A stretch of 64,000 nucleotides of DNA from Pseudoxanthomonas sp. PXM02 (GTDB lineage Bacteria; Pseudomonadota; Gammaproteobacteria; Xanthomonadales; Xanthomonadaceae). The stretch spans positions 310,001 to 374,000 of the forward strand of contig NZ_JACVAK010000001.1 in the NCBI RefSeq assembly GCF_014851805.1. The letters are read 5' to 3'. Both the position numbers and the translations under genes were made by a program. This document shows positions 1 to 64,000 of the stretch, in pieces (within the stretch, counting starts at the first letter, position 1; each line of letters begins with the position of its first letter). Under the pieces are notes generated by a model. It was not told the DNA's origin, made no database searches, and saw nothing but the letters and a program-made list of their open reading frames with translations.

Positions 1-59
1 CGCACCTCGTCGGCTTCGTCGCCGGGCACGTTGCGCAGATTGAGGAACAGTTTCGCCAT
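1..59 (-). CDS. DUF6164-like protein, N-terminal fragment
   Basis: The first 19 codons of a minus-strand gene are visible, beginning MAKLFLNLRNVPGD. That N-terminus resembles the small DUF6164 proteins of Xanthomonadaceae, which have no known function. The rest of the gene lies left of the window. It diverges from the FKBP gene, leaving about 75 bp for both promoters. The assignment rests only on the short N-terminus. Confidence 0.55.
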   Translation of the reverse strand, partial: MAKLFLNLRNVPGDEADEV

Positions 60-134
60 GGCGGCAGTGTAACCGCTGCGATCCGGCGCCTCCTGCCAGG
101 GATGCGCTACCCTGCGCGCCTTTCGCCCCACAGG

Positions 135-581
135 ATGAAGTCCACGATGCGTTCCCTGCTGCTTGCCGTCACGCTGACCCTGCTCGCCGCCTGCACACCC
201 CCGGGCCCGCCGCCGGGCGGCAGCGTCGCCGAGCTTGAACGCATCGATACCCAGGCGGGCACCGGCGCCGTGGCCACCAGCGGCAGCGATGTCAGCGTGC
301 ACTACACCGGCTGGCTGTACGACGAGAACGCCCCGCAGCAGCGCGGGATGAAGTTCGACAGCTCCGTAGACCGCGGCACGCCGTTCACCTTCCTGCTCGG
401 TGCCGGCCAGGTGATCCGCGGCTGGGACGAGGGCGTGGCCGGCATGAAAGTTGGCGGCAAGCGCACGTTGAAGATTCCGGCCGACCTCGGCTACGGCAGC
501 AACGGCGCCGGCGGCGTCATTCCGCCGGGCGCCTCGCTGGTGTTCGATGTCGAACTGATCGACGTCAAGCCGCACGATTGA
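135..581 (+). CDS. FKBP-type peptidyl-prolyl isomerase lipoprotein
   Basis: This 148-residue protein is a lipoprotein carrying one FKBP-type peptidyl-prolyl cis-trans isomerase domain, predicted to help fold proteins in the periplasm. A signal peptide ends in a lipobox (LAAC, lipidated Cys20). The FKBP domain fills about residues 40-148 and shows the family signatures VHYTGWLYD, GQVIRGWDEG, GYGS and VIPPGASLVFDVEL. An upstream in-frame ATG at 102 would put a basic, non-hydrophobic stretch before the signal peptide, so the ATG at 135 is preferred; the ATG at 147 is also possible. The gene stands alone and is followed by an intergenic inverted repeat. Confidence 0.9.
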   Translation: MKSTMRSLLLAVTLTLLAACTPPGPPPGGSVAELERIDTQAGTGAVATSGSDVSVHYTGWLYDENAPQQRGMKFDSSVDRGTPFTFLLGAGQVIRGWDEGVAGMKVGGKRTLKIPADLGYGSNGAGGVIPPGASLVFDVELIDVKPHD

Positions 582-596
582 TTCCGCGGAGCCTGA

Positions 597-715
597 TGTG
601 GGAGCGACGTCAGTCGCGAGCTTTGATCGAGTCGAAGATGCGGCTCCGGAAGCGAAGCCGCATCGGACGCACCTCGACCCGGAATGCATTGATCGCGACT
701 GACGTCGCTCCCACA
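597..715. repeat. REP-like inverted repeat (GTGGGAGCGACGT family)
   Basis: A perfect 23-bp inverted repeat (597-619 and 693-715, starting TGTGGGAGCGACGTCAG) encloses a shorter inner stem (637-645 with 656-664, GATGCGGCT). It lies between the convergent FKBP and serine hydrolase genes. Extragenic palindromes of this GTGGGAGCGACGT type are common in xanthomonads and pseudomonads. It could also act as a bidirectional transcription stop. Confidence 0.8.
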
Positions 716-733
716 ACGCGCATACCGGTACCC

Positions 734-2332
734 CTACTCCACCGGCGCCAGCCGCAGATCATGGAAGTCGAAGCTGAAATCCGTCAGCGGCGAGATCGCC
801 TCCATGCGCGCCTCGCGGATGCCGCCGTCCGGCTTCAGCGAGAACGTCAGGAAGGCGTCGGCGTTGAGCCAGCGCTCACGCCAGCGCACCACGAAGGTGT
901 CGTGCTGCCACGGCTGCAGATCGCCGACCAGTTCCGGTGTGCGGCTGAAGCGCAGCACCAGGCCGTCACCTTCCTGCGCCACGACGACATCGCCATACCA
1001 CGGGTCGCGCAGGGTGCCGGCGTACTTCGCTAGCGGCAACGAAGGCTTCGCGGCGGCATCGCGCGCGGCCAGCAGCTTCTGCCAGCGCGCATCGGCGTCG
1101 CCCTTGGACTGCGCCACCTGCGCCTGGTAAGCCGCCAACCAATCGGTACTGGTGTTGGCGAGGTAGGCGTCCAGCACCTTCAGCGTGATCGCATTGAACG
1201 CCGCGCCGACTTCCTGGTTGGTCAACACCACGATGCCCAGCTTCTGCTCGGGTACCAGCGTCACGCGCGACACCATGCCGGGCCAGCCTCCGGTATGCCA
1301 CACCAGTTTCCGCCCCTGGAAGTCCGACACCATCCAGCCTTCGCCGTAGCCGAGGAAGTTCGGTTTCGCCGCCTTCAGCGCCTCGATCTTCGGTTCCGCG
1401 ATCGGGATCGGCGTGACCAGCGACCACATCGCCTTCTGCCGCGCTGGCGTGAACAACGCCTGCTCGCGCCCCTGCGCGTCGCGGTACGTGCCGCCTGCAA
1501 GCTGGGCGTTCATCCACTTCGCCATATCGGTGACGCTGGCATAGATCCCGCCCGCGCCCGCGACGTTGCGCCAGGTCATCCGCGGTGCGGGCTGCAGCGT
1601 GGTGAAGTCTGCCTTGGCATGGCCGGTGGCGACGTTGTCGCCGGCCTTGAGCGTGTCGCTGTTGTAGCGCGTCTCGCGCATGCCCAGCGGCTGGAAGAAG
1701 CGCGTGCGCAGGAACTGTTCGTAAGACTGGCCGCTGGCCTGTTCGATGACCAGCTGCGCGACGCCGTAGAGGATGTTGTCGTAGGCGTAGCGTTCGCGGA
1801 AGCCGCCGCTCAGCGGCACGTCGCGCAGGCGCTCGGCAACTTCGCGGTTGCTGTAGGTGGTGGTGGGCCAGTACAGCAGGTCGCCCGCGCCCAGCCCCAG
1901 GCCACTGCGGTGGACCAGCAGGTCACGGATGCGCATCTCGCGGGTGACGTAGGGATCGGCCATGCGGAACCACGGCAGGTGATCGATGACGCGGTCCTCC
2001 AGCGTCAGCTTGCCCTCGTCGGCCAGCATCGACAGCGACGCGGCGGTGAAGGCCTTCGTGTTGGAGGCAATGGCGAACATCGTGTGCGCATCGACCTGCG
2101 CCGCCTTGCCCATTTCCCGCTCGCCCCAGCCCTTCGCCAACACCACTTCGCCGTCCTTGACCACCGCCACCGCGATACCGGGGACGTCGAAGGCTTCGCG
2201 GACGGATTCGACGTAGGCGTCGATGCCCTGCAACGCCGGCGGCGGTGCGGCCTCCTTCGCCACTGCAGCGGACGCGAGCAGGCAGAGCAGCCAGAGGGCG
2301 CGGCCCGTGGCCGCCGGCAGGTTCGAACGCAT
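734..2332 (-). CDS. Class C beta-lactamase-like serine hydrolase
   Basis: This 532-residue exported protein belongs to the beta-lactamase/penicillin-binding superfamily (class C / esterase EstB type). It has a signal peptide (about residues 1-25), the SxxK nucleophile motif SNTK at 90-93, YDN at 184-186 and HTGG at 346-349 in place of KTG. A C-terminal extension of about 130 residues follows the catalytic domain, as in many serine hydrolases of this group. The open frame extends much further upstream, but the ATG at 2332 sits directly before the signal peptide. The substrate (D-amino peptide, ester or lactam) cannot be told from sequence. It is divergent from the flavoprotein gene. Confidence 0.88.
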   Translation of the reverse strand: MRSNLPAATGRALWLLCLLASAAVAKEAAPPPALQGIDAYVESVREAFDVPGIAVAVVKDGEVVLAKGWGEREMGKAAQVDAHTMFAIASNTKAFTAASLSMLADEGKLTLEDRVIDHLPWFRMADPYVTREMRIRDLLVHRSGLGLGAGDLLYWPTTTYSNREVAERLRDVPLSGGFRERYAYDNILYGVAQLVIEQASGQSYEQFLRTRFFQPLGMRETRYNSDTLKAGDNVATGHAKADFTTLQPAPRMTWRNVAGAGGIYASVTDMAKWMNAQLAGGTYRDAQGREQALFTPARQKAMWSLVTPIPIAEPKIEALKAAKPNFLGYGEGWMVSDFQGRKLVWHTGGWPGMVSRVTLVPEQKLGIVVLTNQEVGAAFNAITLKVLDAYLANTSTDWLAAYQAQVAQSKGDADARWQKLLAARDAAAKPSLPLAKYAGTLRDPWYGDVVVAQEGDGLVLRFSRTPELVGDLQPWQHDTFVVRWRERWLNADAFLTFSLKPDGGIREARMEAISPLTDFSFDFHDLRLAPVE

Positions 2333-2425
2333 CGTATGTCCCGTGTCTGGAATCCCGCGGCACGATAGCGCATGCGGCACAGGAGGTGCGCGGCGATCCG
2401 GGGCGCGATGCCGGCACGGCATACT

Positions 2426-3694
2426 ATGCGGATGCCAGATCCGCGTTCCGACACACCCTCCTCCACGCCGACGGTCGCCGTCATCGGCGGCGGTCCCGCC
2501 GGCCTGATGGCTGCGGAAACACTGCGCGCCGCGGGCCTGCAAGTGGACCTGTACGACGCCAAGGGATCGGTCGGGCGCAAGTTCCTGATCGCCGGCAAGG
2601 GCGGCATGAACCTGACCCATTCCGATCCGTTCGATGTCTTCGTCACGCGTTACGGCGAACGCACGCGCGACGTTGCCAACTGGCTGCGCGAGTTCGATGC
2701 CGATGCCCTGCGCACCTGGGCGCGCGGGCTGGGCGTGGAGACGTTCGTCGGCACCTCGGGGCGCGTGTTCCCGTCGGATCTGAAAGCGGCACCGTTGCTG
2801 CGCGGCTGGGTAAGGCGCCTGCGCGAACAGGGCGTGCGCTTCCACGTACAGCACCGCTGGCTCGGCTGGAACGACGACGGTGCGCTGCGCTTCGCGACCC
2901 CCGACGACGAGGTTGTCGCGCACGCAGACGCCACGGTGCTCGCGATGGGCGGCGGCAGCTGGCCGGAACTGGGCTCCGATGGTGCGTGGGTCGCCGCGCT
3001 GGAAGCCAAGGACATCGACATCGCGCCGTTGCAGCCTTCGAATTGCGGCTTCGATATCAGCTGGAGCGAACACCTGGCCACGCGCTTCGCCGGCGAACCG
3101 CTCAAGCCGGTCGTCGCGCACTGGCAGGACAGCGACGGCACCGCGCATCAACGGCAGGGCGAATGCGTGCTCACGGCGACCGGCATCGAAGGCAGCCTGG
3201 TCTACGCGCTGTCGCCGATGCTGCGCGACGCGATCGCGCGCGACGGCCACACCACGCTGGTGCTGGATCTGCTGCCTGGACGCGATGAAGCGGACCTGGT
3301 ACGACGCCTCGCCAAGCCGCGCGGATCGCGCAGCCTGAGCGAGCACCTGCGCCGCGAAGCCGGTGTCGCCGGTGTACGCGCCGCGCTGCTGTACGAAGTC
3401 CTGGACAAGACAGCGCTGACGGACCCGGCACGCATCGCACGGACGCTGAAGCGTTTCCCGTTCCGCCTGCTGCGTCCACGTCCGATCGCCGAGGCGATCA
3501 GCAGTGCGGGGGGCGTACCGATCGAGGCGCTCGATGACCGCCTGATGTTGAGTGCCCTGCCCGGCGTGTTCGCCGCCGGCGAGATGCTCGACTGGGAAGC
3601 CCCCACCGGGGGTTACCTGCTGACAGCGTGCTTCGCCAGCGGCCGACACGCCGCACTGGGCGTGATCGACTGGCTGGCGAAGCGCAACGCCTGA
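2426..3694 (+). CDS. BaiN/HI0933-family NAD(P)/FAD-dependent oxidoreductase
   Basis: This flavoprotein of about 422 residues belongs to the HI0933/BaiN-like family (TIGR03862 subgroup). The N-terminal FAD-binding Rossmann motif is VIGGGPAGLMA, followed by the family-typical GRKFLIAGKGGMNLT stretch. A C-terminal segment (FAAGEMLDWEAPTGGYLLTAC) is the second FAD-contacting region. The biological substrate of this subgroup is not established. Several in-frame ATGs exist (2372, 2408, 2426, 2432); 2426 or 2432 places the Rossmann motif near the N-terminus as in relatives. The 5' end faces the serine hydrolase gene across about 90 bp. Confidence 0.85.
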   Translation: MRMPDPRSDTPSSTPTVAVIGGGPAGLMAAETLRAAGLQVDLYDAKGSVGRKFLIAGKGGMNLTHSDPFDVFVTRYGERTRDVANWLREFDADALRTWARGLGVETFVGTSGRVFPSDLKAAPLLRGWVRRLREQGVRFHVQHRWLGWNDDGALRFATPDDEVVAHADATVLAMGGGSWPELGSDGAWVAALEAKDIDIAPLQPSNCGFDISWSEHLATRFAGEPLKPVVAHWQDSDGTAHQRQGECVLTATGIEGSLVYALSPMLRDAIARDGHTTLVLDLLPGRDEADLVRRLAKPRGSRSLSEHLRREAGVAGVRAALLYEVLDKTALTDPARIARTLKRFPFRLLRPRPIAEAISSAGGVPIEALDDRLMLSALPGVFAAGEMLDWEAPTGGYLLTACFASGRHAALGVIDWLAKRNA

Positions 3695-3710
3695 ATGGTC
3701 GTCCGCAGGG

Positions 3711-3746
3711 GCTGCGGCGCGCACCCCGGGAAGTGCGTGCCGCAGC
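3711..3746 (+). terminator. Hairpin after the flavoprotein gene
   Basis: A 14-bp stem with one mismatch (GCTGCGGCGCGCAC with GTGCGTGCCGCAGC, 8-nt loop) starts 17 nt after the flavoprotein stop codon. There is no clear T-run, so intrinsic termination is only likely. No gene was identified in the following 137 bp up to the next coding sequence. Confidence 0.45.
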
Positions 3747-3883
3747 GGCTGCGGAACGTGGGCGGCACGATACGCGAGCGGTTGTTGGGTTCCGGTTAGC
3801 GTTTCAAAGCAGTTTTATTACAGACATTTACGGCCGGATGTGCATGCTTGTCCTCACGCTGCATGCACCTTCATTCTGCTTCG

Positions 3884-4084
3884 TCATCCCCCCCGCACTT
3901 CCGGCTCCGTTGCACGCCTGGCCTTGGCGGCCACGTACATGTTGTCGACCAGGTTCGGGTAGCGCCTTCCGGCCGCGGCGGCCCGTGCACGCGCCTCGTC
4001 CACCTGCGCCGGCGTCAGCTTCAAGCCACCCCCGCGACGCTTTGGCGCGGGCCGTTGCCAGGGGCTGGGCTTGCGCGTCGCCAT
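3884..4084 (-). CDS. Small basic hypothetical protein
   Basis: A 66-residue, Arg/Lys-rich protein whose start codon lies 3 nt downstream of the RidA stop, on the same strand, so it is probably translated from the RidA message. It has a basic N-terminus, a Gly run and a helical segment with the motif AAAAGRRYPNLVDN. I recognise no family and assign no function. The tight spacing and gene-like composition argue that it is real. Confidence 0.5.
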   Translation of the reverse strand: MATRKPSPWQRPAPKRRGGGLKLTPAQVDEARARAAAAGRRYPNLVDNMYVAAKARRATEPEVRGG

Positions 4085-4087
4085 CGA

Positions 4088-4432
4088 TCAGACCGCAGCC
4101 GTCACCACGATTTCGATCAGCCACGCCGGCCGTGCGAGGTTGGCCTGCACGGTGGCGCGCGGCGGTGCGTTGCCTTCCGGCACCCAGGCATCCCACACGC
4201 GGTTCATCGCCTCGAAATCCTGCAAGTCCTTGATGAAGATTTCCGCCCGCAGGATCTTCGACTTGTCGGTGCCCGCGCGCGCCAGCAACGCGTCGATTTC
4301 GGCCAGCACCTGCTGGGTCTGTCCGGCGATGCCCTGGGTGGCGTCTTCGGCGATTTGCCCGGCCAGATACACCACGCCGTTGTGGATGGCCATCTCGGAC
4401 AGGCGGGGGCCGACATCGAACCGCTGGATCAT
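4088..4432 (-). CDS. RidA family protein (reactive intermediate deaminase)
   Basis: This 114-residue cytoplasmic protein belongs to the RidA/YjgF/Rid family. Archetypal members hydrolyse reactive enamine/imine intermediates released by PLP enzymes. The visible signatures are the N-terminal LSEMAIHNGVVYLAGQI strand region and the C-terminal RATVQANLARPAWLIEI block, whose Arg matches the catalytic arginine position of true RidA. It may belong to a Rid subfamily of unknown substrate. The ATG at 4432 follows a good ribosome binding site (GGAGG). The long in-frame extension upstream is noncoding. Confidence 0.88.
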   Translation of the reverse strand: MIQRFDVGPRLSEMAIHNGVVYLAGQIAEDATQGIAGQTQQVLAEIDALLARAGTDKSKILRAEIFIKDLQDFEAMNRVWDAWVPEGNAPPRATVQANLARPAWLIEIVVTAAV

Positions 4433-4461
4433 GGGGTTTCCTCCGTTGTGGGAAACGCAGC

Positions 4462-5124
4462 TTAGCGCTGCGGCGATGCCATCGCATCGCCTGCGGCACG
4501 CCACAACCACGTGCCGGCCAGCAACATGGCCGTGACGATCAGCAGGATCAGCAGCTTCTGCACCCATCCCTGCCCCGCGGGCGGCCACAGCGCGTGTATC
4601 CACAGCAGCAGGTAGCAGACGACCGACCATGCCGCGGCCAACGGAAAATGGCGGCACCATGCCGCATCCAGCCGGAACCGCCAGGCCTGCAGCACCATGC
4701 CGGTGGTGACGCAGAGGAACGCCGTGATCGCGCAGGTGTGATGGAACCAGTGATGGAAATCCGGCGCGATCTGCGGCAGCCAGGAGTCGCCGATCGCCAC
4801 GCCGGCCAGCGCGACAGCTCCGATGCAGAACAGCAGTACAGGCGCCGCGCTGCGTGCCTTCGCCGACAACTGGGCGCGCAGGCCAACGGAAAGCAGGACG
4901 ATGGTGGCGGCGAGCAGGCAGTACGCCGTTCGCAGCAGCAGACCCCAGGGACCGAGCAGGTACTGGCTCAGCGTGGCCTGGCGCCAGTCCAGGTCGCCGC
5001 GCACGACCTGCAACGCCCCGGCGACAAGCAGGAACAGGACGGCCCCGCCGATGGCCGAAATGGCAGCAAGACGGGTCGACGCGGAAGGTGGAGCGGAGGC
5101 GTCGGTGTATTTGGGACGGGACAT
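4462..5124 (-). CDS. DUF998 family membrane protein
   Basis: This is a 220-residue integral membrane protein with about six hydrophobic segments, matching the DUF998 family. Characteristic features are an early LSQYLLGPWG segment after the first membrane helix and the GDSWLP / HHWFHHTCAI histidine-rich stretch between helices. DUF998 proteins have no established function. The ATG at 5124 is chosen over an in-frame TTG two codons upstream. RidA begins 29 nt after the stop of this gene on the same strand, so the two may be cotranscribed. Confidence 0.8.
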   Translation of the reverse strand: MSRPKYTDASAPPSASTRLAAISAIGGAVLFLLVAGALQVVRGDLDWRQATLSQYLLGPWGLLLRTAYCLLAATIVLLSVGLRAQLSAKARSAAPVLLFCIGAVALAGVAIGDSWLPQIAPDFHHWFHHTCAITAFLCVTTGMVLQAWRFRLDAAWCRHFPLAAAWSVVCYLLLWIHALWPPAGQGWVQKLLILLIVTAMLLAGTWLWRAAGDAMASPQR

Positions 5125-5299
5125 GGACAACGGATCGCGGGGGACGCGGAATTATTGTCCAGGCGCTCAAGAATCCATGCGCGCGGCCGCTGTCATGGGC
5201 AAAGCTCCGCAGCGTGCCCGCCATCACGCTTTGACCTACACTCCGCCATCCCCCGGCAACCCGGGGATGGCCGCCACGAGCAAGGGGACTCCAGCGCCA

Positions 5300-6385
5300 A
5301 TGCCGTTCACTGCACCGCCGCCCGCTACCGATCCGGCGCGCCACACCCAACGCCTGCCGCGCCGGATCTACCGCTTGCGCATGCTCGGCATGGGTCTGGG
5401 GGCGCTGCCGATCGGCATGGTGCTGCTAGAGAACGGGGCCAGCGGCAGCCAGTGGGCGTTCCTGTTCTTCACCACGGTGCTGTGGCCACAACTCGCGCTG
5501 TGGCTGGCGCTGCGTCATCCGGTGCCGTTCCGGGGCGAGATCCGCAACCTGTTGGTCGACTCGATCCTGGCCGGCATGTGGGTACCACTGATGGCCTTCA
5601 ACCTGCTGCCCAGCGTGCTGCTGGTGACGCTGGCCACGGTGGACAAGATCAGCACCGGCATCGACCGGCTCTGGTACTGGTCACTGCCATTGATGGCGGC
5701 CGGCGCGCTGGCAGCCGGCATGGCCACGGGCTTCGAGGTACAGGCCGTCACCAGCATGCCGGTGATGGTCGCGTGCCTGCCGATGCTGCTGATCCACACC
5801 ATCGCCGTCAGCCAGGCCAGCTACCATCTGGTCCGCAAGGTGAAGCGGCAGAACAGGCAGCTCGATGAACTGAGCCGGCGCGACACCCTCACGGCACTGG
5901 ACAGTCGCCGCCACTGGCAGGAACAGGCAGCGCTGCTGCTCGAACAGTGCGCGGCGACCGGTGAACCGGCCACGCTGTTGATGATCGACATCGACCACTT
6001 CAAGGCGATCAACGACCGTCACGGCCATGCGGCCGGCGACGACGTACTGCGCGCGACGGCGGAGGTGATCCGCCACAGCATCCGTGGACACGATGCGGCG
6101 GGCCGTCTGGGCGGCGACGAGTTCGCGGTGCTACTGCGCGGTACCGATGTAGAGGCGGCCGGCATTGTGGCGCAGCGCATCCGCGAAGGGGTGCAGGCGT
6201 TGCAGACGGAGAGTGCGCCGGGACTGCGTCCCACCGTCAGCCTGGGACTGGCGAAGACGACGGGCGCGGCCGGATTGCGGGCGTGGATGGAAGCGGCCGA
6301 TCGTGCGCTCTACCAGGCCAAGAGCCGGGGTCGCAACCAGTTGGCGGTCGACGAGGACCTGACGCCGCTCGTCGATACGCCCTGA
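5300..6385 (+). CDS. MASE2-GGDEF diguanylate cyclase (DgcC/AdrA-like)
   Basis: This membrane diguanylate cyclase of about 361 residues is predicted to make cyclic di-GMP from two GTP. The N-terminal half is a MASE2 membrane sensor (residues about 20-180) that reads like E. coli DgcC (AdrA), including a LRHPVPFRGEIRNLLVDS segment before further membrane helices. The C-terminal GGDEF domain has an intact active site (GGDEF, 271-275). An inhibitory-site RxxD (RGHD) lies five residues before it, so product feedback is expected. The start could be the ATG at 5300 or at 5267. It converges with the next GGDEF gene. Confidence 0.87.
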   Translation: MPFTAPPPATDPARHTQRLPRRIYRLRMLGMGLGALPIGMVLLENGASGSQWAFLFFTTVLWPQLALWLALRHPVPFRGEIRNLLVDSILAGMWVPLMAFNLLPSVLLVTLATVDKISTGIDRLWYWSLPLMAAGALAAGMATGFEVQAVTSMPVMVACLPMLLIHTIAVSQASYHLVRKVKRQNRQLDELSRRDTLTALDSRRHWQEQAALLLEQCAATGEPATLLMIDIDHFKAINDRHGHAAGDDVLRATAEVIRHSIRGHDAAGRLGGDEFAVLLRGTDVEAAGIVAQRIREGVQALQTESAPGLRPTVSLGLAKTTGAAGLRAWMEAADRALYQAKSRGRNQLAVDEDLTPLVDTP

Positions 6386-6394
6386 CGTAGCACC

Positions 6395-8215
6395 TCAGGC
6401 GCCGAGATGCTCCACGCGATCGCGATGGGGCAGTTCCAGCACGTTGCTGGCCGCACGCACGGCGTCCTGCTCGTGGTCATTCACGCAGACGCGATTACGA
6501 CCGTTGTGCTTCGCGCGGTAGAGCTGCTTGTCCGCATGCGACAGCAGCTTGGCCAGGCTGTAACCGGACTCCTGACTGGAGGTCACGCCGAAGCTGCCGG
6601 TGATGGCGAACACGTGCCCCGTCTCGCGGGTCTCGATCTGCGCCAGGCGCACGCGGCAGTCTTCAGCCACGCGCGCGGCCGCACGCAGGTCGCAGCCGTA
6701 CATCAGGATGGCGAACTCCTCGCCGCCCAGGCGACCGAGCACATCGATGCGCCGGCAGAAGCCCTTGCTCGCCTCCGCCACTTCCTTCAGCGCCCAGTCG
6801 CCGGTGCCGTGACCGAAGCGGTCGTTGATGTTCTTGAAGTGATCCAGATCGAACATGATCAGCGCGGCCTGCTCGCCGTTGCGGGCGCACTCGGCCAGCG
6901 CGCGCTCGGCGCGGATGGTGAAGTGGTGGCGGTTGCAGATGCCGGTCAGGGCATCGGTCTCGGCCATCTTCTTCAACGACAGCTGCACGCGCTTGATCTT
7001 GAAGGCCCAGTAGCCGATCGAAGCGACCAGCAGCACCAGCAGGATGACGATCAGCCGGGTGTTCTGCGCCGCCGTCTGGTCGACCTTGCGCTGCAGCTGC
7101 AGCACCTGGTTCTTCTGATCGAGCGCGCTGATCTGCTGGGTTTTCTGCAGCGTCTCCTGGCGAACGATCTGGTACGCCAGTTCCCGCGCGTTGACATCGT
7201 TCAGATAGGCCTTGTCGGCTTCGGCGAACTTCCGGAACTGGGTGAGCGCGAGCGCCTTGTCTCCCTTCCGTTCCGCGATTTCGTACAGCGTCCGATACGC
7301 CGCCACGAGCGGAACGGAATACGGGATGTTCGCGCTCAGCGCTGCTGCACGGTTCGCGTGTTCCTCGGCAGCTTCGATGTCCTGCTCCTCCAGCAGGAAC
7401 TGCGCGAGCAGGGAGTGCACCTCGCCTACCAGGCGCGGGTAACGGGTCCCCTCGATTTCTGCCAGGTTCTCGCTCAGCATCGAGATCGCTTTCTTGCGCT
7501 CCCCCTGCGCCGCCCACTTCTGCGCCAGCACCTGGCGCGTGAAGTTGGCTATCACCACTTCCTTGTTCGCCAAGCACTCATCGATGATGCTGACAAGTGC
7601 TTTGTCTTCGTTGGGAATTTCGCCCAGCTTGAGTTGCGCTTCGGACTTCAGGAATCCCGCGAAGCAGCGATCCCGAGGGCTCTTGCTGGCCGCAAGTACC
7701 TGCTCGGAGAACTGCAGCGCCAGTTCGTGCTGGCCAATCTGGTTGTAGAGCACAGCCGCCGACACGGCCGCATGGATCTTCAGATAGGGATCCTTCACCA
7801 CCGGCAACAGCGCCAGGGTCTGCTCCAGTTGCCGCAATCCCTCGGTGAACTGCCGCGTACCCGCGTAGCTGTTGACGATGAGCGAGCCGGCTCTGACCTG
7901 CATGTCCACCGACGAGGTGGAACGCATCAACTTGTTTGCCGCCTCGATTGCGGCGTCGAAGCGACCGGCGAATGCAAGCGCATAGGCATTCAGATACGCA
8001 ACCTGTGCCTGCTGGTCGCCCGTGGCCTCGCCCTTCCTCGCGTTGACCTCACGCAGCACCTGCCTGAACTCCACAGGATTCGCGCTACGGACCTGCTCGG
8101 CTTTCTCCAACAGCGCGTCGAAACCCAGCTTCTGCGGCGCAGACATCGCGGATGTCGAGCACAGCAAAAGGACCAGGGCGCAAAGCACCCCGGTCCATGA
8201 AAGACCGAACGTCAC
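6395..8215 (-). CDS. TPR-containing membrane GGDEF protein
   Basis: This predicted diguanylate cyclase of about 606 residues has a signal peptide, a helical TPR-like periplasmic sensor region (about 30-370), one membrane helix (about 380-405), a coiled linker and a GGDEF domain. The active-site motif is GGEEF (497-501), with RRID as an intact RxxD inhibitory site. The start is uncertain. A GTG at 8215 lies 7 nt after the stop of the borosin precursor gene. The ATG at 8260 would add a very basic n-region and overlap the precursor gene. Either way it appears to be the last gene of the borosin-like cluster and may be cotranscribed with it. Confidence 0.82.
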   Translation of the reverse strand: MTFGLSWTGVLCALVLLLCSTSAMSAPQKLGFDALLEKAEQVRSANPVEFRQVLREVNARKGEATGDQQAQVAYLNAYALAFAGRFDAAIEAANKLMRSTSSVDMQVRAGSLIVNSYAGTRQFTEGLRQLEQTLALLPVVKDPYLKIHAAVSAAVLYNQIGQHELALQFSEQVLAASKSPRDRCFAGFLKSEAQLKLGEIPNEDKALVSIIDECLANKEVVIANFTRQVLAQKWAAQGERKKAISMLSENLAEIEGTRYPRLVGEVHSLLAQFLLEEQDIEAAEEHANRAAALSANIPYSVPLVAAYRTLYEIAERKGDKALALTQFRKFAEADKAYLNDVNARELAYQIVRQETLQKTQQISALDQKNQVLQLQRKVDQTAAQNTRLIVILLVLLVASIGYWAFKIKRVQLSLKKMAETDALTGICNRHHFTIRAERALAECARNGEQAALIMFDLDHFKNINDRFGHGTGDWALKEVAEASKGFCRRIDVLGRLGGEEFAILMYGCDLRAAARVAEDCRVRLAQIETRETGHVFAITGSFGVTSSQESGYSLAKLLSHADKQLYRAKHNGRNRVCVNDHEQDAVRAASNVLELPHRDRVEHLGA

Positions 8216-8222
8216 GCGCGGA

Positions 8223-8498
8223 TTACTGCGCCTTCTCTTCCTGTTCGTCCTCGCGACCATCCCGATCACCGTCTTCATCGCCATTCTCCTTAAACGGCTC
8301 GTTCTCAGGCGCATAAATCGCGCAGACCATCATCGCGCGCGCGCCTACAACACCGTTGAGCGTATCCACATCACCCGTCAGGATCGCCTTCTTCTCCTGG
8401 TCCGTGACATCCGCATCACGGAAATAGGCTTCCAAGCTCTGCAGGCCCACTACCGGGGCCGCCCCCATACGTTCCAGCACCTGGATTGCATTCGTCAC
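8223..8498 (-). CDS. Split-borosin-type RiPP precursor peptide
   Basis: This 91-residue protein is read as the substrate of the adjacent N-methyltransferase. Residues 1-50 (opening TNAIQVLERMGAAP after the start residue, then DVTDQEKKAILTGDVDTLN) resemble the LigA-like, methyltransferase-binding helical domain of split borosin precursors such as Shewanella SonA, which has the comparable stretch EQINAVMTGDMEKL. A short hydrophobic stretch at 54-64 (RAMMVCAIYAP) is the likely core. An acidic, low-complexity tail (65-91) ends the protein. The GTG at 8498 is chosen because GGGGA lies 7 nt upstream and the downstream sequence reads as the family N-terminus. The open frame extends upstream to 8639, but that part is not protein-like. 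Which residues are methylated is unknown. Confidence 0.8.
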   Translation of the reverse strand: MTNAIQVLERMGAAPVVGLQSLEAYFRDADVTDQEKKAILTGDVDTLNGVVGARAMMVCAIYAPENEPFKENGDEDGDRDGREDEQEEKAQ

Positions 8499-8667
8499 GC
8501 GAGTATCCCCAAATTGCCCTTCTATGTACTGCGACCGCCACGGTTTTCCGATGTGCGGTCCCCCTGGAGGCCTCTTCGTCTGCGCCGGCAGGACCGTACG
8601 CGTGCCCCTTGTCGCGGACAATACCCGCTTTCGTGACATGGAACCACTACTGTGCCCCGGGCGGCGG

Positions 8668-9459
8668 CTACGCGCCGCTGGCCTGCAATGACGCCAGCCG
8701 ATCCAGCATGGCGTGGTTGCGCTCCAAGGGTCGGAACGGCGGGATTACCAAGGTGGTGCTCAGTTGAAGCCGGACCCTGGGCAGGTCTGACAGCGGCATC
8801 CGTTCCATTCGGGGTTTCGCGATCGGCAGGGTCGCGGCCTCGTACGCGATCACCTCATGTTCTGCCGGGCACCCCTGCTCCGCCAGCAGCTCGATGAGCA
8901 GATGCCTGAACTGCGCTCCCGTCTCGAAACGGGCGAGCGTGCGATCGCCCGCCACCCCGATCTGCCAGAGGATCAAGTACGCCGAGGGATCGATCCGACG
9001 CTTGTAGAACATGAACTGGCTGGCTTCGTAGTGCTGGCAGCCGTAAGTGCCGGGATCGATCCCCAGATCGGCGTAGAGGCAGTCTTCGGCGGACACAGCC
9101 GCCTCCATGACCGCGTCATGCCCCTCCTCACGGGCCTGGGCCACCGCCCTGTGTGGCACCACGGCGAACACCCCCGGGTGCCCGTAAAACGCGCCACATA
9201 CCCGTCGACCTGCGCGCACTTCCACCATCATGGCCGCGACCATCTCCCGATAGGTGTCGGTTCGCGGCTTACCCTCGGCGTAATAAGGCTGCAGGCTGCG
9301 CACGTCGCGATTCATGCCCTGCACCCACAACTCCACCAATGGATCGGAGACAGCGACGAATACGACATCCGCCTGCTCGATATGGCTGCGTGCCCGCGGG
9401 CCGATATGCGCACCCAGCATCATCCCGGTGCCCACGCAGGCCAGACTTCCCTTCTTCAT
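8668..9459 (-). CDS. Split-borosin peptide backbone N-methyltransferase (SonM-like)
   Basis: This 263-residue SAM-dependent enzyme has the tetrapyrrole methylase fold and is close in pattern to borosin alpha-N-methyltransferases (OphMA in fungi, SonM in Shewanella). SAM-binding motifs are CVGTGMMLG (8-16) and FYGHPGVF (91-98). The borosin-type catalytic block YYAEGKPRTDTY supplies Tyr59/Tyr60, Arg66 and Tyr70. Other family blocks are SAEDCLYADLGIDPG, YEASQFMFY and the C-terminal YEAATLPI/ERMPLSDL. It lacks a fused core peptide, so the substrate must be separate. The ATG at 9459 has an AGGGGA ribosome binding site and overlaps the acetyltransferase stop (ATGA). The precursor gene follows after 169 bp. 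Confidence 0.88.
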   Translation of the reverse strand: MKKGSLACVGTGMMLGAHIGPRARSHIEQADVVFVAVSDPLVELWVQGMNRDVRSLQPYYAEGKPRTDTYREMVAAMMVEVRAGRRVCGAFYGHPGVFAVVPHRAVAQAREEGHDAVMEAAVSAEDCLYADLGIDPGTYGCQHYEASQFMFYKRRIDPSAYLILWQIGVAGDRTLARFETGAQFRHLLIELLAEQGCPAEHEVIAYEAATLPIAKPRMERMPLSDLPRVRLQLSTTLVIPPFRPLERNHAMLDRLASLQASGA

Positions 9460-10001
9460 GTTTTCCCCTGTTTCATTGCATTGCCCGACGCATGCTGCCA
9501 GCGCGCCCGCGTCCGTTCCCACCTTACGCCACCATCCCGGTGTCCCTCCGCGGGAGTGCGCTCGAAGTCCAGCTTTCTCATCAACCCCTCGGCGCCGCCA
9601 TTCTCCGCCTGGTGGCGCGTAAAGACGATCTGGCAGCCGTCTTCGCTGAACGCGAAATCCATCAAGCGGCGGATGATCTCCGTCGCGACCCCACCGTTAT
9701 GCCACTCGGGCCAGATGAGGGCGCCGATCTCGTGCATCCCCTCCCGCGCCACGAGCGCCAACAAGCCGATCTCCCGGTCCGACGCTTTCTCGACGACCAC
9801 CCAGGTCCGATAGTCGCGACTTCCATTCCTGCTGAAGGATTCCACCTTGCTGAAGGCTTGTCGGGCCACCGCTGCGTCCAGTGGTTCAACCACATGCCGC
9901 ATCACCGCAGGATCGGTATACAGCGCGACATACAACGCCGCGTCCCTCGCGGCGAGAGGACGCAGATGGAAACGCGCCGTATCCAGCGAAAGCAGGCTCA
10001 T
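9456..10001 (-). CDS. GNAT family N-acetyltransferase
   Basis: This 181-residue protein belongs to the RimJ/RimL-like (Acetyltransf_3) GNAT group. It opens with LDTARFHLRPL, typical of these proteins, and carries a YRTWVVVEKASDREIGLLAL strand pair and a C-terminal acetyl-CoA region. Its stop codon overlaps the start of the borosin methyltransferase by ATGA, so the two are translationally coupled. That makes it a candidate tailoring or self-protection enzyme of the peptide cluster, although this is inference; ribosomal-protein or small-molecule acetylation are alternatives. The ATG at 10001 is chosen because the residues upstream are Arg-rich and unlike the family. Confidence 0.75.
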   Translation of the reverse strand: MSLLSLDTARFHLRPLAARDAALYVALYTDPAVMRHVVEPLDAAVARQAFSKVESFSRNGSRDYRTWVVVEKASDREIGLLALVAREGMHEIGALIWPEWHNGGVATEIIRRLMDFAFSEDGCQIVFTRHQAENGGAEGLMRKLDFERTPAEGHRDGGVRWERTRARWQHASGNAMKQGKT

Positions 10002-10026
10002 GCGTATACGCGATGCAGAAGCGACC

Positions 10027-10473
10027 TCAACCGTGCGCGCCCCTCGCCCACCGCACGATCGCCTCCGCCTGCATCGCACCGCTCTGCCGCGCGATCTCGC
10101 GGCCGCCCTGCAGCAGCACCATCGTCGGGATGCTGCGGATGCCGAAGCGGTTGCCCAGACCCGGGCTGGCGTCGGTATCCACCTTCGCCAGCCGCATCGC
10201 CGGCTCCAGCACCGCCGCGGCGCGTTCGAAATGCGGCGCCATCTGCAGGCAGGGCCCGCACCACGGCGCCCAGAAGTCGACCAGCAGCGGCAAGGTGCTG
10301 CGCAATGCGTGTCGATCGAAATCCGCCTCGCCCAGCGCCAGCGGCAGACCCGTGAACAGCGCCAGGTGGCAGCGCCCGCATTGCGGCGTCTCGGCCACCC
10401 GCTCCGCCGGCACGCGGTTCATCGCCGCGCAATGCGGGCAAGCGATCAGGTGGGCGGCGACTTCCATGCGCAC
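10027..10473 (-). CDS. trxC: Thioredoxin TrxC (thioredoxin 2)
   Basis: A cytoplasmic dithiol-disulfide oxidoreductase of about 148 residues. An N-terminal zinc ribbon (CPHC and CGRC pairs) marks it as thioredoxin 2 rather than TrxA. The thioredoxin domain carries the active site WAPWCGPC and the conserved cis-proline region RSIPTM. The start may be the ATG at 10473 or, two codons in, at 10467. It lies 25 nt upstream of the acetyltransferase on the same strand, so it may head the borosin-cluster transcript, perhaps by chance. It diverges from the transglutaminase/TPR gene. Confidence 0.92.
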   Translation of the reverse strand: MRMEVAAHLIACPHCAAMNRVPAERVAETPQCGRCHLALFTGLPLALGEADFDRHALRSTLPLLVDFWAPWCGPCLQMAPHFERAAAVLEPAMRLAKVDTDASPGLGNRFGIRSIPTMVLLQGGREIARQSGAMQAEAIVRWARGAHG

Positions 10474-10557
10474 ATCCTAACGCCGACCCGTAGCGCGATG
10501 CTGCGTCGCGACAGTCACTAGACTGCCGGTACCACCTGCCTGAAGGAGGGTCGCCCC

Positions 10558-11595
10558 ATGATCGCCCCCTTGCTGGCGGCCGCGCTGGCCATCGCCGACC
10601 TGGCGCCCGCCCCTGCCTCCGCACCCGAGCCCCCGGCCCGACCACCGACCCCGGCCGAGGTCATGGCGCTGCCGGAGCCGCTGCGCCAGCAGTTCCACGC
10701 CAGGGTGTTGTCCACGCCGCGCGCACCCGAGCAGCGCCTGCGTCGGCTGGTCGAGTTCCTGTTCTCGCCCGACGACCTGGGCATAAGCTACGACATCGAC
10801 GCCAACCACACGGTGGCCGAAGCGTACGCCACGCGGCGGGCGAACTGCCTCAGCTTCACGCTGCTCGCGATAGCGCTCGCGCGCGAAGCGGGCTTGCAGG
10901 CCTACGGTCAGCAGATCGATGAGACCCTGGCGTGGCGGCAGGAACAGGACACGCTCTACCGTACCCATCACGTCAACGCCGGCGTCCGCATCCACGAGCG
11001 CCAGCTGAGCGTCGACGTGGCCTGGGACCAGGTGATCGCCCGCAAGCCACCACGTGCGATCCGCGACGAACGCCTGCTGGTGCACTACTACAACAACCGC
11101 GCCGCCGACCTCCTGGAAGCCAATCGTCTGGAGGATGCATTGCGCTATGCGCAGGTGGCCAAGATGCTGGATCCCGACTACTCCGTCACCTGGAGCAATA
11201 CCGGTGTCCTGCATCTGCGCCATGGCGACCCTGCGCAAGCCGAACAGCACTACCTGCACGCGTTGCAGCTGAATCGGATGGATCCCGGCGCCCTCTCCAA
11301 CCTGGCAGCGCACTACCAGCGCACGGGCAACATCACGGCGGCGGCCCGTCTGCAGAAGCGCCTGCAACGGGTGCAGGCCAGGGATCCGTTCCACCACTTC
11401 CTGCAAGGCGTCCTGCACGAGCGCGAAGGCAAGCTCCAGCTCGCCGCGCAGGACTACCGCCAGGCGATCAAGCTGTTCCCGGACGAGCACCGCTTCCACT
11501 TCGGTCTGGCGCGCGTGTATTTCCTGCTGGGCGAAGGTGAAAACCAGCAGCGCTACCACGCCAAACTGGAAGCCCTGCGGCGGCTCACGCGCTGA
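10558..11595 (+). CDS. Transglutaminase-like/TPR protein
   Basis: This exported 345-residue protein joins a transglutaminase-like cysteine-protease domain to TPR repeats. After a signal peptide and a Pro-rich linker, residues about 60-165 hold the transglutaminase-like region with the likely nucleophile in RRANCLSFTLL and a later HHVNAGV histidine. From about 180 to 345 there are tandem TPR-like helices (NNRAADLLEANRLEDALRYA and following). The precise substrate of such xanthomonad proteins is unknown. A very strong ribosome binding site (GAAGGAGGG) precedes the start. Confidence 0.8.
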   Translation: MIAPLLAAALAIADLAPAPASAPEPPARPPTPAEVMALPEPLRQQFHARVLSTPRAPEQRLRRLVEFLFSPDDLGISYDIDANHTVAEAYATRRANCLSFTLLAIALAREAGLQAYGQQIDETLAWRQEQDTLYRTHHVNAGVRIHERQLSVDVAWDQVIARKPPRAIRDERLLVHYYNNRAADLLEANRLEDALRYAQVAKMLDPDYSVTWSNTGVLHLRHGDPAQAEQHYLHALQLNRMDPGALSNLAAHYQRTGNITAAARLQKRLQRVQARDPFHHFLQGVLHEREGKLQLAAQDYRQAIKLFPDEHRFHFGLARVYFLLGEGENQQRYHAKLEALRRLTR

Positions 11596-11610
11596 GGCAC
11601 GCCCTCGATC

Positions 11611-12201
11611 TCACCCCAACGGCCACTCGCCCAGCACGTCGTAGTCGGCCTCGCCCTCGATGCTCTGCAGCAGGTGGACGGCCTGCGGGTGCAGCACCAT
11701 CGGGGTCACGTCGACCGGCGCGGTACGTGGCGGTACGTAGGCCAGTGTCAGGTGGGGGACGAAACTGCGGCCGACGTGCTGCTTGAACCCCGCACGCAGC
11801 AGACGCTGCTGCAGGCCACGCCAGAAGGCTACGACCGCCGGCGAAGGCTGCAGCGCCGCCAGTGTCAACGCGGGATTCTTCGGATTGCCGAGGCATAGCA
11901 GATGGTCGAGGGTGATGCCCACCGGTTCGGGCTGCCATTCCTGCATGGCCTCGCATGCGGTGCGGATCATGTCTTCGCGCGGGCCGTCGCTCTCGCCGAG
12001 GAAGTGCAGCGTCAAGTGGTAGCGCTCGGGACGCACCCAGCGCGCCTGCGGGAACGCGGCCATCAAATCATCGGCGCGGTGCCGCAAGCCCTCGCGCTCG
12101 CCCGCTGAAGGGACGAGAGCGAAAAACAGGCGATGCAAACGGCCCGGTTGCGGGCCGCCGAACAGGTCGCCTTGCGGGGTGGAAACGGGGCGGGAGGACA
12201 T
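11611..12201 (-). CDS. thpR: RNA 2',3'-cyclic phosphodiesterase (2'-5' RNA ligase family)
   Basis: This 196-residue member of the 2H phosphoesterase superfamily matches bacterial ThpR. It has the two HxTx catalytic motifs, HLTLHFLGE in the first half and HLTLAYVP in the second, spaced as expected. The family hydrolyses RNA with 2',3'-cyclic phosphate ends and shows 2'-5' ligase activity in vitro. The ATG at 12201 begins MSSRPVS, shortly before the family N-terminal block RLHRLFFALVP. It converges with the transglutaminase/TPR gene, 15 bp apart. Confidence 0.92.
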   Translation of the reverse strand: MSSRPVSTPQGDLFGGPQPGRLHRLFFALVPSAGEREGLRHRADDLMAAFPQARWVRPERYHLTLHFLGESDGPREDMIRTACEAMQEWQPEPVGITLDHLLCLGNPKNPALTLAALQPSPAVVAFWRGLQQRLLRAGFKQHVGRSFVPHLTLAYVPPRTAPVDVTPMVLHPQAVHLLQSIEGEADYDVLGEWPLG

Positions 12202-12274
12202 GGCGCGGGGGCGTGGAACAACCCCCGCATCATCGGCGCGACGCCATCACCATGCAACCCTGCGGCCCGGATCG

Positions 12275-12308
12275 CGCACGGCAGGCGTGCATGCACGCCT
12301 GCCGTGCG
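12275..12308. terminator. Perfect 34-bp palindrome after the M13 peptidase gene
   Basis: The palindrome has two 17-bp arms with no loop, centred on GCATGC, and begins CGCACGGCAGGCGTGC. It lies 13 nt beyond the M13 peptidase stop and before the thpR start. A factor-independent stop is likely, although no T-run follows. Alternatives are a protein-binding site or part of a small extragenic palindrome. Confidence 0.5.
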
Positions 12309-12320
12309 GACGTCAGCGGA

Positions 12321-14441
12321 TCACCAGATCCGCACGCGGTCCTGCGGTGCGATGTACAGCGGATCGCCCTGCTTCACGCCGAACGCGGCGTACCACGCGT
12401 CGATGTTGCGCAACGGCGCGAAGGCGCGGATGTGGCCCGGCGAATGCGTGCCGTTGACCAGCTGCTGGCGCAGTGCGTCGTCGCGCCACAGCGTGCGCCA
12501 GATCTGGCCCCAGCCCATGAAGAAGCGCTGGTCGCCGGTGAAGCCGTCGATCACCGGCGCCGGCTTGCCGCCCAGCGAACGGTGGTAGGCCTCCAGCGCG
12601 ATGGTCAGGCCACCCAGGTCGCCGATGTTCTCGCCCATCGCCACGCGGCCGTTGATATGCATGCCCGGCAGCGGCGCGAAGGTGTACGCCTCGTACTGCG
12701 CGCCCAGCTTGGCGGCCTGCACTTCGAACTTGGCCGCATCGTCGGCCGTCCACCAGTCGCGCAGCACGCCCTTGCCGTCGGACTTGCGGCCCTGGTCGTC
12801 GAAGCCGTGGATGATCTCGTGACCGATCACGCCGCCGATGCCGCCGTAGTTCACCGCCGGATCGGCATCGGGATCGAAGAACGGCGGCTGCAGGATGGCG
12901 GCCGGAAACACGATCTCGTTCTTCACCGAGTTGTAGTAGGCGTTGACGGTCTGCGGGGTCATGCCCCACTCGCCCTTGTCGACCGGCTGGCCGATGCGGG
13001 CGCGGCGGAATTCCCACTCAAACTGGCCCGCACGCTGCGCATTGCCGAACAGGTCGCCGTTCTTCACCACCAGCGCGCTGTAGTCGCGATAGGTGTCCGG
13101 GTGGCCGATCTTCAGGCCGAAGCCCTCCAGCTTGGCGTGCGCCTCGGCCTTGGTGGCCGGGCTCATCCACGCCAGCGTATCCAGGCGTGCGCCCATCGCT
13201 GCCTTCACGTTGGCGACCAGTGCGTCCATCTTGGCCTTGGACTCCGGCGGGAAGTACAGCGCCACGTAGTCGCGGCCGATCGCCTCGCCCATCGCCGACT
13301 CGGCGAACGACACGCCGCGCTTCCAGCGTTCGCGCTGCTGCGGCTGGCCGGACAGGAACTTGTCGCGGAACTCGTACTGCGCCACCGAGAAGTCCTTCGA
13401 CAGCAGCGGCGCCGCGTTGTCGATGGCATGGAACGCCTGCCAGGCCTGCAGCGTGGACACGTCCGCCTCGCCGAAGATCGCGGCGATCTTCGGGATCGCG
13501 CTGTCCTGCCGGATCACGGCGCGGCCCGCGCCCTCGACGCCAGCAGCGGTGAAGAAGCTCGCCCACGGGAAACCCGGCGCCGTGGTGGCGAACTCGGCCA
13601 TCGCGCGCGGGTTGTAGGTCTTGTCGCGGTTGCGGCTTTCGGCGCGCGTCCAGTGCGCGTCGGCGATGCGGGTTTCCAGCGCGAGGATCGCCTTCGCGTT
13701 CTCCTGCGGCTTGGCCCAGCCGGCCAGCTGCAGCATCTGTGCGATGTAGGCCTCGTAGCGCTCGCGCTGCGGCTTGAAGTTGTCGCGCAGGTACATCTCG
13801 CGGTCGCCCAGGCCCAGGCCGCCCTGGCTCAGGTACAGCGTGTAGCGGTCCGGATCCTTCTGGTCATCGCTGACGCTGAGGTTGAAGAACGTATCGAAGA
13901 AGCCGCCGCGCTGCCCCATCAGGCGTGCCAGTGCGTCCTTGTCCTTCGCCGCGCGGATATCCGCCAGCACCGGCTGCAGCGGCTTGGCGCCGAGCGCGTC
14001 GATGGACGCCTCGTCCATGAAGCCCCGGTACAGCGCTGCGATCTTGGCCGGATCGCCGCCGGTGGCGGGATCACCCAGGGCATAGCCCTCGACCAGCACG
14101 CGCAGGCGCGCCTCGGACAGGTCGCGCAGGATGGCGAAGCCACCGTAGCTGGAGCGGTCGGCCGGGATCTGGGTGGTATCGGCCCACGTGCCGCTGACGT
14201 AGCGGAAGAAGTCCGCGCCGGGCTTGGCCTGGCGGTCCATGCCGGCGGTGTCGAGACCCCACGTGCCGAAACGCTTGGCCGCGATCGTCGAGCCCGTCGC
14301 GGCGCTGCCGGCCTCGGGTTCGGCGAACAGCGACTGCAGCGTGCAGCCGTCATCCAGGCAACCGTGGTCTTCGTGGGCCGCGAGCGGTGCGGCGGCGGCG
14401 AGGGCCAGCAGAGTGGCGGCGGACAGCAGGGTCTTCTTCAA
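12321..14441 (-). CDS. M13 family zinc metallopeptidase (neprilysin/PepO type)
   Basis: This exported zinc endopeptidase has about 706 residues. After a signal peptide, the long M13 N-terminal domain leads to the catalytic motif HEIIH (541-545) in VIGHEIIHGFDDQGRKSDG. The third zinc ligand region GENIGDLGGLTIALEAYH follows. The NAYYN substrate-binding motif (VNAYYNSVKNEIVFPA) precedes the zinc site. The protein ends in W, as most M13 enzymes do. There is no ATG at the right place. A TTG at 14441 with GGAG 8 nt upstream gives a good signal peptide (LKKTLLSAATLLALAAAA). Action on periplasmic peptides is the family expectation. Confidence 0.9.
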   Translation of the reverse strand: MKKTLLSAATLLALAAAAPLAAHEDHGCLDDGCTLQSLFAEPEAGSAATGSTIAAKRFGTWGLDTAGMDRQAKPGADFFRYVSGTWADTTQIPADRSSYGGFAILRDLSEARLRVLVEGYALGDPATGGDPAKIAALYRGFMDEASIDALGAKPLQPVLADIRAAKDKDALARLMGQRGGFFDTFFNLSVSDDQKDPDRYTLYLSQGGLGLGDREMYLRDNFKPQRERYEAYIAQMLQLAGWAKPQENAKAILALETRIADAHWTRAESRNRDKTYNPRAMAEFATTAPGFPWASFFTAAGVEGAGRAVIRQDSAIPKIAAIFGEADVSTLQAWQAFHAIDNAAPLLSKDFSVAQYEFRDKFLSGQPQQRERWKRGVSFAESAMGEAIGRDYVALYFPPESKAKMDALVANVKAAMGARLDTLAWMSPATKAEAHAKLEGFGLKIGHPDTYRDYSALVVKNGDLFGNAQRAGQFEWEFRRARIGQPVDKGEWGMTPQTVNAYYNSVKNEIVFPAAILQPPFFDPDADPAVNYGGIGGVIGHEIIHGFDDQGRKSDGKGVLRDWWTADDAAKFEVQAAKLGAQYEAYTFAPLPGMHINGRVAMGENIGDLGGLTIALEAYHRSLGGKPAPVIDGFTGDQRFFMGWGQIWRTLWRDDALRQQLVNGTHSPGHIRAFAPLRNIDAWYAAFGVKQGDPLYIAPQDRVRIW

Positions 14442-14577
14442 CAGGGTTCTCCGGCAGCGGGAGCACGCGTGGCGCGCACATACGAACCCAGCAGGATATC
14501 GGCGGCACCCTGCCCGGGACTGTGCCAAAGGTGGTGAGACGAAGGTCGATAACCACCGTCTGCCGTGATGGCGCGCA

Positions 14578-14611
14578 CGAAAAAACGAAGCCCGGCATCC
14601 GCCGGGCTTCG
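14578..14611 (-). terminator. Rho-independent terminator of the autotransporter gene
   Basis: An 11-bp perfect stem (14586-14596 with 14601-14611, CGAAGCCCGGC) with a 4-nt loop is followed on the minus strand by TTTTTT. It lies about 30 bp after the stop of the giant autotransporter gene, so it ends that operon. Confidence 0.88.
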
Positions 14612-14640
14612 TGGCACACATCAGACCATCGGACGCCCGA

Positions 14641-17600
14641 TCAGCGGGGCGCGGCCTGCGACGGGTTCGCACACCGCCTGCCACGGCAGCGTGCCTGATC
14701 GTCGGACAGACCGCTGTCGGCAGAGGGCGCGCCGCCACCGGACGGTTGGCCGTACGACAGGCGCAGGCCGATGCTGCTGCCCTGCGTGCTGTTGCTCGCC
14801 TGCTCGTGACCGAACAGCAGCGACAGCAGCCAACCCTGGCGCAGCTTCACGTCCAGGCCCGCGGCGAGCGACAGTGCATTGTCGTTGTAGCTGTTCATAC
14901 CCAGACGGTAGTCGGTCGGGTGCGGCCAGATGACGTAGTTCATCCGCGCCTCGCCCTTGTCTTCCAGCGCCTGCCGGTACTCCAGCGTCCAGAACGGACG
15001 GTAGCGACCATTGGCGCCACCGGGTTGGTAGCTGCCCTCGATGCCGAGCGCGAACGTGCTGTTCTCCACCACCTGCCGGCGGTAGGCCAGGTCGTAGATG
15101 TCCAGCCCGTACTCGCGGTACGCGTCCAGCGTGGTGCGGCTGGCATCGAAGCGGCCGTAACCGGTCAGCGCCATCTTCTCGTTGTGGTGCGCATAGCCGA
15201 AGCCCAGCGAGCCGAACCACTGCTCGCCGTCGCGCGCAGCGGTACCTGTCGCGCCGGCATCTTCGCTCCAGCGACGGATGTCGAAGTCAAGGCGACCGGT
15301 CGCGACCATGCCGTCCACGAACACGTGCTCGCCCGCGCGCCACAGGCCGTACAGCGCCAGCGAGCGCTGGTCTGCCTTGAGGCGCGAGGTGGTGCCATTG
15401 AGGTCGCTGTCGTTGCGACCCAGGCTGCCCGCCACACCGAACAGCAGGTTCTCGCCAATCGCACGGTCGGCACCCAGCGTCAGGCCATCGGTGCGGAAGT
15501 CGTATCCACCGATGCGGCCACCGCTGCCGAACGTCGCCGTACCGGCCGCCCACGCGCCCCACCCCTTCGGCAATGCCGGCAGCGCGCCCTCGGTCGCCGA
15601 GCCGACGGGCACGGACAGGCCCTGGCGGTCTTCGCCACCGGCGTAGCTCAGCGTCATCGTGTTGCTGGATGCATTCGCACCCTGGCGCACCTGCCGCAGG
15701 CGGTCACGGATGTTCGACTGCTGCGCGTTGGCGAAGCGCACGCTGGCGTCCACCTGGGCCTGCAGCACGCCGACCACGTCCGGATCGCGCGTCGGATCGG
15801 GGCGCACTTCCACCTGCAGGCGCATCTGTACGCTGGCCCCGGCGTAACTGCCGGCGGCCGCCTGCGTCGCGGTGATGACGGTCTCGCCTTCCGCGTGCAG
15901 CGTCACCGTGCGGTCGCTGATGCTGGCCACGTCGGGATTGCTGCTGGTGAAGGTGAAGGCACCGCTGCTCGGGCTCTGCGGATTGGTCAGTTCGAACGCG
16001 GGTTCGCCATAGACCTTGCGCAGCGTCTCCGGCCACACCAGCGTCGGCACGGCCGCAGCGATGTCCACATCCAGCCGCACCTGCGCCGCCGCCTGATGGT
16101 CAGCGTCGCCTGCCTGGTCCGCGGTCAGCGAGCACAGGCCGGCCGCCAGCATGGTGACCGTCGTGCCGCTCACCTGGCAGACCTGCGCCGTGGTGCTGGC
16201 GAAGACGACCGGATTGCCGGACGCACCGCCCGTCGCCACCAGTTCGAACGTGCCGTTCGGCGCGAACACCGGGGCGCTCGGATTGGCACTGAAACCGGTG
16301 ATGGCCTGCGCCGCCTGCGCGACAACCAGCTCATAGGCCTGCGCGCCGGTGAAGCCGTTCGCATCGCGCACTTCGATGGTGAAGGCGAACGTGCCGGCCT
16401 GCGTGGGCGTACCCGACAGCACACCGGCCGCGCTCAGCGACACGCCTTGCGGCAGGGTGCCCGCCGTCACCGCGTAGGTGTAAGGCGCGGTGCCGCCACT
16501 GACCGTCAGCGTCTGATTGAACGCGCCCGCATGCGTCGCCGGCGGCAGCGCCGGCAGGGCGAACACGATCTGCGGGGCCGCCACCTGCAGCGTGTACTGA
16601 CGCTGCGTGGTGAACGGTCCAAGTCCGGTGCTGGCATCGGTGACCTGCACGGTCAGCGTGAAGCTGCCCGCCTCGGTCGGCGTGCCGGTGATGCGGCCGT
16701 CCGTGCCCAGCGCCAGCCCGTCGGGCAAGGTGCCGCCGGTCAGCTGGAACGTGTACGGCGCGGCGCCACCGCTGGCAGCGAAGGCATGCACGTACGTGCT
16801 GCCGCCGGTGCCGTTGGCCGGGTTCGCCGCATCCAGCACGACGGTCGGCGCAGTGACGGTGATCGTCACCGTGGCGGGCGCCGTGGTCTGGTACGCATCG
16901 CTGGCGGTGTAGGTGAAGCTGTCCGGGCCGGCATAGCCGGGCGCCGGCTGGTAGGTGATCGTGGTGCCGCTGACCGTCGCGGTACCGTGCGAGGGCGCGG
17001 TGCCGACCGCCACCGAGGTGGCGGTGCCGGTGATCGACAGCGTCAGCGCCGTGGCCGGTGCGCCATACGGCAGCGAGGCATTGACGGCGGAGACTTCCAG
17101 CGTCGGGATCGGCGTGACCGCATTCGACGACGCCGACGGGGCGCTGCTACCTGCACTGCCCTGCGCCGTCACCGTGAACGTGTACGCGGTGCCGCTGGCC
17201 AGGCCGGTGATCGTGATCGGACTGCCGGTTCCCGTCGCCGTGGCGCCGCCCGGATTGGCCGTCACGGTGTAGCCGGTGACCGGCACGCCGCCGGTGAAGA
17301 CCGGTGCGGTGAACGCGACCGTCACCGACGTCGGCGACGCCATCACGGCCGAACCGATCACCGGAGCCGCCGGGGCCACCGCGTCCACGGAGAACGTCTG
17401 GCTGACCTGCGCTGCAGGCAGATGGCTGGTGTCGCCGCCCTGGTCGGCTGTGATGGTGCAGTTGCCCACCGCGACGAGCGTCAAAGCACCGGTCGGCGTG
17501 ACCGTGCACACCGACGGCGTGCTCGAGGCAAAACTGACCGGCAGGCCGGAGTCCGATGTCGCCGACAGCGTCGGCGTGCTACCGAAATCCTGCGCGCCTG

Positions 17601-20600
17601 GATTGGCGAAGGCGATGCTCTGGTTCGCCATCGGCGTGACGGCGTTCGACGCCGCCGACGGCGCGCTCACACCGCCCGCGCTCTGCGCGGTAACCGTGAA
17701 CGTGTACGTCGTGCCGCTCGCCAGTCCGGTGATCGTGATCGGGCTACCGCTGCCGGTCGCCGTCGCACCGCCGGGGCTCGCCGTCACCGTGTAGCCCGTG
17801 ACCGGCTCGCCACCACTGAAGCCGGGCGCAGCGAACGACACCTGGGCCGAGGTTGGCGATGCGATCGTGGCGGCACTGATCGTCGGTGCTCCCGGTGCGA
17901 TCGCATTCACCGTGAACGTCTGGCTGACCTGCGGAGCCGGCAGATGGCTGGCATCGCCGATCTGGTCGGCCGTGATGGTGCATGCGCCAACGCCGGTGAA
18001 CGTCAGCGCGCCGGCCGGCGTGATGGTGCACACCGACGCGGTGGTCGACGCGAAGCTCACCGTCAGGCCGGAGTCCGCCGTCGCCGACAGTGTCGGCGTG
18101 GTACCGAAATCCTGTGCACCAGGATTGGTGAAGGTGATGACCTGCGCCACCGCGGTGACGACAACGCTGGAAGCAGCCGACGGGTCGCCCAGGCCCACGC
18201 TGTTCTCTGCGCGGACGGTGAAGGTGTAGCTGGTGCCGGGGTCGAGACCACCGATACGGATCGGGCTGCCGCTGCCCGTCGCGGTGACGCCACCGGGACT
18301 CGCCGTGACCGTGTAACCCGTGATGGCCGCGCCACCGTTGCTGGCAGGCGCGGTGAACGCGACGTCCACCTCGCTCGCGCTGGCAAGGACGGCTGCACCG
18401 ATGGTCGGCGCGCCCGGCAGCACGGCATTGACGGTGAACGAACGGGTCACCTGCGTCGCGGCCAGATAGCTGCCGTTGCCCGCCTGGTCGGCGTTGATCG
18501 TGCAGGTGCCGGTGGCGACGAAGGTCACCACGCCCACCGAGGTGATCGTGCAGACACCGGTGGTGGACGAGGTGAACGTCGGCGACAGGCCGGAGTCGGA
18601 GGTCGCCGTGAACGTCGGCGTCGTGCCGAAGTCCCGCGTGCCGGGATTGTTGAAGGTGATCGTCTGCGTCGCCTTCGGCGTGACGCTGTTGGACGCCGAC
18701 GAGGCCGGACCTGTGCCCGCCGAGTTGTCGGCGGTCACGGTGAAGGTGTACGCCTGCCCATTGGTCAGGCCGGTCACCACGATGGGCGACGCCGCGCCGT
18801 TGACCGGTGCCACGTCCGCCGGAAAGACCGTCACGGTGTAGCCGGTGATGGTGGTGCCGCCGTTGCTGGACGGCGCCACGAACGCCACGGCCGCCTGCGT
18901 ATCGCCCGCGACCGCCGTGCCGATGGTCGGCGCGTCCGGGACGACCGGGCTGACGGTGAAGCTGCGGCTCACCTGGGTCGCAGGGAGGTACTGGGCATTG
19001 CCCGCCTGGTTGGCGTTGATCGTGCAGGTGCCGGCGGTGACGAACGTCAGGATGCCGCCGGACGTGATGGTGCAGACGCCGGTCGTCGACGAGGTGAACG
19101 TGATCGTCAGTCCCGAGGTGGAACTGGCGCCGCCACCCAGGACCGACAGGTCCGGCGCGGTGCCGAAGCTCTGCGCGCCGGGGTTGGCGAACGTGATCAC
19201 CTGCGGCGAGGCCGGGGTGACCGAATTGGAGGGCGCCGACGCGCCACCCGTGCCGGCCACATTGGTCGCGGTGACGGTGAACGTGTAGGACACGCCGTTA
19301 GTCAGGCCGGCCACCGTGATCGGCGAACCTGCGCCGGTGCCGGTGGAACCGCCCGGATTGGCGGTGACGGTGTAACCCGTGATGGTGGCGCCGCCGTTCG
19401 AGCTGGGCACGGCAAACGAAACGTCCGCCTGCGTGTCGCCGGCCGTGGCCGTGCCGATGGTCGGCGCACCCGGGACGACCGCGTTCACCGTGAACGTACG
19501 GCTGACGGTCGGAGCGGCATTGGTCGAGGCGTTGCCACCCTGGTCCGCATCGATGGTGCAGGTGCCGGCGGTGACGAGGGTCAGCGCGCCGCCGGAGGTG
19601 ATGGTGCACACGCCGGTGGTGCTGGAACTGAACGTTACCGCCAGGCTCGACGTCGACGTCGCAGACAGCGTCGGCGTGGCACCGAAATTCTGCGCCCCCG
19701 GATTGGCGAACGTGATGGTCTGGTCGGCCATGGGCGTTGCGCTACCGGACGCGCCGGAGGCCGTGCTGGTGCCGATGGAGTTCGTCGCGGTGACAGTAAA
19801 CGTGTACGCCTGCCCGTTGGTCAGACCGGACACCGTGATCGGCGAGGTCGTAAAGCCATTGCCGCCCCCAGTGATGCCGCCCGGGTTGGAGGTGACCGTA
19901 TAGCCGGTGATCGCCGAGCCGCCGTTGCTCGCGGGTGCGGTGAAGGCGACCGACACCTGGCCGTCGCCGGCCGTCGCCGCCCCGATGGTGGGCGCATCCG
20001 GCGCGGTGAAGATGCTGACGGTGTGGGTGGTGCCACCGCTGTAGGCCGCGATGCTGTTGCCGGCATCATCGACGATGTTGGTGGACCCGTTGAGATTCAC
20101 CTTCAACGTGCCGGTGCCGGTGATAGCGCCGACGGTCACCGTGATCGGGTCGCCGCTGCTGGCGGACACGCTGGCGATGGTACCGGTGGCGCTGCCCGTG
20201 CCCACCAGCGTGAAATCATCGGTGGAGACGTTGCTGACGGACTCGCTGAAGTCGACCGTGAAGTCGACCGTCGTGTCGCTCGACACCGCCCCACCCGCCG
20301 GGGTGATGCTGCTGACCGACGGTGCGATGTTGTCGACCGTCGCATTCGTCGTATCCGACGTGGATGTCGCATTGCCGGCGTTGTCGGTTGCCGTCACCGT
20401 CACGTTGCGATTGGTCAGGTCGATGGCGCCAGCGACGATCGCATAGGTCGCCGTCCACGTGCCCGAGCTGTTGCTGGCCGACACCGCCGCACCGCCACCG
20501 AACTGGGTGAAATTCACCGTGACGCTGCTGATGGTGTCGCTGTTGTTGTCGCCGCCGGCGGTGTTGTTCCAGGTCGCGGTGACCGTATCGCCGATCTTGT

Positions 20601-22242
20601 AGGCGCCGCTCGTGCCGGTCCCGCCACTGATGCTGATGCGGCCGTCTGTCACCGTCGGCAAGATGTTGTCGACCGTGGCGTTGGTGGTGTCCGCCGTGGT
20701 CGTGCTGCCGCTGGCGTTGGTCGCGGTAACGCTGACGTTGCGGCTGGTCGCATCGATGGCGCCGGAGACGATCGTGTAGGTCGCCGTCCAGGTGTTCGCG
20801 GTGTTGCTGGCCGTGACCGCTGCACCGCCACCGAACTGCGAGAAGTCCATCGTCACACCCGTGATGCCGGCGCTGTTGTCACCGCCCACGGTGTTGTTCC
20901 AGGTCGCGGTGACCGTGTCGCCGATCTTGTAGGCGCCTGCGGTGCCGCTGGCGCCGGAGATGCTGATCCGGCCGTCGGTGACGACGGGCAAGGGATCGAC
21001 CGTCTCGATGACGAGGCTCTTCACCATGAGCCCGAGCTGGGCATCGCCCGGACAATTATCGACGCGAACCCTCAGCTTCGTGAGTTCGACCCCGGCCAGT
21101 GCGCCCGCGGTGAATGTGCTGGTGCCCGCACCCCAGGCGATGGGCGTGCTCACTTCCATGCCGTCAGACTTTCGCGTGCCGACCAGCGTAGCGTTCGAGC
21201 ATGCGTAGGTGCCACTCGACTTGCCGACACTGGTCAGAACGAACGATGCGAGCGATCCAGTGGCCTGGAAATCCAGATGACCGCTGTTGCCGTATCCATA
21301 AGCGGGCATCAGCGAAGCGTCCCCGGAAGGGGACACGTTCATCGCGTGCTCCGAAGTCGCGTAGACATAAGGTGTCGAGGCGGAAACCCTCAGCTGTCCA
21401 TCAGTGGACACAAACGAGCCACCACCGCAGAAGTTCTGGCTGACGTTCCCTGAGCCGGGACAGAAATCGGTACTGTCGTACGACTGCGTCGCCAGCACTG
21501 CACTGAAGTCGCGAAGGCTGTGCGGCGAGAACGCGAGGTCAGCGGTGATGTCACCCCGCTTGACCTCCAGGTCCCAGTCTCCGCCCAGCGCGGTCGCACC
21601 CGTCTTGTTGGCGGAAGCGGCCACGTCCGCGCCGGAGCCCTCGCGGAGGATGTCCAGCAGTTCTTCACCATGCCCGGTGCTGGCGAGGTCGCAGCCGTAC
21701 AACAGCAGGTCGGCACCATCGGCCAGCGCACCGCGCAGGGCGGCGAACGTGTCGACTTCCCGCTTGAGCCGCTGCGCGTCCACCCGGCTGTTTCCCAACT
21801 GCAGCGCGCCATCCTCGGCATGGGACACGATGTGCAGCGCGACCAGATCGCGGTACGGCGCCAGCGCCTGCTCCAGTTGCACCAGACCATCTTTGGACGC
21901 GTCGATTTCGACAATGGCCACGCCCGGACGCACGCCACGGTAGAACACCGCCTTGTCAGGCACCGCCGAGTCGATCACCACCAGTTCGGTGACGGCAGCC
22001 GTCTGCCGGACCGTCAACGAACCGGCGGCAGCACCGTGCGACGCGGGCAAGCGCGGCTTTGAGGCACGCGCACCATCGCGCGAAAGCGCCGACACGTCGG
22101 AACCCGCCTGCTGGTCCATCTTCATGTAGCTGCGCGGCTGGTAACCACCGCGCATCAGATAGCCGCCTGCCGAAGTGGCAGCCGCCTGCGCGGAGAACGG
22201 GAGCAGCAGCGTCGAGAGGCCGCTGAGCAGAGCACGCTTCAT
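14641..22242 (-). CDS. Giant DUF4347/Ig-repeat autotransporter adhesin
   Basis: This 2533-residue cell-surface protein begins with a signal peptide (1-20). A DUF4347 domain follows (about 86-245), recognised by HIVSHAEDG, LLLYGCDLAS and GGDWDLE. Next come Ig-like domains, then six tandem units of about 177 residues (roughly nt 17100-20000), each a fibronectin-III-like part plus an ITFxNPG...VCTIT part. Further putative-Ig and cadherin-like domains lead to a C-terminal autotransporter beta-barrel (about nt 14740-15570). After the last strand (SSIGLRLSYG) there is an unusual tail of about 30 residues containing CRGRRC. Adhesion or biofilm function is inferred from architecture. The ATG overlaps the sulfotransferase stop (ATGA) and has an AAGGA site. 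Confidence 0.87.
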   Translation of the reverse strand: MKRALLSGLSTLLLPFSAQAAATSAGGYLMRGGYQPRSYMKMDQQAGSDVSALSRDGARASKPRLPASHGAAAGSLTVRQTAAVTELVVIDSAVPDKAVFYRGVRPGVAIVEIDASKDGLVQLEQALAPYRDLVALHIVSHAEDGALQLGNSRVDAQRLKREVDTFAALRGALADGADLLLYGCDLASTGHGEELLDILREGSGADVAASANKTGATALGGDWDLEVKRGDITADLAFSPHSLRDFSAVLATQSYDSTDFCPGSGNVSQNFCGGGSFVSTDGQLRVSASTPYVYATSEHAMNVSPSGDASLMPAYGYGNSGHLDFQATGSLASFVLTSVGKSSGTYACSNATLVGTRKSDGMEVSTPIAWGAGTSTFTAGALAGVELTKLRVRVDNCPGDAQLGLMVKSLVIETVDPLPVVTDGRISISGASGTAGAYKIGDTVTATWNNTVGGDNSAGITGVTMDFSQFGGGAAVTASNTANTWTATYTIVSGAIDATSRNVSVTATNASGSTTTADTTNATVDNILPTVTDGRISISGGTGTSGAYKIGDTVTATWNNTAGGDNNSDTISSVTVNFTQFGGGAAVSASNSSGTWTATYAIVAGAIDLTNRNVTVTATDNAGNATSTSDTTNATVDNIAPSVSSITPAGGAVSSDTTVDFTVDFSESVSNVSTDDFTLVGTGSATGTIASVSASSGDPITVTVGAITGTGTLKVNLNGSTNIVDDAGNSIAAYSGGTTHTVSIFTAPDAPTIGAATAGDGQVSVAFTAPASNGGSAITGYTVTSNPGGITGGGNGFTTSPITVSGLTNGQAYTFTVTATNSIGTSTASGASGSATPMADQTITFANPGAQNFGATPTLSATSTSSLAVTFSSSTTGVCTITSGGALTLVTAGTCTIDADQGGNASTNAAPTVSRTFTVNAVVPGAPTIGTATAGDTQADVSFAVPSSNGGATITGYTVTANPGGSTGTGAGSPITVAGLTNGVSYTFTVTATNVAGTGGASAPSNSVTPASPQVITFANPGAQSFGTAPDLSVLGGGASSTSGLTITFTSSTTGVCTITSGGILTFVTAGTCTINANQAGNAQYLPATQVSRSFTVSPVVPDAPTIGTAVAGDTQAAVAFVAPSSNGGTTITGYTVTVFPADVAPVNGAASPIVVTGLTNGQAYTFTVTADNSAGTGPASSASNSVTPKATQTITFNNPGTRDFGTTPTFTATSDSGLSPTFTSSTTGVCTITSVGVVTFVATGTCTINADQAGNGSYLAATQVTRSFTVNAVLPGAPTIGAAVLASASEVDVAFTAPASNGGAAITGYTVTASPGGVTATGSGSPIRIGGLDPGTSYTFTVRAENSVGLGDPSAASSVVVTAVAQVITFTNPGAQDFGTTPTLSATADSGLTVSFASTTASVCTITPAGALTFTGVGACTITADQIGDASHLPAPQVSQTFTVNAIAPGAPTISAATIASPTSAQVSFAAPGFSGGEPVTGYTVTASPGGATATGSGSPITITGLASGTTYTFTVTAQSAGGVSAPSAASNAVTPMANQSIAFANPGAQDFGSTPTLSATSDSGLPVSFASSTPSVCTVTPTGALTLVAVGNCTITADQGGDTSHLPAAQVSQTFSVDAVAPAAPVIGSAVMASPTSVTVAFTAPVFTGGVPVTGYTVTANPGGATATGTGSPITITGLASGTAYTFTVTAQGSAGSSAPSASSNAVTPIPTLEVSAVNASLPYGAPATALTLSITGTATSVAVGTAPSHGTATVSGTTITYQPAPGYAGPDSFTYTASDAYQTTAPATVTITVTAPTVVLDAANPANGTGGSTYVHAFAASGGAAPYTFQLTGGTLPDGLALGTDGRITGTPTEAGSFTLTVQVTDASTGLGPFTTQRQYTLQVAAPQIVFALPALPPATHAGAFNQTLTVSGGTAPYTYAVTAGTLPQGVSLSAAGVLSGTPTQAGTFAFTIEVRDANGFTGAQAYELVVAQAAQAITGFSANPSAPVFAPNGTFELVATGGASGNPVVFASTTAQVCQVSGTTVTMLAAGLCSLTADQAGDADHQAAAQVRLDVDIAAAVPTLVWPETLRKVYGEPAFELTNPQSPSSGAFTFTSSNPDVASISDRTVTLHAEGETVITATQAAAGSYAGASVQMRLQVEVRPDPTRDPDVVGVLQAQVDASVRFANAQQSNIRDRLRQVRQGANASSNTMTLSYAGGEDRQGLSVPVGSATEGALPALPKGWGAWAAGTATFGSGGRIGGYDFRTDGLTLGADRAIGENLLFGVAGSLGRNDSDLNGTTSRLKADQRSLALYGLWRAGEHVFVDGMVATGRLDFDIRRWSEDAGATGTAARDGEQWFGSLGFGYAHHNEKMALTGYGRFDASRTTLDAYREYGLDIYDLAYRRQVVENSTFALGIEGSYQPGGANGRYRPFWTLEYRQALEDKGEARMNYVIWPHPTDYRLGMNSYNDNALSLAAGLDVKLRQGWLLSLLFGHEQASNSTQGSSIGLRLSYGQPSGGGAPSADSGLSDDQARCRGRRCANPSQAAPR
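17100..20000 (-). repeat. Six tandem ~530-bp coding repeats in the autotransporter gene
   Basis: Six diverged direct repeats lie within the adhesin gene. Successive units begin, in protein, with variants of PGAPTIGTATAGDTQ encoded near 19990, 19460, 18930, 18400, 17885 and 17350. Each codes for a fibronectin-III-like fold followed by a Cys-containing Ig-like module. The period is close to 530 bp. Boundaries are approximate. Confidence 0.8.
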
Positions 22243-23096
22243 GGTGTGTCCTTGGTGATGTCCGTGGTCTGGCTGCCGTCGCGGCGCGGGGCGATGATCC
22301 CCGCGGCCGTGCCGGCCTGGTCCTGCCAGAAATCCATGTCCTGGTACTTCGCGAACAGGTCCGGCGGCAGGATGCTGCGCCGGGTCTTGAATTCCACTTT
22401 CCGCCTGACCGTATGCAGGCCCTTGACGCCGAGCCCCTGATCGAACGCTTCTTCCGCGTAGTCGACGTTGTCGAAATCATGGGCAAACCGCGGCTGGCCG
22501 ATGAAGTCGTACACCAGCTCCATCGTGCGCGCCGGATGGCGCGTCAACAGCTCGTAGTCGACCAGCAGCAGGCGGTCGGAGAACTCGCCGTAATAGGCTT
22601 CCTTCAACGCCGTCCAGGCGCCGCCGACGGCGCCACCGCTGTTGATCAGCTGCTCGCAGCGGCTGTAGACGGTCTGTCGTGTCGACGCGTTGAACATGCG
22701 GCTGTAGTCGAAGGGATTCTTGCGGTAGATGGACTCGAAGCTGTCCATGATCCACGCGGGATTGCGCACGCAGCAGATCACCTTGAAGTCGTCCACCAGC
22801 TCGACCAGCTGGTGCATGCGCGCGGTCCAGGTGCGGTTGGTGTCGAACACCACCTCGGCCTGGGTGTCCGCGTAATACGCATCGAGCAGGGCGCGACAGA
22901 TCGTGCGGCGCTTGGCCTCATCGAAGAACGCCCAGGATTCGCCACCGGCACCCATCTGCTCCAGCGCGCCATTGATCAGGCCGGCGACCGGGCTGCTCAT
23001 GCCGGCATGGAAACGCGGGTTCTGCCGCAGGATGCCGGCCAGCAAGGTAGAGCCCGAGCGCGGCAGACCGGAAATGAAATGGAACGGCCGGCTCAC
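22239..23096 (-). CDS. PAPS-dependent sulfotransferase family protein
   Basis: This 285-residue cytoplasmic protein has the sulfotransferase 5'-phosphosulfate loop at the N-terminus (SGLPRSGSTLLAGIL). A 3'-phosphate-binding region (VICCVRNPAWIMDSFESIYRKN) and a DYELLTRHPARTMELVYDFIG segment follow, as in Sulfotransfer_1/3 proteins that move sulfate from PAPS to a hydroxyl. The GTG at 23096 has a GGGGAGG site and places the P-loop near the N-terminus; the long upstream extension is not protein-like. Its stop overlaps the autotransporter start (ATGA), and its start overlaps the stop of a 46-codon ORF (GTGA). The acceptor is unknown. Confidence 0.83.
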   Translation of the reverse strand: MSRPFHFISGLPRSGSTLLAGILRQNPRFHAGMSSPVAGLINGALEQMGAGGESWAFFDEAKRRTICRALLDAYYADTQAEVVFDTNRTWTARMHQLVELVDDFKVICCVRNPAWIMDSFESIYRKNPFDYSRMFNASTRQTVYSRCEQLINSGGAVGGAWTALKEAYYGEFSDRLLLVDYELLTRHPARTMELVYDFIGQPRFAHDFDNVDYAEEAFDQGLGVKGLHTVRRKVEFKTRRSILPPDLFAKYQDMDFWQDQAGTAAGIIAPRRDGSQTTDITKDTP

Positions 23097-23233
23097 GCGA
23101 TCCGCCTCCCCTGCGACGCCCGCAGGCGGAGCAGACGGTCGTGCATCACGGCGTCGCGCGTGCTTGCGGCGCGCACGACGGCCCATGCGGACGGCATGTC
23201 GGTCAACGTTTCCAAGCGATTCCCCTGTTGCAT
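23093..23233 (-). CDS. Possible small protein upstream of the sulfotransferase
   Basis: A 46-residue ORF beginning MQQGNRLETLTDMPSAW ends in a TGA that overlaps the sulfotransferase GTG start (GTGA). The overlap and plausible composition suggest a real, coupled leader gene. I recognise no family. It could instead be a chance ORF inside the 5' leader. Confidence 0.4.
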   Translation of the reverse strand: MQQGNRLETLTDMPSAWAVVRAASTRDAVMHDRLLRLRASQGRRIA

Positions 23234-23511
23234 TGAAGCCCCACCGAAAAGCGCGGCGGGCCTGGCATCCGTGCGCATGAACGCTGGATTGCGGCAGCCA
23301 CCCCATGGCCCCGCAGCGTCGACGCGACGGGGGCATGGTAACGGCGAAATCGCAGTTACTCCACCCCTCGCGACGACGACACGCGCGGCCGTCGAGACGA
23401 TGCAAGTCCTGGACCAGACGGGGTCGATGCAGGCCGGATACCCCTAAAGAAACATCGGTTACGGTCGCTAAAGAGCTGCGAGAGCCCTCCCCTCGGGCCA
23501 CGAACCGCCCC

Positions 23512-25587
23512 ATGACCGGCACCTATAACGAGATCCTCGTCCTCTTCTCCCTGCTGGTCGCCATCCTCGCCTCCTACACCGCGCTGGACATGGCGGGCCG
23601 CGTCGCGACCACGCAGGGTGTCGCGGCGCGCTGGTGGCTGGCCGGTGGCGCATTCGCCATGGGACTGGGCGTGTGGTCGATGCACTTCGTGGGCATGCTC
23701 GCCTTCGACCTGCCGATCCCGCTGGGCTACGACATCACCCTGACCTTCTGCTCGATGCTGGCCGCCATCAGTTCGTCGGCGTTCGCGCTGTGGCTGGTAT
23801 CGCAGGCGCAGCTGCCCTTCCAGCGCCTGGCGCTGGGTGCGGTACTGATGGGCATCGGCATCGCGCTGATGCACTACATCGGCATGGCCGCGCTGCAGAT
23901 GCAGCCCGGCATCGACTACCACCCCGGCTGGTTCACGCTGTCGATCGTGATCGCGGTCGTCGCGTCCGGCGCCGCGCTGTGGATCGCGTTCCACCTGCGC
24001 CGTGGTGGGCGCCGCAAGCACCTGCTGCGCGTGCTGGCGGCGGTGGTCATGGGCTTCGCGATCGTCGGCATGCACTACACCGGCATGGCCGCAGCCGAAT
24101 TCCCCGCCGACAGCTGGTGCGGCGCGGCGCGCGACGGTGGCGTGCCCGCCCAGTGGCTGGCGATCCTGGTGGTCGTGGCGACCGTTGCCATCATGGGCAT
24201 CGCGCTGATCGTCTCCGTGCTGGACCGGCAGATGCACGCGCGCACGCACCATCTGGCGCACTCGCTGGCGCGCGCGAACGAGGAACTGGTGCAGGCCGCC
24301 CTGCACGACCCGCTCACCCGGCTGCCCAACCGCATCCTGCTGCAGGACCGCATCGAGCAGGCCATCGAGAAGGCCAAGCGCAAGCACGAACAGTTCGCCG
24401 TCATGTTCCTCGACCTGGACGGCTTCAAGGGCATCAATGACGCTTACGGACACCAGGCGGGCGACGCCCTGCTGGTGGATGTCGCCGCGCGCGTGCGCGG
24501 CCTGTTACGCAGCCAGGACACGCTTTCGCGCCTGGGTGGCGACGAGTTCGTGCTGATCATCGCGACCACCGATCCGGAAGGCGCCGCGATGGTCGCGCAG
24601 CGCATCATCGACACCGTCGCCGCCACGATCCTGTGGGCGCAGGGCGTCGACCTGCATGTCACCGCCAGCATCGGCATCGCCCTGTATCCGTCGGACGGCG
24701 ACAGCGAGCGCGAACTGATGGCGCACGCCGATGCCGCCATGTACCACACCAAGGACAACGGCCGGAACGGGTACACCTTCTTCGCGCCGTCGATGAACAT
24801 CAGTGCGCACCAGCAGGTGAAGCTGCTGAACGAGCTGCGCCGCGCGGTCGAGCGCAACGAGCTGGTGCTGCATTACCAGCCGAAGTTCGCCGCCCCCGAT
24901 TACCGCATGGTCGGCGCGGAAGCCCTGCTGCGCTGGCAGCACCCGGAGCACGGCCTGCTCGCGCCCGGCGCCTTCATTCCCGCCGCCGAGCGCAGCGGCC
25001 TGATCCTCGCCATCGGCGACTGGGTGCTGGACGAAGCCTGCCGCCAGCTGCGTGCGTGGCGCGATGATGGCCACGAGATTGCGAACGTCGCGATCAACCT
25101 GTCGCCGCTGCAGTTTTCGTCACCCAACCTGGTCGAAACAGTGGCCGGCGCACTGGAGCGGCACGCGGTGCCTGCCTCCAGCCTGACGCTGGAGATCACC
25201 GAAACCACCGCCATGCGCGATGCGGACGCCAGCCTGGGCATCCTCGACGAGCTGACCGCGATGGGCGTGAAAATCTCCATCGACGATTTCGGCACCGGTT
25301 ACTCCAGCCTGCTGTACCTCAAGCGCCTGCCGGCCGACGAACTGAAGATCGACCGCGCGTTCGTGCGCGAACTGGAAACCAACTCCGACGACGTCGCGAT
25401 CGTGTCGTCCATCATCGCGCTGGGCAAGACGCTCAACCTGCGCGTCGTGGCCGAAGGCGTGGAAACGCCGGGGCAGCGGCATCACCTGCGCCGGCTCGGC
25501 TGCGACCTGTACCAGGGCTACCTGATGGGCGAGCCGGTGGCGGCGGACATGCTGTTCGCCACGCAGGACGGACGCCAGTTGGCCTGA
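23512..25587 (+). CDS. MHYT-GGDEF-EAL bifunctional c-di-GMP enzyme
   Basis: This membrane protein of 691 residues has an N-terminal seven-helix MHYT sensor (residues 1-245). Three MHYT-type motifs are visible: SMHFVGM, LMHYIGM and GMHYTGM. The motif is thought to bind metal and sense a diatomic gas. The GGDEF domain is intact (GGDEF, with RSQD as inhibitory site). The EAL domain is also intact (EALLRW, EITETTAM, DDFGTGYSSL, DELKIDRAFV, EGVET), so both synthesis and breakdown of c-di-GMP are possible. The ATG at 23512 opens MTGTYNE immediately before the first helix. It is divergent from the sulfotransferase operon. Confidence 0.93.
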   Translation: MTGTYNEILVLFSLLVAILASYTALDMAGRVATTQGVAARWWLAGGAFAMGLGVWSMHFVGMLAFDLPIPLGYDITLTFCSMLAAISSSAFALWLVSQAQLPFQRLALGAVLMGIGIALMHYIGMAALQMQPGIDYHPGWFTLSIVIAVVASGAALWIAFHLRRGGRRKHLLRVLAAVVMGFAIVGMHYTGMAAAEFPADSWCGAARDGGVPAQWLAILVVVATVAIMGIALIVSVLDRQMHARTHHLAHSLARANEELVQAALHDPLTRLPNRILLQDRIEQAIEKAKRKHEQFAVMFLDLDGFKGINDAYGHQAGDALLVDVAARVRGLLRSQDTLSRLGGDEFVLIIATTDPEGAAMVAQRIIDTVAATILWAQGVDLHVTASIGIALYPSDGDSERELMAHADAAMYHTKDNGRNGYTFFAPSMNISAHQQVKLLNELRRAVERNELVLHYQPKFAAPDYRMVGAEALLRWQHPEHGLLAPGAFIPAAERSGLILAIGDWVLDEACRQLRAWRDDGHEIANVAINLSPLQFSSPNLVETVAGALERHAVPASSLTLEITETTAMRDADASLGILDELTAMGVKISIDDFGTGYSSLLYLKRLPADELKIDRAFVRELETNSDDVAIVSSIIALGKTLNLRVVAEGVETPGQRHHLRRLGCDLYQGYLMGEPVAADMLFATQDGRQLA

Positions 25588-25617
25588 CGTCCGCCGCCGG
25601 CGGACGTGGGACCCATA

Positions 25618-26208
25618 TCAGGCCGACTCGAGCCGCGCGGAGGCGCGTTCCTGCGGCCCCAGCGGATGCGCGGTCCGATGCGGCTGTCCGCCCGCGTCGA
25701 AGAACAACGACGGCACCTGCCCTCGCAGCTTCGCCATCAGGATACCGGCCGCGATGCGAAGGCCACCAGTGGCCATGGCCAACGGCGTGGACCGTACATC
25801 GTCCAGCGCAGACCCTGCATTCAACACGATCCGACCCGGCGGACCGCACGCGGCGTCGACGGCCACCTTGTCCGGCAGGCAGGTGGACACGATGCCGACA
25901 TACGCGACCTTGCCATCGCGCGGCGTGTTGCCCAGCGGCGTACGGCAACAGCCCGCATACCAGCGCAACGGGCCGCCTTCCTGCAGGCACAGGCCGCTGA
26001 TGTGTTCTTCGCCTGCGGTGAAGGTCACGGCATCCGGATTCATCGCCACGATGTCGGTGCCCCCGTGCGCATCCATCACGCCGGACGTGCCGAGATGGCG
26101 TGCGTACGCCTGGCAGTCGCCGCAGTAGCAGGTGGCACGTGCATACGCGCGACGCACATCCACCGTGCCCCGCACCTTTCCGCATCGGCAACGCAGTTCG
26201 AGTGTCAT
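25618..26208 (-). CDS. DUF6151 (GFA-like) zinc protein
   Basis: A 196-residue protein with glutathione-dependent formaldehyde-activating (GFA)-like cysteine pairs (CRCGKVRG, CYCGDCQAY, then WYAGCCRTPLGN), matching the DUF6151 family. The cysteines probably bind zinc structurally. Formaldehyde chemistry is not demonstrated for this family. The ATG at 26208 is preferred over 26214 because AGG lies at a better distance. It converges with the MHYT-GGDEF-EAL gene. Confidence 0.75.
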   Translation of the reverse strand: MTLELRCRCGKVRGTVDVRRAYARATCYCGDCQAYARHLGTSGVMDAHGGTDIVAMNPDAVTFTAGEEHISGLCLQEGGPLRWYAGCCRTPLGNTPRDGKVAYVGIVSTCLPDKVAVDAACGPPGRIVLNAGSALDDVRSTPLAMATGGLRIAAGILMAKLRGQVPSLFFDAGGQPHRTAHPLGPQERASARLESA

Positions 26209-26316
26209 TGGCATGCCTCGTCGTTGTTGTGCCACGTCGAGGGATAGCGCATGCAAGATAAGGATCGCGTCAAACGCGCGTGGATTTCCTGACTGGCGGC
26301 GGAACACAGGCGCGGT

Positions 26317-27258
26317 TCAGGCCGCGACATCCACCGCCGGCTGCTCCATCGCATCGCTGGCCTCGGGCGCTGCGAACGCGAGCGCGCGGGCGAGCGGACC
26401 CATCGCTGCCACATCGTCGGCCAGTTGCTCGTGCAGTGCCTGCATCACGCGCTCCGACAGGCCCCACTCGCGCGCGACCGCACGGCCGAGCCGCGGCGAC
26501 CAGCGTTGCAGCAGGCGTGCCATCGCCTCGGCATCGGGCAGCCCTGCGCCGTGCTGCGCGGTGACATCCCGCAATACCTGTACGACGACGATGGCGCCCA
26601 GCCCTTGCAACAGCGCCAGCAACTGGGCGGCGAACACGTCTTCCCGGCCCCCGGCTGCGGCAGTTTCCGACGCGATCAGCGCGGTGCGCTGGGTGTGGTC
26701 CCATATCAGATCGGGAAGACGACCGAACACACCGCCCTCCATTCGCATCACCGGCTGCATCAGTGCGACGGCGACCAGATGGCGCAGGCCATCCACGCCG
26801 ACCATCGCCACGGCACGGTCCAGGCTCTCCACGGCATCGCCACGGGTGCGGTACAGGGCGCTGTTGGCGAGCTTCAGCAGGTTGGCGGCCAGCGCGGGAT
26901 CGCGGGCGATGATCCCGGCGATGTCGCGACCCGAGGCAGCATCATCGTTGATCGTGCTGAGCAGTTGCGGCAGCAGTTGCGGGCGCCGTGGCAGGCGCTG
27001 CGGATCTTCGGCGAAACGCACCAGGGCGCGCCGGGCGTCCGCGATCAGCGGAAGGCTGTCCTCTGGCGAACGGCAGCTCCCCGCATCCATGCCGGCAAGT
27101 CGCAACAGGCTGAGCGCCCAGTCCCGCGAGGGGGCGTTCGGCGGGGCGGACGCAGCCACGGCTTCCGCAGCCGCTGGCACGGCACGCGCCAACGGCGCTG
27201 CCACCGGCTCGCGCCGGCCCCTGGACCACCACCCCGTGACTCGTGCAAGCAGCGGCAC
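26317..27258 (-). CDS. HDOD domain signalling protein
   Basis: A 313-residue cytoplasmic protein with a disordered Ala/Pro-rich N-terminus (1-45) and an HDOD domain (about 85-280). The domain shows the family blocks LPQLLSTIND, IARDPALAANLLKLANSALYR and AVAMVGVDGLRHLV. HDOD domains resemble HD phosphohydrolases but usually lack the metal-binding HD pair, and work as protein-protein switches in c-di-GMP, motility and stress regulation. The start is a GTG at 27258. Confidence 0.82.
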   Translation of the reverse strand: MPLLARVTGWWSRGRREPVAAPLARAVPAAAEAVAASAPPNAPSRDWALSLLRLAGMDAGSCRSPEDSLPLIADARRALVRFAEDPQRLPRRPQLLPQLLSTINDDAASGRDIAGIIARDPALAANLLKLANSALYRTRGDAVESLDRAVAMVGVDGLRHLVAVALMQPVMRMEGGVFGRLPDLIWDHTQRTALIASETAAAGGREDVFAAQLLALLQGLGAIVVVQVLRDVTAQHGAGLPDAEAMARLLQRWSPRLGRAVAREWGLSERVMQALHEQLADDVAAMGPLARALAFAAPEASDAMEQPAVDVAA

Positions 27259-27437
27259 GCGTACCCGCCTTCTTCCGCATGTTCGACCTCATGCCATCGG
27301 CCGCACGGCGAAAATCTTTAGCGCGCGTTGCGGCACTTTCGCACCGTCGCGATGTTCATGAATCTCCGCACTGCATGGTTACATGCTGTTGATGCCGGCT
27401 GCGCGACGGTGGCAGCACATCCCAATGGGAGCTCCCC

Positions 27438-27893
27438 ATGAACACGCAGAAGAAGATCCAGCACAGCCTCAACGACCTGATCGAGATCGCGCGCGACGGC
27501 CACGGCTTCTACACCGAAGCGGCCGGCAAGGTGAAGGACGCCGAGCTTGCCTCGTTGTTCACGCGTATCGCCGGCGTCAAGCAGGATATCGTCGCGCGCC
27601 TCAGTGCGGTCGTCGCCTCGACCGGCGGAACGCCGGCCGAGCACGGCACTCTGGTCGGCAGCATGCAGCAGTTCTATGGCAAGGTCCGTGCCACGCTGGG
27701 CGACACGACCTACGGCTATGTCGCCGAACTGGAAGAATCGGAAGACCGCCTGCTGAACGCCTTCAACGAGACTATCAGCGACGAATCCACGCCGCCCACC
27801 GCGCGTGCAGAAGCACAGGCCCTGCTGCCCAGCGTGCGCGAGTGCCACAACGTCATGCGCGACCGCAAGCTGGTCCTGAAGCGCGCCAGCTGA
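27438..27893 (+). CDS. PA2169/DUF2383-type four-helix-bundle protein
   Basis: This 151-residue, all-helical protein resembles the DUF2383 (PA2169) family of ferritin-like four-helix bundles, often induced by stress. Visible features are LNDLIEIARDGHGFYTEAA at the start, repeated Glu/His helix positions and the C-terminal RECHNVMRDRKLVLKR block. Function in the family is not established. It is monocistronic, with a strong terminator 24 nt after the stop. Confidence 0.78.
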   Translation: MNTQKKIQHSLNDLIEIARDGHGFYTEAAGKVKDAELASLFTRIAGVKQDIVARLSAVVASTGGTPAEHGTLVGSMQQFYGKVRATLGDTTYGYVAELEESEDRLLNAFNETISDESTPPTARAEAQALLPSVRECHNVMRDRKLVLKRAS

Positions 27894-27916
27894 GTGCGGA
27901 CCTGACCCGAAGCGAC

Positions 27917-27946
27917 GAAGCCCCGCACTGCGGGGCTTCTTCTTTC
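27917..27946 (+). terminator. Rho-independent terminator
   Basis: A perfect 10-bp stem GAAGCCCCGC/GCGGGGCTTC with loop ACT is followed by TTCTTTCT. It lies directly after the four-helix-bundle gene. Confidence 0.85.
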
Positions 27947-28020
27947 TGGCAGGGAGCGGATGCGCCGCGGCAATGGAAACAGGCGTGGAAGCGTCACGGC
28001 CTAGACGCTTGCGGCAAGGA

Positions 28021-28287
28021 TCAGCGCAGCTGGCTGTCCTTGCTGCCGCGACGGTTGTACAGACCGGCGCCCTGCTCTTCCTGGTCGGCGGCCTCCTGGC
28101 AGGCCACGCACAGGCGCACGCCCGGCACGGCCTTCTGGCGCGCCACGGGAATCGGCTTCTCGCACTCCTCGCAGTGCGTCAGGCTGGGGCCCTGGGGCAA
28201 GGCGCGCCGCGCCCGCTCGATGCCGTCCTTCACGGTCGCATCGATCTGGTCCTGTACGGCGCCGTCGCCGGCCCATCCGGTTGCCAT
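28021..28287 (-). CDS. DksA/TraR-family C4 zinc-finger protein
   Basis: An 88-residue protein of the DksA/TraR family (YbiI-like short form). It has one C4 zinc finger, CEEC...CVAC (about residues 39-62), preceded by a short helix. DksA-type proteins bind RNA polymerase through the secondary channel, but the short members often have unknown partners. The stop is followed by the end of the facing terminator region; the gene is probably monocistronic. Confidence 0.85.
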   Translation of the reverse strand: MATGWAGDGAVQDQIDATVKDGIERARRALPQGPSLTHCEECEKPIPVARQKAVPGVRLCVACQEAADQEEQGAGLYNRRGSKDSQLR

Positions 28288-28382
28288 GGTCGTCTCCTCG
28301 TGGATCGCGGGTGCACGGCCAGCTTACGCCTGCACCCGCATCAGGTATTCACGAACAGAAATGGGGTCTGCGCCGCGACGCT

Positions 28383-29309
28383 TCAACCGTGCGTCAAGGC
28401 GTAGTCGATCGCCGCCACCACCGCCGCCACCTGCGCATCGTTGCACTGCTGCGGCGTGGCCTTGGGACTGTCCGGATAGACCTCGGTGATGGTGGTGTAG
28501 CGCGCCTCGGTGATGCCCGTGCACAGGCCGAGCGATTTCACCGGATACTCGATCACGCCTTCGGCGACGACCGGGGAACCGATGATCTCGCCCTGCGCGT
28601 CGGCCGGCGCGATATGCGTCACTGCGGCGACCGCGGCGATGACCGCACGCTGGAAGTCCGGCTGCCGACGCTCGCTGTCGTCCACCAGGTAGAACCCGTC
28701 CGGAATCTCGCCCGGCTCGTACGGCTTGCCATCGCGCGCCGCGAGGGAGGGCCGGAATTCGGTCTCGTCGCTGTCCGTGGTCTCGTGCAGGTCGATATGC
28801 ATCAGCACGCGATCCTTCAGCGGCGCCACCAGGTCGATCAGCGCGGCCGATTCCTGCGCAGGGCTGTCGGCGCGGAACGACCGGTTCGGATCCAGCGCGT
28901 CGGCGTTCCAGCGATGGATGCGCTCGTAGCCCCACGGGCTGACACAGGGCACGACCAGCAGATTGGCCTTGCCCGCGTAGTCGCCGGCACGTTGTTCCAG
29001 GAACTGCAGCGCGCCGTGTACGCCGCTGGTCTCGTAGCCGTGCACACCGCCGGTCACCAGCATCGTGGGCAATGCCTCGTCCCAGCCGCGGCTGCGCACG
29101 GCAAACAGCGGATAGGTTTCGCCGGGGCCGTAGTCGAGTGTGCCGTACGGCTGCACGTCGAAACGCTCGCGCAGCGCATCGATCGCCACGCCCACATCAT
29201 CCACGTATCGCCTGCGCACGCGCTGCTGCGCGCGCCACTGCGCCTTCTCCGCTGCGCCCCAGGGCTGGCCGGGGGTACCGATGGGATGGAAACGCTCGAA
29301 CGTGGTCAT
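28383..29309 (-). CDS. M14-family metallocarboxypeptidase-like protein
   Basis: This 308-residue protein resembles the M14 family (succinylglutamate desuccinylase/aspartoacylase and carboxypeptidase clan). The zinc-binding HxxE is in TGGVHGYETSGVHGAL, an NPDG-like DPNRSFR follows, and the third ligand lies in LMHIDLHETTDSDE. No signal peptide is seen, so it probably acts in the cytoplasm on an N-acyl amino acid or small peptide. The exact substrate is not predictable. It sits back to back with the methyltransferase at 29403. Confidence 0.8.
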   Translation of the reverse strand: MTTFERFHPIGTPGQPWGAAEKAQWRAQQRVRRRYVDDVGVAIDALRERFDVQPYGTLDYGPGETYPLFAVRSRGWDEALPTMLVTGGVHGYETSGVHGALQFLEQRAGDYAGKANLLVVPCVSPWGYERIHRWNADALDPNRSFRADSPAQESAALIDLVAPLKDRVLMHIDLHETTDSDETEFRPSLAARDGKPYEPGEIPDGFYLVDDSERRQPDFQRAVIAAVAAVTHIAPADAQGEIIGSPVVAEGVIEYPVKSLGLCTGITEARYTTITEVYPDSPKATPQQCNDAQVAAVVAAIDYALTHG

Positions 29310-29402
29310 GGCGATGGCGGTGCTGGAACCAAGGGGTCCGCACTATACCAGCGCGGTCCTTTCGCCCCGCCGCACTGTTCCCCACGGGCCATCGCGGCGA
29401 AA

Positions 29403-30275
29403 ATGCGCTTCGACGTCCCGTGCGAATTCCCGATGCCCCGCTATACCGGCCCCCTGCTGACCCGCGGTACCGCCACCGCCCTGCTTGCCGCCCGCGACCG
29501 TGCCGAGGCCCGGTGGACAGGCTCGCTCGACCTCGACCGTTCGCAGGGTGAAGCGCTGCTGGACGCCGACGGCTGGCATTGGCACGGCGTGGCGTATCCA
29601 TACCCCGGCAAGCTCAAGGACCGCACGCTGTACTGGTGGGATGGCGAGGACTTCGAACCGGTGTCGCGCTACAGCGGGTCGCTGATCAAGCTGGTGCCTA
29701 CCGAGTGGGGCGTGCCCACGTTCGAGATCGACGGCATCAAGATGCTGCCGACCTCGAAGGAATCCCCGCTCGACGACGCGCGCCGCAAGGTGGCGCTGGT
29801 CGAGCCGCGCGGCAGGACCGTGCTGGATACCTGTGGCGGACTGGGCTACTTCGCGGCCTGCTGCCTGGACGCCGGCGCCGCGCGCATCCTGTCATTCGAG
29901 AAGAACGCCGACGTGCTGTGGCTGCGCACGCTGAACCCGTGGTCGCCGGATCCGGACGATGCCGCAGCCGGCGGTCGCCTGCAGCTCACGCATGCCGACG
30001 TGTCGCAGGCGATCACGCAGGTACCGGAAGGTTCCGTCGATGCCCTGCTGCACGATCCGCCGCGTTTCGGCATTGCGGGCGAGCTGTATTCGCAGGCGTT
30101 CTACGACCAGCTCGCCCGCGTACTGCGCCGGGGCGGCTCGCTGTTCCACTACACCGGCAGCCCCAACAAGCTGACCACCGGTCGCGACGTGCCCGGCGAA
30201 GTGGCGAAGCGCCTGGAGAAGGCCGGCTTCAAGGCGCAGCGGGCGCTGGACGGAGTAACCGGCCTGCGCCGCTGA
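29403..30275 (+). CDS. SAM-dependent methyltransferase (MnmC-like domain)
   Basis: This protein of about 290 residues has an N-terminal beta-rich region (about 1-110) and a Rossmann-type methyltransferase domain. The SAM motif is VLDTCGGLGYFAACCL, with acidic ligand FEKNADV. A catalytic-loop DPPR in ALLHDPPRFGIAG is followed by RVLRRGGSLFHYTG. The layout matches MnmC-like/spermidine-synthase-like methyltransferases found in archaea and xanthomonads; the substrate is unknown. The start could also be the ATG at 29433. Confidence 0.78.
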   Translation: MRFDVPCEFPMPRYTGPLLTRGTATALLAARDRAEARWTGSLDLDRSQGEALLDADGWHWHGVAYPYPGKLKDRTLYWWDGEDFEPVSRYSGSLIKLVPTEWGVPTFEIDGIKMLPTSKESPLDDARRKVALVEPRGRTVLDTCGGLGYFAACCLDAGAARILSFEKNADVLWLRTLNPWSPDPDDAAAGGRLQLTHADVSQAITQVPEGSVDALLHDPPRFGIAGELYSQAFYDQLARVLRRGGSLFHYTGSPNKLTTGRDVPGEVAKRLEKAGFKAQRALDGVTGLRR

Positions 30276-30284
30276 GCCGCTGCG

Positions 30285-30878
30285 TCAGTACTCCATGACC
30301 ACCGCGTACAGGCGCAGGCGCCCTTCGAAGGTGCCCTGGCGCACGACGTCGAAGTACCACCACTGCTCGTCCGGTGGGGAACCGCTGTTCTTGGTCAGGA
30401 TCAGCGAGGCTTCCTGCATGATCGTCGGCGACTCCGGCACCGCTGCCAGCGGCGTGCCGTAGCTCGAGTAGGTCTCGAAGCCACTGCCGTGCCTCAGCGT
30501 CACCGGCGTGACCACGAACTGCAGGTCGCCGCCTTCATCCCCGACCATCTCGTAGAAGAACCGCAGGCGGATGCGGGTGCCGGTGAAATCCGCGGGACGC
30601 TTCAGGGTGAAGGACATCACGCCGGTGCCGCCGTTCCAGTTCACGCCACGCGTGTGCACGTCGAACGCGCCCGGCGTCGCCGACCTCGACAGCGCATGCG
30701 CCGGCACGGTGATGTTGCGGGTGAAGCGCGGGCAGCGGACGGGTTGCTGCACGCACAGCACCGACACCAGATCGACAACGGGCGTGCTCTTGCGGAGCAG
30801 CTCATCGGGCGGAGGAGCCGCCAGTGCCTGCCCGCAGGCGACGACGAGCAGTGCAGATAGCATCGTGCGGATTGCCAT
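30285..30878 (-). CDS. Exported hypothetical protein
   Basis: A 197-residue protein with a signal peptide ending QALAAP. The mature part looks beta-rich, with a Cys pair (LCVQQPVRC) and a C-terminal WWYFDVVRQGTFEGRLRLYAVVM stretch. I do not recognise the family. The ATG at 30878 has a good GGAGA ribosome binding site. It converges with the methyltransferase gene, 9 bp apart. Confidence 0.7.
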   Translation of the reverse strand: MAIRTMLSALLVVACGQALAAPPPDELLRKSTPVVDLVSVLCVQQPVRCPRFTRNITVPAHALSRSATPGAFDVHTRGVNWNGGTGVMSFTLKRPADFTGTRIRLRFFYEMVGDEGGDLQFVVTPVTLRHGSGFETYSSYGTPLAAVPESPTIMQEASLILTKNSGSPPDEQWWYFDVVRQGTFEGRLRLYAVVMEY

Positions 30879-31071
30879 GTTCCATTCTCCGTGGATCCGC
30901 CACCGCGTGGTGCGGTGGCTTGCAATCAGGGCCAACGCGGCATCGCAGCGGCAGCGGACAGCGCCGTACGTCGGACCGTCGCCGGATCAACGCGCAACGG
31001 CGCGGTTTTTCACGGAGGTTGAACGTTTCGTCGTGCATTCCGGCTGCTCCCGTCCGCTGCAGGAGGCACCC

Positions 31072-31674
31072 ATGCGTCACACCTCGATGAAGCTGTCCGT
31101 TGCCGTTTCCGCACTGCTTGCCACGATTGCGGTCTTCGCACAGGAGAAGGCGCCCTCGATGACACCCGAGATGCAGGCGCAGATGGAGGCGTACCAAAAG
31201 GCCGGCACGCCCGGCATCGAACACGGCAGGTTGGCCGGGATGGCCGGCAACTACGACCTCACGGTGAAGAGCTGGCATGCGCCCGGCGCACCGCCCAGCA
31301 CCGATCCCGGCACCGCGACGCGCCGCATGATCCTCGGCAACCGCGTGATGCTGGAGGAAGTGACGTCGCAGGTGATGGGCCAGCCGTTCACCGGCCAGGG
31401 CCTGCACGGTTTCGACAATGTCACCGGCAAGTACTGGGGTACCTGGAACGACAGCATGAGCACCGGCGTGATGCTCAGCGAAGGGACCTGCGATGCGCAG
31501 CTCACCTGCACCTACACCGGCACCCACCACGATCCGGTGACGAAGAAGCCGCAGACCAGCCGCATGACCACGCGCTGGAGCGACAAGGACACCGAAGTGT
31601 TCGAGATGTACGGTCCCGGTCCGGACGGCAAGGAAACCAAGATGATGGAGATCACCTACAAGCGGCGCCCCTGA
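31072..31674 (+). CDS. DUF1579 family exported protein
   Basis: A 200-residue protein with a signal peptide and a DUF1579 domain (lipocalin-like beta barrel). Recognisable blocks are LAGMAGNYDLTVKSWHAPG, TRRMILGNRVMLEEVTSQVMG, GLHGFDNVTGKYWGTWNDSM and the closing EITYKRRP. The function is unknown. A canonical AGGAGG ribosome binding site precedes the start. Confidence 0.85.
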   Translation: MRHTSMKLSVAVSALLATIAVFAQEKAPSMTPEMQAQMEAYQKAGTPGIEHGRLAGMAGNYDLTVKSWHAPGAPPSTDPGTATRRMILGNRVMLEEVTSQVMGQPFTGQGLHGFDNVTGKYWGTWNDSMSTGVMLSEGTCDAQLTCTYTGTHHDPVTKKPQTSRMTTRWSDKDTEVFEMYGPGPDGKETKMMEITYKRRP

Positions 31675-31689
31675 GCGCCGCGGCCGGGA

Positions 31690-32667
31690 TCACGCGTTCA
31701 CAGCCTGTCCGGCTTCGGCCAGGCTGCGCCGCCACGATGCCGGCGGCTGGCCGTATTCGCGACGGAACGCGCGGCTGAACGACGTGTCGTTCTGGTAACC
31801 GACTTCCTCGGCCACGCGCGATAGCGGCGCATTGCTTCGTCGCAACAGGTTGGCCGCCATCACCATGCGCCACTGCGTCAGGTACTGCATGGGCGATGTG
31901 CCCACCAGGTGCTGGAAGCGCTCGGCAAGCACCGAGCGCGAGGTGCCTGCCGCGCGTGCGAGTTCGGCCAGCGTCCAGTCGTGCGCCGGGCGCTGGTGCA
32001 TCGCGTTCAGCGCGCCACCGACGACGCGATCGCCCAGTCCCGCCAGCCAGCCGGCGTGCCCCTCGCTCTGTTGCACGTGCTGACGCAGCATCTCGATGAA
32101 CAGCAGCTCGGCAAGCTTGGCGAGCAGGCCATTGCCGCCCGGCCGCGGCGATTTCGCTTCGGCCAGCGCATAGCGCACCGACGATTCCAGCCATGGACCG
32201 GCATGCGTGTCGCGCAGGCTGACGCGCACGACCGGCGGCAGGCCATCTAGCAGCAGGCGCGCCAGCCGTGTATCGCAGGCCAGGTAACCGCAGACGATGC
32301 GTGTCGGTGCGCCGCCTCCGCCGTAGGCAAGACGGCGCGGCCGGCTGGAAAACAGTTTCTTCAGGTCGGCCGCGCCGCTCGGCGGCGGCAGTCCCGGTGT
32401 CGACGCCATGCGGTGTGCACAGCCATTGGGAAACATCACCACGTCGCCGGCCCGCGCATGCACGGGCGCTGCGCCTTCCCGTTCCACCACGCACTCGCCC
32501 TCGGTGATCAGGTGGAAGATCACCACCTGCTCGGCCGACGGATCCAGCCACGGCGCCGCCAGCGCGGCTTTCGGCGACTGGTAGCACCAGGGTGCACTGA
32601 AGCGGGCGTTGACGAAGAACGCCCCCGACATCTGCACGACGCGCAGGATTTCCGACAGCGCATCCAC
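31690..32667 (-). CDS. AraC-family regulator with cupin sensor
   Basis: This 325-residue transcription factor has an N-terminal cupin domain of the AraC cupin_6 type (SAPWCYQSPKAA, VIFHLITEGECVVE, AGDVVMFPNGCAHRM). A C-terminal pair of helix-turn-helix motifs follows (WTLAELARAAGTSRSVLAERF and LSRVAEEVGYQNDTSFSRAFRREYG). It starts with GTG directly after the OsmC stop codon, so both are translated from one message. It may sense an electrophile or peroxide and regulate the OsmC gene, which is inference from the pairing. Confidence 0.88.
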   Translation of the reverse strand: MDALSEILRVVQMSGAFFVNARFSAPWCYQSPKAALAAPWLDPSAEQVVIFHLITEGECVVEREGAAPVHARAGDVVMFPNGCAHRMASTPGLPPPSGAADLKKLFSSRPRRLAYGGGGAPTRIVCGYLACDTRLARLLLDGLPPVVRVSLRDTHAGPWLESSVRYALAEAKSPRPGGNGLLAKLAELLFIEMLRQHVQQSEGHAGWLAGLGDRVVGGALNAMHQRPAHDWTLAELARAAGTSRSVLAERFQHLVGTSPMQYLTQWRMVMAANLLRRSNAPLSRVAEEVGYQNDTSFSRAFRREYGQPPASWRRSLAEAGQAVNA

Positions 32668-33201
32668 TCAGGTCGTACCCGTGATGGCGACCGTCATGAC
32701 CGGCTGTCCTGCGATCGCACCCTGCATCGGCGATCGCCGCAATGCCTCCTCGACGAGCGCACGCAGCCGGTCAGGTGCAACGCCGGCCGCCGCGACATCG
32801 ACCGCCACCTGCATCGCCACGGGACCTGCGTCGACGGCCACGCCGTCGCTGTCGCGCATGCCCAGCAGGCCGCGCGTGTCGGTGCGACTGCCGACCTCCA
32901 CGTCGAGACGGTCGAGGACGATGCCCTGCTCTGCAGCCACCATCGCGATAGCGGTGGTCGCACAGGCGGCGATGCCGGCGCGGAAGTACCAGCCGGGCGA
33001 TGGAAGCTCGCCACCGCCACCGAGTTCGGCCGGCATGTCGGTACCGATCCGCACACCGGACGCATGCGTGGCGGTGACGCGCATCCCGCCGTCCCACTGC
33101 GCGCGGGCGCTGACATCGTCGTGCAGGCCCTTGTCGGGCCGGCGGGTGAACACGGCGACGGCGCGTTGCAATGCCGCGTTGATGTCGTGGTGCATGTCCA
33201 T
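32668..33201 (-). CDS. OsmC family protein
   Basis: A 177-residue OsmC/Ohr-superfamily protein. The core helix carries one cysteine (GIAACATTAIAMVAAEQG) and the C-terminal half has the usual LRALVEEALRRSPM region. Only this one Cys of the usual peroxidatic pair is visible, so activity on organic hydroperoxides is uncertain. It lies immediately upstream of the cupin/AraC regulator. The ATG at 33201 follows a purine-poor leader. Confidence 0.82.
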   Translation of the reverse strand: MDMHHDINAALQRAVAVFTRRPDKGLHDDVSARAQWDGGMRVTATHASGVRIGTDMPAELGGGGELPSPGWYFRAGIAACATTAIAMVAAEQGIVLDRLDVEVGSRTDTRGLLGMRDSDGVAVDAGPVAMQVAVDVAAAGVAPDRLRALVEEALRRSPMQGAIAGQPVMTVAITGTT

Positions 33202-33425
33202 GGCGGAAGGTCGCTTGGGGTCCAGCGGGTCAGGACCGGATTCTGCTCCCGATAACGCGGCCTTCCGCACGCCGAGGCCAGCCGCCGGACGCACGGCAAG
33301 GAAATCAGGAACCCGGGACGACCGGCCACGCGCCACGGACGCACGGCCAGTTCCGGCAGACGCCGCGTCAGGACGCCGCCCACGTCGCACCGCCAGTCTG
33401 CGCTTCCCCAACCGGAGTGCCCCTG

Positions 33426-34259
33426 ATGAACGCCGTCCCCGCTTCCCTCCCCGCTTCCCCCGACCTGGCCGCGATCAAGCAACGCCAGCAGGCCGCCTGG
33501 TCCAGCGGCAACTACGCCGTGGTCGGCACCACCTTGCAGATCGTCGGCGAACAGCTGGCCGAAGCCGTCGACCTGCGTTGGGACGACCACGTCCTGGACG
33601 TCGCCGCCGGCAACGGCAACGCCACGCTGGCCGCCGCGCGCCGTGGCGGCCGCGTGGTCTCCACCGACTACGTGCCCGCCCTGCTCGACCTGGGCCGTGC
33701 CCGCGCCGAGGCGGAACAGCTGGAGGTCGAGTTCCAGACCGCCGACGCGGAAGCGCTACCGTTCGCCGACGGGCAATTCGACGTGGTCCTGTCGACGTTC
33801 GGCGTGATGTTCACCCCCGACCACGCGCAGGCCGCGAGCGAACTGCTGCGTGTCTGCCGCGCCGGCGGCCGCATCGGCCTGGCCAACTGGACGCCGGACG
33901 GCTTCATCGGCCAGATGTTCAAGGTGCTCGGCCGCCATCTGCCGCCGCCAGCCGGGGTGCAACCGCCGTCGCTGTGGGGCACGCATGCGCACCTGCACAC
34001 GCTGTTCGGCGACCGCGTCAGCGCGATCTCGGCCACGCCGCGCCTGTTCAACTTCCGCTACCGCTCGGCCGCGCACATGGTCGACGTGTTCCGCACCTGG
34101 TACGGGCCGGTGCAGAAGGCCTTCCAGGCACTGCCTGCAGCGCGCGCCGCGGAACTGGAAGACGATCTGGACGCGCTGATGGAACGCATGCGCACCGGCA
34201 ACGGCAACGGTCTGGTCGTGCCCAGCGAATACCTGGAAATCGTGGTCACGCGCCGGTGA
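33426..34259 (+). CDS. Class I SAM-dependent methyltransferase
   Basis: A 277-residue cytoplasmic methyltransferase of the UbiE/Methyltransf_11 type. SAM motif I is VLDVAAGNGNATLAAAR, the acidic motif is STDYVPALLDLG, and later motifs are FQTADAEALPFADGQFDVVLSTFGVMF and LLRVCRAGGRIGLANW. The substrate is unknown. The next methyltransferase begins 3 nt after its stop, so they form a pair; they are similar in design but not near-identical. Confidence 0.88.
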   Translation: MNAVPASLPASPDLAAIKQRQQAAWSSGNYAVVGTTLQIVGEQLAEAVDLRWDDHVLDVAAGNGNATLAAARRGGRVVSTDYVPALLDLGRARAEAEQLEVEFQTADAEALPFADGQFDVVLSTFGVMFTPDHAQAASELLRVCRAGGRIGLANWTPDGFIGQMFKVLGRHLPPPAGVQPPSLWGTHAHLHTLFGDRVSAISATPRLFNFRYRSAAHMVDVFRTWYGPVQKAFQALPAARAAELEDDLDALMERMRTGNGNGLVVPSEYLEIVVTRR

Positions 34260-34261
34260 AC

Positions 34262-35083
34262 ATGCAGGCGAAACTGCAGCGGCGCATCCAGCGCTACGGC
34301 TGGGACCTGGCCGCGAGCCACTACGAAACGCTGTGGGAAGCGGCCCTCGCCGACGCACACCGTCGCCTGCTCGATCTCGCCGCGCCTGCGCACGGCGAGT
34401 CGGTACTCGACGTGGCCTGCGGCACCGGCGTGATCGCCCTGGCCGCCGCCCGCCAGGTCGGACCCACCGGCCGCGTCCTCGGCGTGGACATCGCCGAACG
34501 CATGGTGGAACGCGCCACGCAGCGCGCCATGGATCTTGGCGTGGCCAACGTCACTTACGCGCGCATGGACGGCGAGCAACTGGACGCGCCGGCCGGCAGC
34601 TTCGACGTCGCGTACTGCGCGCTCGGCCTGATGTACATGCCGGATCCGGAGCAGGCCATGCGCGAGATCCACCGGCTGCTGAAACCCGGCGGCCGCGTGG
34701 CGATCGCGGTCTGGGGTCAGCGCGCCCGCTGCGGCTGGTCGCCGATCTTTCCGATCGTCGACGAGGAAGTGTCCAGCGAAGTGTGCCCGCTGTTCTTCCA
34801 ACTCGGCCATGCGGGCATGCTGGACGACCTGTGCACGCGTACCGGCTTCACCGGTGTGCAGGAACAGCGTGTCGACGCCGTGCTCGACTACGCCAGTGGT
34901 GAAGACGCCTGCGATGCCGCGTTCGTCGGCGGTCCGGTGGCGATGGCGTGGTCGCGCTTCGACGTGCCCACACGACGCCGCGTGCAGGCACGCTATCTGC
35001 GCGCCATCGCACCGTGGCGCATCGGTTCGGGCTACCGCATGCCGGGCGAATTTGTGGTGGCGGCGGCACGCAAGCCGGCCTGA
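34262..35083 (+). CDS. Class I SAM-dependent methyltransferase (second of pair)
   Basis: A 273-residue UbiE-like methyltransferase. SAM motif I is VLDVACGTGVIALAAAR, followed by VLGVDIAERMV and FDVAYCALGLMYMPDPEQAM. The motif LLKPGGRVAIAVWG closes the Rossmann domain. Starts are ATG 34262 or GTG 34256, the latter overlapping the upstream stop. The two adjacent genes may act on a shared pathway; none is identifiable here. Confidence 0.87.
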   Translation: MQAKLQRRIQRYGWDLAASHYETLWEAALADAHRRLLDLAAPAHGESVLDVACGTGVIALAAARQVGPTGRVLGVDIAERMVERATQRAMDLGVANVTYARMDGEQLDAPAGSFDVAYCALGLMYMPDPEQAMREIHRLLKPGGRVAIAVWGQRARCGWSPIFPIVDEEVSSEVCPLFFQLGHAGMLDDLCTRTGFTGVQEQRVDAVLDYASGEDACDAAFVGGPVAMAWSRFDVPTRRRVQARYLRAIAPWRIGSGYRMPGEFVVAAARKPA

Positions 35084-35210
35084 GTGTGGCACCCGGGCCG
35101 GACCTGCGTCGCACTCGTGCAATGGTGCGATGCAGCTTTCCCTTTTGGCCAATGCCCCGCCGGAAAGTGCTGTGGCCCACTGCCGCCACTTCACACCGGA
35201 GGTGCCGTCG

Positions 35211-37037
35211 ATGTCGATCGCTGCCCTGCTGTCGTGTCTTTCCCTGCGTCACCGTCCCTATCGCCTGGGCGTACTGCTCGCCCTCTCCTGCCTGTTCGCC
35301 AGCGGCTCCGCGCTGGCGCTGACCGAGGTCACCGGCTTCGGCAGCAATCCCGGCAATCTGCGCATGCACAAATATGTGCCGGCCGGACTGCCGACGAATG
35401 CGCCGCTGGTGGTCGCCCTTCACGGCTGCGCGCAGTCGGCTTCCAGCTACGACGCAGAAACCGGCTGGGAACTGCTGGCCAACCGCTTCAGCTTCGCACT
35501 GCTGCTGCCGGAGCAGCAGACCGGCAACAACAGCAGCCGCTGCTTCAACTGGTTCGAGACCGCCGACACCGCGCGCGGCCAGGGCGAGCCGCTGTCGATC
35601 AAACAGATGGTCGACCGCATGGTCGCCGACCACGGCATCGATCCGGCCCGCGTCTATGTCACGGGCCTGTCGGCCGGCGGCGCGATGACCTCGGTGATGC
35701 TGGCGACGTATCCGGATGTCTTCGCCGGCGGCGCCATCGTCGCAGGCCTTCCCTACCGCTGCGCCACCACGCAGACCGCCGCCTTCAGCTGCATGAATCC
35801 CGGCAGCGACCTGATGCCCGCGCAATGGGGCGCGAAAGTCCGCGCCGCCAGCGGCTGGACCGGGCCGTGGCCGATCGTCTCAATCTGGCACGGCGATGCC
35901 GACTACACCGTGCGTCCGGCCAATCTCACCGAAAGCCTTGAGCAGTGGGCCGACGTGCACGGCATCGATACGGTGGCCGACGTCAGCGAGACCGTCAGCG
36001 GCTATCCGCACAAGGTCTACAAGAACGCCAGCGGCGTAGCCAAAGTGGAGACCTACGTCATCACCGGCATGGGTCACGGCACGCCGGTCGATCCGGGCAC
36101 GGGCGAAACCCAATGCGGTACCGCGGGCGCGTACATCCTGGACGTGAACATCTGCTCCAGCTACTACATCGCCCGCTTTTTCGGCCTGGACAACTTGGAT
36201 GGCGTGCCACCCACCGCAACGCTGACCGCGCCCGCCAACGGCGCCACCGTCAGCGGCACCGTCACGCTGTCGGCGAACGCCAGCGATGACATCGCCGTGG
36301 CGCGCGTGGATTTCCTGCTGGACGGTGCGCTGCTCGGCAGCGACAGCAATGCGCCCTACTCGTTGGCATGGAACAGCGGCGGCGCCAGCAACGGCGCGCA
36401 TGTGCTGCTGGCACGCGCGGTGGACCTGGCCGGCAACACCGGCACGTCCGCGCCGGTCAACGTCACTGTTACGGGCGGCACCAGCGGCGGCTCGCCGGTC
36501 ACGGTCGTCTTCAACAACGAAGATGCGAACGATGGCTACGTGAAGGCCACCAGCACGGGCGGCAGTGCCGCCGTCGGCACGCTGGAGGCGTACTACGGAC
36601 TGGCCATCGGCCGCGGCACCGACGGCAACTACAACCGTGCGGTGCTGTCGTTCGACACTGCGTCGCTACCGGACAACGCGGTGGTGACCTCGGCCACGCT
36701 GACCGTCGCCTATCGCAGCGCCAGCGGTGATCCGTGGAGCAGTCCAGCCGGCAACACGATGGTCGTGGACGTGCGCAACGGCTGCCTTGGCGCCTGCACC
36801 ATCGAGGCCGCGGACTGGGCCGCAAGCACGACGACCACCGCCAGCGCGCAGGTACCGACCTTCACCGGCGGCAACCAGACGAGCACGGTATTCGACGCCG
36901 CAGGCCGTGCGGCAATCAACCGCAGCGGCCGCACCCAGCTGCGATTGCGCTTCAACGCCAACCAGACGGCGACGAACTACCTGTGGATCGACAAGGGCGC
37001 CACCGCGAAGCTGTCGGTGACCTACACGCTGCCGTAG
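35211..37037 (+). CDS. Secreted PHB-depolymerase-family esterase with Ig and C-terminal beta domains
   Basis: This 608-residue secreted esterase has a signal peptide of about 38 residues. The PHB-depolymerase (esterase_PHB/LpqC) catalytic domain spans about 45-325, with oxyanion-region VALHGCAQSASSYD, nucleophile Ser154 in GLSAGGAM and catalytic-His region GMGHGTPVD. A Big/Ig-like domain (about 328-420) begins PPTATLTAPANGATV. A C-terminal beta-sandwich of about 180 residues resembles DNRLRE-type surface modules. Targets could be polyhydroxyalkanoate or feruloyl/acetyl esters of polysaccharides. It has a good GGAGG ribosome binding site and a terminator hairpin after the stop. Confidence 0.86.
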   Translation: MSIAALLSCLSLRHRPYRLGVLLALSCLFASGSALALTEVTGFGSNPGNLRMHKYVPAGLPTNAPLVVALHGCAQSASSYDAETGWELLANRFSFALLLPEQQTGNNSSRCFNWFETADTARGQGEPLSIKQMVDRMVADHGIDPARVYVTGLSAGGAMTSVMLATYPDVFAGGAIVAGLPYRCATTQTAAFSCMNPGSDLMPAQWGAKVRAASGWTGPWPIVSIWHGDADYTVRPANLTESLEQWADVHGIDTVADVSETVSGYPHKVYKNASGVAKVETYVITGMGHGTPVDPGTGETQCGTAGAYILDVNICSSYYIARFFGLDNLDGVPPTATLTAPANGATVSGTVTLSANASDDIAVARVDFLLDGALLGSDSNAPYSLAWNSGGASNGAHVLLARAVDLAGNTGTSAPVNVTVTGGTSGGSPVTVVFNNEDANDGYVKATSTGGSAAVGTLEAYYGLAIGRGTDGNYNRAVLSFDTASLPDNAVVTSATLTVAYRSASGDPWSSPAGNTMVVDVRNGCLGACTIEAADWAASTTTTASAQVPTFTGGNQTSTVFDAAGRAAINRSGRTQLRLRFNANQTATNYLWIDKGATAKLSVTYTLP

Positions 37038-37044
37038 CCGACGC

Positions 37045-37078
37045 GATCCTGCCGCCGCGTCACGGCGGCGGCAGGATC
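37045..37078. terminator. Bidirectional hairpin between convergent genes
   Basis: A 13-bp stem, GATCCTGCCGCCG with CGGCGGCAGGATC (8-nt loop), lies 7 nt past the esterase stop. It covers the last codons of the opposing DUF900 gene. No strong T-run is present. Confidence 0.6.
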
Positions 37079-38253
37079 TTCCAGAACATGCCGGCGCCCA
37101 GCTTCACCGATTGCAGCGGCTTGCGCTGCGCGGCGGGCAGGTTGGCGCGGAACATCTCGCGGATGTCACCCATCACCTTGTCCGATTCCATGAAGTAGGA
37201 GTGCGCCAGCATGCTCTGGTCCACGCCGGACACGTCGATGGTGTCGACGCCGGTGACCAGCACCACGCCCTCGCTGGTGTCGCCGGCACGCGGACCGCGA
37301 TTGACCTGCTTGGATGCCTTCAGCGCCATGTCCTCCGATGACGCATAGAGGGTGACCCGCCCACTCGCCGCGCTCATCGCCGGTGCCAGTTCGGTACGGA
37401 ACACCTTTGCGTCGATGTCCGGCGCCGCGAGGATGATGCCGCGGAAGCGCCCGCGCAGGTCCGGACGCTTCACCACCAGGTTGCGGATGGCCTGGGTGAG
37501 CCCGCGCGTACCCATGCTGTGGCCGATGATGTACAGGTTCTGCGCACCGGAGCGGTCGGCCATGTCGGCAAGGAAGCCCTCGATCAGCGGCACCGAGCGC
37601 GCGATGGTCTGTTCGTCGGTGAAATACCCCGCCAGCGCGGCCTGCGACGGCCAGCTGTAGAACACCGGTGCGCCATCGAAGCGCAGGTCGTAGGCCAGCT
37701 GCGCGGTGCGTCGCGCGGCATCCCGGAAGCTGACGTTGTAGCCGTGCACGAACACGAAGGCGTTGCTGCCGCGTGATTCCTCCACGCGCCCGTGCAGCCT
37801 GGCGAAGAACGGCGCCTGCGCCAGCCGCGCGACGTCCTGCAGGATGACGTGCTGCCTGGGGTCTTCCTTGAACTCCAGCAGATACCAGCGTGGCGATTCC
37901 AGTTCACCCGCGACGTGGGATTTCGGAATGCTGATGCGCGCAGTGCCATAGCTCAGCGCGCGCGCCAGACCGGCGGTGAAACGCTCGCCCGGCGCCAAGG
38001 TGGCGAACGCCTCGGCCGGCATGCGATTGGTGGCGTAGAACACGTCCACGTTGACGAAATCGGCCTTCGGCACCGTCGGCGTCGCGGATGGCGCCGTCCC
38101 TGTCGGAGGGGGCGGCGGAGGCGGAGGCGGAGGCGGCGGAGGGGGTGGTGCCGGAACATCGTCCGGTGGAGGCGGTGGCAGTTCGTGGACCACGCGCTTC
38201 GAACAGCCGGCCAGCACCACGGCCACCAGGACCAGGCAGAGAATTCGCCGCAT
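37060..38253 (-). CDS. DUF900 alpha/beta-hydrolase lipoprotein
   Basis: A 397-residue lipoprotein (lipobox LAGC, Cys17) with a long polyproline linker at about 25-51. A DUF900 alpha/beta-hydrolase domain follows. It has the family start VFYATNRM, the oxyanion-region FVFVHGYNVSFRDA, the nucleophile elbow IIGHSMGTRG and a C-terminal SMLAHSYFMES with the catalytic His. An esterase or lipase-like role in the envelope is likely; the substrate is unknown. The polyproline run comes from a near-repetitive GGCGGAGGC-type tract (about 38102-38150) that could slip in replication. Confidence 0.84.
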   Translation of the reverse strand: MRRILCLVLVAVVLAGCSKRVVHELPPPPPDDVPAPPPPPPPPPPPPPPPTGTAPSATPTVPKADFVNVDVFYATNRMPAEAFATLAPGERFTAGLARALSYGTARISIPKSHVAGELESPRWYLLEFKEDPRQHVILQDVARLAQAPFFARLHGRVEESRGSNAFVFVHGYNVSFRDAARRTAQLAYDLRFDGAPVFYSWPSQAALAGYFTDEQTIARSVPLIEGFLADMADRSGAQNLYIIGHSMGTRGLTQAIRNLVVKRPDLRGRFRGIILAAPDIDAKVFRTELAPAMSAASGRVTLYASSEDMALKASKQVNRGPRAGDTSEGVVLVTGVDTIDVSGVDQSMLAHSYFMESDKVMGDIREMFRANLPAAQRKPLQSVKLGAGMFWKILPPP

Positions 38254-38546
38254 CGATCACCCCGTGAAAGGACGTCCAGGCCCCCCATCCCCGGGGATAC
38301 CCGACGCAGCGATGGTATAGCAGCCTCCACGACCGGCGCGAGCGCGCCACCCCGCTCGCGCCGCGCCGGAACCCGACCGCTCCACGCAATGTGGCGGGTC
38401 GGTAGGCACGGGCGGCGCCGATAACTCCTTGAAACACGCGGTTCCGCAGGCGCCACTGCCCGCGGATGGCGGATGCGGGCTATCGTGTAGACCTGCGGAT
38501 GGCCTTCGCGCCACGCTTACCCCCTTCCTGTCGAGCACCTCCCTCC

Positions 38547-38714
38547 ATGCCAAAACCCAACTACTCGTTCGAGAAGCGCCAGCGCGAACTGGCCAAGAAG
38601 AAGAAAAAGGACGAAAAGGACGCCAAGAAGCGCGCCGAGCGCGATGCCGCCCGTCCCGATGCCGATCCTGACGCGGCGGAAGCCGATACCGCCGGGGCCG
38701 ATACGGCGGAATGA
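38547..38714 (+). CDS. Small charged hypothetical protein
   Basis: A 55-residue protein: a Lys/Glu-rich helix ([19 protein letters not shown]) followed by an acidic Ala/Asp tail. Similar small basic-acidic proteins occur in xanthomonads without known function. It overlaps the next gene by ATGA, which supports it being translated and coupled to the DUF188 gene. About 290 bp upstream hold no gene that I can support. Confidence 0.65.
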
Positions 38715-39181
38715 GCGGGGACACCGTCCCCGCGCCCCAGGTCTGGGTGGATGCCGATGCCTGCCCGGCACCGGTGAAGGACATCCTGTTCCGCGCCGCC
38801 GAGCGCGCGCAGGTGGCGGTCACGCTGGTCGCCAACCAGTGGCTGCGCACACCGCCTTCGCGCTTCATCCGCTCACTGCAGGTACAGGGCGGCTACGACG
38901 TGGCCGACGACGCCATCGTCGAACGCGCCCGGACGGGCGATCTGGTGGTCACCCAGGACATTCCGCTGGCGGCCCGTGTGCTGGCCAACGGCGCACAGGC
39001 GATCAATCCGCGCGGCGACCGCTTCACGCCCGACAACATTGCCGAGCGCCTGTCGATGCGGAATTTCATGGACGAACTGCGGGGTGCCGGCGTGCAGACC
39101 GGCGGCCCGGCAGCCTTCAATGCGCGCGACCGCCAGGCCTTCGCCAACCAGCTCGATCGCTGGCTGGCCACGCGTCGCTGA
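38711..39181 (+). CDS. YaiI/YqxD family protein (DUF188)
   Basis: A 156-residue protein of the DUF188 (YaiI/YqxD) family, related to PIN-like nuclease folds. Signatures are the opening [46 protein letters not shown] and the C-terminal [14 protein letters not shown]. The activity is not established. It starts inside the stop codon of the upstream small gene (ATGA). Confidence 0.92.
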
Positions 39182-39188
39182 GCCCGTC

Positions 39189-39509
39189 GTGCCCGATTTC
39201 GAACTCCGCGCCCCGCTCCACCTGCTGCTGCACGTCATCGTGCCGCTGGGGGTCGCGCGGCTGTTCTGGCCGAAGGACTGGAAGCGCGCCGCACTGTGGA
39301 TGCTGGCCGCCTGGGTGATCGACCTGGACCACCTGCTCGCCGATCCGATCTACGCGCCGGGACGCTGCAGCATCGGCTTCCATCCACTCCACACGTGGCC
39401 GGCGATCGCGGTGTACGCCGGACTGACGCTGCCGAAGAAGACCCGCTGGTTCGGCATCGGCCTGCTGATCCACATCGTGCTGGATGGCATCGACTGCCTG
39501 CTGATGTAG
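39189..39509 (+). CDS. DUF6122 family membrane protein
   Basis: A 106-residue membrane protein with three or four helices, matching DUF6122. It has conserved polar residues LHLLLHVIVPLG, WVIDLDHLLADPIYAPGRCSIGFHPLH and a C-terminal HIVLDGIDCL. The His/Asp pattern resembles membrane-embedded metal-dependent hydrolases (YdjM-like), but activity is unproven. The start is a GTG 7 nt after the DUF188 stop, so this is a three-gene operon. Confidence 0.8.
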   Translation: MPDFELRAPLHLLLHVIVPLGVARLFWPKDWKRAALWMLAAWVIDLDHLLADPIYAPGRCSIGFHPLHTWPAIAVYAGLTLPKKTRWFGIGLLIHIVLDGIDCLLM

Positions 39510-39769
39510 CGCAGGCGCGAAAACTGACCCGGACGTTCAGTTCCGGCTGCTGGCTTCAGGTGCCCGCCGGGCCCAAGGCGTACCATGACGCCGCTGCACC
39601 TCTTGCGTCCCGTCCGACTTCCCACGTCGCCCGCTGCGCTTTCCTCCATGCGTCACGCCCTTGTCGGGCTGCACGCCGCACCGGGAGCGCCCATGCCAGG
39701 CCATCCGTTCCACCTCGCCCTCCGTATCGACACCGATTGCATCGCGCGTGGCGGTCCCGGTTCACACGC

Positions 39770-40087
39770 ATGAATGCCGTCGTTGCACCCAAGGCGCCGC
39801 TCTGCGAGCGCTGCGATGCGGTCTGCTGCCGGCTGACGGTGGTGCTGCAGCGCGAAGACCGCGTGCCCTCGCACCTCACCACGCACACCGATGCCGGCCT
39901 GCACGTGATGGCGCGTGACGAGGAAGGCTGGTGCGTGGCCATCGACAGCGCCCGCATGTGCTGCTCGATCTACGAAACACGGCCGGAGATCTGCCGTCGC
40001 TTCGTCATGTCCGGCGCCTATTGCCGCGACGTGCGCGCCGATTACCTCGACCGCACGGCCCGCGGCATTCCGCTGACGCTTTACTGA
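39770..40087 (+). CDS. YkgJ family cysteine cluster protein
   Basis: A 105-residue protein of the YkgJ/CxxCxxCC family. Clustered cysteines (CERCDAVCC, then CCSIYETRPEICRRF and a final YC) suggest binding of zinc or an iron-sulfur centre. The role is unknown. The 260 bp upstream carry no gene that I can support. Confidence 0.87.
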   Translation: MNAVVAPKAPLCERCDAVCCRLTVVLQREDRVPSHLTTHTDAGLHVMARDEEGWCVAIDSARMCCSIYETRPEICRRFVMSGAYCRDVRADYLDRTARGIPLTLY

Positions 40088-40162
40088 GGCGGAGCGGTCA
40101 GGGCTCCCGCCTCAGTCGCCGCATCAAGCCTGATCCGCTAAGTCCCGGAACCCGTCGTTGCA

Positions 40163-41215
40163 TCAACCGCCCTGGAACACCGGCTCCAGCATCCGGAACG
40201 TTCCCGCATCCGCGTCCATCTCCACCTTGCCGCCCACCGGCACGATGAACTGCTGGCGGATGTGGCCGATCATCGCGCCGCGATAGGCCGGGATCTTCAG
40301 CGGCTTGAAGTAGTCGTCGAAGATCTCCGGCAGCGTCAGCGAACCGTAGCCACCGCCGGGATCGCACTCAGTGCACTCGCCGAAGATCACGCCCTTCACC
40401 TTGTCCAGCGCGCCCATCAGCCGCAGCGTGCTGAGCATGCGGTCGATGCGGTAGGGCGCTTCGGACACGTCTTCAAGGAAGAGGATCTTGCCGCTGAAGT
40501 CCGGCAGGTAGGGCGAGCCGGCCAGCGCGGTGAGCACGGTCAGGTTGCCGCCCACCAGGTCGCCCTGCGCCTTGCCACCGGTGATGGTGACGGTGCGGTT
40601 CTTGCGCTGCACCATCTCATCGCCCTTGTCGGTGCTGTTCGCGTACTGCATCTGTTCGCGCTGGAAGAACACGCGACGGAACTGGTCGGCATTGAACGTG
40701 TTCCAGCTGCCGATGCCGATGGGGCCATGGAAGCTGACCAATCCCGCCTGCGACAGCAATGCATTGTGCAGCGCCGTGATGTCGGAATAGCCCAGCAGGA
40801 TCTTCGGATTGCGGCGGATCGCGGCGTAGTCGAGCAACGGCAACAGGCGCGCGGCGCCGGACCCGCCCCGCGCGCAGATGATCGCCCTGACCTCGCGGTC
40901 GGCGAACATCGCATTGAGGTCCCCTGCCCGCTCGGCGTCGGTGCCGGCCAGATGGCCGCGACGCGACGCGAGATGCGGCGCCACCTTCACCTTAAGGCCC
41001 AGTGCTTCCATCGCTTCCTGCGCGAGTTGCAGGTCGAGCGGCTCATCGGTGGCCGCGGAGGGACTGACCAACGCAACCGTATCGCCGGGCTTCAGCGCGG
41101 GGGGCAGCAGGCGCCTGGGGGACGTGGCCGCCGATGCGGTGGAACCGACCGCGAACGGCACGGTGGACGCCGCAGCCATCAGGGCCGCACTGCCGAGAAA
41201 ATGTCGCCTGTTCAT
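40163..41215 (-). CDS. Tat-exported S66 LD-carboxypeptidase
   Basis: A 350-residue S66 (LdcA/MccF-type) serine peptidase with a twin-arginine signal (NRRHFLGSAALMAA). The Ser-Glu-His triad is visible: Ser in CARGGSGAARLL, Glu in VIFGECTECDPG and His in GAMIGHIRQQF. Family members cut the L,D bond of tetrapeptide stems during peptidoglycan recycling, or inactivate microcin C-like compounds. Export is unusual for recycling LdcA, so a periplasmic role is expected. An ATG six codons upstream (41233) is an alternative start. Confidence 0.88.
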   Translation of the reverse strand: MNRRHFLGSAALMAAASTVPFAVGSTASAATSPRRLLPPALKPGDTVALVSPSAATDEPLDLQLAQEAMEALGLKVKVAPHLASRRGHLAGTDAERAGDLNAMFADREVRAIICARGGSGAARLLPLLDYAAIRRNPKILLGYSDITALHNALLSQAGLVSFHGPIGIGSWNTFNADQFRRVFFQREQMQYANSTDKGDEMVQRKNRTVTITGGKAQGDLVGGNLTVLTALAGSPYLPDFSGKILFLEDVSEAPYRIDRMLSTLRLMGALDKVKGVIFGECTECDPGGGYGSLTLPEIFDDYFKPLKIPAYRGAMIGHIRQQFIVPVGGKVEMDADAGTFRMLEPVFQGG

Positions 41216-41370
41216 GCCACCTCGATCTGACATCGCATGGATGGGAGCTTCATCCTAACCGCTGCGGGCATGGCGGACACCTGTGGCCGTGCGCGATGGC
41301 CGTGTCCTTCCGTCACCGTCTTTGTCGTAGACCTGTGATATTCAACCGGCGACCCGCAGGGAGCGACACG

Positions 41371-42897
41371 ATGGCAAGGATCCAGCGACCGTTCTATCCC
41401 ATCATCTACGTCCGCGGTTATGCGATGACCAAGGACGAAGTCATCCAGACCACCTCCACGCCCTACATGGGCTTCGAGGCCGGCTCCACCAAGATCCGCC
41501 AGGCCCAGGACGGACGCATCACGAAGTTCGTGTTCGAGTCGCCGCTGGTGCGGCTGATGAAGGACTACGACTACCGCGACACCTACGCGGCCGGCGCCGA
41601 GAACGCCGGCAAGCTGTCGCCGCGCAGCATCGTCATCCATCGCTACTACGACGCCGCCGATCCTGCGTTCGGCGACGGCAAGGCGCTGTCGATCCCCGAT
41701 GCCGCCCGGGCGCTGGCCGAGCGCATCGTGGAACTGCGCGAGCGCATCTGCGGCAACAACGAAGCCGATCGCAAGGCGTTCCGCGTCCACCTGGTCGCGC
41801 ATTCGATGGGCGGCCTGATCTGCCGTTGCCTGCTGCAGAACCCCGAGATCGCCACCGCCGAGGTACGTGCACTGGTGGACAAGGTGTTCACCTACGCCAC
41901 GCCCCACAACGGCATCGAGATGGGCGGCATCAACGTGCCCAGCCTGCTGTCGATCAACGACATGAACAACTTCAACCGCGGCGTGATGGCCAAGTACCTG
42001 AAGGTACCCAAGGACAAGGCCAACACGCTGGGCGACTCGGGCTTTCCGCCAGAGCGCTTCTTCAGCCTGGTCGGCACCAACAGCCGCGACTACGCGGTGG
42101 CACACGGCCTGTCGTCGCTGGCGGTCGGGCAGATGAGCGACGGTCTGGTACGGATCGAGAACGCCTACGTGGCCGGCAGTCCGCGCGCCTTCGTCAACCG
42201 CAGCCACAGCGGCTTCTTCGGCATCGTCAATTCCGAAGAGGGCTACCAGAACCTGGTGCGCTTCCTGTTCGGCGACCTCAGCGCCACCGGCCGGCTGGAC
42301 ATCACGGCGTTGCCGTTCCCGCCGGAGATCGAACAGGCGCGCAAGCGCGGCAAGAAGATCGCTTCCTCGTACTACATCGAGACCACGGTGGCGCCGCGCG
42401 GCGCCTATACCTACCAGCTGACCTCGCGTACGCAGGCGCACGAAAGCGCGGTGCGGCGCGAATATGCGGAACTGTTCGGCCCGGATGGCACCCTGATCCG
42501 CAACGCGCGCTCGCCCACGCTGTTTTCGGTCTATCTGGACAGTTCGAAGATCACCGCCGGCAGCGAGGTGTCGTTCTCGATCGACCTGGCGGTCTCCACC
42601 GCCGGCTACGAAGTGGACGGCGCGTTGTTCCTGAAGCAGCACATCCCCGGCGAATACCTGTTCCGCGACACCCTGGTGCTGTTCGCCAAGCGCAACGACG
42701 ACGGCACCTGGGCGCTGCGCTACGTCTGGGCGGATGAGCACTGGGCCACCGGGCCGAAGGATGCCGCCGAGCTGACCCGTATCGGCAAGAAGGCCGTCGG
42801 CACGAAGCAGCCGTCTCCATCGGTGTACACGGTACCGGTCGCGTCCAGCAAGGGATTCCAGGCCGAACTGAACATCGCGCTCGCCCCCTGGGTGTGA
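41371..42897 (+). CDS. Alpha/beta-hydrolase (PGAP1/lipase-like)
   Basis: A 508-residue cytoplasmic protein with an alpha/beta-hydrolase domain (about 1-320): opening FYPIIYVRGYAM, nucleophile Ser145 in LVAHSMGGLICR, and TYATPHNGIEMGG downstream as in triacylglycerol-lipase/PGAP1-like enzymes. The C-terminal 180 residues form a beta-rich domain of unknown type. There is no signal peptide. A phospholipase or lipase function is plausible. It has a good AGGGAG ribosome binding site and is divergent from the S66 gene. Confidence 0.78.
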   Translation: MARIQRPFYPIIYVRGYAMTKDEVIQTTSTPYMGFEAGSTKIRQAQDGRITKFVFESPLVRLMKDYDYRDTYAAGAENAGKLSPRSIVIHRYYDAADPAFGDGKALSIPDAARALAERIVELRERICGNNEADRKAFRVHLVAHSMGGLICRCLLQNPEIATAEVRALVDKVFTYATPHNGIEMGGINVPSLLSINDMNNFNRGVMAKYLKVPKDKANTLGDSGFPPERFFSLVGTNSRDYAVAHGLSSLAVGQMSDGLVRIENAYVAGSPRAFVNRSHSGFFGIVNSEEGYQNLVRFLFGDLSATGRLDITALPFPPEIEQARKRGKKIASSYYIETTVAPRGAYTYQLTSRTQAHESAVRREYAELFGPDGTLIRNARSPTLFSVYLDSSKITAGSEVSFSIDLAVSTAGYEVDGALFLKQHIPGEYLFRDTLVLFAKRNDDGTWALRYVWADEHWATGPKDAAELTRIGKKAVGTKQPSPSVYTVPVASSKGFQAELNIALAPWV

Positions 42898-42999
42898 GTC
42901 CTGTGGTCGCGTACCGCGTGCGGGGGACGCACCAGAGACCCCTGACATGAAGCGAGGTCGATCAGCGCGCTATGCTCTGCCCATCCCTCCATCACCTCA

Positions 43000-44583
43000 A
43001 TGCCCGACATGGATGTCCGATCACTCTTCCTGCTCGCGCTTCTTCTTCCTACTGCCTGCGACGCCAAGCAGACCGGTTCAGAACAGCCCTCCCTTGCAGA
43101 GATCGCAGCAACGATCGACTCCGGCCAGGGTGACAGTGTCGAAGCCCTGCTGCTGAGGCTGAACCGGGAAGATCCGCGCAATGCCGAAGTCATGGCGCAG
43201 CTCGCAAGGATCGACTACCTGCGCGCCGTCGAAGGCTTGGCTCAGGTCAACGGTATGCCACCCATGGGCTGGGATCCAGACTTGATGGCGAGCGCCGAAC
43301 GTTGGGCGCAACAATCCACCGAAGCGGATCCTCGACATGCGATTGCTTGGGTCGTCTACGCCCAGATCAGGCACGCGCAGTTCCGGACGGAGGAGGCCTT
43401 AGCGATGCTCGATCGGGCCGAGCTGCTGGACCCGTCCAACAGGAAACTTCGCCTGCGCAAGGGTGCCGTCTTCCGGGTACTCGCGAACGAGCGCGGCGAT
43501 CCCGCGTTGCTTCGCAGTGCGCTGACCGAGTACCGGAAAGTGATCGTTGGTGACATCGATACCGGAGAGGAGCGGTTGGCGGCCTCCGAGCTTGCCGAGA
43601 TCCATGGTGCGCTGGGCGAGCACGAAGTGGGCATCGACTATCTGTCGCGAGCGTTGCTCAGCTCGCAGGGCTCAGAGCGCGCCTTCCTGCTGGACCGTCG
43701 TGCCAAGCTTCATCTTGAGAAGGGACAGGTGGATGCCGCTGTCGAAGACAGTCGTACCGCACTTGAGCAAACGAACTTCGGTGTCGGGCGCGCCACATTG
43801 ACCCAGGGGCTGCTCGTAAAGGCTGGCCTCGCAATGCGCGATGGTGGGCCGGAGCAGGCAGCCCCCTTTGTAGCCGACATGTTGCGGACAGGGGAGTCCC
43901 CTGGAGCGCAGCTGAGATTGCTCGCTTCGATGCCCGCCACGTTCCCCGCACTTTACGGCGTTCTCGTGCCGGACCTGATCGATCAGGGTGGCCGCGATGC
44001 GGTCGCAAAGGTGGTGGGCGAGGCTGCAGCGTTCATCGCTCCAGACGATCTGCGACGTCTTCAGTCATCGGGCGTCAATCTCAACTACCTCGATCCCCGC
44101 AACGGCACGCTCCTGCAGCGTGCCATTGCGGCAGACAACGTGGCAGCGGTACGTGCGCTCTTGGAGATGGGTGTGGACACACGCGTCGCGCATCCCAGCG
44201 GCCGCAGCCTGCTGGAAACCACGCTGGTGGGGACCGGATCTGCGCGCAAGGAGATCCGGACCCTGGTCCTCGCCAAGGTCGGCAAGCCGCACGACTGGAA
44301 CGAGCCGGCCGTGGACCTGCCGAAGAAAGGCCAGTGGTACCGGACCACCCGCGCCATCGGCCAGGACGATGGCATCCGGCGCGTACTGTCGGCCAACCAG
44401 ACCGTTCTCGGAGGCGACGCATGCTTCTTCGAAGACCGGCCCGACCTGTGCCTTACCTTCTACAGCGCACCGGGCAAGTACCTCGCCACGGTGGCCATTC
44501 CGATGTCGCAGTTGGATGACCTGAATGCGCTCGAGGAAGTCGCAGCTCCTGCGGTTCCGGAGCCGGGGCGCTCGACCGAATAG
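43000..44583 (+). CDS. TPR/ankyrin-like lipoprotein
   Basis: A 527-residue protein with a signal sequence ending in a lipobox-like PTACD. TPR-type helices fill about residues 50-270 (AWVVYAQIRHAQFRTEEALAML, LAEIHGALGEHEVGIDYLSRAL). One or two ankyrin-like repeats follow at about 350-410 (LLQRAIAADNVAAVRALLEMGVDTRV). The last 100 residues form an uncharacterised domain with a Cys pair (CFFEDRPDLCLTF). No enzyme motif is visible; a scaffold or binding role is inferred. Confidence 0.72.
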   Translation: MPDMDVRSLFLLALLLPTACDAKQTGSEQPSLAEIAATIDSGQGDSVEALLLRLNREDPRNAEVMAQLARIDYLRAVEGLAQVNGMPPMGWDPDLMASAERWAQQSTEADPRHAIAWVVYAQIRHAQFRTEEALAMLDRAELLDPSNRKLRLRKGAVFRVLANERGDPALLRSALTEYRKVIVGDIDTGEERLAASELAEIHGALGEHEVGIDYLSRALLSSQGSERAFLLDRRAKLHLEKGQVDAAVEDSRTALEQTNFGVGRATLTQGLLVKAGLAMRDGGPEQAAPFVADMLRTGESPGAQLRLLASMPATFPALYGVLVPDLIDQGGRDAVAKVVGEAAAFIAPDDLRRLQSSGVNLNYLDPRNGTLLQRAIAADNVAAVRALLEMGVDTRVAHPSGRSLLETTLVGTGSARKEIRTLVLAKVGKPHDWNEPAVDLPKKGQWYRTTRAIGQDDGIRRVLSANQTVLGGDACFFEDRPDLCLTFYSAPGKYLATVAIPMSQLDDLNALEEVAAPAVPEPGRSTE

Positions 44584-44699
44584 CGCAGTCCCGAAGCCAA
44601 CGTGGGCAACTCCTCCCTCTGAGCAGGTGGTGTCGATTCCGCAGGCACCCGTTCGTCGCAGTGGAAAGGCGGCCGTTCCGGACTGCCGGGAAACCCGAC

Positions 44700-45317
44700 A
44701 TGAGCAGACTTATCGTGGCCGTCATGGTCAGCCTCGACGGCGTCATCCAGGCGCCGGGCGGACCTGAAGAAGACACCAGTGGAGGCTTCGCTCACGGCGG
44801 CTGGGTCTGGCCCTTCGCAGGCGAGGACGAGGCGATGGACGGCCTGTTCGCACAGCCGTTCTCGCTGCTGCTGGGTCGGCGCACCTACGACATCTTCGCC
44901 GGCTACTGGCCGCAGGTGTCGAGCGACGCGCCGCACGGCGGCATTGCCGATGCCTTCAACGGGACAACCAAGTACGTTGCCACCCATCATCCCGACACGC
45001 TGGCCTGGCAGCACAGCCATGCGCTCGGCGCCGACATCGTCTCCGCCGTGCGCGCGCTCAAGCGCCGCGAGGGACCCGACCTGGTCACGCAGGGCAGCAG
45101 CGACCTGCTGCACCAGTTGCTGGCCAGCGACGTGGTGGATGAACTCCGCCTGCTGACGTATCCGGTCCTGCTGGGACGCGGCAAGCGTCTGTTCGACGAC
45201 ACCACACAGGCCGCGTCGTTCCGGCTGGCCTCGTCACGCACCACGTCGACCGGCGTGGTGGTCAACCGCTACCTGCGCGACGGCGACGTGCGCACCGGCT
45301 CGTTCGCCGACGACTGA
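44700..45317 (+). CDS. Dihydrofolate-reductase-like (RibD C-terminal) protein
   Basis: A 205-residue protein with the RibD_C/DHFR-like fold. It opens LIVAVMVSLDGVIQAPGG and carries LLLGRRTYDIFAGYWPQ, VTQGSSDLLHQLLASDVVDELRLLTYPVLLGRGKRLF. An NADPH-dependent reductase of unknown substrate is the usual reading. It sits 85 bp upstream of a VOC protein, a combination commonly seen together in accessory stress genes. Confidence 0.88.
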   Translation: MSRLIVAVMVSLDGVIQAPGGPEEDTSGGFAHGGWVWPFAGEDEAMDGLFAQPFSLLLGRRTYDIFAGYWPQVSSDAPHGGIADAFNGTTKYVATHHPDTLAWQHSHALGADIVSAVRALKRREGPDLVTQGSSDLLHQLLASDVVDELRLLTYPVLLGRGKRLFDDTTQAASFRLASSRTTSTGVVVNRYLRDGDVRTGSFADD

Positions 45318-45402
45318 GCTGCGGCCGGCTTCACCCGGCTTTCCCCGCGGGGCGGGAAGATCGCCCCACCTCCCGTCCACGCAATCCCCTGTGGAGAACA
45401 CC

Positions 45403-45882
45403 ATGACCCCGAAGAACACCCTCTGCCTCTGGTACAACAACGATGCCGAAGAGGCCGCGAACTTCTACGCCAAGACCTTTCCCGACAGCGAAGTGAAAGC
45501 CGTGCACCGCGCGCCCGGCGACTACCCGTCAGGCAAGGAAGGCGACGTGCTGACGGTGGAGTTCACCGTCTACGGCATCCCGTGCATCGGCCTCAATGGC
45601 GGTGACGCGTTCAAGCACAGCGAGGCGTTCTCGTTCCAGATCGCCACCGACGACCAGGAAGAAACCGACCGGCTGTGGAATGCCATCGTCGGCAACGGCG
45701 GTCGCGAGAGCGAGTGCGGCTGGTGCAAGGACAAGTGGGGCCTGAACTGGCAGATCACCCCGCGCGTGCTGACCGATGCCTTCACGAATCCCGACCGCGC
45801 CGTCGCCCAGCGCGCCTTCGCGGCGATGATGACGATGCAGAAGATCGACATCGCGAAGATCGAGGCCGCGGTGCGCGGCTGA
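45403..45882 (+). CDS. VOC family protein (PhnB/glyoxalase-like)
   Basis: A 159-residue protein of the PhnB-like VOC group (often annotated 3-demethylubiquinone 3-methyltransferase-like). It has the signatures LWYNNDAEEAANFYAKTFPDS, FTVYGIPCIGLNGG and GGRESECGWCKDKWGLNWQITP. No metal or substrate has been established for this subgroup. The ATG at 45403 follows a GGAGA site. It converges with the AraC gene. Confidence 0.87.
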   Translation: MTPKNTLCLWYNNDAEEAANFYAKTFPDSEVKAVHRAPGDYPSGKEGDVLTVEFTVYGIPCIGLNGGDAFKHSEAFSFQIATDDQEETDRLWNAIVGNGGRESECGWCKDKWGLNWQITPRVLTDAFTNPDRAVAQRAFAAMMTMQKIDIAKIEAAVRG

Positions 45883-45894
45883 TCTCCGCGACCG

Positions 45895-47025
45895 TCAGTG
45901 CGGTGCCGATTGCAAGGCGATATCCGCGTCATCGGCATCGGCCTCGACCGCCTGCGTGCGGCACGCCGCACGGTATGCCGTCGGCGTGCAGTCCATCGCC
46001 GCCTTGAACGCGCGGTTGAACGGACCCAACGAGGCGAAGCCGGCATCGCCGCTGATGTCGAGGATGCTGGCCTCGCCATCCGGGTTCGCCAGCCGGCGGC
46101 AGGCGTAGGCGATGCGGTGGCGATTGATCAGCTGGTTGAAGTTCTTCTCGCCCAGCGCCTGCGTGACCAGCCGGCTCAGCCGGTGCTCCGGCACCCGCAG
46201 CCGTTCGGCCAGATCCAGCACCTTCAGTTCCGGCTCGCGGTAGACCTGCAGCACCTCCAGCTGATGCTGCAGCGCGGCTGCCAGGCGCGTGTCTTCAAGG
46301 GTCAGCGCAGGGCGCGTCCGCGGCGTCGGCGATTCCGCATCAGGCGTGCAGGCTTCCTCCGGCACAGCGACCGGCGCGGGCGGTGCCAGCGGCATGCGAC
46401 GACGGTGACGCAGCGCCACATGGGTGAACAGCACGATGGCGATGACGCAGGCGGCGATCACGCCGGCACGTGCCCCGGCAATGGCCGGCAGTGCCCCGAC
46501 CAGCGTCGCCGACAGCACGCAGCTGGCGAACGTGGCCATGAAGCCCGCGCGCAGACGGCGCTCGGATCGTGGCAGCGACGACGACCAGCCGCGCACCGCC
46601 TCCAGGAAACTCAGTACCAACAGCGTGGAACTGGCCAGCGTCAGCAGGCTGTCCAGCGCCGACGCCCAGGGCGAGGCATCGCCCCGGGCACCCAGGCTGG
46701 CGATGCGATATGCCGCGATCAGCAAGGCGACCCCGGCCGCGATCCCCACGTGGAGCCGGCTTACGCCGCCGTCGCCACGGAACAGCGCCCGCGACACCAG
46801 CCAGAACCCGTTGCAGGTCGCGCTGCCGCCGATGGCGACGGCCCAGAGCATCCAGGTGGGGGCGCCATGCATCCACGGCGACATCAACGACAGCGCCATC
46901 GAGCCGCTGACCACGGCGAACAGCACCTCGGCATCGCGCTTGGGTCGCTGCCACAGCAGCACCAGCAAGGAAATCGTCGCCACCGCCACCGCGGTTCCCG
47001 TCGCCATGGCCTGCCACCCGTGCAT
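45895..47025 (-). CDS. AraC-family regulator with membrane-spanning sensor
   Basis: A 376-residue transcription factor whose first 215 residues are about seven hydrophobic helices. A cytoplasmic AraC DNA-binding domain forms the C-terminus (LDLAERLRVPEHRLSRLV and ILDISGDAGFASLGPFNRAFKAA). Membrane-anchored AraC proteins of this layout are common in xanthomonads; their signals are unknown. The ATG at 47025 has a GGAGGG site. It is divergent from the DUF2306 gene across about 190 bp, so it may regulate that gene. Confidence 0.86.
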   Translation of the reverse strand: MHGWQAMATGTAVAVATISLLVLLWQRPKRDAEVLFAVVSGSMALSLMSPWMHGAPTWMLWAVAIGGSATCNGFWLVSRALFRGDGGVSRLHVGIAAGVALLIAAYRIASLGARGDASPWASALDSLLTLASSTLLVLSFLEAVRGWSSSLPRSERRLRAGFMATFASCVLSATLVGALPAIAGARAGVIAACVIAIVLFTHVALRHRRRMPLAPPAPVAVPEEACTPDAESPTPRTRPALTLEDTRLAAALQHQLEVLQVYREPELKVLDLAERLRVPEHRLSRLVTQALGEKNFNQLINRHRIAYACRRLANPDGEASILDISGDAGFASLGPFNRAFKAAMDCTPTAYRAACRTQAVEADADDADIALQSAPH

Positions 47026-47216
47026 CGCGTCGCCCTCCCGTGTCTGCGAACAGCGTCGGCGACGGCACGGCCACGGGGCAAGCGCCATCGGTCATGTCCG
47101 GCCCGCGCATGAACGCCGATTTCCCATCGCCGATATGGCTGGCCGAATCGCAAATCGGCAGGACAGCCATTCCAGCGCTCGCCATCGTGCCGGGCAACCA
47201 CCCCTGGAGATGCCCC

Positions 47217-48020
47217 ATGAAGACACTGCTTCGCCTGCCCTCCCCGCCCCGCGTGCTGTCCGCCGGCGCCACCCTCTGGTTTGTGACCGCCACCCTCGGG
47301 CAATGGGCGTTCGTCGCCTTCATTGCGCTGTTCTTCGGCGGTGCCGTCGCCACCGGCGACTTCGCCGGACTCAACGCCAAGCCGCATGTCACCGGCTACG
47401 TGCCCGACGACCTGGTCGGCAACACGCAGTTCCTCGGCCATGCCCTGCTTGGCGGACTGGTGACCCTCGCCGGCACGTGGCAACTGATACCCGCGCTGCG
47501 TCGCCGCTGGCCCGCCGTCCACCGCTGGAACGGCCGCCTGTTCCTCGCCGTCGCGCTGATGGTGACGTTCACCGGCTTCTGGCTGGTGTGGGCACGGGGT
47601 TCACGACTCGGCATCGGCAGCGACGTCTCGATCACCCTCAATGGCCTGCTGATCGTCGCCTGCGCCGTGCTGGCCTGGCGCAGCGCCGGACGCCGGGACT
47701 TCGCCGCCCACCGTCGCCATGCCCTGCGTGCCTGGCTGCTGGTCAACGGCGTGTGGTTCCTGCGCATCGGCATCATGCTGGCCGGCCTGGTGCTGACCCC
47801 GCTGGGCATCACGATCGACTACCAGGGCGCGACCTTCATCCTGGTCAGCTTCGCCAGCTGGCTGCTGCCGCTGGTCGTGCTGGAGCTGTACTTCCGCGCC
47901 GAACGCGCGCGCCCTGTCTGGGCGAAGATCGCCATGGGCAGCGTGCTGGGCCTGCTCGCGCTGCTGACGCTGGCCGGCAGCCTGGCGGCCGCGGCCTTCA
48001 TGTGGTGGCCGGTGCTATGA
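47217..48020 (+). CDS. DUF2306 family membrane protein
   Basis: A 267-residue protein with about seven membrane helices. It matches DUF2306, with the conserved HALLGGLVTLAGTWQLIPALRRRWPAVHRWNGRLF segment and AAHRRHALRAWLLVNGVWFLRIG. Histidines inside helices hint at haem or quinone contacts, but function is unknown. The last 6 nt overlap the end of the opposing metallophosphoesterase gene. Confidence 0.84.
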   Translation: MKTLLRLPSPPRVLSAGATLWFVTATLGQWAFVAFIALFFGGAVATGDFAGLNAKPHVTGYVPDDLVGNTQFLGHALLGGLVTLAGTWQLIPALRRRWPAVHRWNGRLFLAVALMVTFTGFWLVWARGSRLGIGSDVSITLNGLLIVACAVLAWRSAGRRDFAAHRRHALRAWLLVNGVWFLRIGIMLAGLVLTPLGITIDYQGATFILVSFASWLLPLVVLELYFRAERARPVWAKIAMGSVLGLLALLTLAGSLAAAAFMWWPVL

Positions 48021-49100
48021 AACGGCGTGGCCGCCCGGCGGCGACAGCCGCAGGGTGAAACGGTTCTGCGGCGCGGTGTTGCGCTGGTCCAGCACGGGGG
48101 AATAGTCCTGCACGTGGACCGTGGTGCGGTCGGGCTGGAACTCCAGCAGGCGCAGCCAGCCGTCGCCGCCATTCGCACGCATCTGGAAGTTCACCAGCAT
48201 CTGGTGCACGTCGCGGCCACCGGGCGTCTGCGAGGTCAGGCGCGCCAGGCCATCGCCGAGCACGTGGCCATTGAAGGTCAGGATGACGTTCTCGTGGCGG
48301 CTCACCAGGTCGCGCCACAGGACCTCGCCGTCGGCCACGTCGCCGCCGGTGGCCTTGGCCATCGGGTAGCTGCGCGGGTTCCAGGGCTGCGCGTCGCCCT
48401 TCGTCGCCCAGTCGTAGCGGGTGCCGTCGTCATACAGGTAGGCATGGGTGACCAGGATGACCTCCCAGTCCGGATGCCGCCGCAGCACGTCGTTGGCCCA
48501 GCGCACCACGTCGGCGCGCGGCCCGAACTCCAGTGCCAGCACCAGCAGCTTGCGCCCCTTCACCGACAACAGGTGGAAGCTGTTCTCGATGCGGTCCGGT
48601 TCGCGGTCATAGGTGCCGCCCAGCGTCGCCTGCCGCGCGAAGTGCGCGACCGGGAAGTAGTCGTTGATCAAGGTGCTGCGGTCGGTGCAGCGTCCGCGTT
48701 CGCTGTAGTCGTGGTTGCCGGGCACCACCACGTACGGCACCTGGCCGTGCAGCACCGCCATCGCGTCGGCGGCGTGCTGCCAGTGTTCGGGCGTGTTGTG
48801 GTCGGTCAGGTCGCCCAGCTGCAGCACACCGACGATGTTGCGCGCCGCCCGCTGCGCCGCGATCCACCGCGTCTGCGCCAGGAAGTGCTGGGGAAACGAG
48901 CGCGTGTAGTACTGGGTGTCCGGCAACACCACCAGGGTGAACGCACCCTCCGCGGGAACGGGCGGCTCGCCGTCCTCGAGCACCGCGTCGGTGTACGGAA
49001 GCACGGGATCGTCCGCCCGGGCCGGCGAGGCCAGCATGGCGGACGGCAGCAGCACGGAGGCCGTGCCGGCTTTCAACAGGTCACGTCGGGACATCGTCAT
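48015..49100 (-). CDS. Tat-exported metallophosphoesterase
   Basis: This 361-residue calcineurin-like phosphoesterase has a twin-arginine signal (SRRDLLKAG). Metal-binding motifs are LPDTQYY, LGDLTDHN, PGNHDYS, VTHAYLYDDG and FNGHVLGDG. It resembles secreted phosphoesterases related to CSTP1/phosphodiesterases acting on nucleotides or phospholipids. The substrate is unknown. It converges with the DUF2306 gene with a 6-nt overlap. Confidence 0.88.
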   Translation of the reverse strand: MTMSRRDLLKAGTASVLLPSAMLASPARADDPVLPYTDAVLEDGEPPVPAEGAFTLVVLPDTQYYTRSFPQHFLAQTRWIAAQRAARNIVGVLQLGDLTDHNTPEHWQHAADAMAVLHGQVPYVVVPGNHDYSERGRCTDRSTLINDYFPVAHFARQATLGGTYDREPDRIENSFHLLSVKGRKLLVLALEFGPRADVVRWANDVLRRHPDWEVILVTHAYLYDDGTRYDWATKGDAQPWNPRSYPMAKATGGDVADGEVLWRDLVSRHENVILTFNGHVLGDGLARLTSQTPGGRDVHQMLVNFQMRANGGDGWLRLLEFQPDRTTVHVQDYSPVLDQRNTAPQNRFTLRLSPPGGHAVS

Positions 49101-49232
49101 TCGGGCGCCTTCGCGTCGACGGGCACGGGAGGCGGAACCACGGCCCTCAATCGGCCGCCCTTCCCGCCGTTATCAAGGTTACTGATAGCATGCCCCGACA
49201 CCGGTTGGGGGGACCGATGCCCGTGAGCCCGC

Positions 49233-52130
49233 ATGATCCTTGACGCACGCCGCGCCTGCGCGACGCTGGCCGTCGTGCTGTGCGCGCTCCTCCTGTTCCC
49301 CGCGCAGGCACTGGAACCGCAGCGGGCCATCGGTCAGTTCCCCCACGTCTGGTACGAGAACGAACTGCCGCAAGGCACCGTGCTGTCCATCGCCCAGCAG
49401 GCCGACGGTGCGATCTGGCTGGCGACCTACGGCGGCCTGGCACGGCACAGCGGCGACGGCTTCGAGACCATCGATCCGCGCGTCGCCCCGGCGCTGAAGA
49501 GCTCGGCCATCACCGCCGTCGCCGCCGACCGCAACGGCGGGCTATGGGTCGGCACCCTCAATGGCGGTCTGTACCGGCGGCAGGGCCGCACGCTCGAACC
49601 GGTCGCCCTGCCGGACGGCATCGAAAGCGTGTTCGGCATCGTCAACGACACGTCCGGCAGCCTGTGGCTGACCACCAACGCCGGCGTGGTGCGGATGACG
49701 GACAGACAGCCCCGCCTGCTGGGCGATGCCGACGGCTTCCCGCCGCGCGGTTTCTACCGGGCCATCGTCGCCGACCGCGCCGGCGGCGTCTGGATCGCCG
49801 CCGACGGCGTGGGCGTCGTCCACTGGCAGGACGGCAAAGCGCAGCTCTACGACGAGCACGACGGCCTGCCCAGCAACGCGGTGTACAGCCTCGCCGTCGA
49901 TGCCACGGACACGGCCTGGGTCGGCACCCAGTCCGGCCCGGCGTTCTTCCGCGATGGCCGCTTCCAGCGCGAACCGCGCGCGGCGGCGATCGACGGACGC
50001 CGCATCTACAGCCTGTACGGCGACCGCGACGGCAGTGTCTGGTTCGCGCCGCTGGACATGGGCCTGTGCCGCCTGACCTCCGGCCACTTCAGCTGCGACA
50101 ACACGCTGGCCGGCCTGCAGGGCGAGACCGTGCGGTCGATGTTCGAAGACCGCGAAGGCAACCTGTGGATCGGCACCACCTCCAGCGGTCTGCACCGGCT
50201 CAGCCAGTCCAAGCTGGTCACGGTGACCGGACAGATGGTCTCCAATGCCGTGCGCGCGGTGCACCAGGTGCCCGGCGGCGCGCTGTGGGTGGGGACCGAT
50301 GGCGCCGGCCTGTCGCGCTACGACGGCACCGTGCTGCAACCGGCCGTGGACTACAACCGCCAGCTGCCCAGCCAGCTGGTGCGCGCCATCCTCTCCGACA
50401 AGCAGGGCCAGCTGTGGGTTGCCGGCACTGAAGGCGTCACCCGCTTCGACGCCAGCGGCAAGGCCCGCAACTTCGGCCTGGCCGAAGGCCTGCCGGGCAC
50501 GATCGTGTTCGCGTTCGCACCGGCCCGCCAGGGCGGCATGTGGACCGGCACGCTGCAGGGCGTGGCCCGCATCGACGGCACGAAGGTCGAGGTGCTGGAA
50601 GGCACCCGCGGCGACGATACCCGCGCGCTCTACGAGGACGCCGATGGCCGCCTGTGGATCGGCCTGCGTAGCGGCCTGCGCTGCCTGACCCGCGGCAAGG
50701 TGGATACCTGCGGCACCGACGGCCTGCCCGGCACCAGCGTGTTCGCCTTCCATCCCGCCGCCGACGGCAGCCTGTGGCTGGGCACCAGCGTCGGCATCGT
50801 GCGCGTCCGCGGTGGCCAGGTCACCCGCTACTTCGAACGCGCCGGTTTCCACGGCGATGCCGTGTTCGCGCTGCTGGACGACGGCCGCGGCCATCTCTGG
50901 TTCAGTTCGAACCGCGGCATCGGCCGCCTCGCGAAAACCGACTTCGCCGCACTTGACCGTGGTGAGGTGCAGCAACTCGCACCGCACTGGTACGGCACCA
51001 GCGACGGCATGCTCAACGCACAGGGCAACGGCGCCTCGCAGACGCCGGCGGATCGCAGCGACGATGGCCGTCTGTGGTTCGGCACCGCCAAGGGCGTGGT
51101 CATCGTCGATCCGGATCGCATGCAGGGCAATCCGCAACCGCCGCCGGTCTCGATCGAGCGCCTGCTGGTGGATGGCGTGGACGTCGATCCGCAAACTGCA
51201 GGCAAGCTCGGTCCGGGCGTAGAGCGGCTGGAACTGCACTTCGCCGCGATGAGCTACGTGGCGCCATCGGCGGTGCGCTACCGCTACCGCCTGGAAGGCT
51301 TCGACCGCGGCTGGAGCGAGGCCGGCACCGGGCGCGCCGCCTACTACACCAACCTGCCGCCCGGCGATTACGTGTTCCGGGTGATGGCCAGCAACAACGA
51401 CGGCGTGTGGAACGAACAGGGCGCGCAGTTGCGCTTCACCCTGCTGCCGCGCTGGCACCAGACCTGGTGGCTGCGCACGCTGGTGGCGCTGGCGGCACTG
51501 GGCCTGCTGGTCGCGGTCGTGCGCTACCGCCTGCGCTCGGCACGCGAACGCGAACGCGCACTGACCTACGAAGTTGCCCAGCGCACCGACGCCCTGCGCG
51601 AAGCCAATGCGCGGCTGGAGCACCTGGCGGCCAGCGACGCACTCACCGGCATCGCCAACCGCCGCGAGTTCACCCGCCGCCTGCAACTGGCGTGGGACGA
51701 CCACGCCGGCCGCGACGCACCGCTCGCCGTGCTGCTGATCGACGTGGACGAATTCAAGGCCTACAACGACAGCTACGGCCATATGGGCGGCGACACCGCG
51801 CTGGCGACGCTCGCCACACGCCTGGCCGACAGCCTGCGCAGCGGCGAGGATCTGGTGGCGCGCTACGGCGGCGAAGAATTCGCTGTGCTGCTGCCGGACT
51901 GCGACGCCGACACCGCGCTTGCGCTCGCACAGCAACTGGTCGCCGACGTACATCAACTCGCCCTGCCACATCGTGCATCGAGCGTGGCGGACGTCGTTAC
52001 CATCAGCATCGGCGCCGCCAGCCAACGTCCCGCGCACGGCGGCAATCCGGATGCACTGCTGCACGCCGCCGATGCCGCGCTCTACTGCGCCAAGGCGGAC
52101 GGCCGGAACCGCGCGCTACCGGCGAAGTGA
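49233..52130 (+). CDS. Beta-propeller (Reg_prop)-Y_Y_Y-GGDEF diguanylate cyclase
   Basis: This 965-residue membrane protein has a signal peptide (1-26) and a periplasmic two-component-regulator propeller (about 30-640) built from repeats of the type GxLWVGTxxGGL. A Y_Y_Y domain (about 655-745) contains YRYRLEGFDRGWSEAG, followed by one membrane helix (about 755-775), a coiled coil and a GGDEF domain. The active site is GGEEF (879-883). The RxxD inhibitory site is degenerate (SGED), so feedback control is probably weak. Such propellers are thought to sense sugars or cell-wall fragments. It is divergent from the metallophosphoesterase. Confidence 0.9.
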   Translation: MILDARRACATLAVVLCALLLFPAQALEPQRAIGQFPHVWYENELPQGTVLSIAQQADGAIWLATYGGLARHSGDGFETIDPRVAPALKSSAITAVAADRNGGLWVGTLNGGLYRRQGRTLEPVALPDGIESVFGIVNDTSGSLWLTTNAGVVRMTDRQPRLLGDADGFPPRGFYRAIVADRAGGVWIAADGVGVVHWQDGKAQLYDEHDGLPSNAVYSLAVDATDTAWVGTQSGPAFFRDGRFQREPRAAAIDGRRIYSLYGDRDGSVWFAPLDMGLCRLTSGHFSCDNTLAGLQGETVRSMFEDREGNLWIGTTSSGLHRLSQSKLVTVTGQMVSNAVRAVHQVPGGALWVGTDGAGLSRYDGTVLQPAVDYNRQLPSQLVRAILSDKQGQLWVAGTEGVTRFDASGKARNFGLAEGLPGTIVFAFAPARQGGMWTGTLQGVARIDGTKVEVLEGTRGDDTRALYEDADGRLWIGLRSGLRCLTRGKVDTCGTDGLPGTSVFAFHPAADGSLWLGTSVGIVRVRGGQVTRYFERAGFHGDAVFALLDDGRGHLWFSSNRGIGRLAKTDFAALDRGEVQQLAPHWYGTSDGMLNAQGNGASQTPADRSDDGRLWFGTAKGVVIVDPDRMQGNPQPPPVSIERLLVDGVDVDPQTAGKLGPGVERLELHFAAMSYVAPSAVRYRYRLEGFDRGWSEAGTGRAAYYTNLPPGDYVFRVMASNNDGVWNEQGAQLRFTLLPRWHQTWWLRTLVALAALGLLVAVVRYRLRSARERERALTYEVAQRTDALREANARLEHLAASDALTGIANRREFTRRLQLAWDDHAGRDAPLAVLLIDVDEFKAYNDSYGHMGGDTALATLATRLADSLRSGEDLVARYGGEEFAVLLPDCDADTALALAQQLVADVHQLALPHRASSVADVVTISIGAASQRPAHGGNPDALLHAADAALYCAKADGRNRALPAK

Positions 52131-52149
52131 GCGACGCGCGAGCACCGCC

Positions 52150-52256
52150 GTAGGGCGGGCTCAAGCCCGCCATCGCGGACGGCCCGACATCGTGGTACTA
52201 CGCCGGGGAACCCCACGACGGATGCAGCAACATGGCGGGCTTGAGCCCGCCCTACG
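52150..52256. repeat. REP-pair element (GGCGGGCTTGAGCCCGCC family), copy 1
   Basis: A 107-bp element with inverted ends, CGTAGGGCGGGCTCAAGCCC at the left and its complement at the right. Each end can also fold into its own GGCGGGC/GCCCGCC hairpin. It lies between the GGDEF gene and the transposase gene and differs from copy 2 (52887-52994) at only a few positions. Confidence 0.9.
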
Positions 52257-52300
52257 CCAAGACCGCGACGCACAGGTCTGGCGACACTGCGGATCCGCCG

Positions 52301-52801
52301 TCACTCGCCCGTCCACTCCCACGAATAGACACCGCGGGCCGCCCATCGCCGGAAGGATGAGTACGGCCAGTCGCAGGCGCGCGACACATGTCCGTGCTTT
52401 ACCGGATTCAGATGAACGTAGTCGACATGGCGGCGCAGGTCCTCTTCGTCGCGGATCACATGCTCCCAATAACGACGTTGCCACAGGCCGCGCTCGCGCC
52501 GGGAAATACGTTTCCGCGAGCAGGGTTCCTGCTTCGGCAAGCGACGGCTGACGTGTGACTTGATCTGAGCCCAGCGGTTCGCATTGTCGGCATCGCCTTC
52601 CGGCAGTCGCCAGACACAATGTAGGTGGTCGGGCAGAACGACGATCGCCAGCAGATCGAACGGCCGGGCGCGCCGAGTCTCCCGGAACGCCTCACGCAGT
52701 AGCCCGATCTGCTCGACCAGCAGTCGGCGGCGCCGATCCAGCAGGTTGACAGTGAAGAAGTAGGTGCCACCCGGCACCCGTGTGCGACGATAGTTGGGCA
52801 T
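52301..52801 (-). mobile_element. REP-associated tyrosine transposase (RAYT)
   Basis: A 166-residue IS200/IS605-like Y1 transposase of the REP-associated class. It has the N-terminal block PGGTYFFTVNLLDRR, the metal-binding HLH at 59-61 in VLPDHLHCVWRLPEGD, and the C-terminal WQRRYWEHVIRDEEDLRRHV followed by DYVHLNPVKHG. The catalytic tyrosine lies in that last region. RAYTs are domesticated transposases thought to spread REP sequences. The gene appears intact and is flanked by two REP-pair elements in the same orientation. The ATG at 52801 matches the family start MPNYRR. Confidence 0.92.
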
Positions 52802-52886
52802 GCGCGCAACGTGGTGCGATACCGGATGCATGACCATCATCCGATGCCACCGCGCCTGGTCGGGGAATCCCGCGACACACGCTCTA

Positions 52887-52994
52887 CGTAGGGCGGGCTC
52901 AAGCCCGCCATCGCGGACGGTCCGACATCGTGGTACTCCGCCGGGGAACCCTACGACGGATGCATCAACATGGCGGGCTTGAGCCCGCCCTACG
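52887..52994. repeat. REP-pair element, copy 2
   Basis: A second copy of the REP-pair element of about 108 bp, upstream of the transposase. It has the same inverted ends and nearly the same centre as copy 1, including GTGGTACT and GCCGGGGAACCC. Together the copies bracket the transposase gene. Confidence 0.9.
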
Positions 52995-53117
52995 TCACAG
53001 CCCCAGCTGCGCGATCAACGCGCGACGCACCACCGCTGTCCGCAACGCGTGTCGCGTCACGTTGATGTCCTCCGCTGGATAACGTTTTTGCAACGCCTCC
53101 AGGCCTCCGCCACCCAT
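52995..53117 (-). CDS. Possible 40-residue ORF or gene remnant
   Basis: A minus-strand ORF ends exactly at the edge of REP copy 2 and has a protein-like C-terminus (YPAEDINVTRHALRTAVVRR). It may be the remnant of a gene interrupted by the repeat, or chance. No family was recognised. Confidence 0.22.
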   Translation of the reverse strand: MGGGGLEALQKRYPAEDINVTRHALRTAVVRRALIAQLGL

Positions 53118-53151
53118 GACCTCTGCGCCATGGCGGTAACGAAGCGCTATG

Positions 53152-53157
53152 TATACT
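53152..53157 (+). promoter_or_regulatory. Candidate -10 box for the SPFH operon
   Basis: TATACT lies 52 nt before the SPFH start codon, with no good TTGACA-like -35 at 16-18 nt. It is within a small GTATAC palindrome. It is the best promoter candidate in this leader but is weak evidence. Confidence 0.35.
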
Positions 53158-53209
53158 CGGTCACACTCGGCGGGTGCCCCTACCCGCCTACGAATCACGG
53201 AGTGATGTC

Positions 53210-54358
53210 ATGGGTCTTGTACAGGCGGTGGTGGGTGCGGTCGGTGGCGTGCTGGGCGACCAGTGGAAGGATTTCTACACGGTGCCGGCAGGCCTGCCGT
53301 CGACGGCGGCGCTGTTCGCCGCGGTGCCCCAGGGCACCAATGCCGGTCGCGGTTCCAACACCAGCGGCTCGACCAACATCATCACCAACGGCTCGAAGAT
53401 CGTCGTGCCCGAAGGCTACGGCCTGTTGCTGATGCAGGACGGCGCGATCACCGCGTTCGTCGCCGAGCCGGGCGGTTACGAATGGCGCTCGGACGACATC
53501 AACTCCAAGTCGATCTTCGCCGGCGACGGCATCGTCTCGACCTTCATCACCCAGAGCTGGGAACGCTTCAAGTTCGGCGGCCAGCCGGGCTCGCAGCAAG
53601 CGGCGTTCTTCGTCTCGCTGAAGGAACTGCCCGACAACCGCTTCGGCACGCAGTCCGAGATCTACTGGGACGACGGCTTCCTCAACACCCAGGTCGGCGC
53701 GGTCACGCGCGGCTCGTACACGCTGAAGATCGTCGACCCCATCCTGTTCGTGAAGAACTTCGTGCCCGCGGCGTACCTGCAGCCGGGCAAGGTGTTCGAC
53801 TTCACCGACATGGACAACGCCGCCGCCACCCAGCTGTTCAACGAAGTGGTGGGCTCGCTGGCGCCCGCCTTCAGCCTGTACACGAACGATCCGTCCAAGG
53901 GCAACCGCATCACCAAGCTGCAGCAGGATTCGCTGGGCTTCGCGCAGAGCCTGTCGGCGGCCGTCGAGCAGGGTTACCAGTGGAGCTCCGACCGCGGCCT
54001 GGCCATCGTCAAGACCGCCATCGTCTCCATCGAGTACGACGCCAACACGCGTGAACTGCTGAAGACCGTGCAGCGCGCCGATGCGCTGTCCGGCGCACGC
54101 GGCAATTCCAACCTGCAGGCCAGCGTGGCGCAGGGCATTCAGTCCGCCGGCGAGAACGGCGGCGCGGCCGGCCTGATGGGCGTGGGCATGGCCACCGGCA
54201 TGATGGGCGTGGGCAACCTGCAGCAGCCGGCCGCCCCTGCGGCTCCGGCGGCAGAAGATCCGGTCGCCAAGCTGAAGAAGGCCAAGGAGATGCTCGACCT
54301 GGGCCTCATCACGCAGTCCGACTACGACGCGCTGAAGGCCAAGGCACTGGGCCTGTAA
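53210..54358 (+). CDS. SPFH-domain protein with C-terminal SHOCT
   Basis: A 382-residue protein of the virion-core-protein-like SPFH family. An SPFH domain fills about 45-270 (NGSKIVVPEGYGLLLMQDG, YEWRSDDINSKSIFAGDG). A Gly/Met/Ala-rich linker leads to a SHOCT motif at the end (KAKEMLDLGLITQSDYDALKAK). SPFH proteins form membrane-associated oligomers. There is no signal peptide or clear membrane helix. It is the first gene of a tight three-gene operon with a zinc-ribbon protein and a small membrane protein. The GGAG site lies 9 nt from the ATG. Confidence 0.88.
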   Translation: MGLVQAVVGAVGGVLGDQWKDFYTVPAGLPSTAALFAAVPQGTNAGRGSNTSGSTNIITNGSKIVVPEGYGLLLMQDGAITAFVAEPGGYEWRSDDINSKSIFAGDGIVSTFITQSWERFKFGGQPGSQQAAFFVSLKELPDNRFGTQSEIYWDDGFLNTQVGAVTRGSYTLKIVDPILFVKNFVPAAYLQPGKVFDFTDMDNAAATQLFNEVVGSLAPAFSLYTNDPSKGNRITKLQQDSLGFAQSLSAAVEQGYQWSSDRGLAIVKTAIVSIEYDANTRELLKTVQRADALSGARGNSNLQASVAQGIQSAGENGGAAGLMGVGMATGMMGVGNLQQPAAPAAPAAEDPVAKLKKAKEMLDLGLITQSDYDALKAKALGL

Positions 54359-54370
54359 GCGGAAGCACGC

Positions 54371-55696
54371 ATGTCCACCCCGAACCGTCCGGCGCCACCG
54401 CCGTTGCCGCCGGTTCCTCCTGTGTCGGGCCCCGGCTCGCCGCAGGAGGTGCCGCCGTTGCCCGGGAGTTTCCCGGTCGACCCGTCCACGCTGCCCGAGT
54501 CGATCCGCGCCGAGATCGAAGCGCCCGATCCGGTCGCCATCGACACCGCGTCCGCTGAACTGAAGGACGGCCAGAACCGCTGCCCGAAGTGCGGCGCCAC
54601 CGACATCCGCCACAAGCTGGGCAGCGACGTGCTGGTCTGCCTGTACTGCCGCAACGAATGGGTGGGCGCGCGGGTCGAGGAGGAATTCGGCCTCGGCGAA
54701 GGGCTCGACCAGCTCCGCGGCACCATCATCGCCAGCGGCGCGCGCGACATCGAGGCCGACGTCGCCGCCCTGCGCACGTTCAAGTGCACCGGCTGCGGCG
54801 CCGAGGTCACGGTGAACACCGAGAACGCCATGACGGCGCGCTGCCACTGGTGCCGCCACGTATTCGGCGTCAACGAGCAGATCCCCAATGGCGCGGTGCC
54901 CGACGCGGTGCTGCCGTTCCACATCAAGAAGGACGATGCGGTCGCGCGCATCCGCCAGTTCGTCGACAAGCGGCGGATGTTCGCGCTGAAGGAGTTCAAG
55001 GAGCAGTTCACGCCCGAGAACGTCGTCGGCGTCTACCTGCCCTACATGATCGTCGACGGCAACGCGAGCGCCAGCGTGGCCGGCAAGGGCGAGATCCTGA
55101 CGCGCACCTACACGCGCGGCACCGACAAGAACAAGAAGACCTACTACGACGCCGACATCTACCGGGTCGAGCGCGCGGTGGACTTCACCGTCGACGACCT
55201 GCCGCTGGAATCCTCGCGCGAACGCGGCAACCTCGACACGAACGCCAACACGCAGAACATCATCAACACCATCCTGCCGTTCGACACCAAGAATGCGGTG
55301 AAGTGGAACGCCTCCTACCTGTCCGGCTTCACCTCGGAAAAGCGCGACACCGACGTCGAACAGCTGCGCCCGCGACTGGAGGACCAGCTGCTGTCCATCG
55401 CACGCGCGCAGGTGGAAGGCTCCGTCCGCCGCTACGACCGCGGCGTGCGCTGGGAACAGGAAAGCCTGGACGTGCATGGCACGCGCTGGGTGTCGATGTA
55501 CCTGCCGGTGTGGCTGTACTCGTACCACCAGCCCGGCAAGAACGGCGGCATGCTGCATTACATCGCGGTCAACGGCCGTACCGGCGAAACCATGGGCAGC
55601 GTGCCCGTGCAGCACTGGAAACTGCTGCTCGCCGCGCTGACCGTCGGCACCATCCTCGAGGGCGTCGCCCTCGCCATCATCTGGGCAGGCGCATGA
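54371..55696 (+). CDS. TFIIB-type zinc-ribbon membrane protein
   Basis: A 441-residue protein with a Pro-rich N-terminus (1-50) and two zinc ribbons: CPKCGATD with CLYCRNEW, and CTGCGAE with CHWCRHVF (about 74-165). A long alpha/beta region follows (170-410), and one C-terminal membrane helix lies at about 418-440. It is regularly found beside SPFH/virion-core-like genes; its function is unknown. It starts 12 nt after the SPFH gene and overlaps the next gene by ATGA. A role in loading or chaperoning a membrane complex is only a guess. Confidence 0.82.
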   Translation: MSTPNRPAPPPLPPVPPVSGPGSPQEVPPLPGSFPVDPSTLPESIRAEIEAPDPVAIDTASAELKDGQNRCPKCGATDIRHKLGSDVLVCLYCRNEWVGARVEEEFGLGEGLDQLRGTIIASGARDIEADVAALRTFKCTGCGAEVTVNTENAMTARCHWCRHVFGVNEQIPNGAVPDAVLPFHIKKDDAVARIRQFVDKRRMFALKEFKEQFTPENVVGVYLPYMIVDGNASASVAGKGEILTRTYTRGTDKNKKTYYDADIYRVERAVDFTVDDLPLESSRERGNLDTNANTQNIINTILPFDTKNAVKWNASYLSGFTSEKRDTDVEQLRPRLEDQLLSIARAQVEGSVRRYDRGVRWEQESLDVHGTRWVSMYLPVWLYSYHQPGKNGGMLHYIAVNGRTGETMGSVPVQHWKLLLAALTVGTILEGVALAIIWAGA

Positions 55697-55953
55697 GCGA
55701 CGACAACGGCCTATGGTTGCTGGCCCTCGGGCCCGCGGGTGCCAGCGCGCTGTACTGGGCGCTGTACCGCTACTACCGCAACACCGACAAGTCGCACGCG
55801 TTCGAGCGCGAAACCGACGTGGTCGCCAAGCCGATCACCGGCGACGACCGCAAGGTCGACACCGTCACCGGCACCCAGCGTACCCGCATCGACGGCGACA
55901 ACGTCCGCGCGTACCGCCAGCGCGTACAGCGGGTCAAGCGCGACCCCTCGTAG
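55693..55953 (+). CDS. Small membrane protein of the SPFH operon
   Basis: An 86-residue protein with one N-terminal membrane helix (about 7-25) and a basic, polar cytoplasmic tail ending RVQRVKRDPS. I recognise no family. The ATGA overlap with the zinc-ribbon gene shows it belongs to the same operon. Confidence 0.75.
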   Translation: MSDDNGLWLLALGPAGASALYWALYRYYRNTDKSHAFERETDVVAKPITGDDRKVDTVTGTQRTRIDGDNVRAYRQRVQRVKRDPS

Positions 55954-56016
55954 GGCGCCCATATCCCTTCTCCCCGTACAACGGGGAGAAGGTGCCGAAG
56001 GCGGATGAGGGGCGCT
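55950..56016. repeat. CCCTTCTCCCCG hairpin repeat
   Basis: The hairpin CCTTCTCCCCG/CGGGGAGAAGG (5-nt loop) is followed by a tail GTGCCGAAGGCGGATGAGGGG. The same unit recurs, as an inverted pair, at 63347-63472. It overlaps the last codon and the stop region of the SPFH operon and could act as its terminator. Confidence 0.8.
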
Positions 56017-56174
56017 TTGCCGTCCACGCCCGGGATCCGCGGCCCCGCCCCACGCTACCGCCCACGCAACGTAATGCATGTACCGGACGCCGGTACCTGC
56101 ACGCGGCGCCGGCTTCGGGCACACTGCGCGCCCGTCGCGTGCTCCGGCCGCGCACCCGTTCACGCAAGGAATCC

Positions 56175-57029
56175 GTGAAGACCCCTGCCAGCCTGCTGAT
56201 GCTGATCGACGAAGGCGTGATCGACGAAGTGCTCCGCCCACTCAAGAGCGGCAAGGAAGCCTCCGTCTACGTCGTGCGTTCGGGCGATGACGTCCGCTGC
56301 GCGAAGGTCTACAAGGACATGGCGCAGCGCAGCTTCCAGAAGCGCGCGCAGTACCAGGAAGGCCGCAAGTCGCGCGGCAGCCGCGAGGCGCGCGCCGTTG
56401 CCAGTGGCAGCCGCTACGGCCGCAAGCAGCAGGAAGCCGAGTGGAAGAACGCCGAGGTCGACGCGCTGTACCAGCTGCGTGCGGCCGGCGTACGCGTACC
56501 CGAACCCTACGGCTTCTTCCACGGCGTGCTGGTGATGGAACTGGTCACCGATGCCGAGGGTTTCTCCGCACCACGCCTGGGCGAAGTGGAACTGACGCCG
56601 GAGCAGGCCCGCGGCTATCACGCCGTGCTGGTGCGCCAGGTCGTGCGGATGCTGTGCTGCGGCCTGATCCACGGCGACCTGTCGGCGTACAACGTGCTGG
56701 TCGGTCCCGACGGCCCTGTGGTGATCGACTTCCCGCAGGTGGTCAGCGCCGGCGGCAACAACGCCGCGCGCACCATGCTGCTGCGCGACGTCAACAACCT
56801 CACCGCCACGCTGGGCCGCTGGGCGCCGGAACTGCTCGACACCTGGTACGGCGAAGAGATGTGGGCGCTGTTCGAAGCCGGCACGCTGCTGCCCGATACC
56901 GTGCTGACCGGGCAGTTCACCGTCGACGAACGCAGCGTCGATCTCGATGGCGTGCGTGATGCGATCAACGATGCCCGCGAACTGGCGCTGATTCGCCAGC
57001 AGGGGCGCGAGGCGCAGGACGAAGACTGA
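56175..57029 (+). CDS. RIO1-family serine/threonine protein kinase
   Basis: A 284-residue RIO kinase. The nucleotide-binding region is LKSGKEASVYVVRSGDD, the lysine lies in RCAKVYKDMAQRSFQKRAQYQ, and the catalytic loop is LIHGDLSAYNVLVGPDG with metal-binding VIDFPQVV. Bacterial RIO proteins have unclear targets; in archaea and eukaryotes they act in ribosome maturation. The GTG at 56175 has AAGGA 5 nt upstream. The frame is open far upstream, but that part covers repeats and is not coding. Confidence 0.9.
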   Translation: MKTPASLLMLIDEGVIDEVLRPLKSGKEASVYVVRSGDDVRCAKVYKDMAQRSFQKRAQYQEGRKSRGSREARAVASGSRYGRKQQEAEWKNAEVDALYQLRAAGVRVPEPYGFFHGVLVMELVTDAEGFSAPRLGEVELTPEQARGYHAVLVRQVVRMLCCGLIHGDLSAYNVLVGPDGPVVIDFPQVVSAGGNNAARTMLLRDVNNLTATLGRWAPELLDTWYGEEMWALFEAGTLLPDTVLTGQFTVDERSVDLDGVRDAINDARELALIRQQGREAQDED

Positions 57030-57033
57030 GGCG

Positions 57034-57864
57034 TCAAGCCTGGCCGGCGCCCACCGCATCCGCCAGCCGCGGATACACCGGCTGGAAACCGAGGTCTTCG
57101 CGGATGCGCCGACCATCCATCACGGCGGAGAATGCCTTCGCGCGCTCGGCATCGCTGCCATCGGGCGGCGCTTCGCCGACCGAGGCGAACAGCGTCGCCA
57201 GGTCCGGGGCTTCGTCGTCCACCACGTTGTAGATGCGATGCGCGGGCGACGCCGCTTCGAGCAGACGGATCACCGCCTGCGCCACGTCGGCATGATGGCC
57301 GAGCGACATGCGCTGCGTCGGCGGAAACGTACGCATGAACGGCACCACGTCCGCGATATGCGGATCGCCATCGCCATAGACGAACGGCAGGCGCAGGATG
57401 CGCACGTCCAGGCCATCGATGGCCAGCAGCATCTTTTCTGCCGCCACCTTGCTTTGTGGATAGGCGTCGATCGGCGCGCAGTCATCGTCTTCGTGCGACA
57501 AGGCACCGCCGTTCGGCCCATACACCAGCCCGGTGCTGGTGAACACGAAGCGCCCCACGCCCGCGTCGCGCGCGGCCTGCGCCAAATGCTGCGTGCCCAG
57601 GTTGTTCACCGCGTGCGCTTCTTCCGGCGTGGCGCCACGGAAGAACGCCGCGCAATGCACCACCGCATCCACGCCCTGCACCGCCGCGGGCAGTGAGGCC
57701 GGCTGCATCAGGTCGCCGGTCACCAGGGTGATGCCGTGATCCGACAGGTCATTGGCACGGGCGGCATCGCGCACCAGGGCACGCACGGCGTGTCCCTGCT
57801 GCACCAGCCGCTTCGCGAGTCTGCTTCCCACTTTTCCGGTCGCGCCGGTGATCAGTATGTTCAT
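57034..57864 (-). CDS. NAD-dependent epimerase/dehydratase family protein
   Basis: A 276-residue extended short-chain dehydrogenase/reductase. The Rossmann motif is ITGATGKVGSRLAKRL, and the catalytic Tyr and Lys are in DAYPQSKVAAE, with Ser/Thr in FTSTGLVYGPNGG. The substrate could be a nucleotide sugar, flavonoid-like ketone or other small molecule. It converges with the RIO kinase gene (4 bp) and is divergent from an AraC regulator, which may control it. Confidence 0.88.
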   Translation of the reverse strand: MNILITGATGKVGSRLAKRLVQQGHAVRALVRDAARANDLSDHGITLVTGDLMQPASLPAAVQGVDAVVHCAAFFRGATPEEAHAVNNLGTQHLAQAARDAGVGRFVFTSTGLVYGPNGGALSHEDDDCAPIDAYPQSKVAAEKMLLAIDGLDVRILRLPFVYGDGDPHIADVVPFMRTFPPTQRMSLGHHADVAQAVIRLLEAASPAHRIYNVVDDEAPDLATLFASVGEAPPDGSDAERAKAFSAVMDGRRIREDLGFQPVYPRLADAVGAGQA

Positions 57865-57962
57865 GCGGGCCACGATAGTCGGCGCGCCCTTCGCTGGATT
57901 GGAAAAACCGGCCATCGCGCATCGGGTTGCAGCGGGCAGGACGCGGCGACCACAATGACCCC

Positions 57963-58742
57963 ATGCCTTCCGCCCTCGCCTGCTCGTCCGTGACCGCTGC
58001 CGGCGCCGCCCTGCGCCCGGTCGTGGCGATGACGGTGAGCGACTACCCGCGCGACAAACAGCGCGTGGCGATCCCGCAGGTGGAAGCGCAGGTCGTCGTG
58101 CGTTTCGGCCCGACCCTGTCGGGCGGCGTCGACGTGCATGCGATGGGGCCACGCCGGCAGGTCCACCGCAAGTTCATCCGTGGCGGACAACGTGCGGTGC
58201 TCGCACGCCTGCGCCCGGGCAGCTACGAAGCCGCCCTCGGCATTTCCGCCAACGAACTGCAGGGCGCGCCCGTTCCGCTGGAAGCCCTGTGGGGCAATGC
58301 CGATGTCCACCGCCTGCGCGAACAGCTTGCCGGCACCGACAGTACGCAGGCCGCCGCCGCGCTGCTGGAGGCCGCGATGTCGGCGCGTGCCGCACGACGG
58401 ACCCGCATCGGCGTCGCACCCGCCTTCCTGCATGCCGCGCTGGAACGGCTGCAGGTCGAGAGTGTCGGCCAGGTCGCGCGCGCACTGGGTGTCAGCGAAC
58501 GGCACCTGCGCCGCGTGCTGCACGATGCGCTCGGCCTCAGCCCGAAGACGTACACGCGCCTGAAGCGCTTCGCGTCTGCGATCCACGCCGCGCAAGCCGA
58601 TGAAGACGCCAACTGGTCCGCCATCGCGACCGACACCGGCTACTACGACCAGGCCCATCTGATCGCCGACTTCCATGCCATCGCCGGCCGAACGCCGCGC
58701 TCGTTGCTGGCGGAGTTGCGCGAAAGCGATATCGCGGGATAA
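57963..58742 (+). CDS. AraC-family transcriptional regulator
   Basis: A 259-residue regulator with an N-terminal ligand-binding-like region (AraC_E_bind/DUF6597 type: VEAQVVVRFGP, RKFIRGGQRAVLARLRPG). A C-terminal AraC helix-turn-helix pair follows (VGQVARALGVSERHLRRVL and SAIATDTGYYDQAHLIADFHAIAG). It is divergent from the epimerase gene across 98 bp and is a likely regulator of it. Confidence 0.87.
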   Translation: MPSALACSSVTAAGAALRPVVAMTVSDYPRDKQRVAIPQVEAQVVVRFGPTLSGGVDVHAMGPRRQVHRKFIRGGQRAVLARLRPGSYEAALGISANELQGAPVPLEALWGNADVHRLREQLAGTDSTQAAAALLEAAMSARAARRTRIGVAPAFLHAALERLQVESVGQVARALGVSERHLRRVLHDALGLSPKTYTRLKRFASAIHAAQADEDANWSAIATDTGYYDQAHLIADFHAIAGRTPRSLLAELRESDIAG

Positions 58743-58881
58743 CCCGCGCCGGCTCTCCGCGACAGGTGCATGGCCCGGCCATTCGCCAACCGCCCGTAGA
58801 CGCGATAGTGTGCCGGTGCAACGCGTTTCGCGCCGTCGCATCGCGGCGGCACCCCTGCTCACACCACGACAGGCCTCGCTC

Positions 58882-59403
58882 ATGGACGCACGCACGCTTC
58901 GCCGCTCCTTGCCCTTGCGGGTGGCCTTCGGGCTTGTCGCGTGCTTGTCGATGCAGGCACACGCGCAGACCCCGCCCGATCCCGCGGCGCGCGAGAAATT
59001 CGGCGATCCGGCGCAGTACGAAGCGCGCAACCTGCCCGTCACCGTCGACGACCTGAAGACGCTGGAGCGCGCGGCCACGCTGCTGCAGGACGAGGCATCG
59101 TGGAACCGCAACGACGACCGCCAGTGCGCCGACGACGAAGCGGCGAACAAGCGCAGCCTGTTCTGCGCCCTGCAACGCGCGTCGGCCGACGTGTACGGCT
59201 CGCATGATCCCCGCCGGGTCGCCGATCACCGCCGTGTGGCGTTGCAGGAAGTGCGCTTCGCGGTGGAGGAAGCCACGCGTGGCCGCGAACTGGCGCACCG
59301 GCTGATGGACTTCAACAACCTGCCCGACACCACGCTGGCCGATGTCCAGCGCGTGATCGCGCAGGCCACGGCACGCGTGCGGGCGCGCCTGGCGACGGAG
59401 TGA
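58882..59403 (+). CDS. Exported hypothetical protein
   Basis: A 173-residue protein with a signal peptide ending MQAHAQ. The mature part is helical and charged, with a Cys pair (QCADDEAANKRSLFC). I recognise no family. An apparently monocistronic gene; a REP hairpin follows the stop. Confidence 0.7.
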   Translation: MDARTLRRSLPLRVAFGLVACLSMQAHAQTPPDPAAREKFGDPAQYEARNLPVTVDDLKTLERAATLLQDEASWNRNDDRQCADDEAANKRSLFCALQRASADVYGSHDPRRVADHRRVALQEVRFAVEEATRGRELAHRLMDFNNLPDTTLADVQRVIAQATARVRARLATE

Positions 59404-59423
59404 CGCAGGAAAGCCGCAGGTTC

Positions 59424-59450
59424 CGTACGGCGGGCTTGAGCCCGCCCTAC
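59424..59450. repeat. Single REP hairpin
   Basis: One end of the GGCGGGCTTGAGCCCGCC family, present as a single hairpin between convergent genes. It overlaps the stop of the NTF2-like gene at 59447. Confidence 0.75.
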
Positions 59451-59935
59451 TCCGCCGAATAGATCGTGGCCTGCCGCAGCGCCAGCTTCCATTCGCCGCT
59501 TTCGTCGGTCCAGATCTCGGTGGTGCGGCGCTTGACCTGCTTGCCGGCGAACTTCGCCTTGCCGACCGGCGTCAGGTGTTCCTCGCCCATCAGCACCACG
59601 TCGTGCGCGCCACGGGTGGCAGCGTACTCGATCACGCGGTCCAGCGTGGTGTAGTCGATCAAGCCAGTGGCGAAGTTCGCCACGGCATCCGGCTTGCGCG
59701 CGATGCGGTTGAACGGATTGTTGACCACCGCGTCGTCGGTGAAGGTGTCGGCGAACACCGTGGCGTCGTGCGTCAGGATCGCCTGGTCGAAGCGCATGGC
59801 GGCGTCGATCGCCGCCGCGATGCGTGGTTGCTTCGTGGCGTCCTCGACGGCGGGCGTGGCGGCTTTCCAGCCGGCGTGGGCGGGTGCGGCGGTCAGCACG
59901 CACAGCAGGATCGGCAACGCGAACGCGAGGCGCAT
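59447..59935 (-). CDS. Exported NTF2-like (SnoaL/DUF4440-type) protein
   Basis: A 162-residue protein with a signal peptide ending PAHAG and a nuclear-transport-factor-2-like domain. Typical blocks are DQAILTHDATVFADTFTDDAVVNNPFNRI and the closing EWKLALRQATIYSA. Such domains bind small ligands or have acquired enzymatic roles; neither is predictable here. The ATG at 59935 has GGAG 8 nt upstream. It is divergent from the ArsR gene. Confidence 0.82.
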   Translation of the reverse strand: MRLAFALPILLCVLTAAPAHAGWKAATPAVEDATKQPRIAAAIDAAMRFDQAILTHDATVFADTFTDDAVVNNPFNRIARKPDAVANFATGLIDYTTLDRVIEYAATRGAHDVVLMGEEHLTPVGKAKFAGKQVKRRTTEIWTDESGEWKLALRQATIYSAE

Positions 59936-60021
59936 GGCGGCACTCCGGGGAACGGTGCAGGGACACCTTTCCCGATCCAACGCACGCGCGAAGACCGACA
60001 GGTCAGGCCGACGAGCGGCGG

Positions 60022-60050
60022 TTGACATAGTTAGACGACTAGCTAACTAT
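60022..60050 (+). promoter_or_regulatory. Sigma-70 promoter overlapped by an ArsR operator
   Basis: TTGACA (60022-60027) and AACTAT (60045-60050) are spaced 17 bp apart. An inverted repeat ATAGTTAG (60027-60034) / CTAACTAT (60043-60050) covers the promoter. With the -10 ending at 60050, transcription would start at about 60057, the A of the ArsR start codon. That implies leaderless mRNA and autorepression. Confidence 0.75.
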
Positions 60051-60056
60051 CACATC

Positions 60057-60353
60057 ATGAGCCAGGTCTTCCGCGCCCTTTCCGATCCCACCCGCCGCCA
60101 GGTGCTGCAGCTGCTGCGCAAGGGCCCGCTGAGCGCGGGCGAGCTGAGCGACCAGTTCGATGTGTCCAAGCCCACCATGTCGGCGCATTTCGCGGTGCTG
60201 AAAGAGGCCGACCTGGTGCACGCGGAAAAGGTCGGCAAGTCCGTGATCTATCACCTGAAGCTGTCGGTGCTGGAAGACGCACTGCTCGGCTTCGTCCACT
60301 CGTTCGGTGCGGCCAGTCCCGCACCGAAACCCAAGAAGGAGTCTTCGCGATGA
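60057..60353 (+). CDS. ArsR/SdpR-type transcriptional repressor
   Basis: A 98-residue winged-helix regulator close to the SdpR-like autorepressor group. It opens VFRALSDPTRRQVLQLLRKGPLSAGEL and contains VSKPTMSAHFAVLKEADLVHAEKVGKSVIYHL. No ArsR-type metal-binding cysteines are present, so a metal signal is unlikely. It overlaps the following membrane-protein gene by ATGA, matching the SdpR-SdpI type of pairing. The promoter bears a palindromic operator. Confidence 0.9.
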   Translation: MSQVFRALSDPTRRQVLQLLRKGPLSAGELSDQFDVSKPTMSAHFAVLKEADLVHAEKVGKSVIYHLKLSVLEDALLGFVHSFGAASPAPKPKKESSR

Positions 60354-60730
60354 ACAGAGAAGTGCTTACCAGTCTGGCGTGGGGCATCGGCATCGTGGTG
60401 CTGGCGTTGTGCGCCACCTTCGCCCGCTCGCGCGGCTATATCGATGGCGAGATGGTCGACCGCATCGTGATGGGCGCCATCGGCCTGATGGTGGCGTGGT
60501 TCGGCAACCAGATGCCCAAGCGCTTCGTGCCCAGCGCCCGTGCCCGGCAGGCGCAGCGCGTGGCCGGCTGGTCGATGGCGCTCAGCGGGCTGGTCTATGC
60601 GGGCTTCTGGATCGCCGCGCCGAAGGACGTGGCGGTGATCGGCGGCTCGGCCGCCGTGCTGGCGGGCATCGCGATCACTGCGGCCTACTGTCTTTCTCTG
60701 CGCAACAAGGCCCCCGCCTCGCGCGCCTGA
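60350..60730 (+). CDS. Small membrane protein coupled to ArsR (SdpI-like context)
   Basis: A 126-residue protein with four hydrophobic helices and a GNQMPKRF motif after the second, resembling the GN(x)PK segment of SdpI-like proteins. In Bacillus SdpI confers immunity to a toxin and sequesters SdpR; here only the arrangement and motif suggest something similar. It starts within the stop codon of the ArsR gene. Confidence 0.72.
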   Translation: MNREVLTSLAWGIGIVVLALCATFARSRGYIDGEMVDRIVMGAIGLMVAWFGNQMPKRFVPSARARQAQRVAGWSMALSGLVYAGFWIAAPKDVAVIGGSAAVLAGIAITAAYCLSLRNKAPASRA

Positions 60731-60746
60731 CTGCACACGCGGCTTT

Positions 60747-60880
60747 CGTAGGGCGGGCTCAAGCCCGCCATCGCGACCTTTCCGACACCCTGACATCTCG
60801 TCGCGGAACGCCACGGTGATGTTTCGCCGGGCAACCCGGCGGCGGAGGCATCCACACGGCGGGCTTGAGCCCGCCCTACG
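60747..60880. repeat. REP-pair element, longer variant
   Basis: An element of about 134 bp with inverted ends CGTAGGGCGGGCTCAAGCCC and its complement. The centre is longer than that of the transposase-flanking copies (GATGTTTCGCCGGGCAACCC is present). It lies between the ArsR operon and the effector-like gene. Confidence 0.88.
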
Positions 60881-60902
60881 TTGCGTCACCCGGGAACGCG
60901 GT

Positions 60903-62393
60903 TCACACCTGTCGACCACCCTGCTGTTGCGCCGCCCGCTCTTCCGCCTGCTGCACCGGCGTCTGCGGCTCGTGCCGTTCCAGGAAGGCGACGCCCTCGG
61001 GCGAGCGCGTGTAATCCCGCAGGGCGCGATCCGCTGCGGCTTCATCGCCTGAACTGACCGCCGCCAGCAGGCGGTTGAGGTACGGACTCTCGAAGCTGGG
61101 GGTCGGCACGTGTTCCGCGTGGCGCACCGGCGCGTCTCCGCCGGGAACGGTCGGGTCGTGCAGCGTGCCCGCGTCGGCACGCAGCGCCGGTGTCCTGGGA
61201 TCCACGCGCAACAGGTTCTCCTGTCGCCCGTTCTCGTCGATCGTCAGCGTCGTCGTGCCGTCGGCGTTGCGCACGCGGGTGACATTGTCCGGATCGATGC
61301 TGCGCCATTGCCCGCCGATATAGGCCTGGCCCTCGCCGTTGCGGTTCCAGTGCACGAAATCATCGCCCGACACATAGAAGCCCGCTTCGCGGCGGCCATT
61401 GGCATTCGGTTGCGGATTGCCCTCGGCGAGCGAGCCGCCGTTGTCGAGCGCGGTGATGAAACGCTGCGAAGCTTCCGGCGAGAGGAACAGCGAGCGCACG
61501 GTGTCGTACTCGTGACCGAGATTGGGATTCTCGGCATTGGGCTGGTGCGCGGCGACTGGCCCGATCAGCGGATTCGCCGACACGTTGGTCCACGCGCGCG
61601 CCAACGGACTCTCCGGGTCGGCACCGCGCAGGGCATTGAGCACCTCGATGCCGCGCAACGTGTTGTCCGCCCCGCTCTCCAGATAATCCGGATTGCCATT
61701 GCGCTGGTTGGGCAGGAAGCCGTCGATGGCGGTCTTCACCTCGTCCGGCGAGGTCAGCGTGCCCGCTTCCACCTGGTCCAGCAGCCCCGGCCAACGGTTA
61801 CGGCCCGCCTGGTTCTGCAGCTTCATCATCATGCCGGCCAGTTCGGCCTGCTCGTCACCGGTGCTGTTGCGGTACAGATCCGTGCGCTGCAGTCGTTCGA
61901 GTGCCGAATCGCGGTTGCCGATGACCTCGTCCGTCGCGGTGACGCCATTGACGTGCTCGGTATCCAGACCGTGCACGAACGTGCGCCCGGCATCGGAGGC
62001 CAGGAACTGGTTGATGCGCGCGCGATCGATGTCCACCGCGTTGTCCGCGCGCATCTCGCGCCCGGTGCGCTGCAGCGACTGCAGCGTGGCGTCGTAATCG
62101 TTCTGTCCCAGTTCCAGCGTGGCCCTATCCGGATGCGCACGCGCCCAGGTCTGGTAGCTGTCCAGCAGGTCGCGCGCCACGTCGGGATGCTGTCCCAGAT
62201 CGATCTGCAACGTGCCGAACGAGTAACCGCTGTTGGCCACCGGTTCCATGCGCCCGCCCGCGCCGACGTTGCCGGCGAAGCTCAGGCGGTACGCGACATC
62301 ACGGCCCGCGATGCTGCCTTCCGAGGTGACGCCCACCGCGAAGTACGCCGCGGCCTGCAGTTCGTTGTCGGTCAGGGGATTCGGATTGGTCAT
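60903..62393 (-). CDS. Lysozyme-like putative antibacterial effector with Gln-rich tail
   Basis: A 496-residue protein without a signal peptide. The N-terminal region (about 12-85) has a TSEG glutamate (Glu25) and the stretch NSGYSFGTLQIDLGQHP. That combination recalls the Glu plus SxGxxQ pattern of lysozyme-like transglycosylases. The middle is helical, and about 335-400 is beta-rich (FVHWNRNGEGQAYIGGQW). The C-terminus ends in a Gln-rich tail (PVQQAEERAAQQQGG). It is coupled by ATGA to an upstream lipoprotein. That layout matches Xanthomonas type IV secretion effectors with their immunity lipoproteins (X-Tfe/X-Tfi). The canonical XVIPCD signal is not clearly recognisable, so delivery is inference. 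Confidence 0.6.
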   Translation of the reverse strand: MTNPNPLTDNELQAAAYFAVGVTSEGSIAGRDVAYRLSFAGNVGAGGRMEPVANSGYSFGTLQIDLGQHPDVARDLLDSYQTWARAHPDRATLELGQNDYDATLQSLQRTGREMRADNAVDIDRARINQFLASDAGRTFVHGLDTEHVNGVTATDEVIGNRDSALERLQRTDLYRNSTGDEQAELAGMMMKLQNQAGRNRWPGLLDQVEAGTLTSPDEVKTAIDGFLPNQRNGNPDYLESGADNTLRGIEVLNALRGADPESPLARAWTNVSANPLIGPVAAHQPNAENPNLGHEYDTVRSLFLSPEASQRFITALDNGGSLAEGNPQPNANGRREAGFYVSGDDFVHWNRNGEGQAYIGGQWRSIDPDNVTRVRNADGTTTLTIDENGRQENLLRVDPRTPALRADAGTLHDPTVPGGDAPVRHAEHVPTPSFESPYLNRLLAAVSSGDEAAADRALRDYTRSPEGVAFLERHEPQTPVQQAEERAAQQQGGRQV

Positions 62394-62977
62394 GATCCCG
62401 CTCCTTTGGGGGCCACGTCAGGGTCGCGCGCCAGGCATGCCTGCATCCACGGTTCCGCCTGCAAGGCGACGCGTGCTTCGTCGGCCAGCGGCACGGACTG
62501 GTAGTCGGCGAAGCAGCTGCCATCGGCGCGCGTCATGTCGCCGAGCTTGCCATCGCAAATCCGCAACGGCTTATCGACGGTCTGCCAGCCGTTTTCGCAT
62601 TCGGTATCGGTCTCGGAGCCGGGACGACCGCACACGTGCGTGCGCTTCGCCTCTGTGGGCGACGTGGCACGCGCGATGATCCTGCCTGAGTAACTTTTTC
62701 CGGTTGCGAAATAGGACCAGGTGCCGCAGATGCGGTCACCCTGTTGCAGCAGCACGTAGCGGCCGCATTCCTCGGGCGCGTTCGTGCCTTCGCACGCTTC
62801 CCATTGCCCTGCGAACGCACCGCCCGCTTGCGGTGTTTCAGGTACCGCGTCGGGTACGGCGGCGACTTCCTGCGCCACGGGTTCCGCGGATGTTTCCGCT
62901 TCACTCCCCGCCTGTCCGTTGCCGGCGCCCGTACAGGCCACAAGACCCAGCAACATCACCATCATCGAACTACGCAT
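62390..62977 (-). CDS. Cys-rich lipoprotein, putative immunity protein
   Basis: A 195-residue lipoprotein with lipobox LVAC (Cys15), an acidic/Pro linker (about 20-52), and a globular part with eight or more cysteines (WEACEGTNAPEECGRY, RICGTW, HVCGR, RICDGKL, GSCFADY). The cysteines imply disulfides in the periplasm. The gene precedes the lysozyme-like gene and overlaps it (ATGA), with the strong AAGGAG site for the effector inside its 3' end. A very similar copy lies at 63653. Protection against the linked enzyme is inferred from this arrangement. Confidence 0.68.
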   Translation of the reverse strand: MRSSMMVMLLGLVACTGAGNGQAGSEAETSAEPVAQEVAAVPDAVPETPQAGGAFAGQWEACEGTNAPEECGRYVLLQQGDRICGTWSYFATGKSYSGRIIARATSPTEAKRTHVCGRPGSETDTECENGWQTVDKPLRICDGKLGDMTRADGSCFADYQSVPLADEARVALQAEPWMQACLARDPDVAPKGAGS

Positions 62978-63155
62978 CCAGAATCCCTCCCGACCGGCGT
63001 TGACCGATGCTACGACGCGACTACATCACCGACAACCACGTACATTCATGGACGTGATGAGCTGCTTCAGATTGATGATGACGACGACGCGTCGCGACGC
63101 GCGTTGCTGCATGCGTTTACCACGTTGGATGTTTGTCCCTCACGAACACGAGGCA

Positions 63156-63287
63156 CGTAAGGCGGGCCTTGGCCCGCCATCGCGGACCATCCCGCATCGT
63201 GAAAGCTCATCGGCGAACGCGCGCGATGTTCCGCCGACCAACATCGAAACGGACACATCCACATGGCGGGCTTGAGCCCGCTCTACG
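63156..63287. repeat. REP-pair element, hybrid ends
   Basis: An element of about 132 bp whose left end has GGCGGGCCTTGGCCCGCC and whose right end has GGCGGGCTTGAGCCCGC, so it joins two sequence subfamilies. It lies in the 675-bp gene-free stretch between the two lipoprotein genes. Confidence 0.82.
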
Positions 63288-63346
63288 CCCGCTGACCCGC
63301 AGGTTGCGACGGATGCGATGGCGTCGCGCATGATCAGGCACTGCGT

Positions 63347-63472
63347 TCGCCCCTCATCCGCCCTCCGGGCACCTTCTCCCCGCATGCGGGGAGAAGGAAC
63401 CAGCAAGACGCATCGGTCGTTCCCTTCTCCCCGTGCAACGGGGAGAAGGTGCCGAAGGCGGATGAGGGGCGC
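63347..63472. repeat. Inverted pair of CCCTTCTCCCCG hairpin repeats
   Basis: Two copies of the hairpin unit seen at 55950 face each other: GCGCCCCTCATCCGCC...CACCTTCTCCCCG at the left and the complementary arrangement at the right. Each folds on its own, and the pair folds together. Confidence 0.85.
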
Positions 63473-63504
63473 TCTACCGTCCGCGTACGCGATCCACCAG
63501 GTTT

Positions 63505-63637
63505 CGTAGGGCGGGCCTTGGCCCGCCGTCGCGGACACCCCGCCATCAAGATGCCTTGTCGAGAAACGCTGCGGCGATGTTTCGCCCGGCAACACCGCAA
63601 CGGAGGCATCAACACGGCGGGCCAAGGCCCGCCCTAC
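63505..63637. repeat. REP-pair element, TTGGCC variant
   Basis: An element of about 133 bp with both ends of the GGCGGGCCTTGGCCCGCC subfamily. Its centre resembles that of the 60747-60880 copy (GATGTTTCGCCCGGCAACAC). It abuts the stop of the truncated lipoprotein gene. Confidence 0.86.
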
Positions 63638-63652
63638 ACAGCTGTGTTTACG

Positions 63653-64000
63653 TCACGGCTCGCCCGACAGGCATGCCTGCATCCACGGCTCCGCCAGCAA
63701 GGCATCGTGCGCATCGTCGGCCAGAGGAACGGATTGGTAATAGGCGAAGCAGCTTCCATCGGCGCGCGTGCTGTCGCTGAGTTTTCCATCGCAGATCCGC
63801 AGCGGTTTGTCGATGCGCTGCCAGCCGTCGTCGCATTCGGTATTGGTCTCGACGCTCTTACGACCGCACACGTGCGTGCGTCGCGCCTGCGTGGACGCGT
63901 CCACGTGCGCGACGATCCTGCCGCTGTACTCTTTTCCGGTGGCGAAATGGAACCAGGTACCGCAGATGCGGTTGCCCCGTTGCAGCAGCACGTAGCGGCT
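63653..64000 (-). CDS. Second Cys-rich lipoprotein copy, cut by window end
   Basis: The C-terminal 115 residues of a paralogue of the 62390 lipoprotein are visible, with the same cysteine spacing and blocks (RICGTW, THVCGR, DKPLRICDGKL, TRADGSCF, AEPWMQACL). The 5' end lies beyond the right edge. No effector-like gene follows it within the window; it is followed by repeats instead. Confidence 0.8.
   Translation of the reverse strand, partial: SRYVLLQRGNRICGTWFHFATGKEYSGRIVAHVDASTQARRTHVCGRKSVETNTECDDGWQRIDKPLRICDGKLSDSTRADGSCFAYYQSVPLADDAHDALLAEPWMQACLSGEP

What the first reader, a model, noticed from the sequence alone, without database searches (positions are those of the whole stretch)
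6395..10001. Split borosin RiPP locus (backbone N-methylation) in a xanthomonad-like genome
A free-standing methyltransferase of the borosin type lies beside a 91-residue protein that looks like a split-borosin precursor. The enzyme has the SAM motifs and the YY...RTDTY block with Tyr59/60, Arg66 and Tyr70. Known borosins methylate amide nitrogens of the peptide backbone, and SonM/SonA of Shewanella is the split archetype. A precursor, methyltransferase, acetyltransferase and GGDEF protein in one strand-consistent run looks like a distinct cluster type.
Basis: partly seen in the sequence, partly recalled or inferred. Interest (0 to 1): 0.95.

Follow-up and report, generated by a model that had tools for sequence, protein, structure and literature searches.

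The report
Borosin peptide operon with dedicated sensor
This looks like a real bacterial operon for a small peptide whose backbone is probably methylated, and it is consistently paired with a membrane sensor that makes a bacterial signalling molecule, which suggests that the peptide may be a signal.

Summary
On the minus strand lie an acetyltransferase (10001-9456), a SonM-like alpha-N-methyltransferase (9459-8668; SonM in the PDB, E 8e-77), a 91-residue precursor with a SonA-type leader (8498-8223) and a TPR-TM-GGDEF protein (about 8215-6395). It is a split borosin, closest to type IV. Methylation was not tested.

The partner is the interesting part. A TPR-TM-GGDEF sensor lies downstream of the methyltransferase in 58 of 59 related loci (the exception ends at a contig edge), right after a recognised precursor in 57. 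It also follows SonA in L224, which encodes SonM and SonA letter for letter. Methyltransferase and sensor are both found in 97 of 297 family genomes, the enzyme alone in 7, the sensor alone in 2. In 17 loci they are one protein; in L208, and less surely L209, a sensor of this kind carries a histidine kinase. My reading, inferred and not shown: the processed peptide is the sensor's ligand.

By-product: pepsin homologues (shewasins, function in vivo unknown in a 2016 paper) lie beside a borosin methyltransferase in 31 of 32 genomes found to have one.

GGDEF-containing borosins are already in print; key borosin papers could not be read.

The parts
9456..10001 (-). GNAT-family acetyltransferase (Acetyltransf_3)
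   Evidence: Pfam PF13302 E 5e-23; start ATG 10001 and ATGA overlap with the next gene read from sequence; a GNAT adjoins or is fused to the methyltransferase in at least 41 of 60 loci, window included
8668..9459 (-). split-borosin alpha-N-methyltransferase, 263 aa (SonM-like)
   Evidence: PDB SonM E 8e-77; catalytic and lock residues invariant in 81 of 81 sequences; Pfam TP_methylase 65.5 bits
8223..8498 (-). borosin precursor, 91 aa: SonA-type leader (about residues 1-51), hydrophobic core M56-P64 (MMVCAIYAP), acidic tail 65-91
   Evidence: homologues beside the methyltransferase; family profile matches SonA in the PDB; AF2 model with four helices then disorder
8310..8333 (-). predicted core block, residues 56-63; C59 and I61 are the predicted N-methylation sites (aligned with SonA L63 and I65)
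   Evidence: inference from alignment through Shewanella precursors and a four-fold core repeat in L178
6395..8215 (-). membrane sensor: signal peptide, TPR domain, TM helix, GGDEF (GGEEF, RxxD); start may be ATG 8314
   Evidence: Pfam GGDEF E 3e-42; AF2 mean pLDDT 91.9; GGEEF and TM in 70 of 70 genes of the set; one match to the TPR region in the genome

Best explanation
The locus is a split borosin operon. The leader of the 91-residue precursor docks on the methyltransferase dimer, which N-methylates the backbone of the core block (predicted at C59 and I61). A protease frees the peptide, the GNAT probably acetylates it, it reaches the periplasm, and it binds the TPR domain of the membrane protein encoded next to it, changing the activity of that protein's diguanylate cyclase and so the level of c-di-GMP. 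Supported here by sequence: enzyme family, catalytic residues, leader, conserved order, tight co-occurrence of enzyme and sensor, fusions, an exchanged output. Inferred: methylation in this strain, its sites, cleavage, acetylation, export, binding, direction of the response. My confidence is about 0.97 for split borosin, 0.9 for 'peptide and sensor are one functional unit', 0.5 for 'the peptide is the sensor's ligand'.
For: Enzyme. Precursor. Sensor downstream of the methyltransferase in 58 of 59 loci and right after a recognised precursor in 57, and after the precursor in 21 of 21 Shewanella loci read, out of 92 places listed, one being identical to SonM and SonA over their full lengths. Co-occurrence in 297 family genomes: 97 both, 7 enzyme only, 2 sensor only, 191 neither; class sample: sensor in 3 of 369 genomes, all three among the 9 with the enzyme. 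The genome has 39 GGDEF matches but one match to this TPR region. TPR-TM-GGDEF-methyltransferase fusions: a precursor lies upstream in 18 of 18 loci with DNA there. Hybrid histidine kinase output in L208 and L209. A precursor-sensor pair on another contig, well inside it, than the methyltransferase (L186); precursor-sensor-precursor-sensor runs in seven of the 59 loci. Cys pair of the TPR domain in 107 of 108 sensors, L209 being the exception.
Against: No exporter family turned up among the shared neighbours (top clusters only), no secretion signal is apparent in the precursor, and no protease candidate is known for this strain (no PF00026 match). 19 of 110 sensors have no recognised precursor just upstream; one of these lies at a contig end and one has a precursor by the laxer search, which leaves 17. 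Two loci with methyltransferase and precursor have no sensor nearby (L178, L179). None of five more distant methyltransferases (33-40% identical) has the sensor nearby. The L209 sensor is diverged: it lacks the Cys pair and was missed by the search. Co-variation of core and TPR domain is weak (partial r 0.28; with GGDEF 0.22) and the leader co-varies with the TPR domain more (0.385). The matching test inside duplicated loci is mixed: two of nine agree in fewer than half of comparisons (L050 24 of 72, L196 35 of 72).
Confidence: 0.55

Rival explanations
1. The sensor governs the pathway instead of receiving its product: the TPR domain senses some envelope cue, the cyclase makes c-di-GMP, and this switches peptide production on or off. 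The peptide is an ordinary secreted natural product.
For: Operon adjacency and fusion fit any functional link. L178 has a four-core precursor without a sensor nearby, more like a product than a signal.
Against: In duplicated runs each precursor has its own sensor (seven loci), and one pair stands away from the enzyme (L186); a common regulator would not need one copy per precursor. No c-di-GMP riboswitch reached the Rfam threshold in the seven sources scanned.
Confidence: 0.25
2. The precursor protein never leaves the cell: methylated precursor binds the cytoplasmic part of the cyclase (or the fused methyltransferase) as an internal regulator or timer, and leader plus core together is the active form.
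For: No secretion signal apparent and no PF00026 protease in this genome; the leader co-varies with the sensor; fusion places the methyltransferase next to GGDEF; the tail is long and acidic (median 38% D/E, median length 25, 74 tails).
Against: What sets this sensor apart from the other GGDEF proteins of the genome is the predicted outside TPR domain, and in L208 it is kept, with its Cys pair, when the output is a histidine kinase. Pepsin homologues in many related clusters argue for cleavage.
Confidence: 0.15
3. The peptide is an antimicrobial or metal-handling natural product and the cyclase gene is linked only by shared ancestry of the neighbourhood.
For: Omphalotin, a fungal borosin, is nematocidal (PMC11285071, passage read).
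Against: Window genes outside the unit are little conserved, while enzyme and sensor are found and missed together across the family and lie together in Xanthomonadales, Steroidobacter, Rheinheimera, Shewanella and Alteromonas kin.
Confidence: 0.05

Closest known systems
SonM/SonA split borosin of Shewanella oneidensis (type IV)
   Same: Free methyltransferase with the same catalytic residues, separate precursor with a borosin-binding domain, TPR-GGDEF gene directly after the precursor (L224)
   Different: The window has a GNAT, an acidic tail of 27 residues and a Cys in the core, and lies in another clade; SonA ends soon after its core
GGDEF-containing borosin type (scheme of PMC11395268, figure legend read; original papers not held)
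   Same: A borosin methyltransferase associated with GGDEF; the family fusions seen here join the same TPR-TM-GGDEF sensor to the enzyme, precursor beside them
   Different: One protein there, two genes here; those precursors have no acidic tail. That the legend means this fusion is my inference
Fungal fused borosins (OphMA, dbOphM, MroMA)
   Same: Homologous methyltransferase (E 1.4e-48 to 3.4e-44)
   Different: Precursor fused to the enzyme there
Shewasins, bacterial pepsin homologues (PMC4814920)
   Same: Pepsin homologues are encoded next to GNAT and methyltransferase in many related clusters
   Different: No such match in the window's genome
Peptide pheromone systems with TPR receptors (RRNPP; recalled)
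   Same: Works like: small ribosomal peptide encoded beside a TPR protein
   Different: Here the TPR domain is predicted outside the inner membrane and the output is GGDEF or a histidine kinase; no homology claimed

Membership tests
Split borosin (type IV) | Discrete SonM/OphM-type methyltransferase with catalytic Tyr/Arg/Tyr | tested here: met
   SonM E 8e-77; Y60, R66, Y70 invariant in 81 of 81 sequences
Split borosin (type IV) | Separate precursor with a borosin-binding domain | tested here: met
   Family profile hits only SonA chains below E 5, over profile positions 1-53 in the best hit, E 0.0039-0.011; single-sequence hit only E 0.93; Foldseek top five all SonA but E 0.48-0.86, not significant on their own
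Split borosin (type IV) | Hydrophobic core after the leader | tested here: met
   MMVCAIYAP; C59 kept in 50 of 64, I/V/L at 61 in 57 of 64; repeated four times in L178
Split borosin (type IV) | Alpha-N-methylation of the core backbone | not testable with these tools
   needs mass spectrometry
Split borosin (type IV) | Dimer of heterodimers of enzyme and precursor | not testable with these tools
   no complex prediction offered
Cobalamin/siroheme TP methylases | Best similarity to that group | tested here: not met
   precorrin-3B C17-methyltransferase model 13.4 bits (cut-off 391), YabN 28.4 bits (cut-off 525), no siroheme model listed at E 0.1; PDB matches are borosin enzymes
GGDEF-fused borosin type | Methyltransferase and GGDEF in one protein | tested here: not met
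   separate genes in the window; fused in 17 single frames among 19 loci fetched
Diguanylate cyclase | GG(D/E)EF active-site motif | tested here: met
   GGEEF here and in 70 of 70 genes of the set; RxxD in 54 of 70; activity not tested
RRNPP-type peptide signalling | Cytoplasmic TPR receptor (definition recalled) | tested here: not met
   N-terminal hydrophobic segment in 68 of 70 and TM in 70 of 70 by a hydropathy rule, GGDEF or histidine kinase output

The most novel reading that the evidence does not exclude
SonM-type bacterial borosins are peptide signals: a ribosomal peptide made protease-resistant by backbone N-methylation, processed in some lineages by a cytoplasmic pepsin homologue and capped by a GNAT, and read by a dedicated periplasmic TPR receptor whose output is c-di-GMP or a phosphorelay, with one receptor per precursor.
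Probability: 0.4. Interest if true: 0.93.

Novelty: new variant of a known kind. Interest (0 to 1): 0.72.

Why it matters
In the parts of the borosin papers that I could read I saw no biological role stated for bacterial borosins. If the adjacent sensor is the receptor, N-methylated ribosomal peptides become a signalling class tied to c-di-GMP, and SonM/SonA, already purified and crystallised, offers a direct test. The same survey gives a candidate job to bacterial pepsins (shewasins), whose function in vivo was unknown in the 2016 paper of which I read the abstract and passages.

Tried and rejected
Siroheme/cobalamin methylase: rejected on scores. A second copy of this enzyme or precursor in the same genome: none. 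Start of the precursor at ATG 8639 (138 aa): rejected because homologues begin at the GTG 8498 column. Riboswitch or other known RNA element: none at gathering thresholds in the window and six loci; the only hit was a tmRNA in L224. Adjacent genes outside the unit (thioredoxin-2 10473-10027, MASE2-GGDEF 4823-6385) as members: rejected, shared with few loci. Co-variation tests are suggestive only; the Mantel shuffles (0 of 500 as high) ignore relatedness. Fold search of the sensor listed only proteins with GGDEF domains in the 50 rows shown, so it says nothing of the TPR part.

Counts that need care. The 59 loci (L003-L061) were found by similarity to the window's enzyme, so they sample its nearer kin; L062 (Embleya, 27% identity) was left out. 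L056 has enzyme and sensor but no recognised precursor. Of 67 precursors, window included, 64 went into alignment A1; three short or doubtful frames (first of L007, L029, L048) were dropped. Of 70 sensors 63 went into A2. Genus labels (20, four of them for unnamed bins) are my own from record titles. Of the 7 'enzyme only' genomes, G088 and G290 do have the TPR sensor by profile (L107, L100), L095 from G271 is a 450-residue enzyme without GGDEF, G022 and G043 have no sensor nearby, G134 and G281 were not read. In one search one place is present twice (L107 = L192). It finds a precursor before 17 of 18 fused sensors where, with a laxer threshold, finds one in 18 of 18 loci. Of 20 fused frames that I read off, 19 were fetched: 17 are single TPR-GGDEF-methyltransferase frames, L100 is split over two overlapping frames, L116 is cut by a contig end. 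In the tree the group I called 'fused' also holds L095 and L117, which are not such fusions. In L240 the sensor is split over two frames and was left so. GNAT counts use a 300-base limit and miss overlapping frames seen. L188 and L189 also hold precursor-sensor pairs without the enzyme, but at contig ends, so I count only L186 as a pair away from the enzyme.

Literature: searches. Seen: PMC11395268 (outline, introduction, discussion, references, one legend passage), PMC8429565 and PMC11285071 (passages), PMC4814920 (abstract, outline, passages). Not held: PMC9019853 (Imani 2022) and PMC11221551 (Lee 2024); one recalled DOI failed; Cho 2022 was not tried. 'borosin' with 'diguanylate', with 'pepsin' and with 'tetratricopeptide' gave 0 papers each; with 'GGDEF' 1 paper. 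The main text of PMC8429565 has no GGDEF, diguanylate or acetyltransferase. Most subscription papers are not in the library, so novelty of the sensor link is unproven.
Full report
WHAT IS THERE. Four genes run on the minus strand: a GNAT acetyltransferase (10001-9456), a 263-residue methyltransferase (9459-8668, start overlapping the GNAT stop as ATGA), a 91-residue precursor (8498-8223, GTG start) and a signal-peptide/TPR/TM/GGDEF protein (about 8215-6395). The genome is 4.34 Mb in 12 contigs. The nearest methyltransferase found among named records is from Pseudoxanthomonas japonensis, 76% identical.

THE ENZYME. It matches SonM structures at E 8e-77 and fungal borosins at 1.4e-48 to 3.4e-44. 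The residues that SonM uses on the peptide (Y58, R67, Y71) and for closing (F99, W166), as described in passages of PMC8429565, correspond to Y60, R66, Y70, F98 and W165 here, invariant in 81 of 81 aligned sequences, window included. Among NCBIfam models it scores 28.4 bits with YabN and 13.4 with a precorrin methyltransferase, far below their cut-offs.

THE PRECURSOR. On its own it hits only SonA in the PDB, at E 0.93. A profile of 64 relatives hits the seven SonA sequences at E 0.0039-0.011, over residues 1-53 of SonA in the best hit, the stretch called the borosin-binding domain in PMC8429565; the next hit is above E 5. The predicted model has four confident helices and a disordered tail; its five best fold matches are all SonA chains, though at E 0.48-0.86. 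The core block reads M-M-V-C-A-I-Y-A-P and the tail is acidic. The Cys is kept in 50 of 64 relatives. In L178 the block occurs four times in tandem, which marks it as the core unit. L224 encodes SonM and SonA identically over their full lengths (263 and 71 residues). With SonA (...S-Y62-L63-V-I65-S-H-G) and Shewanella precursors such as ...AYVVIATPTE as bridge, C59 and I61 align with the two methylated residues of SonA. This register is my inference.

THE SENSOR PARTNER. In 58 of 59 related loci (L003-L061) a TPR-TM-GGDEF gene lies downstream of the methyltransferase on the same strand; the exception, L026, ends at a contig edge. In 57 a recognised precursor lies right before it; L056 has none that I recognise. 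All 70 such genes of the set, window included, keep GGEEF and have a TM helix before GGDEF, 68 have an N-terminal hydrophobic segment, 54 keep RxxD. In a wider set of 110 sensors 91 have a precursor just upstream, and of 98 precursors 91 have a sensor just downstream; of the other seven, one is at a contig end, one precedes a sensor cut by a contig end, one precedes a split frame, two are first of a tandem pair, and two (L178, L179) have none (one place counted twice). In 21 of 21 Shewanella loci that I read, out of 92 places listed, the sensor follows the precursor, in L240 as two frames.

CONTROLS. The window's genome has 39 GGDEF matches but only this one match to the TPR region. In 297 genomes of the family the enzyme occurs in 104 and the TPR region in 99, both in 97. 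Of the seven with enzyme only, two (G088, G290) do have the TPR sensor by the more sensitive profile. In a class sample of 369 genomes the enzyme is in 9 and the TPR region in 3, all three among the nine. These counts are not corrected for relatedness.

FUSIONS AND OUTPUT SWAPS. Of 20 fused frames read off I fetched 19; 17 are single TPR-TM-GGDEF-methyltransferase proteins, and a SonA-like precursor without acidic tail lies directly upstream in 18 of 18 loci with DNA there. GGDEF is named in the legend of the borosin scheme of PMC11395268, so a GGDEF-containing type is not new. In L208 (precursor, TPR-kinase, methyltransferase, TPR-GGDEF) a TPR sensor with the family's Cys pair ends in a hybrid histidine kinase; in L209 (methyltransferase, small precursor-like frame, TPR-kinase with receivers and Hpt) the sensor is more diverged and lacks the Cys pair. 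The Cys pair is kept in 107 of 108 sensors, L209 being the exception, as expected of a disulphide in an oxidising compartment. An input domain that keeps its partner while its output changes is what one expects of a receptor.

TESTS THAT WERE WEAK OR MIXED. Distances between precursors follow distances between TPR domains after allowing for the methyltransferase (partial r 0.53). For the core alone the value is 0.28 with the TPR domain, 0.22 with GGDEF and 0.001 with the methyltransferase; for the leader 0.385 with the TPR domain and 0.197 with the methyltransferase. The matching test inside duplicated loci is mixed. I count these as suggestive only.

PROTEASE. Beyond enzyme, GNAT, sensor and shadow frames, the most widespread neighbouring family is a pepsin-type aspartic protease upstream of the GNAT or methyltransferase (9 loci). 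In Shewanella 20 of 77 genomes have a PF00026 match and all 20 lie within 2.1 kb of a borosin methyltransferase. Four Shewanella genomes with an enzyme of that clade have no such match. In the window's family 12 of 297 genomes have one; 11 lie within 1.7 kb of the methyltransferase and the twelfth is on another contig. None of the 14 control genomes rings in either search. The window's genome has none. PMC4814920 (abstract and passages read) describes shewasin D as an active, mainly cytoplasmic pepsin homologue whose function in vivo is not known. I did not check that shewasin A or D themselves are among the genes found.

MECHANISM. Leader-guided N-methylation of the core, release by a protease, possible acetylation, arrival in the periplasm, binding to the TPR domain, change in c-di-GMP. 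Only the first step is known, and from SonM/SonA, not from this strain. Export and the protease of this strain are gaps.

VERDICT. The locus belongs to a clade apart from SonM, with a GNAT in most loci and an acidic tail, but its GGDEF partner is shared with the SonM-type loci read here, SonM/SonA itself included. The signal-receptor reading is the most interesting claim and is open to direct test.

Noticed in passing
L026, L037, L048, L053, L058, L059, L236, L237, L238; Shewanella genomes: Pepsin-type aspartic proteases (PF00026, shewasin-like) lie upstream of GNAT and borosin methyltransferase; in two samples 31 of 32 genomes with such a match have it beside the methyltransferase, the other on a different contig.
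   Followed up: partly
L208:7474-10434 and L209:7383-10631: TPR sensors joined to hybrid histidine kinases instead of GGDEF, beside borosin genes; the one in L209 is diverged and lacks the Cys pair.
   Followed up: partly
L178:3402-3836: Precursor with four tandem cores, each with T-P-E, beside GNAT and methyltransferase but with no TPR-GGDEF nearby.
   Followed up: partly
L023:7420-7848 and L028:7464-7892: Precursors with a long lysine-rich, histone-like tail in the two loci where the GNAT is fused to the methyltransferase; the acetyltransferase might act on these lysines.
   Followed up: no
L186 (and, at contig ends, L188 and L189): Precursor plus TPR-GGDEF pairs without the methyltransferase gene beside them.
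   Followed up: partly
L182, L183, L184, L185, L187: TPR-GGDEF sensors of this family away from the methyltransferase and with no recognised precursor upstream.
   Followed up: no
window 4823-6385 (+): A second GGDEF protein with a MASE2 domain converges on the operon; a GGDEF gene in the same place and direction is seen in L003 and L018.
   Followed up: no
L224:6948-7160: SonA residues about 16-48 score against TAL-effector repeats in the PDB search; no single stretch passes on its own, so it looks like an artefact of repeats.
   Followed up: no
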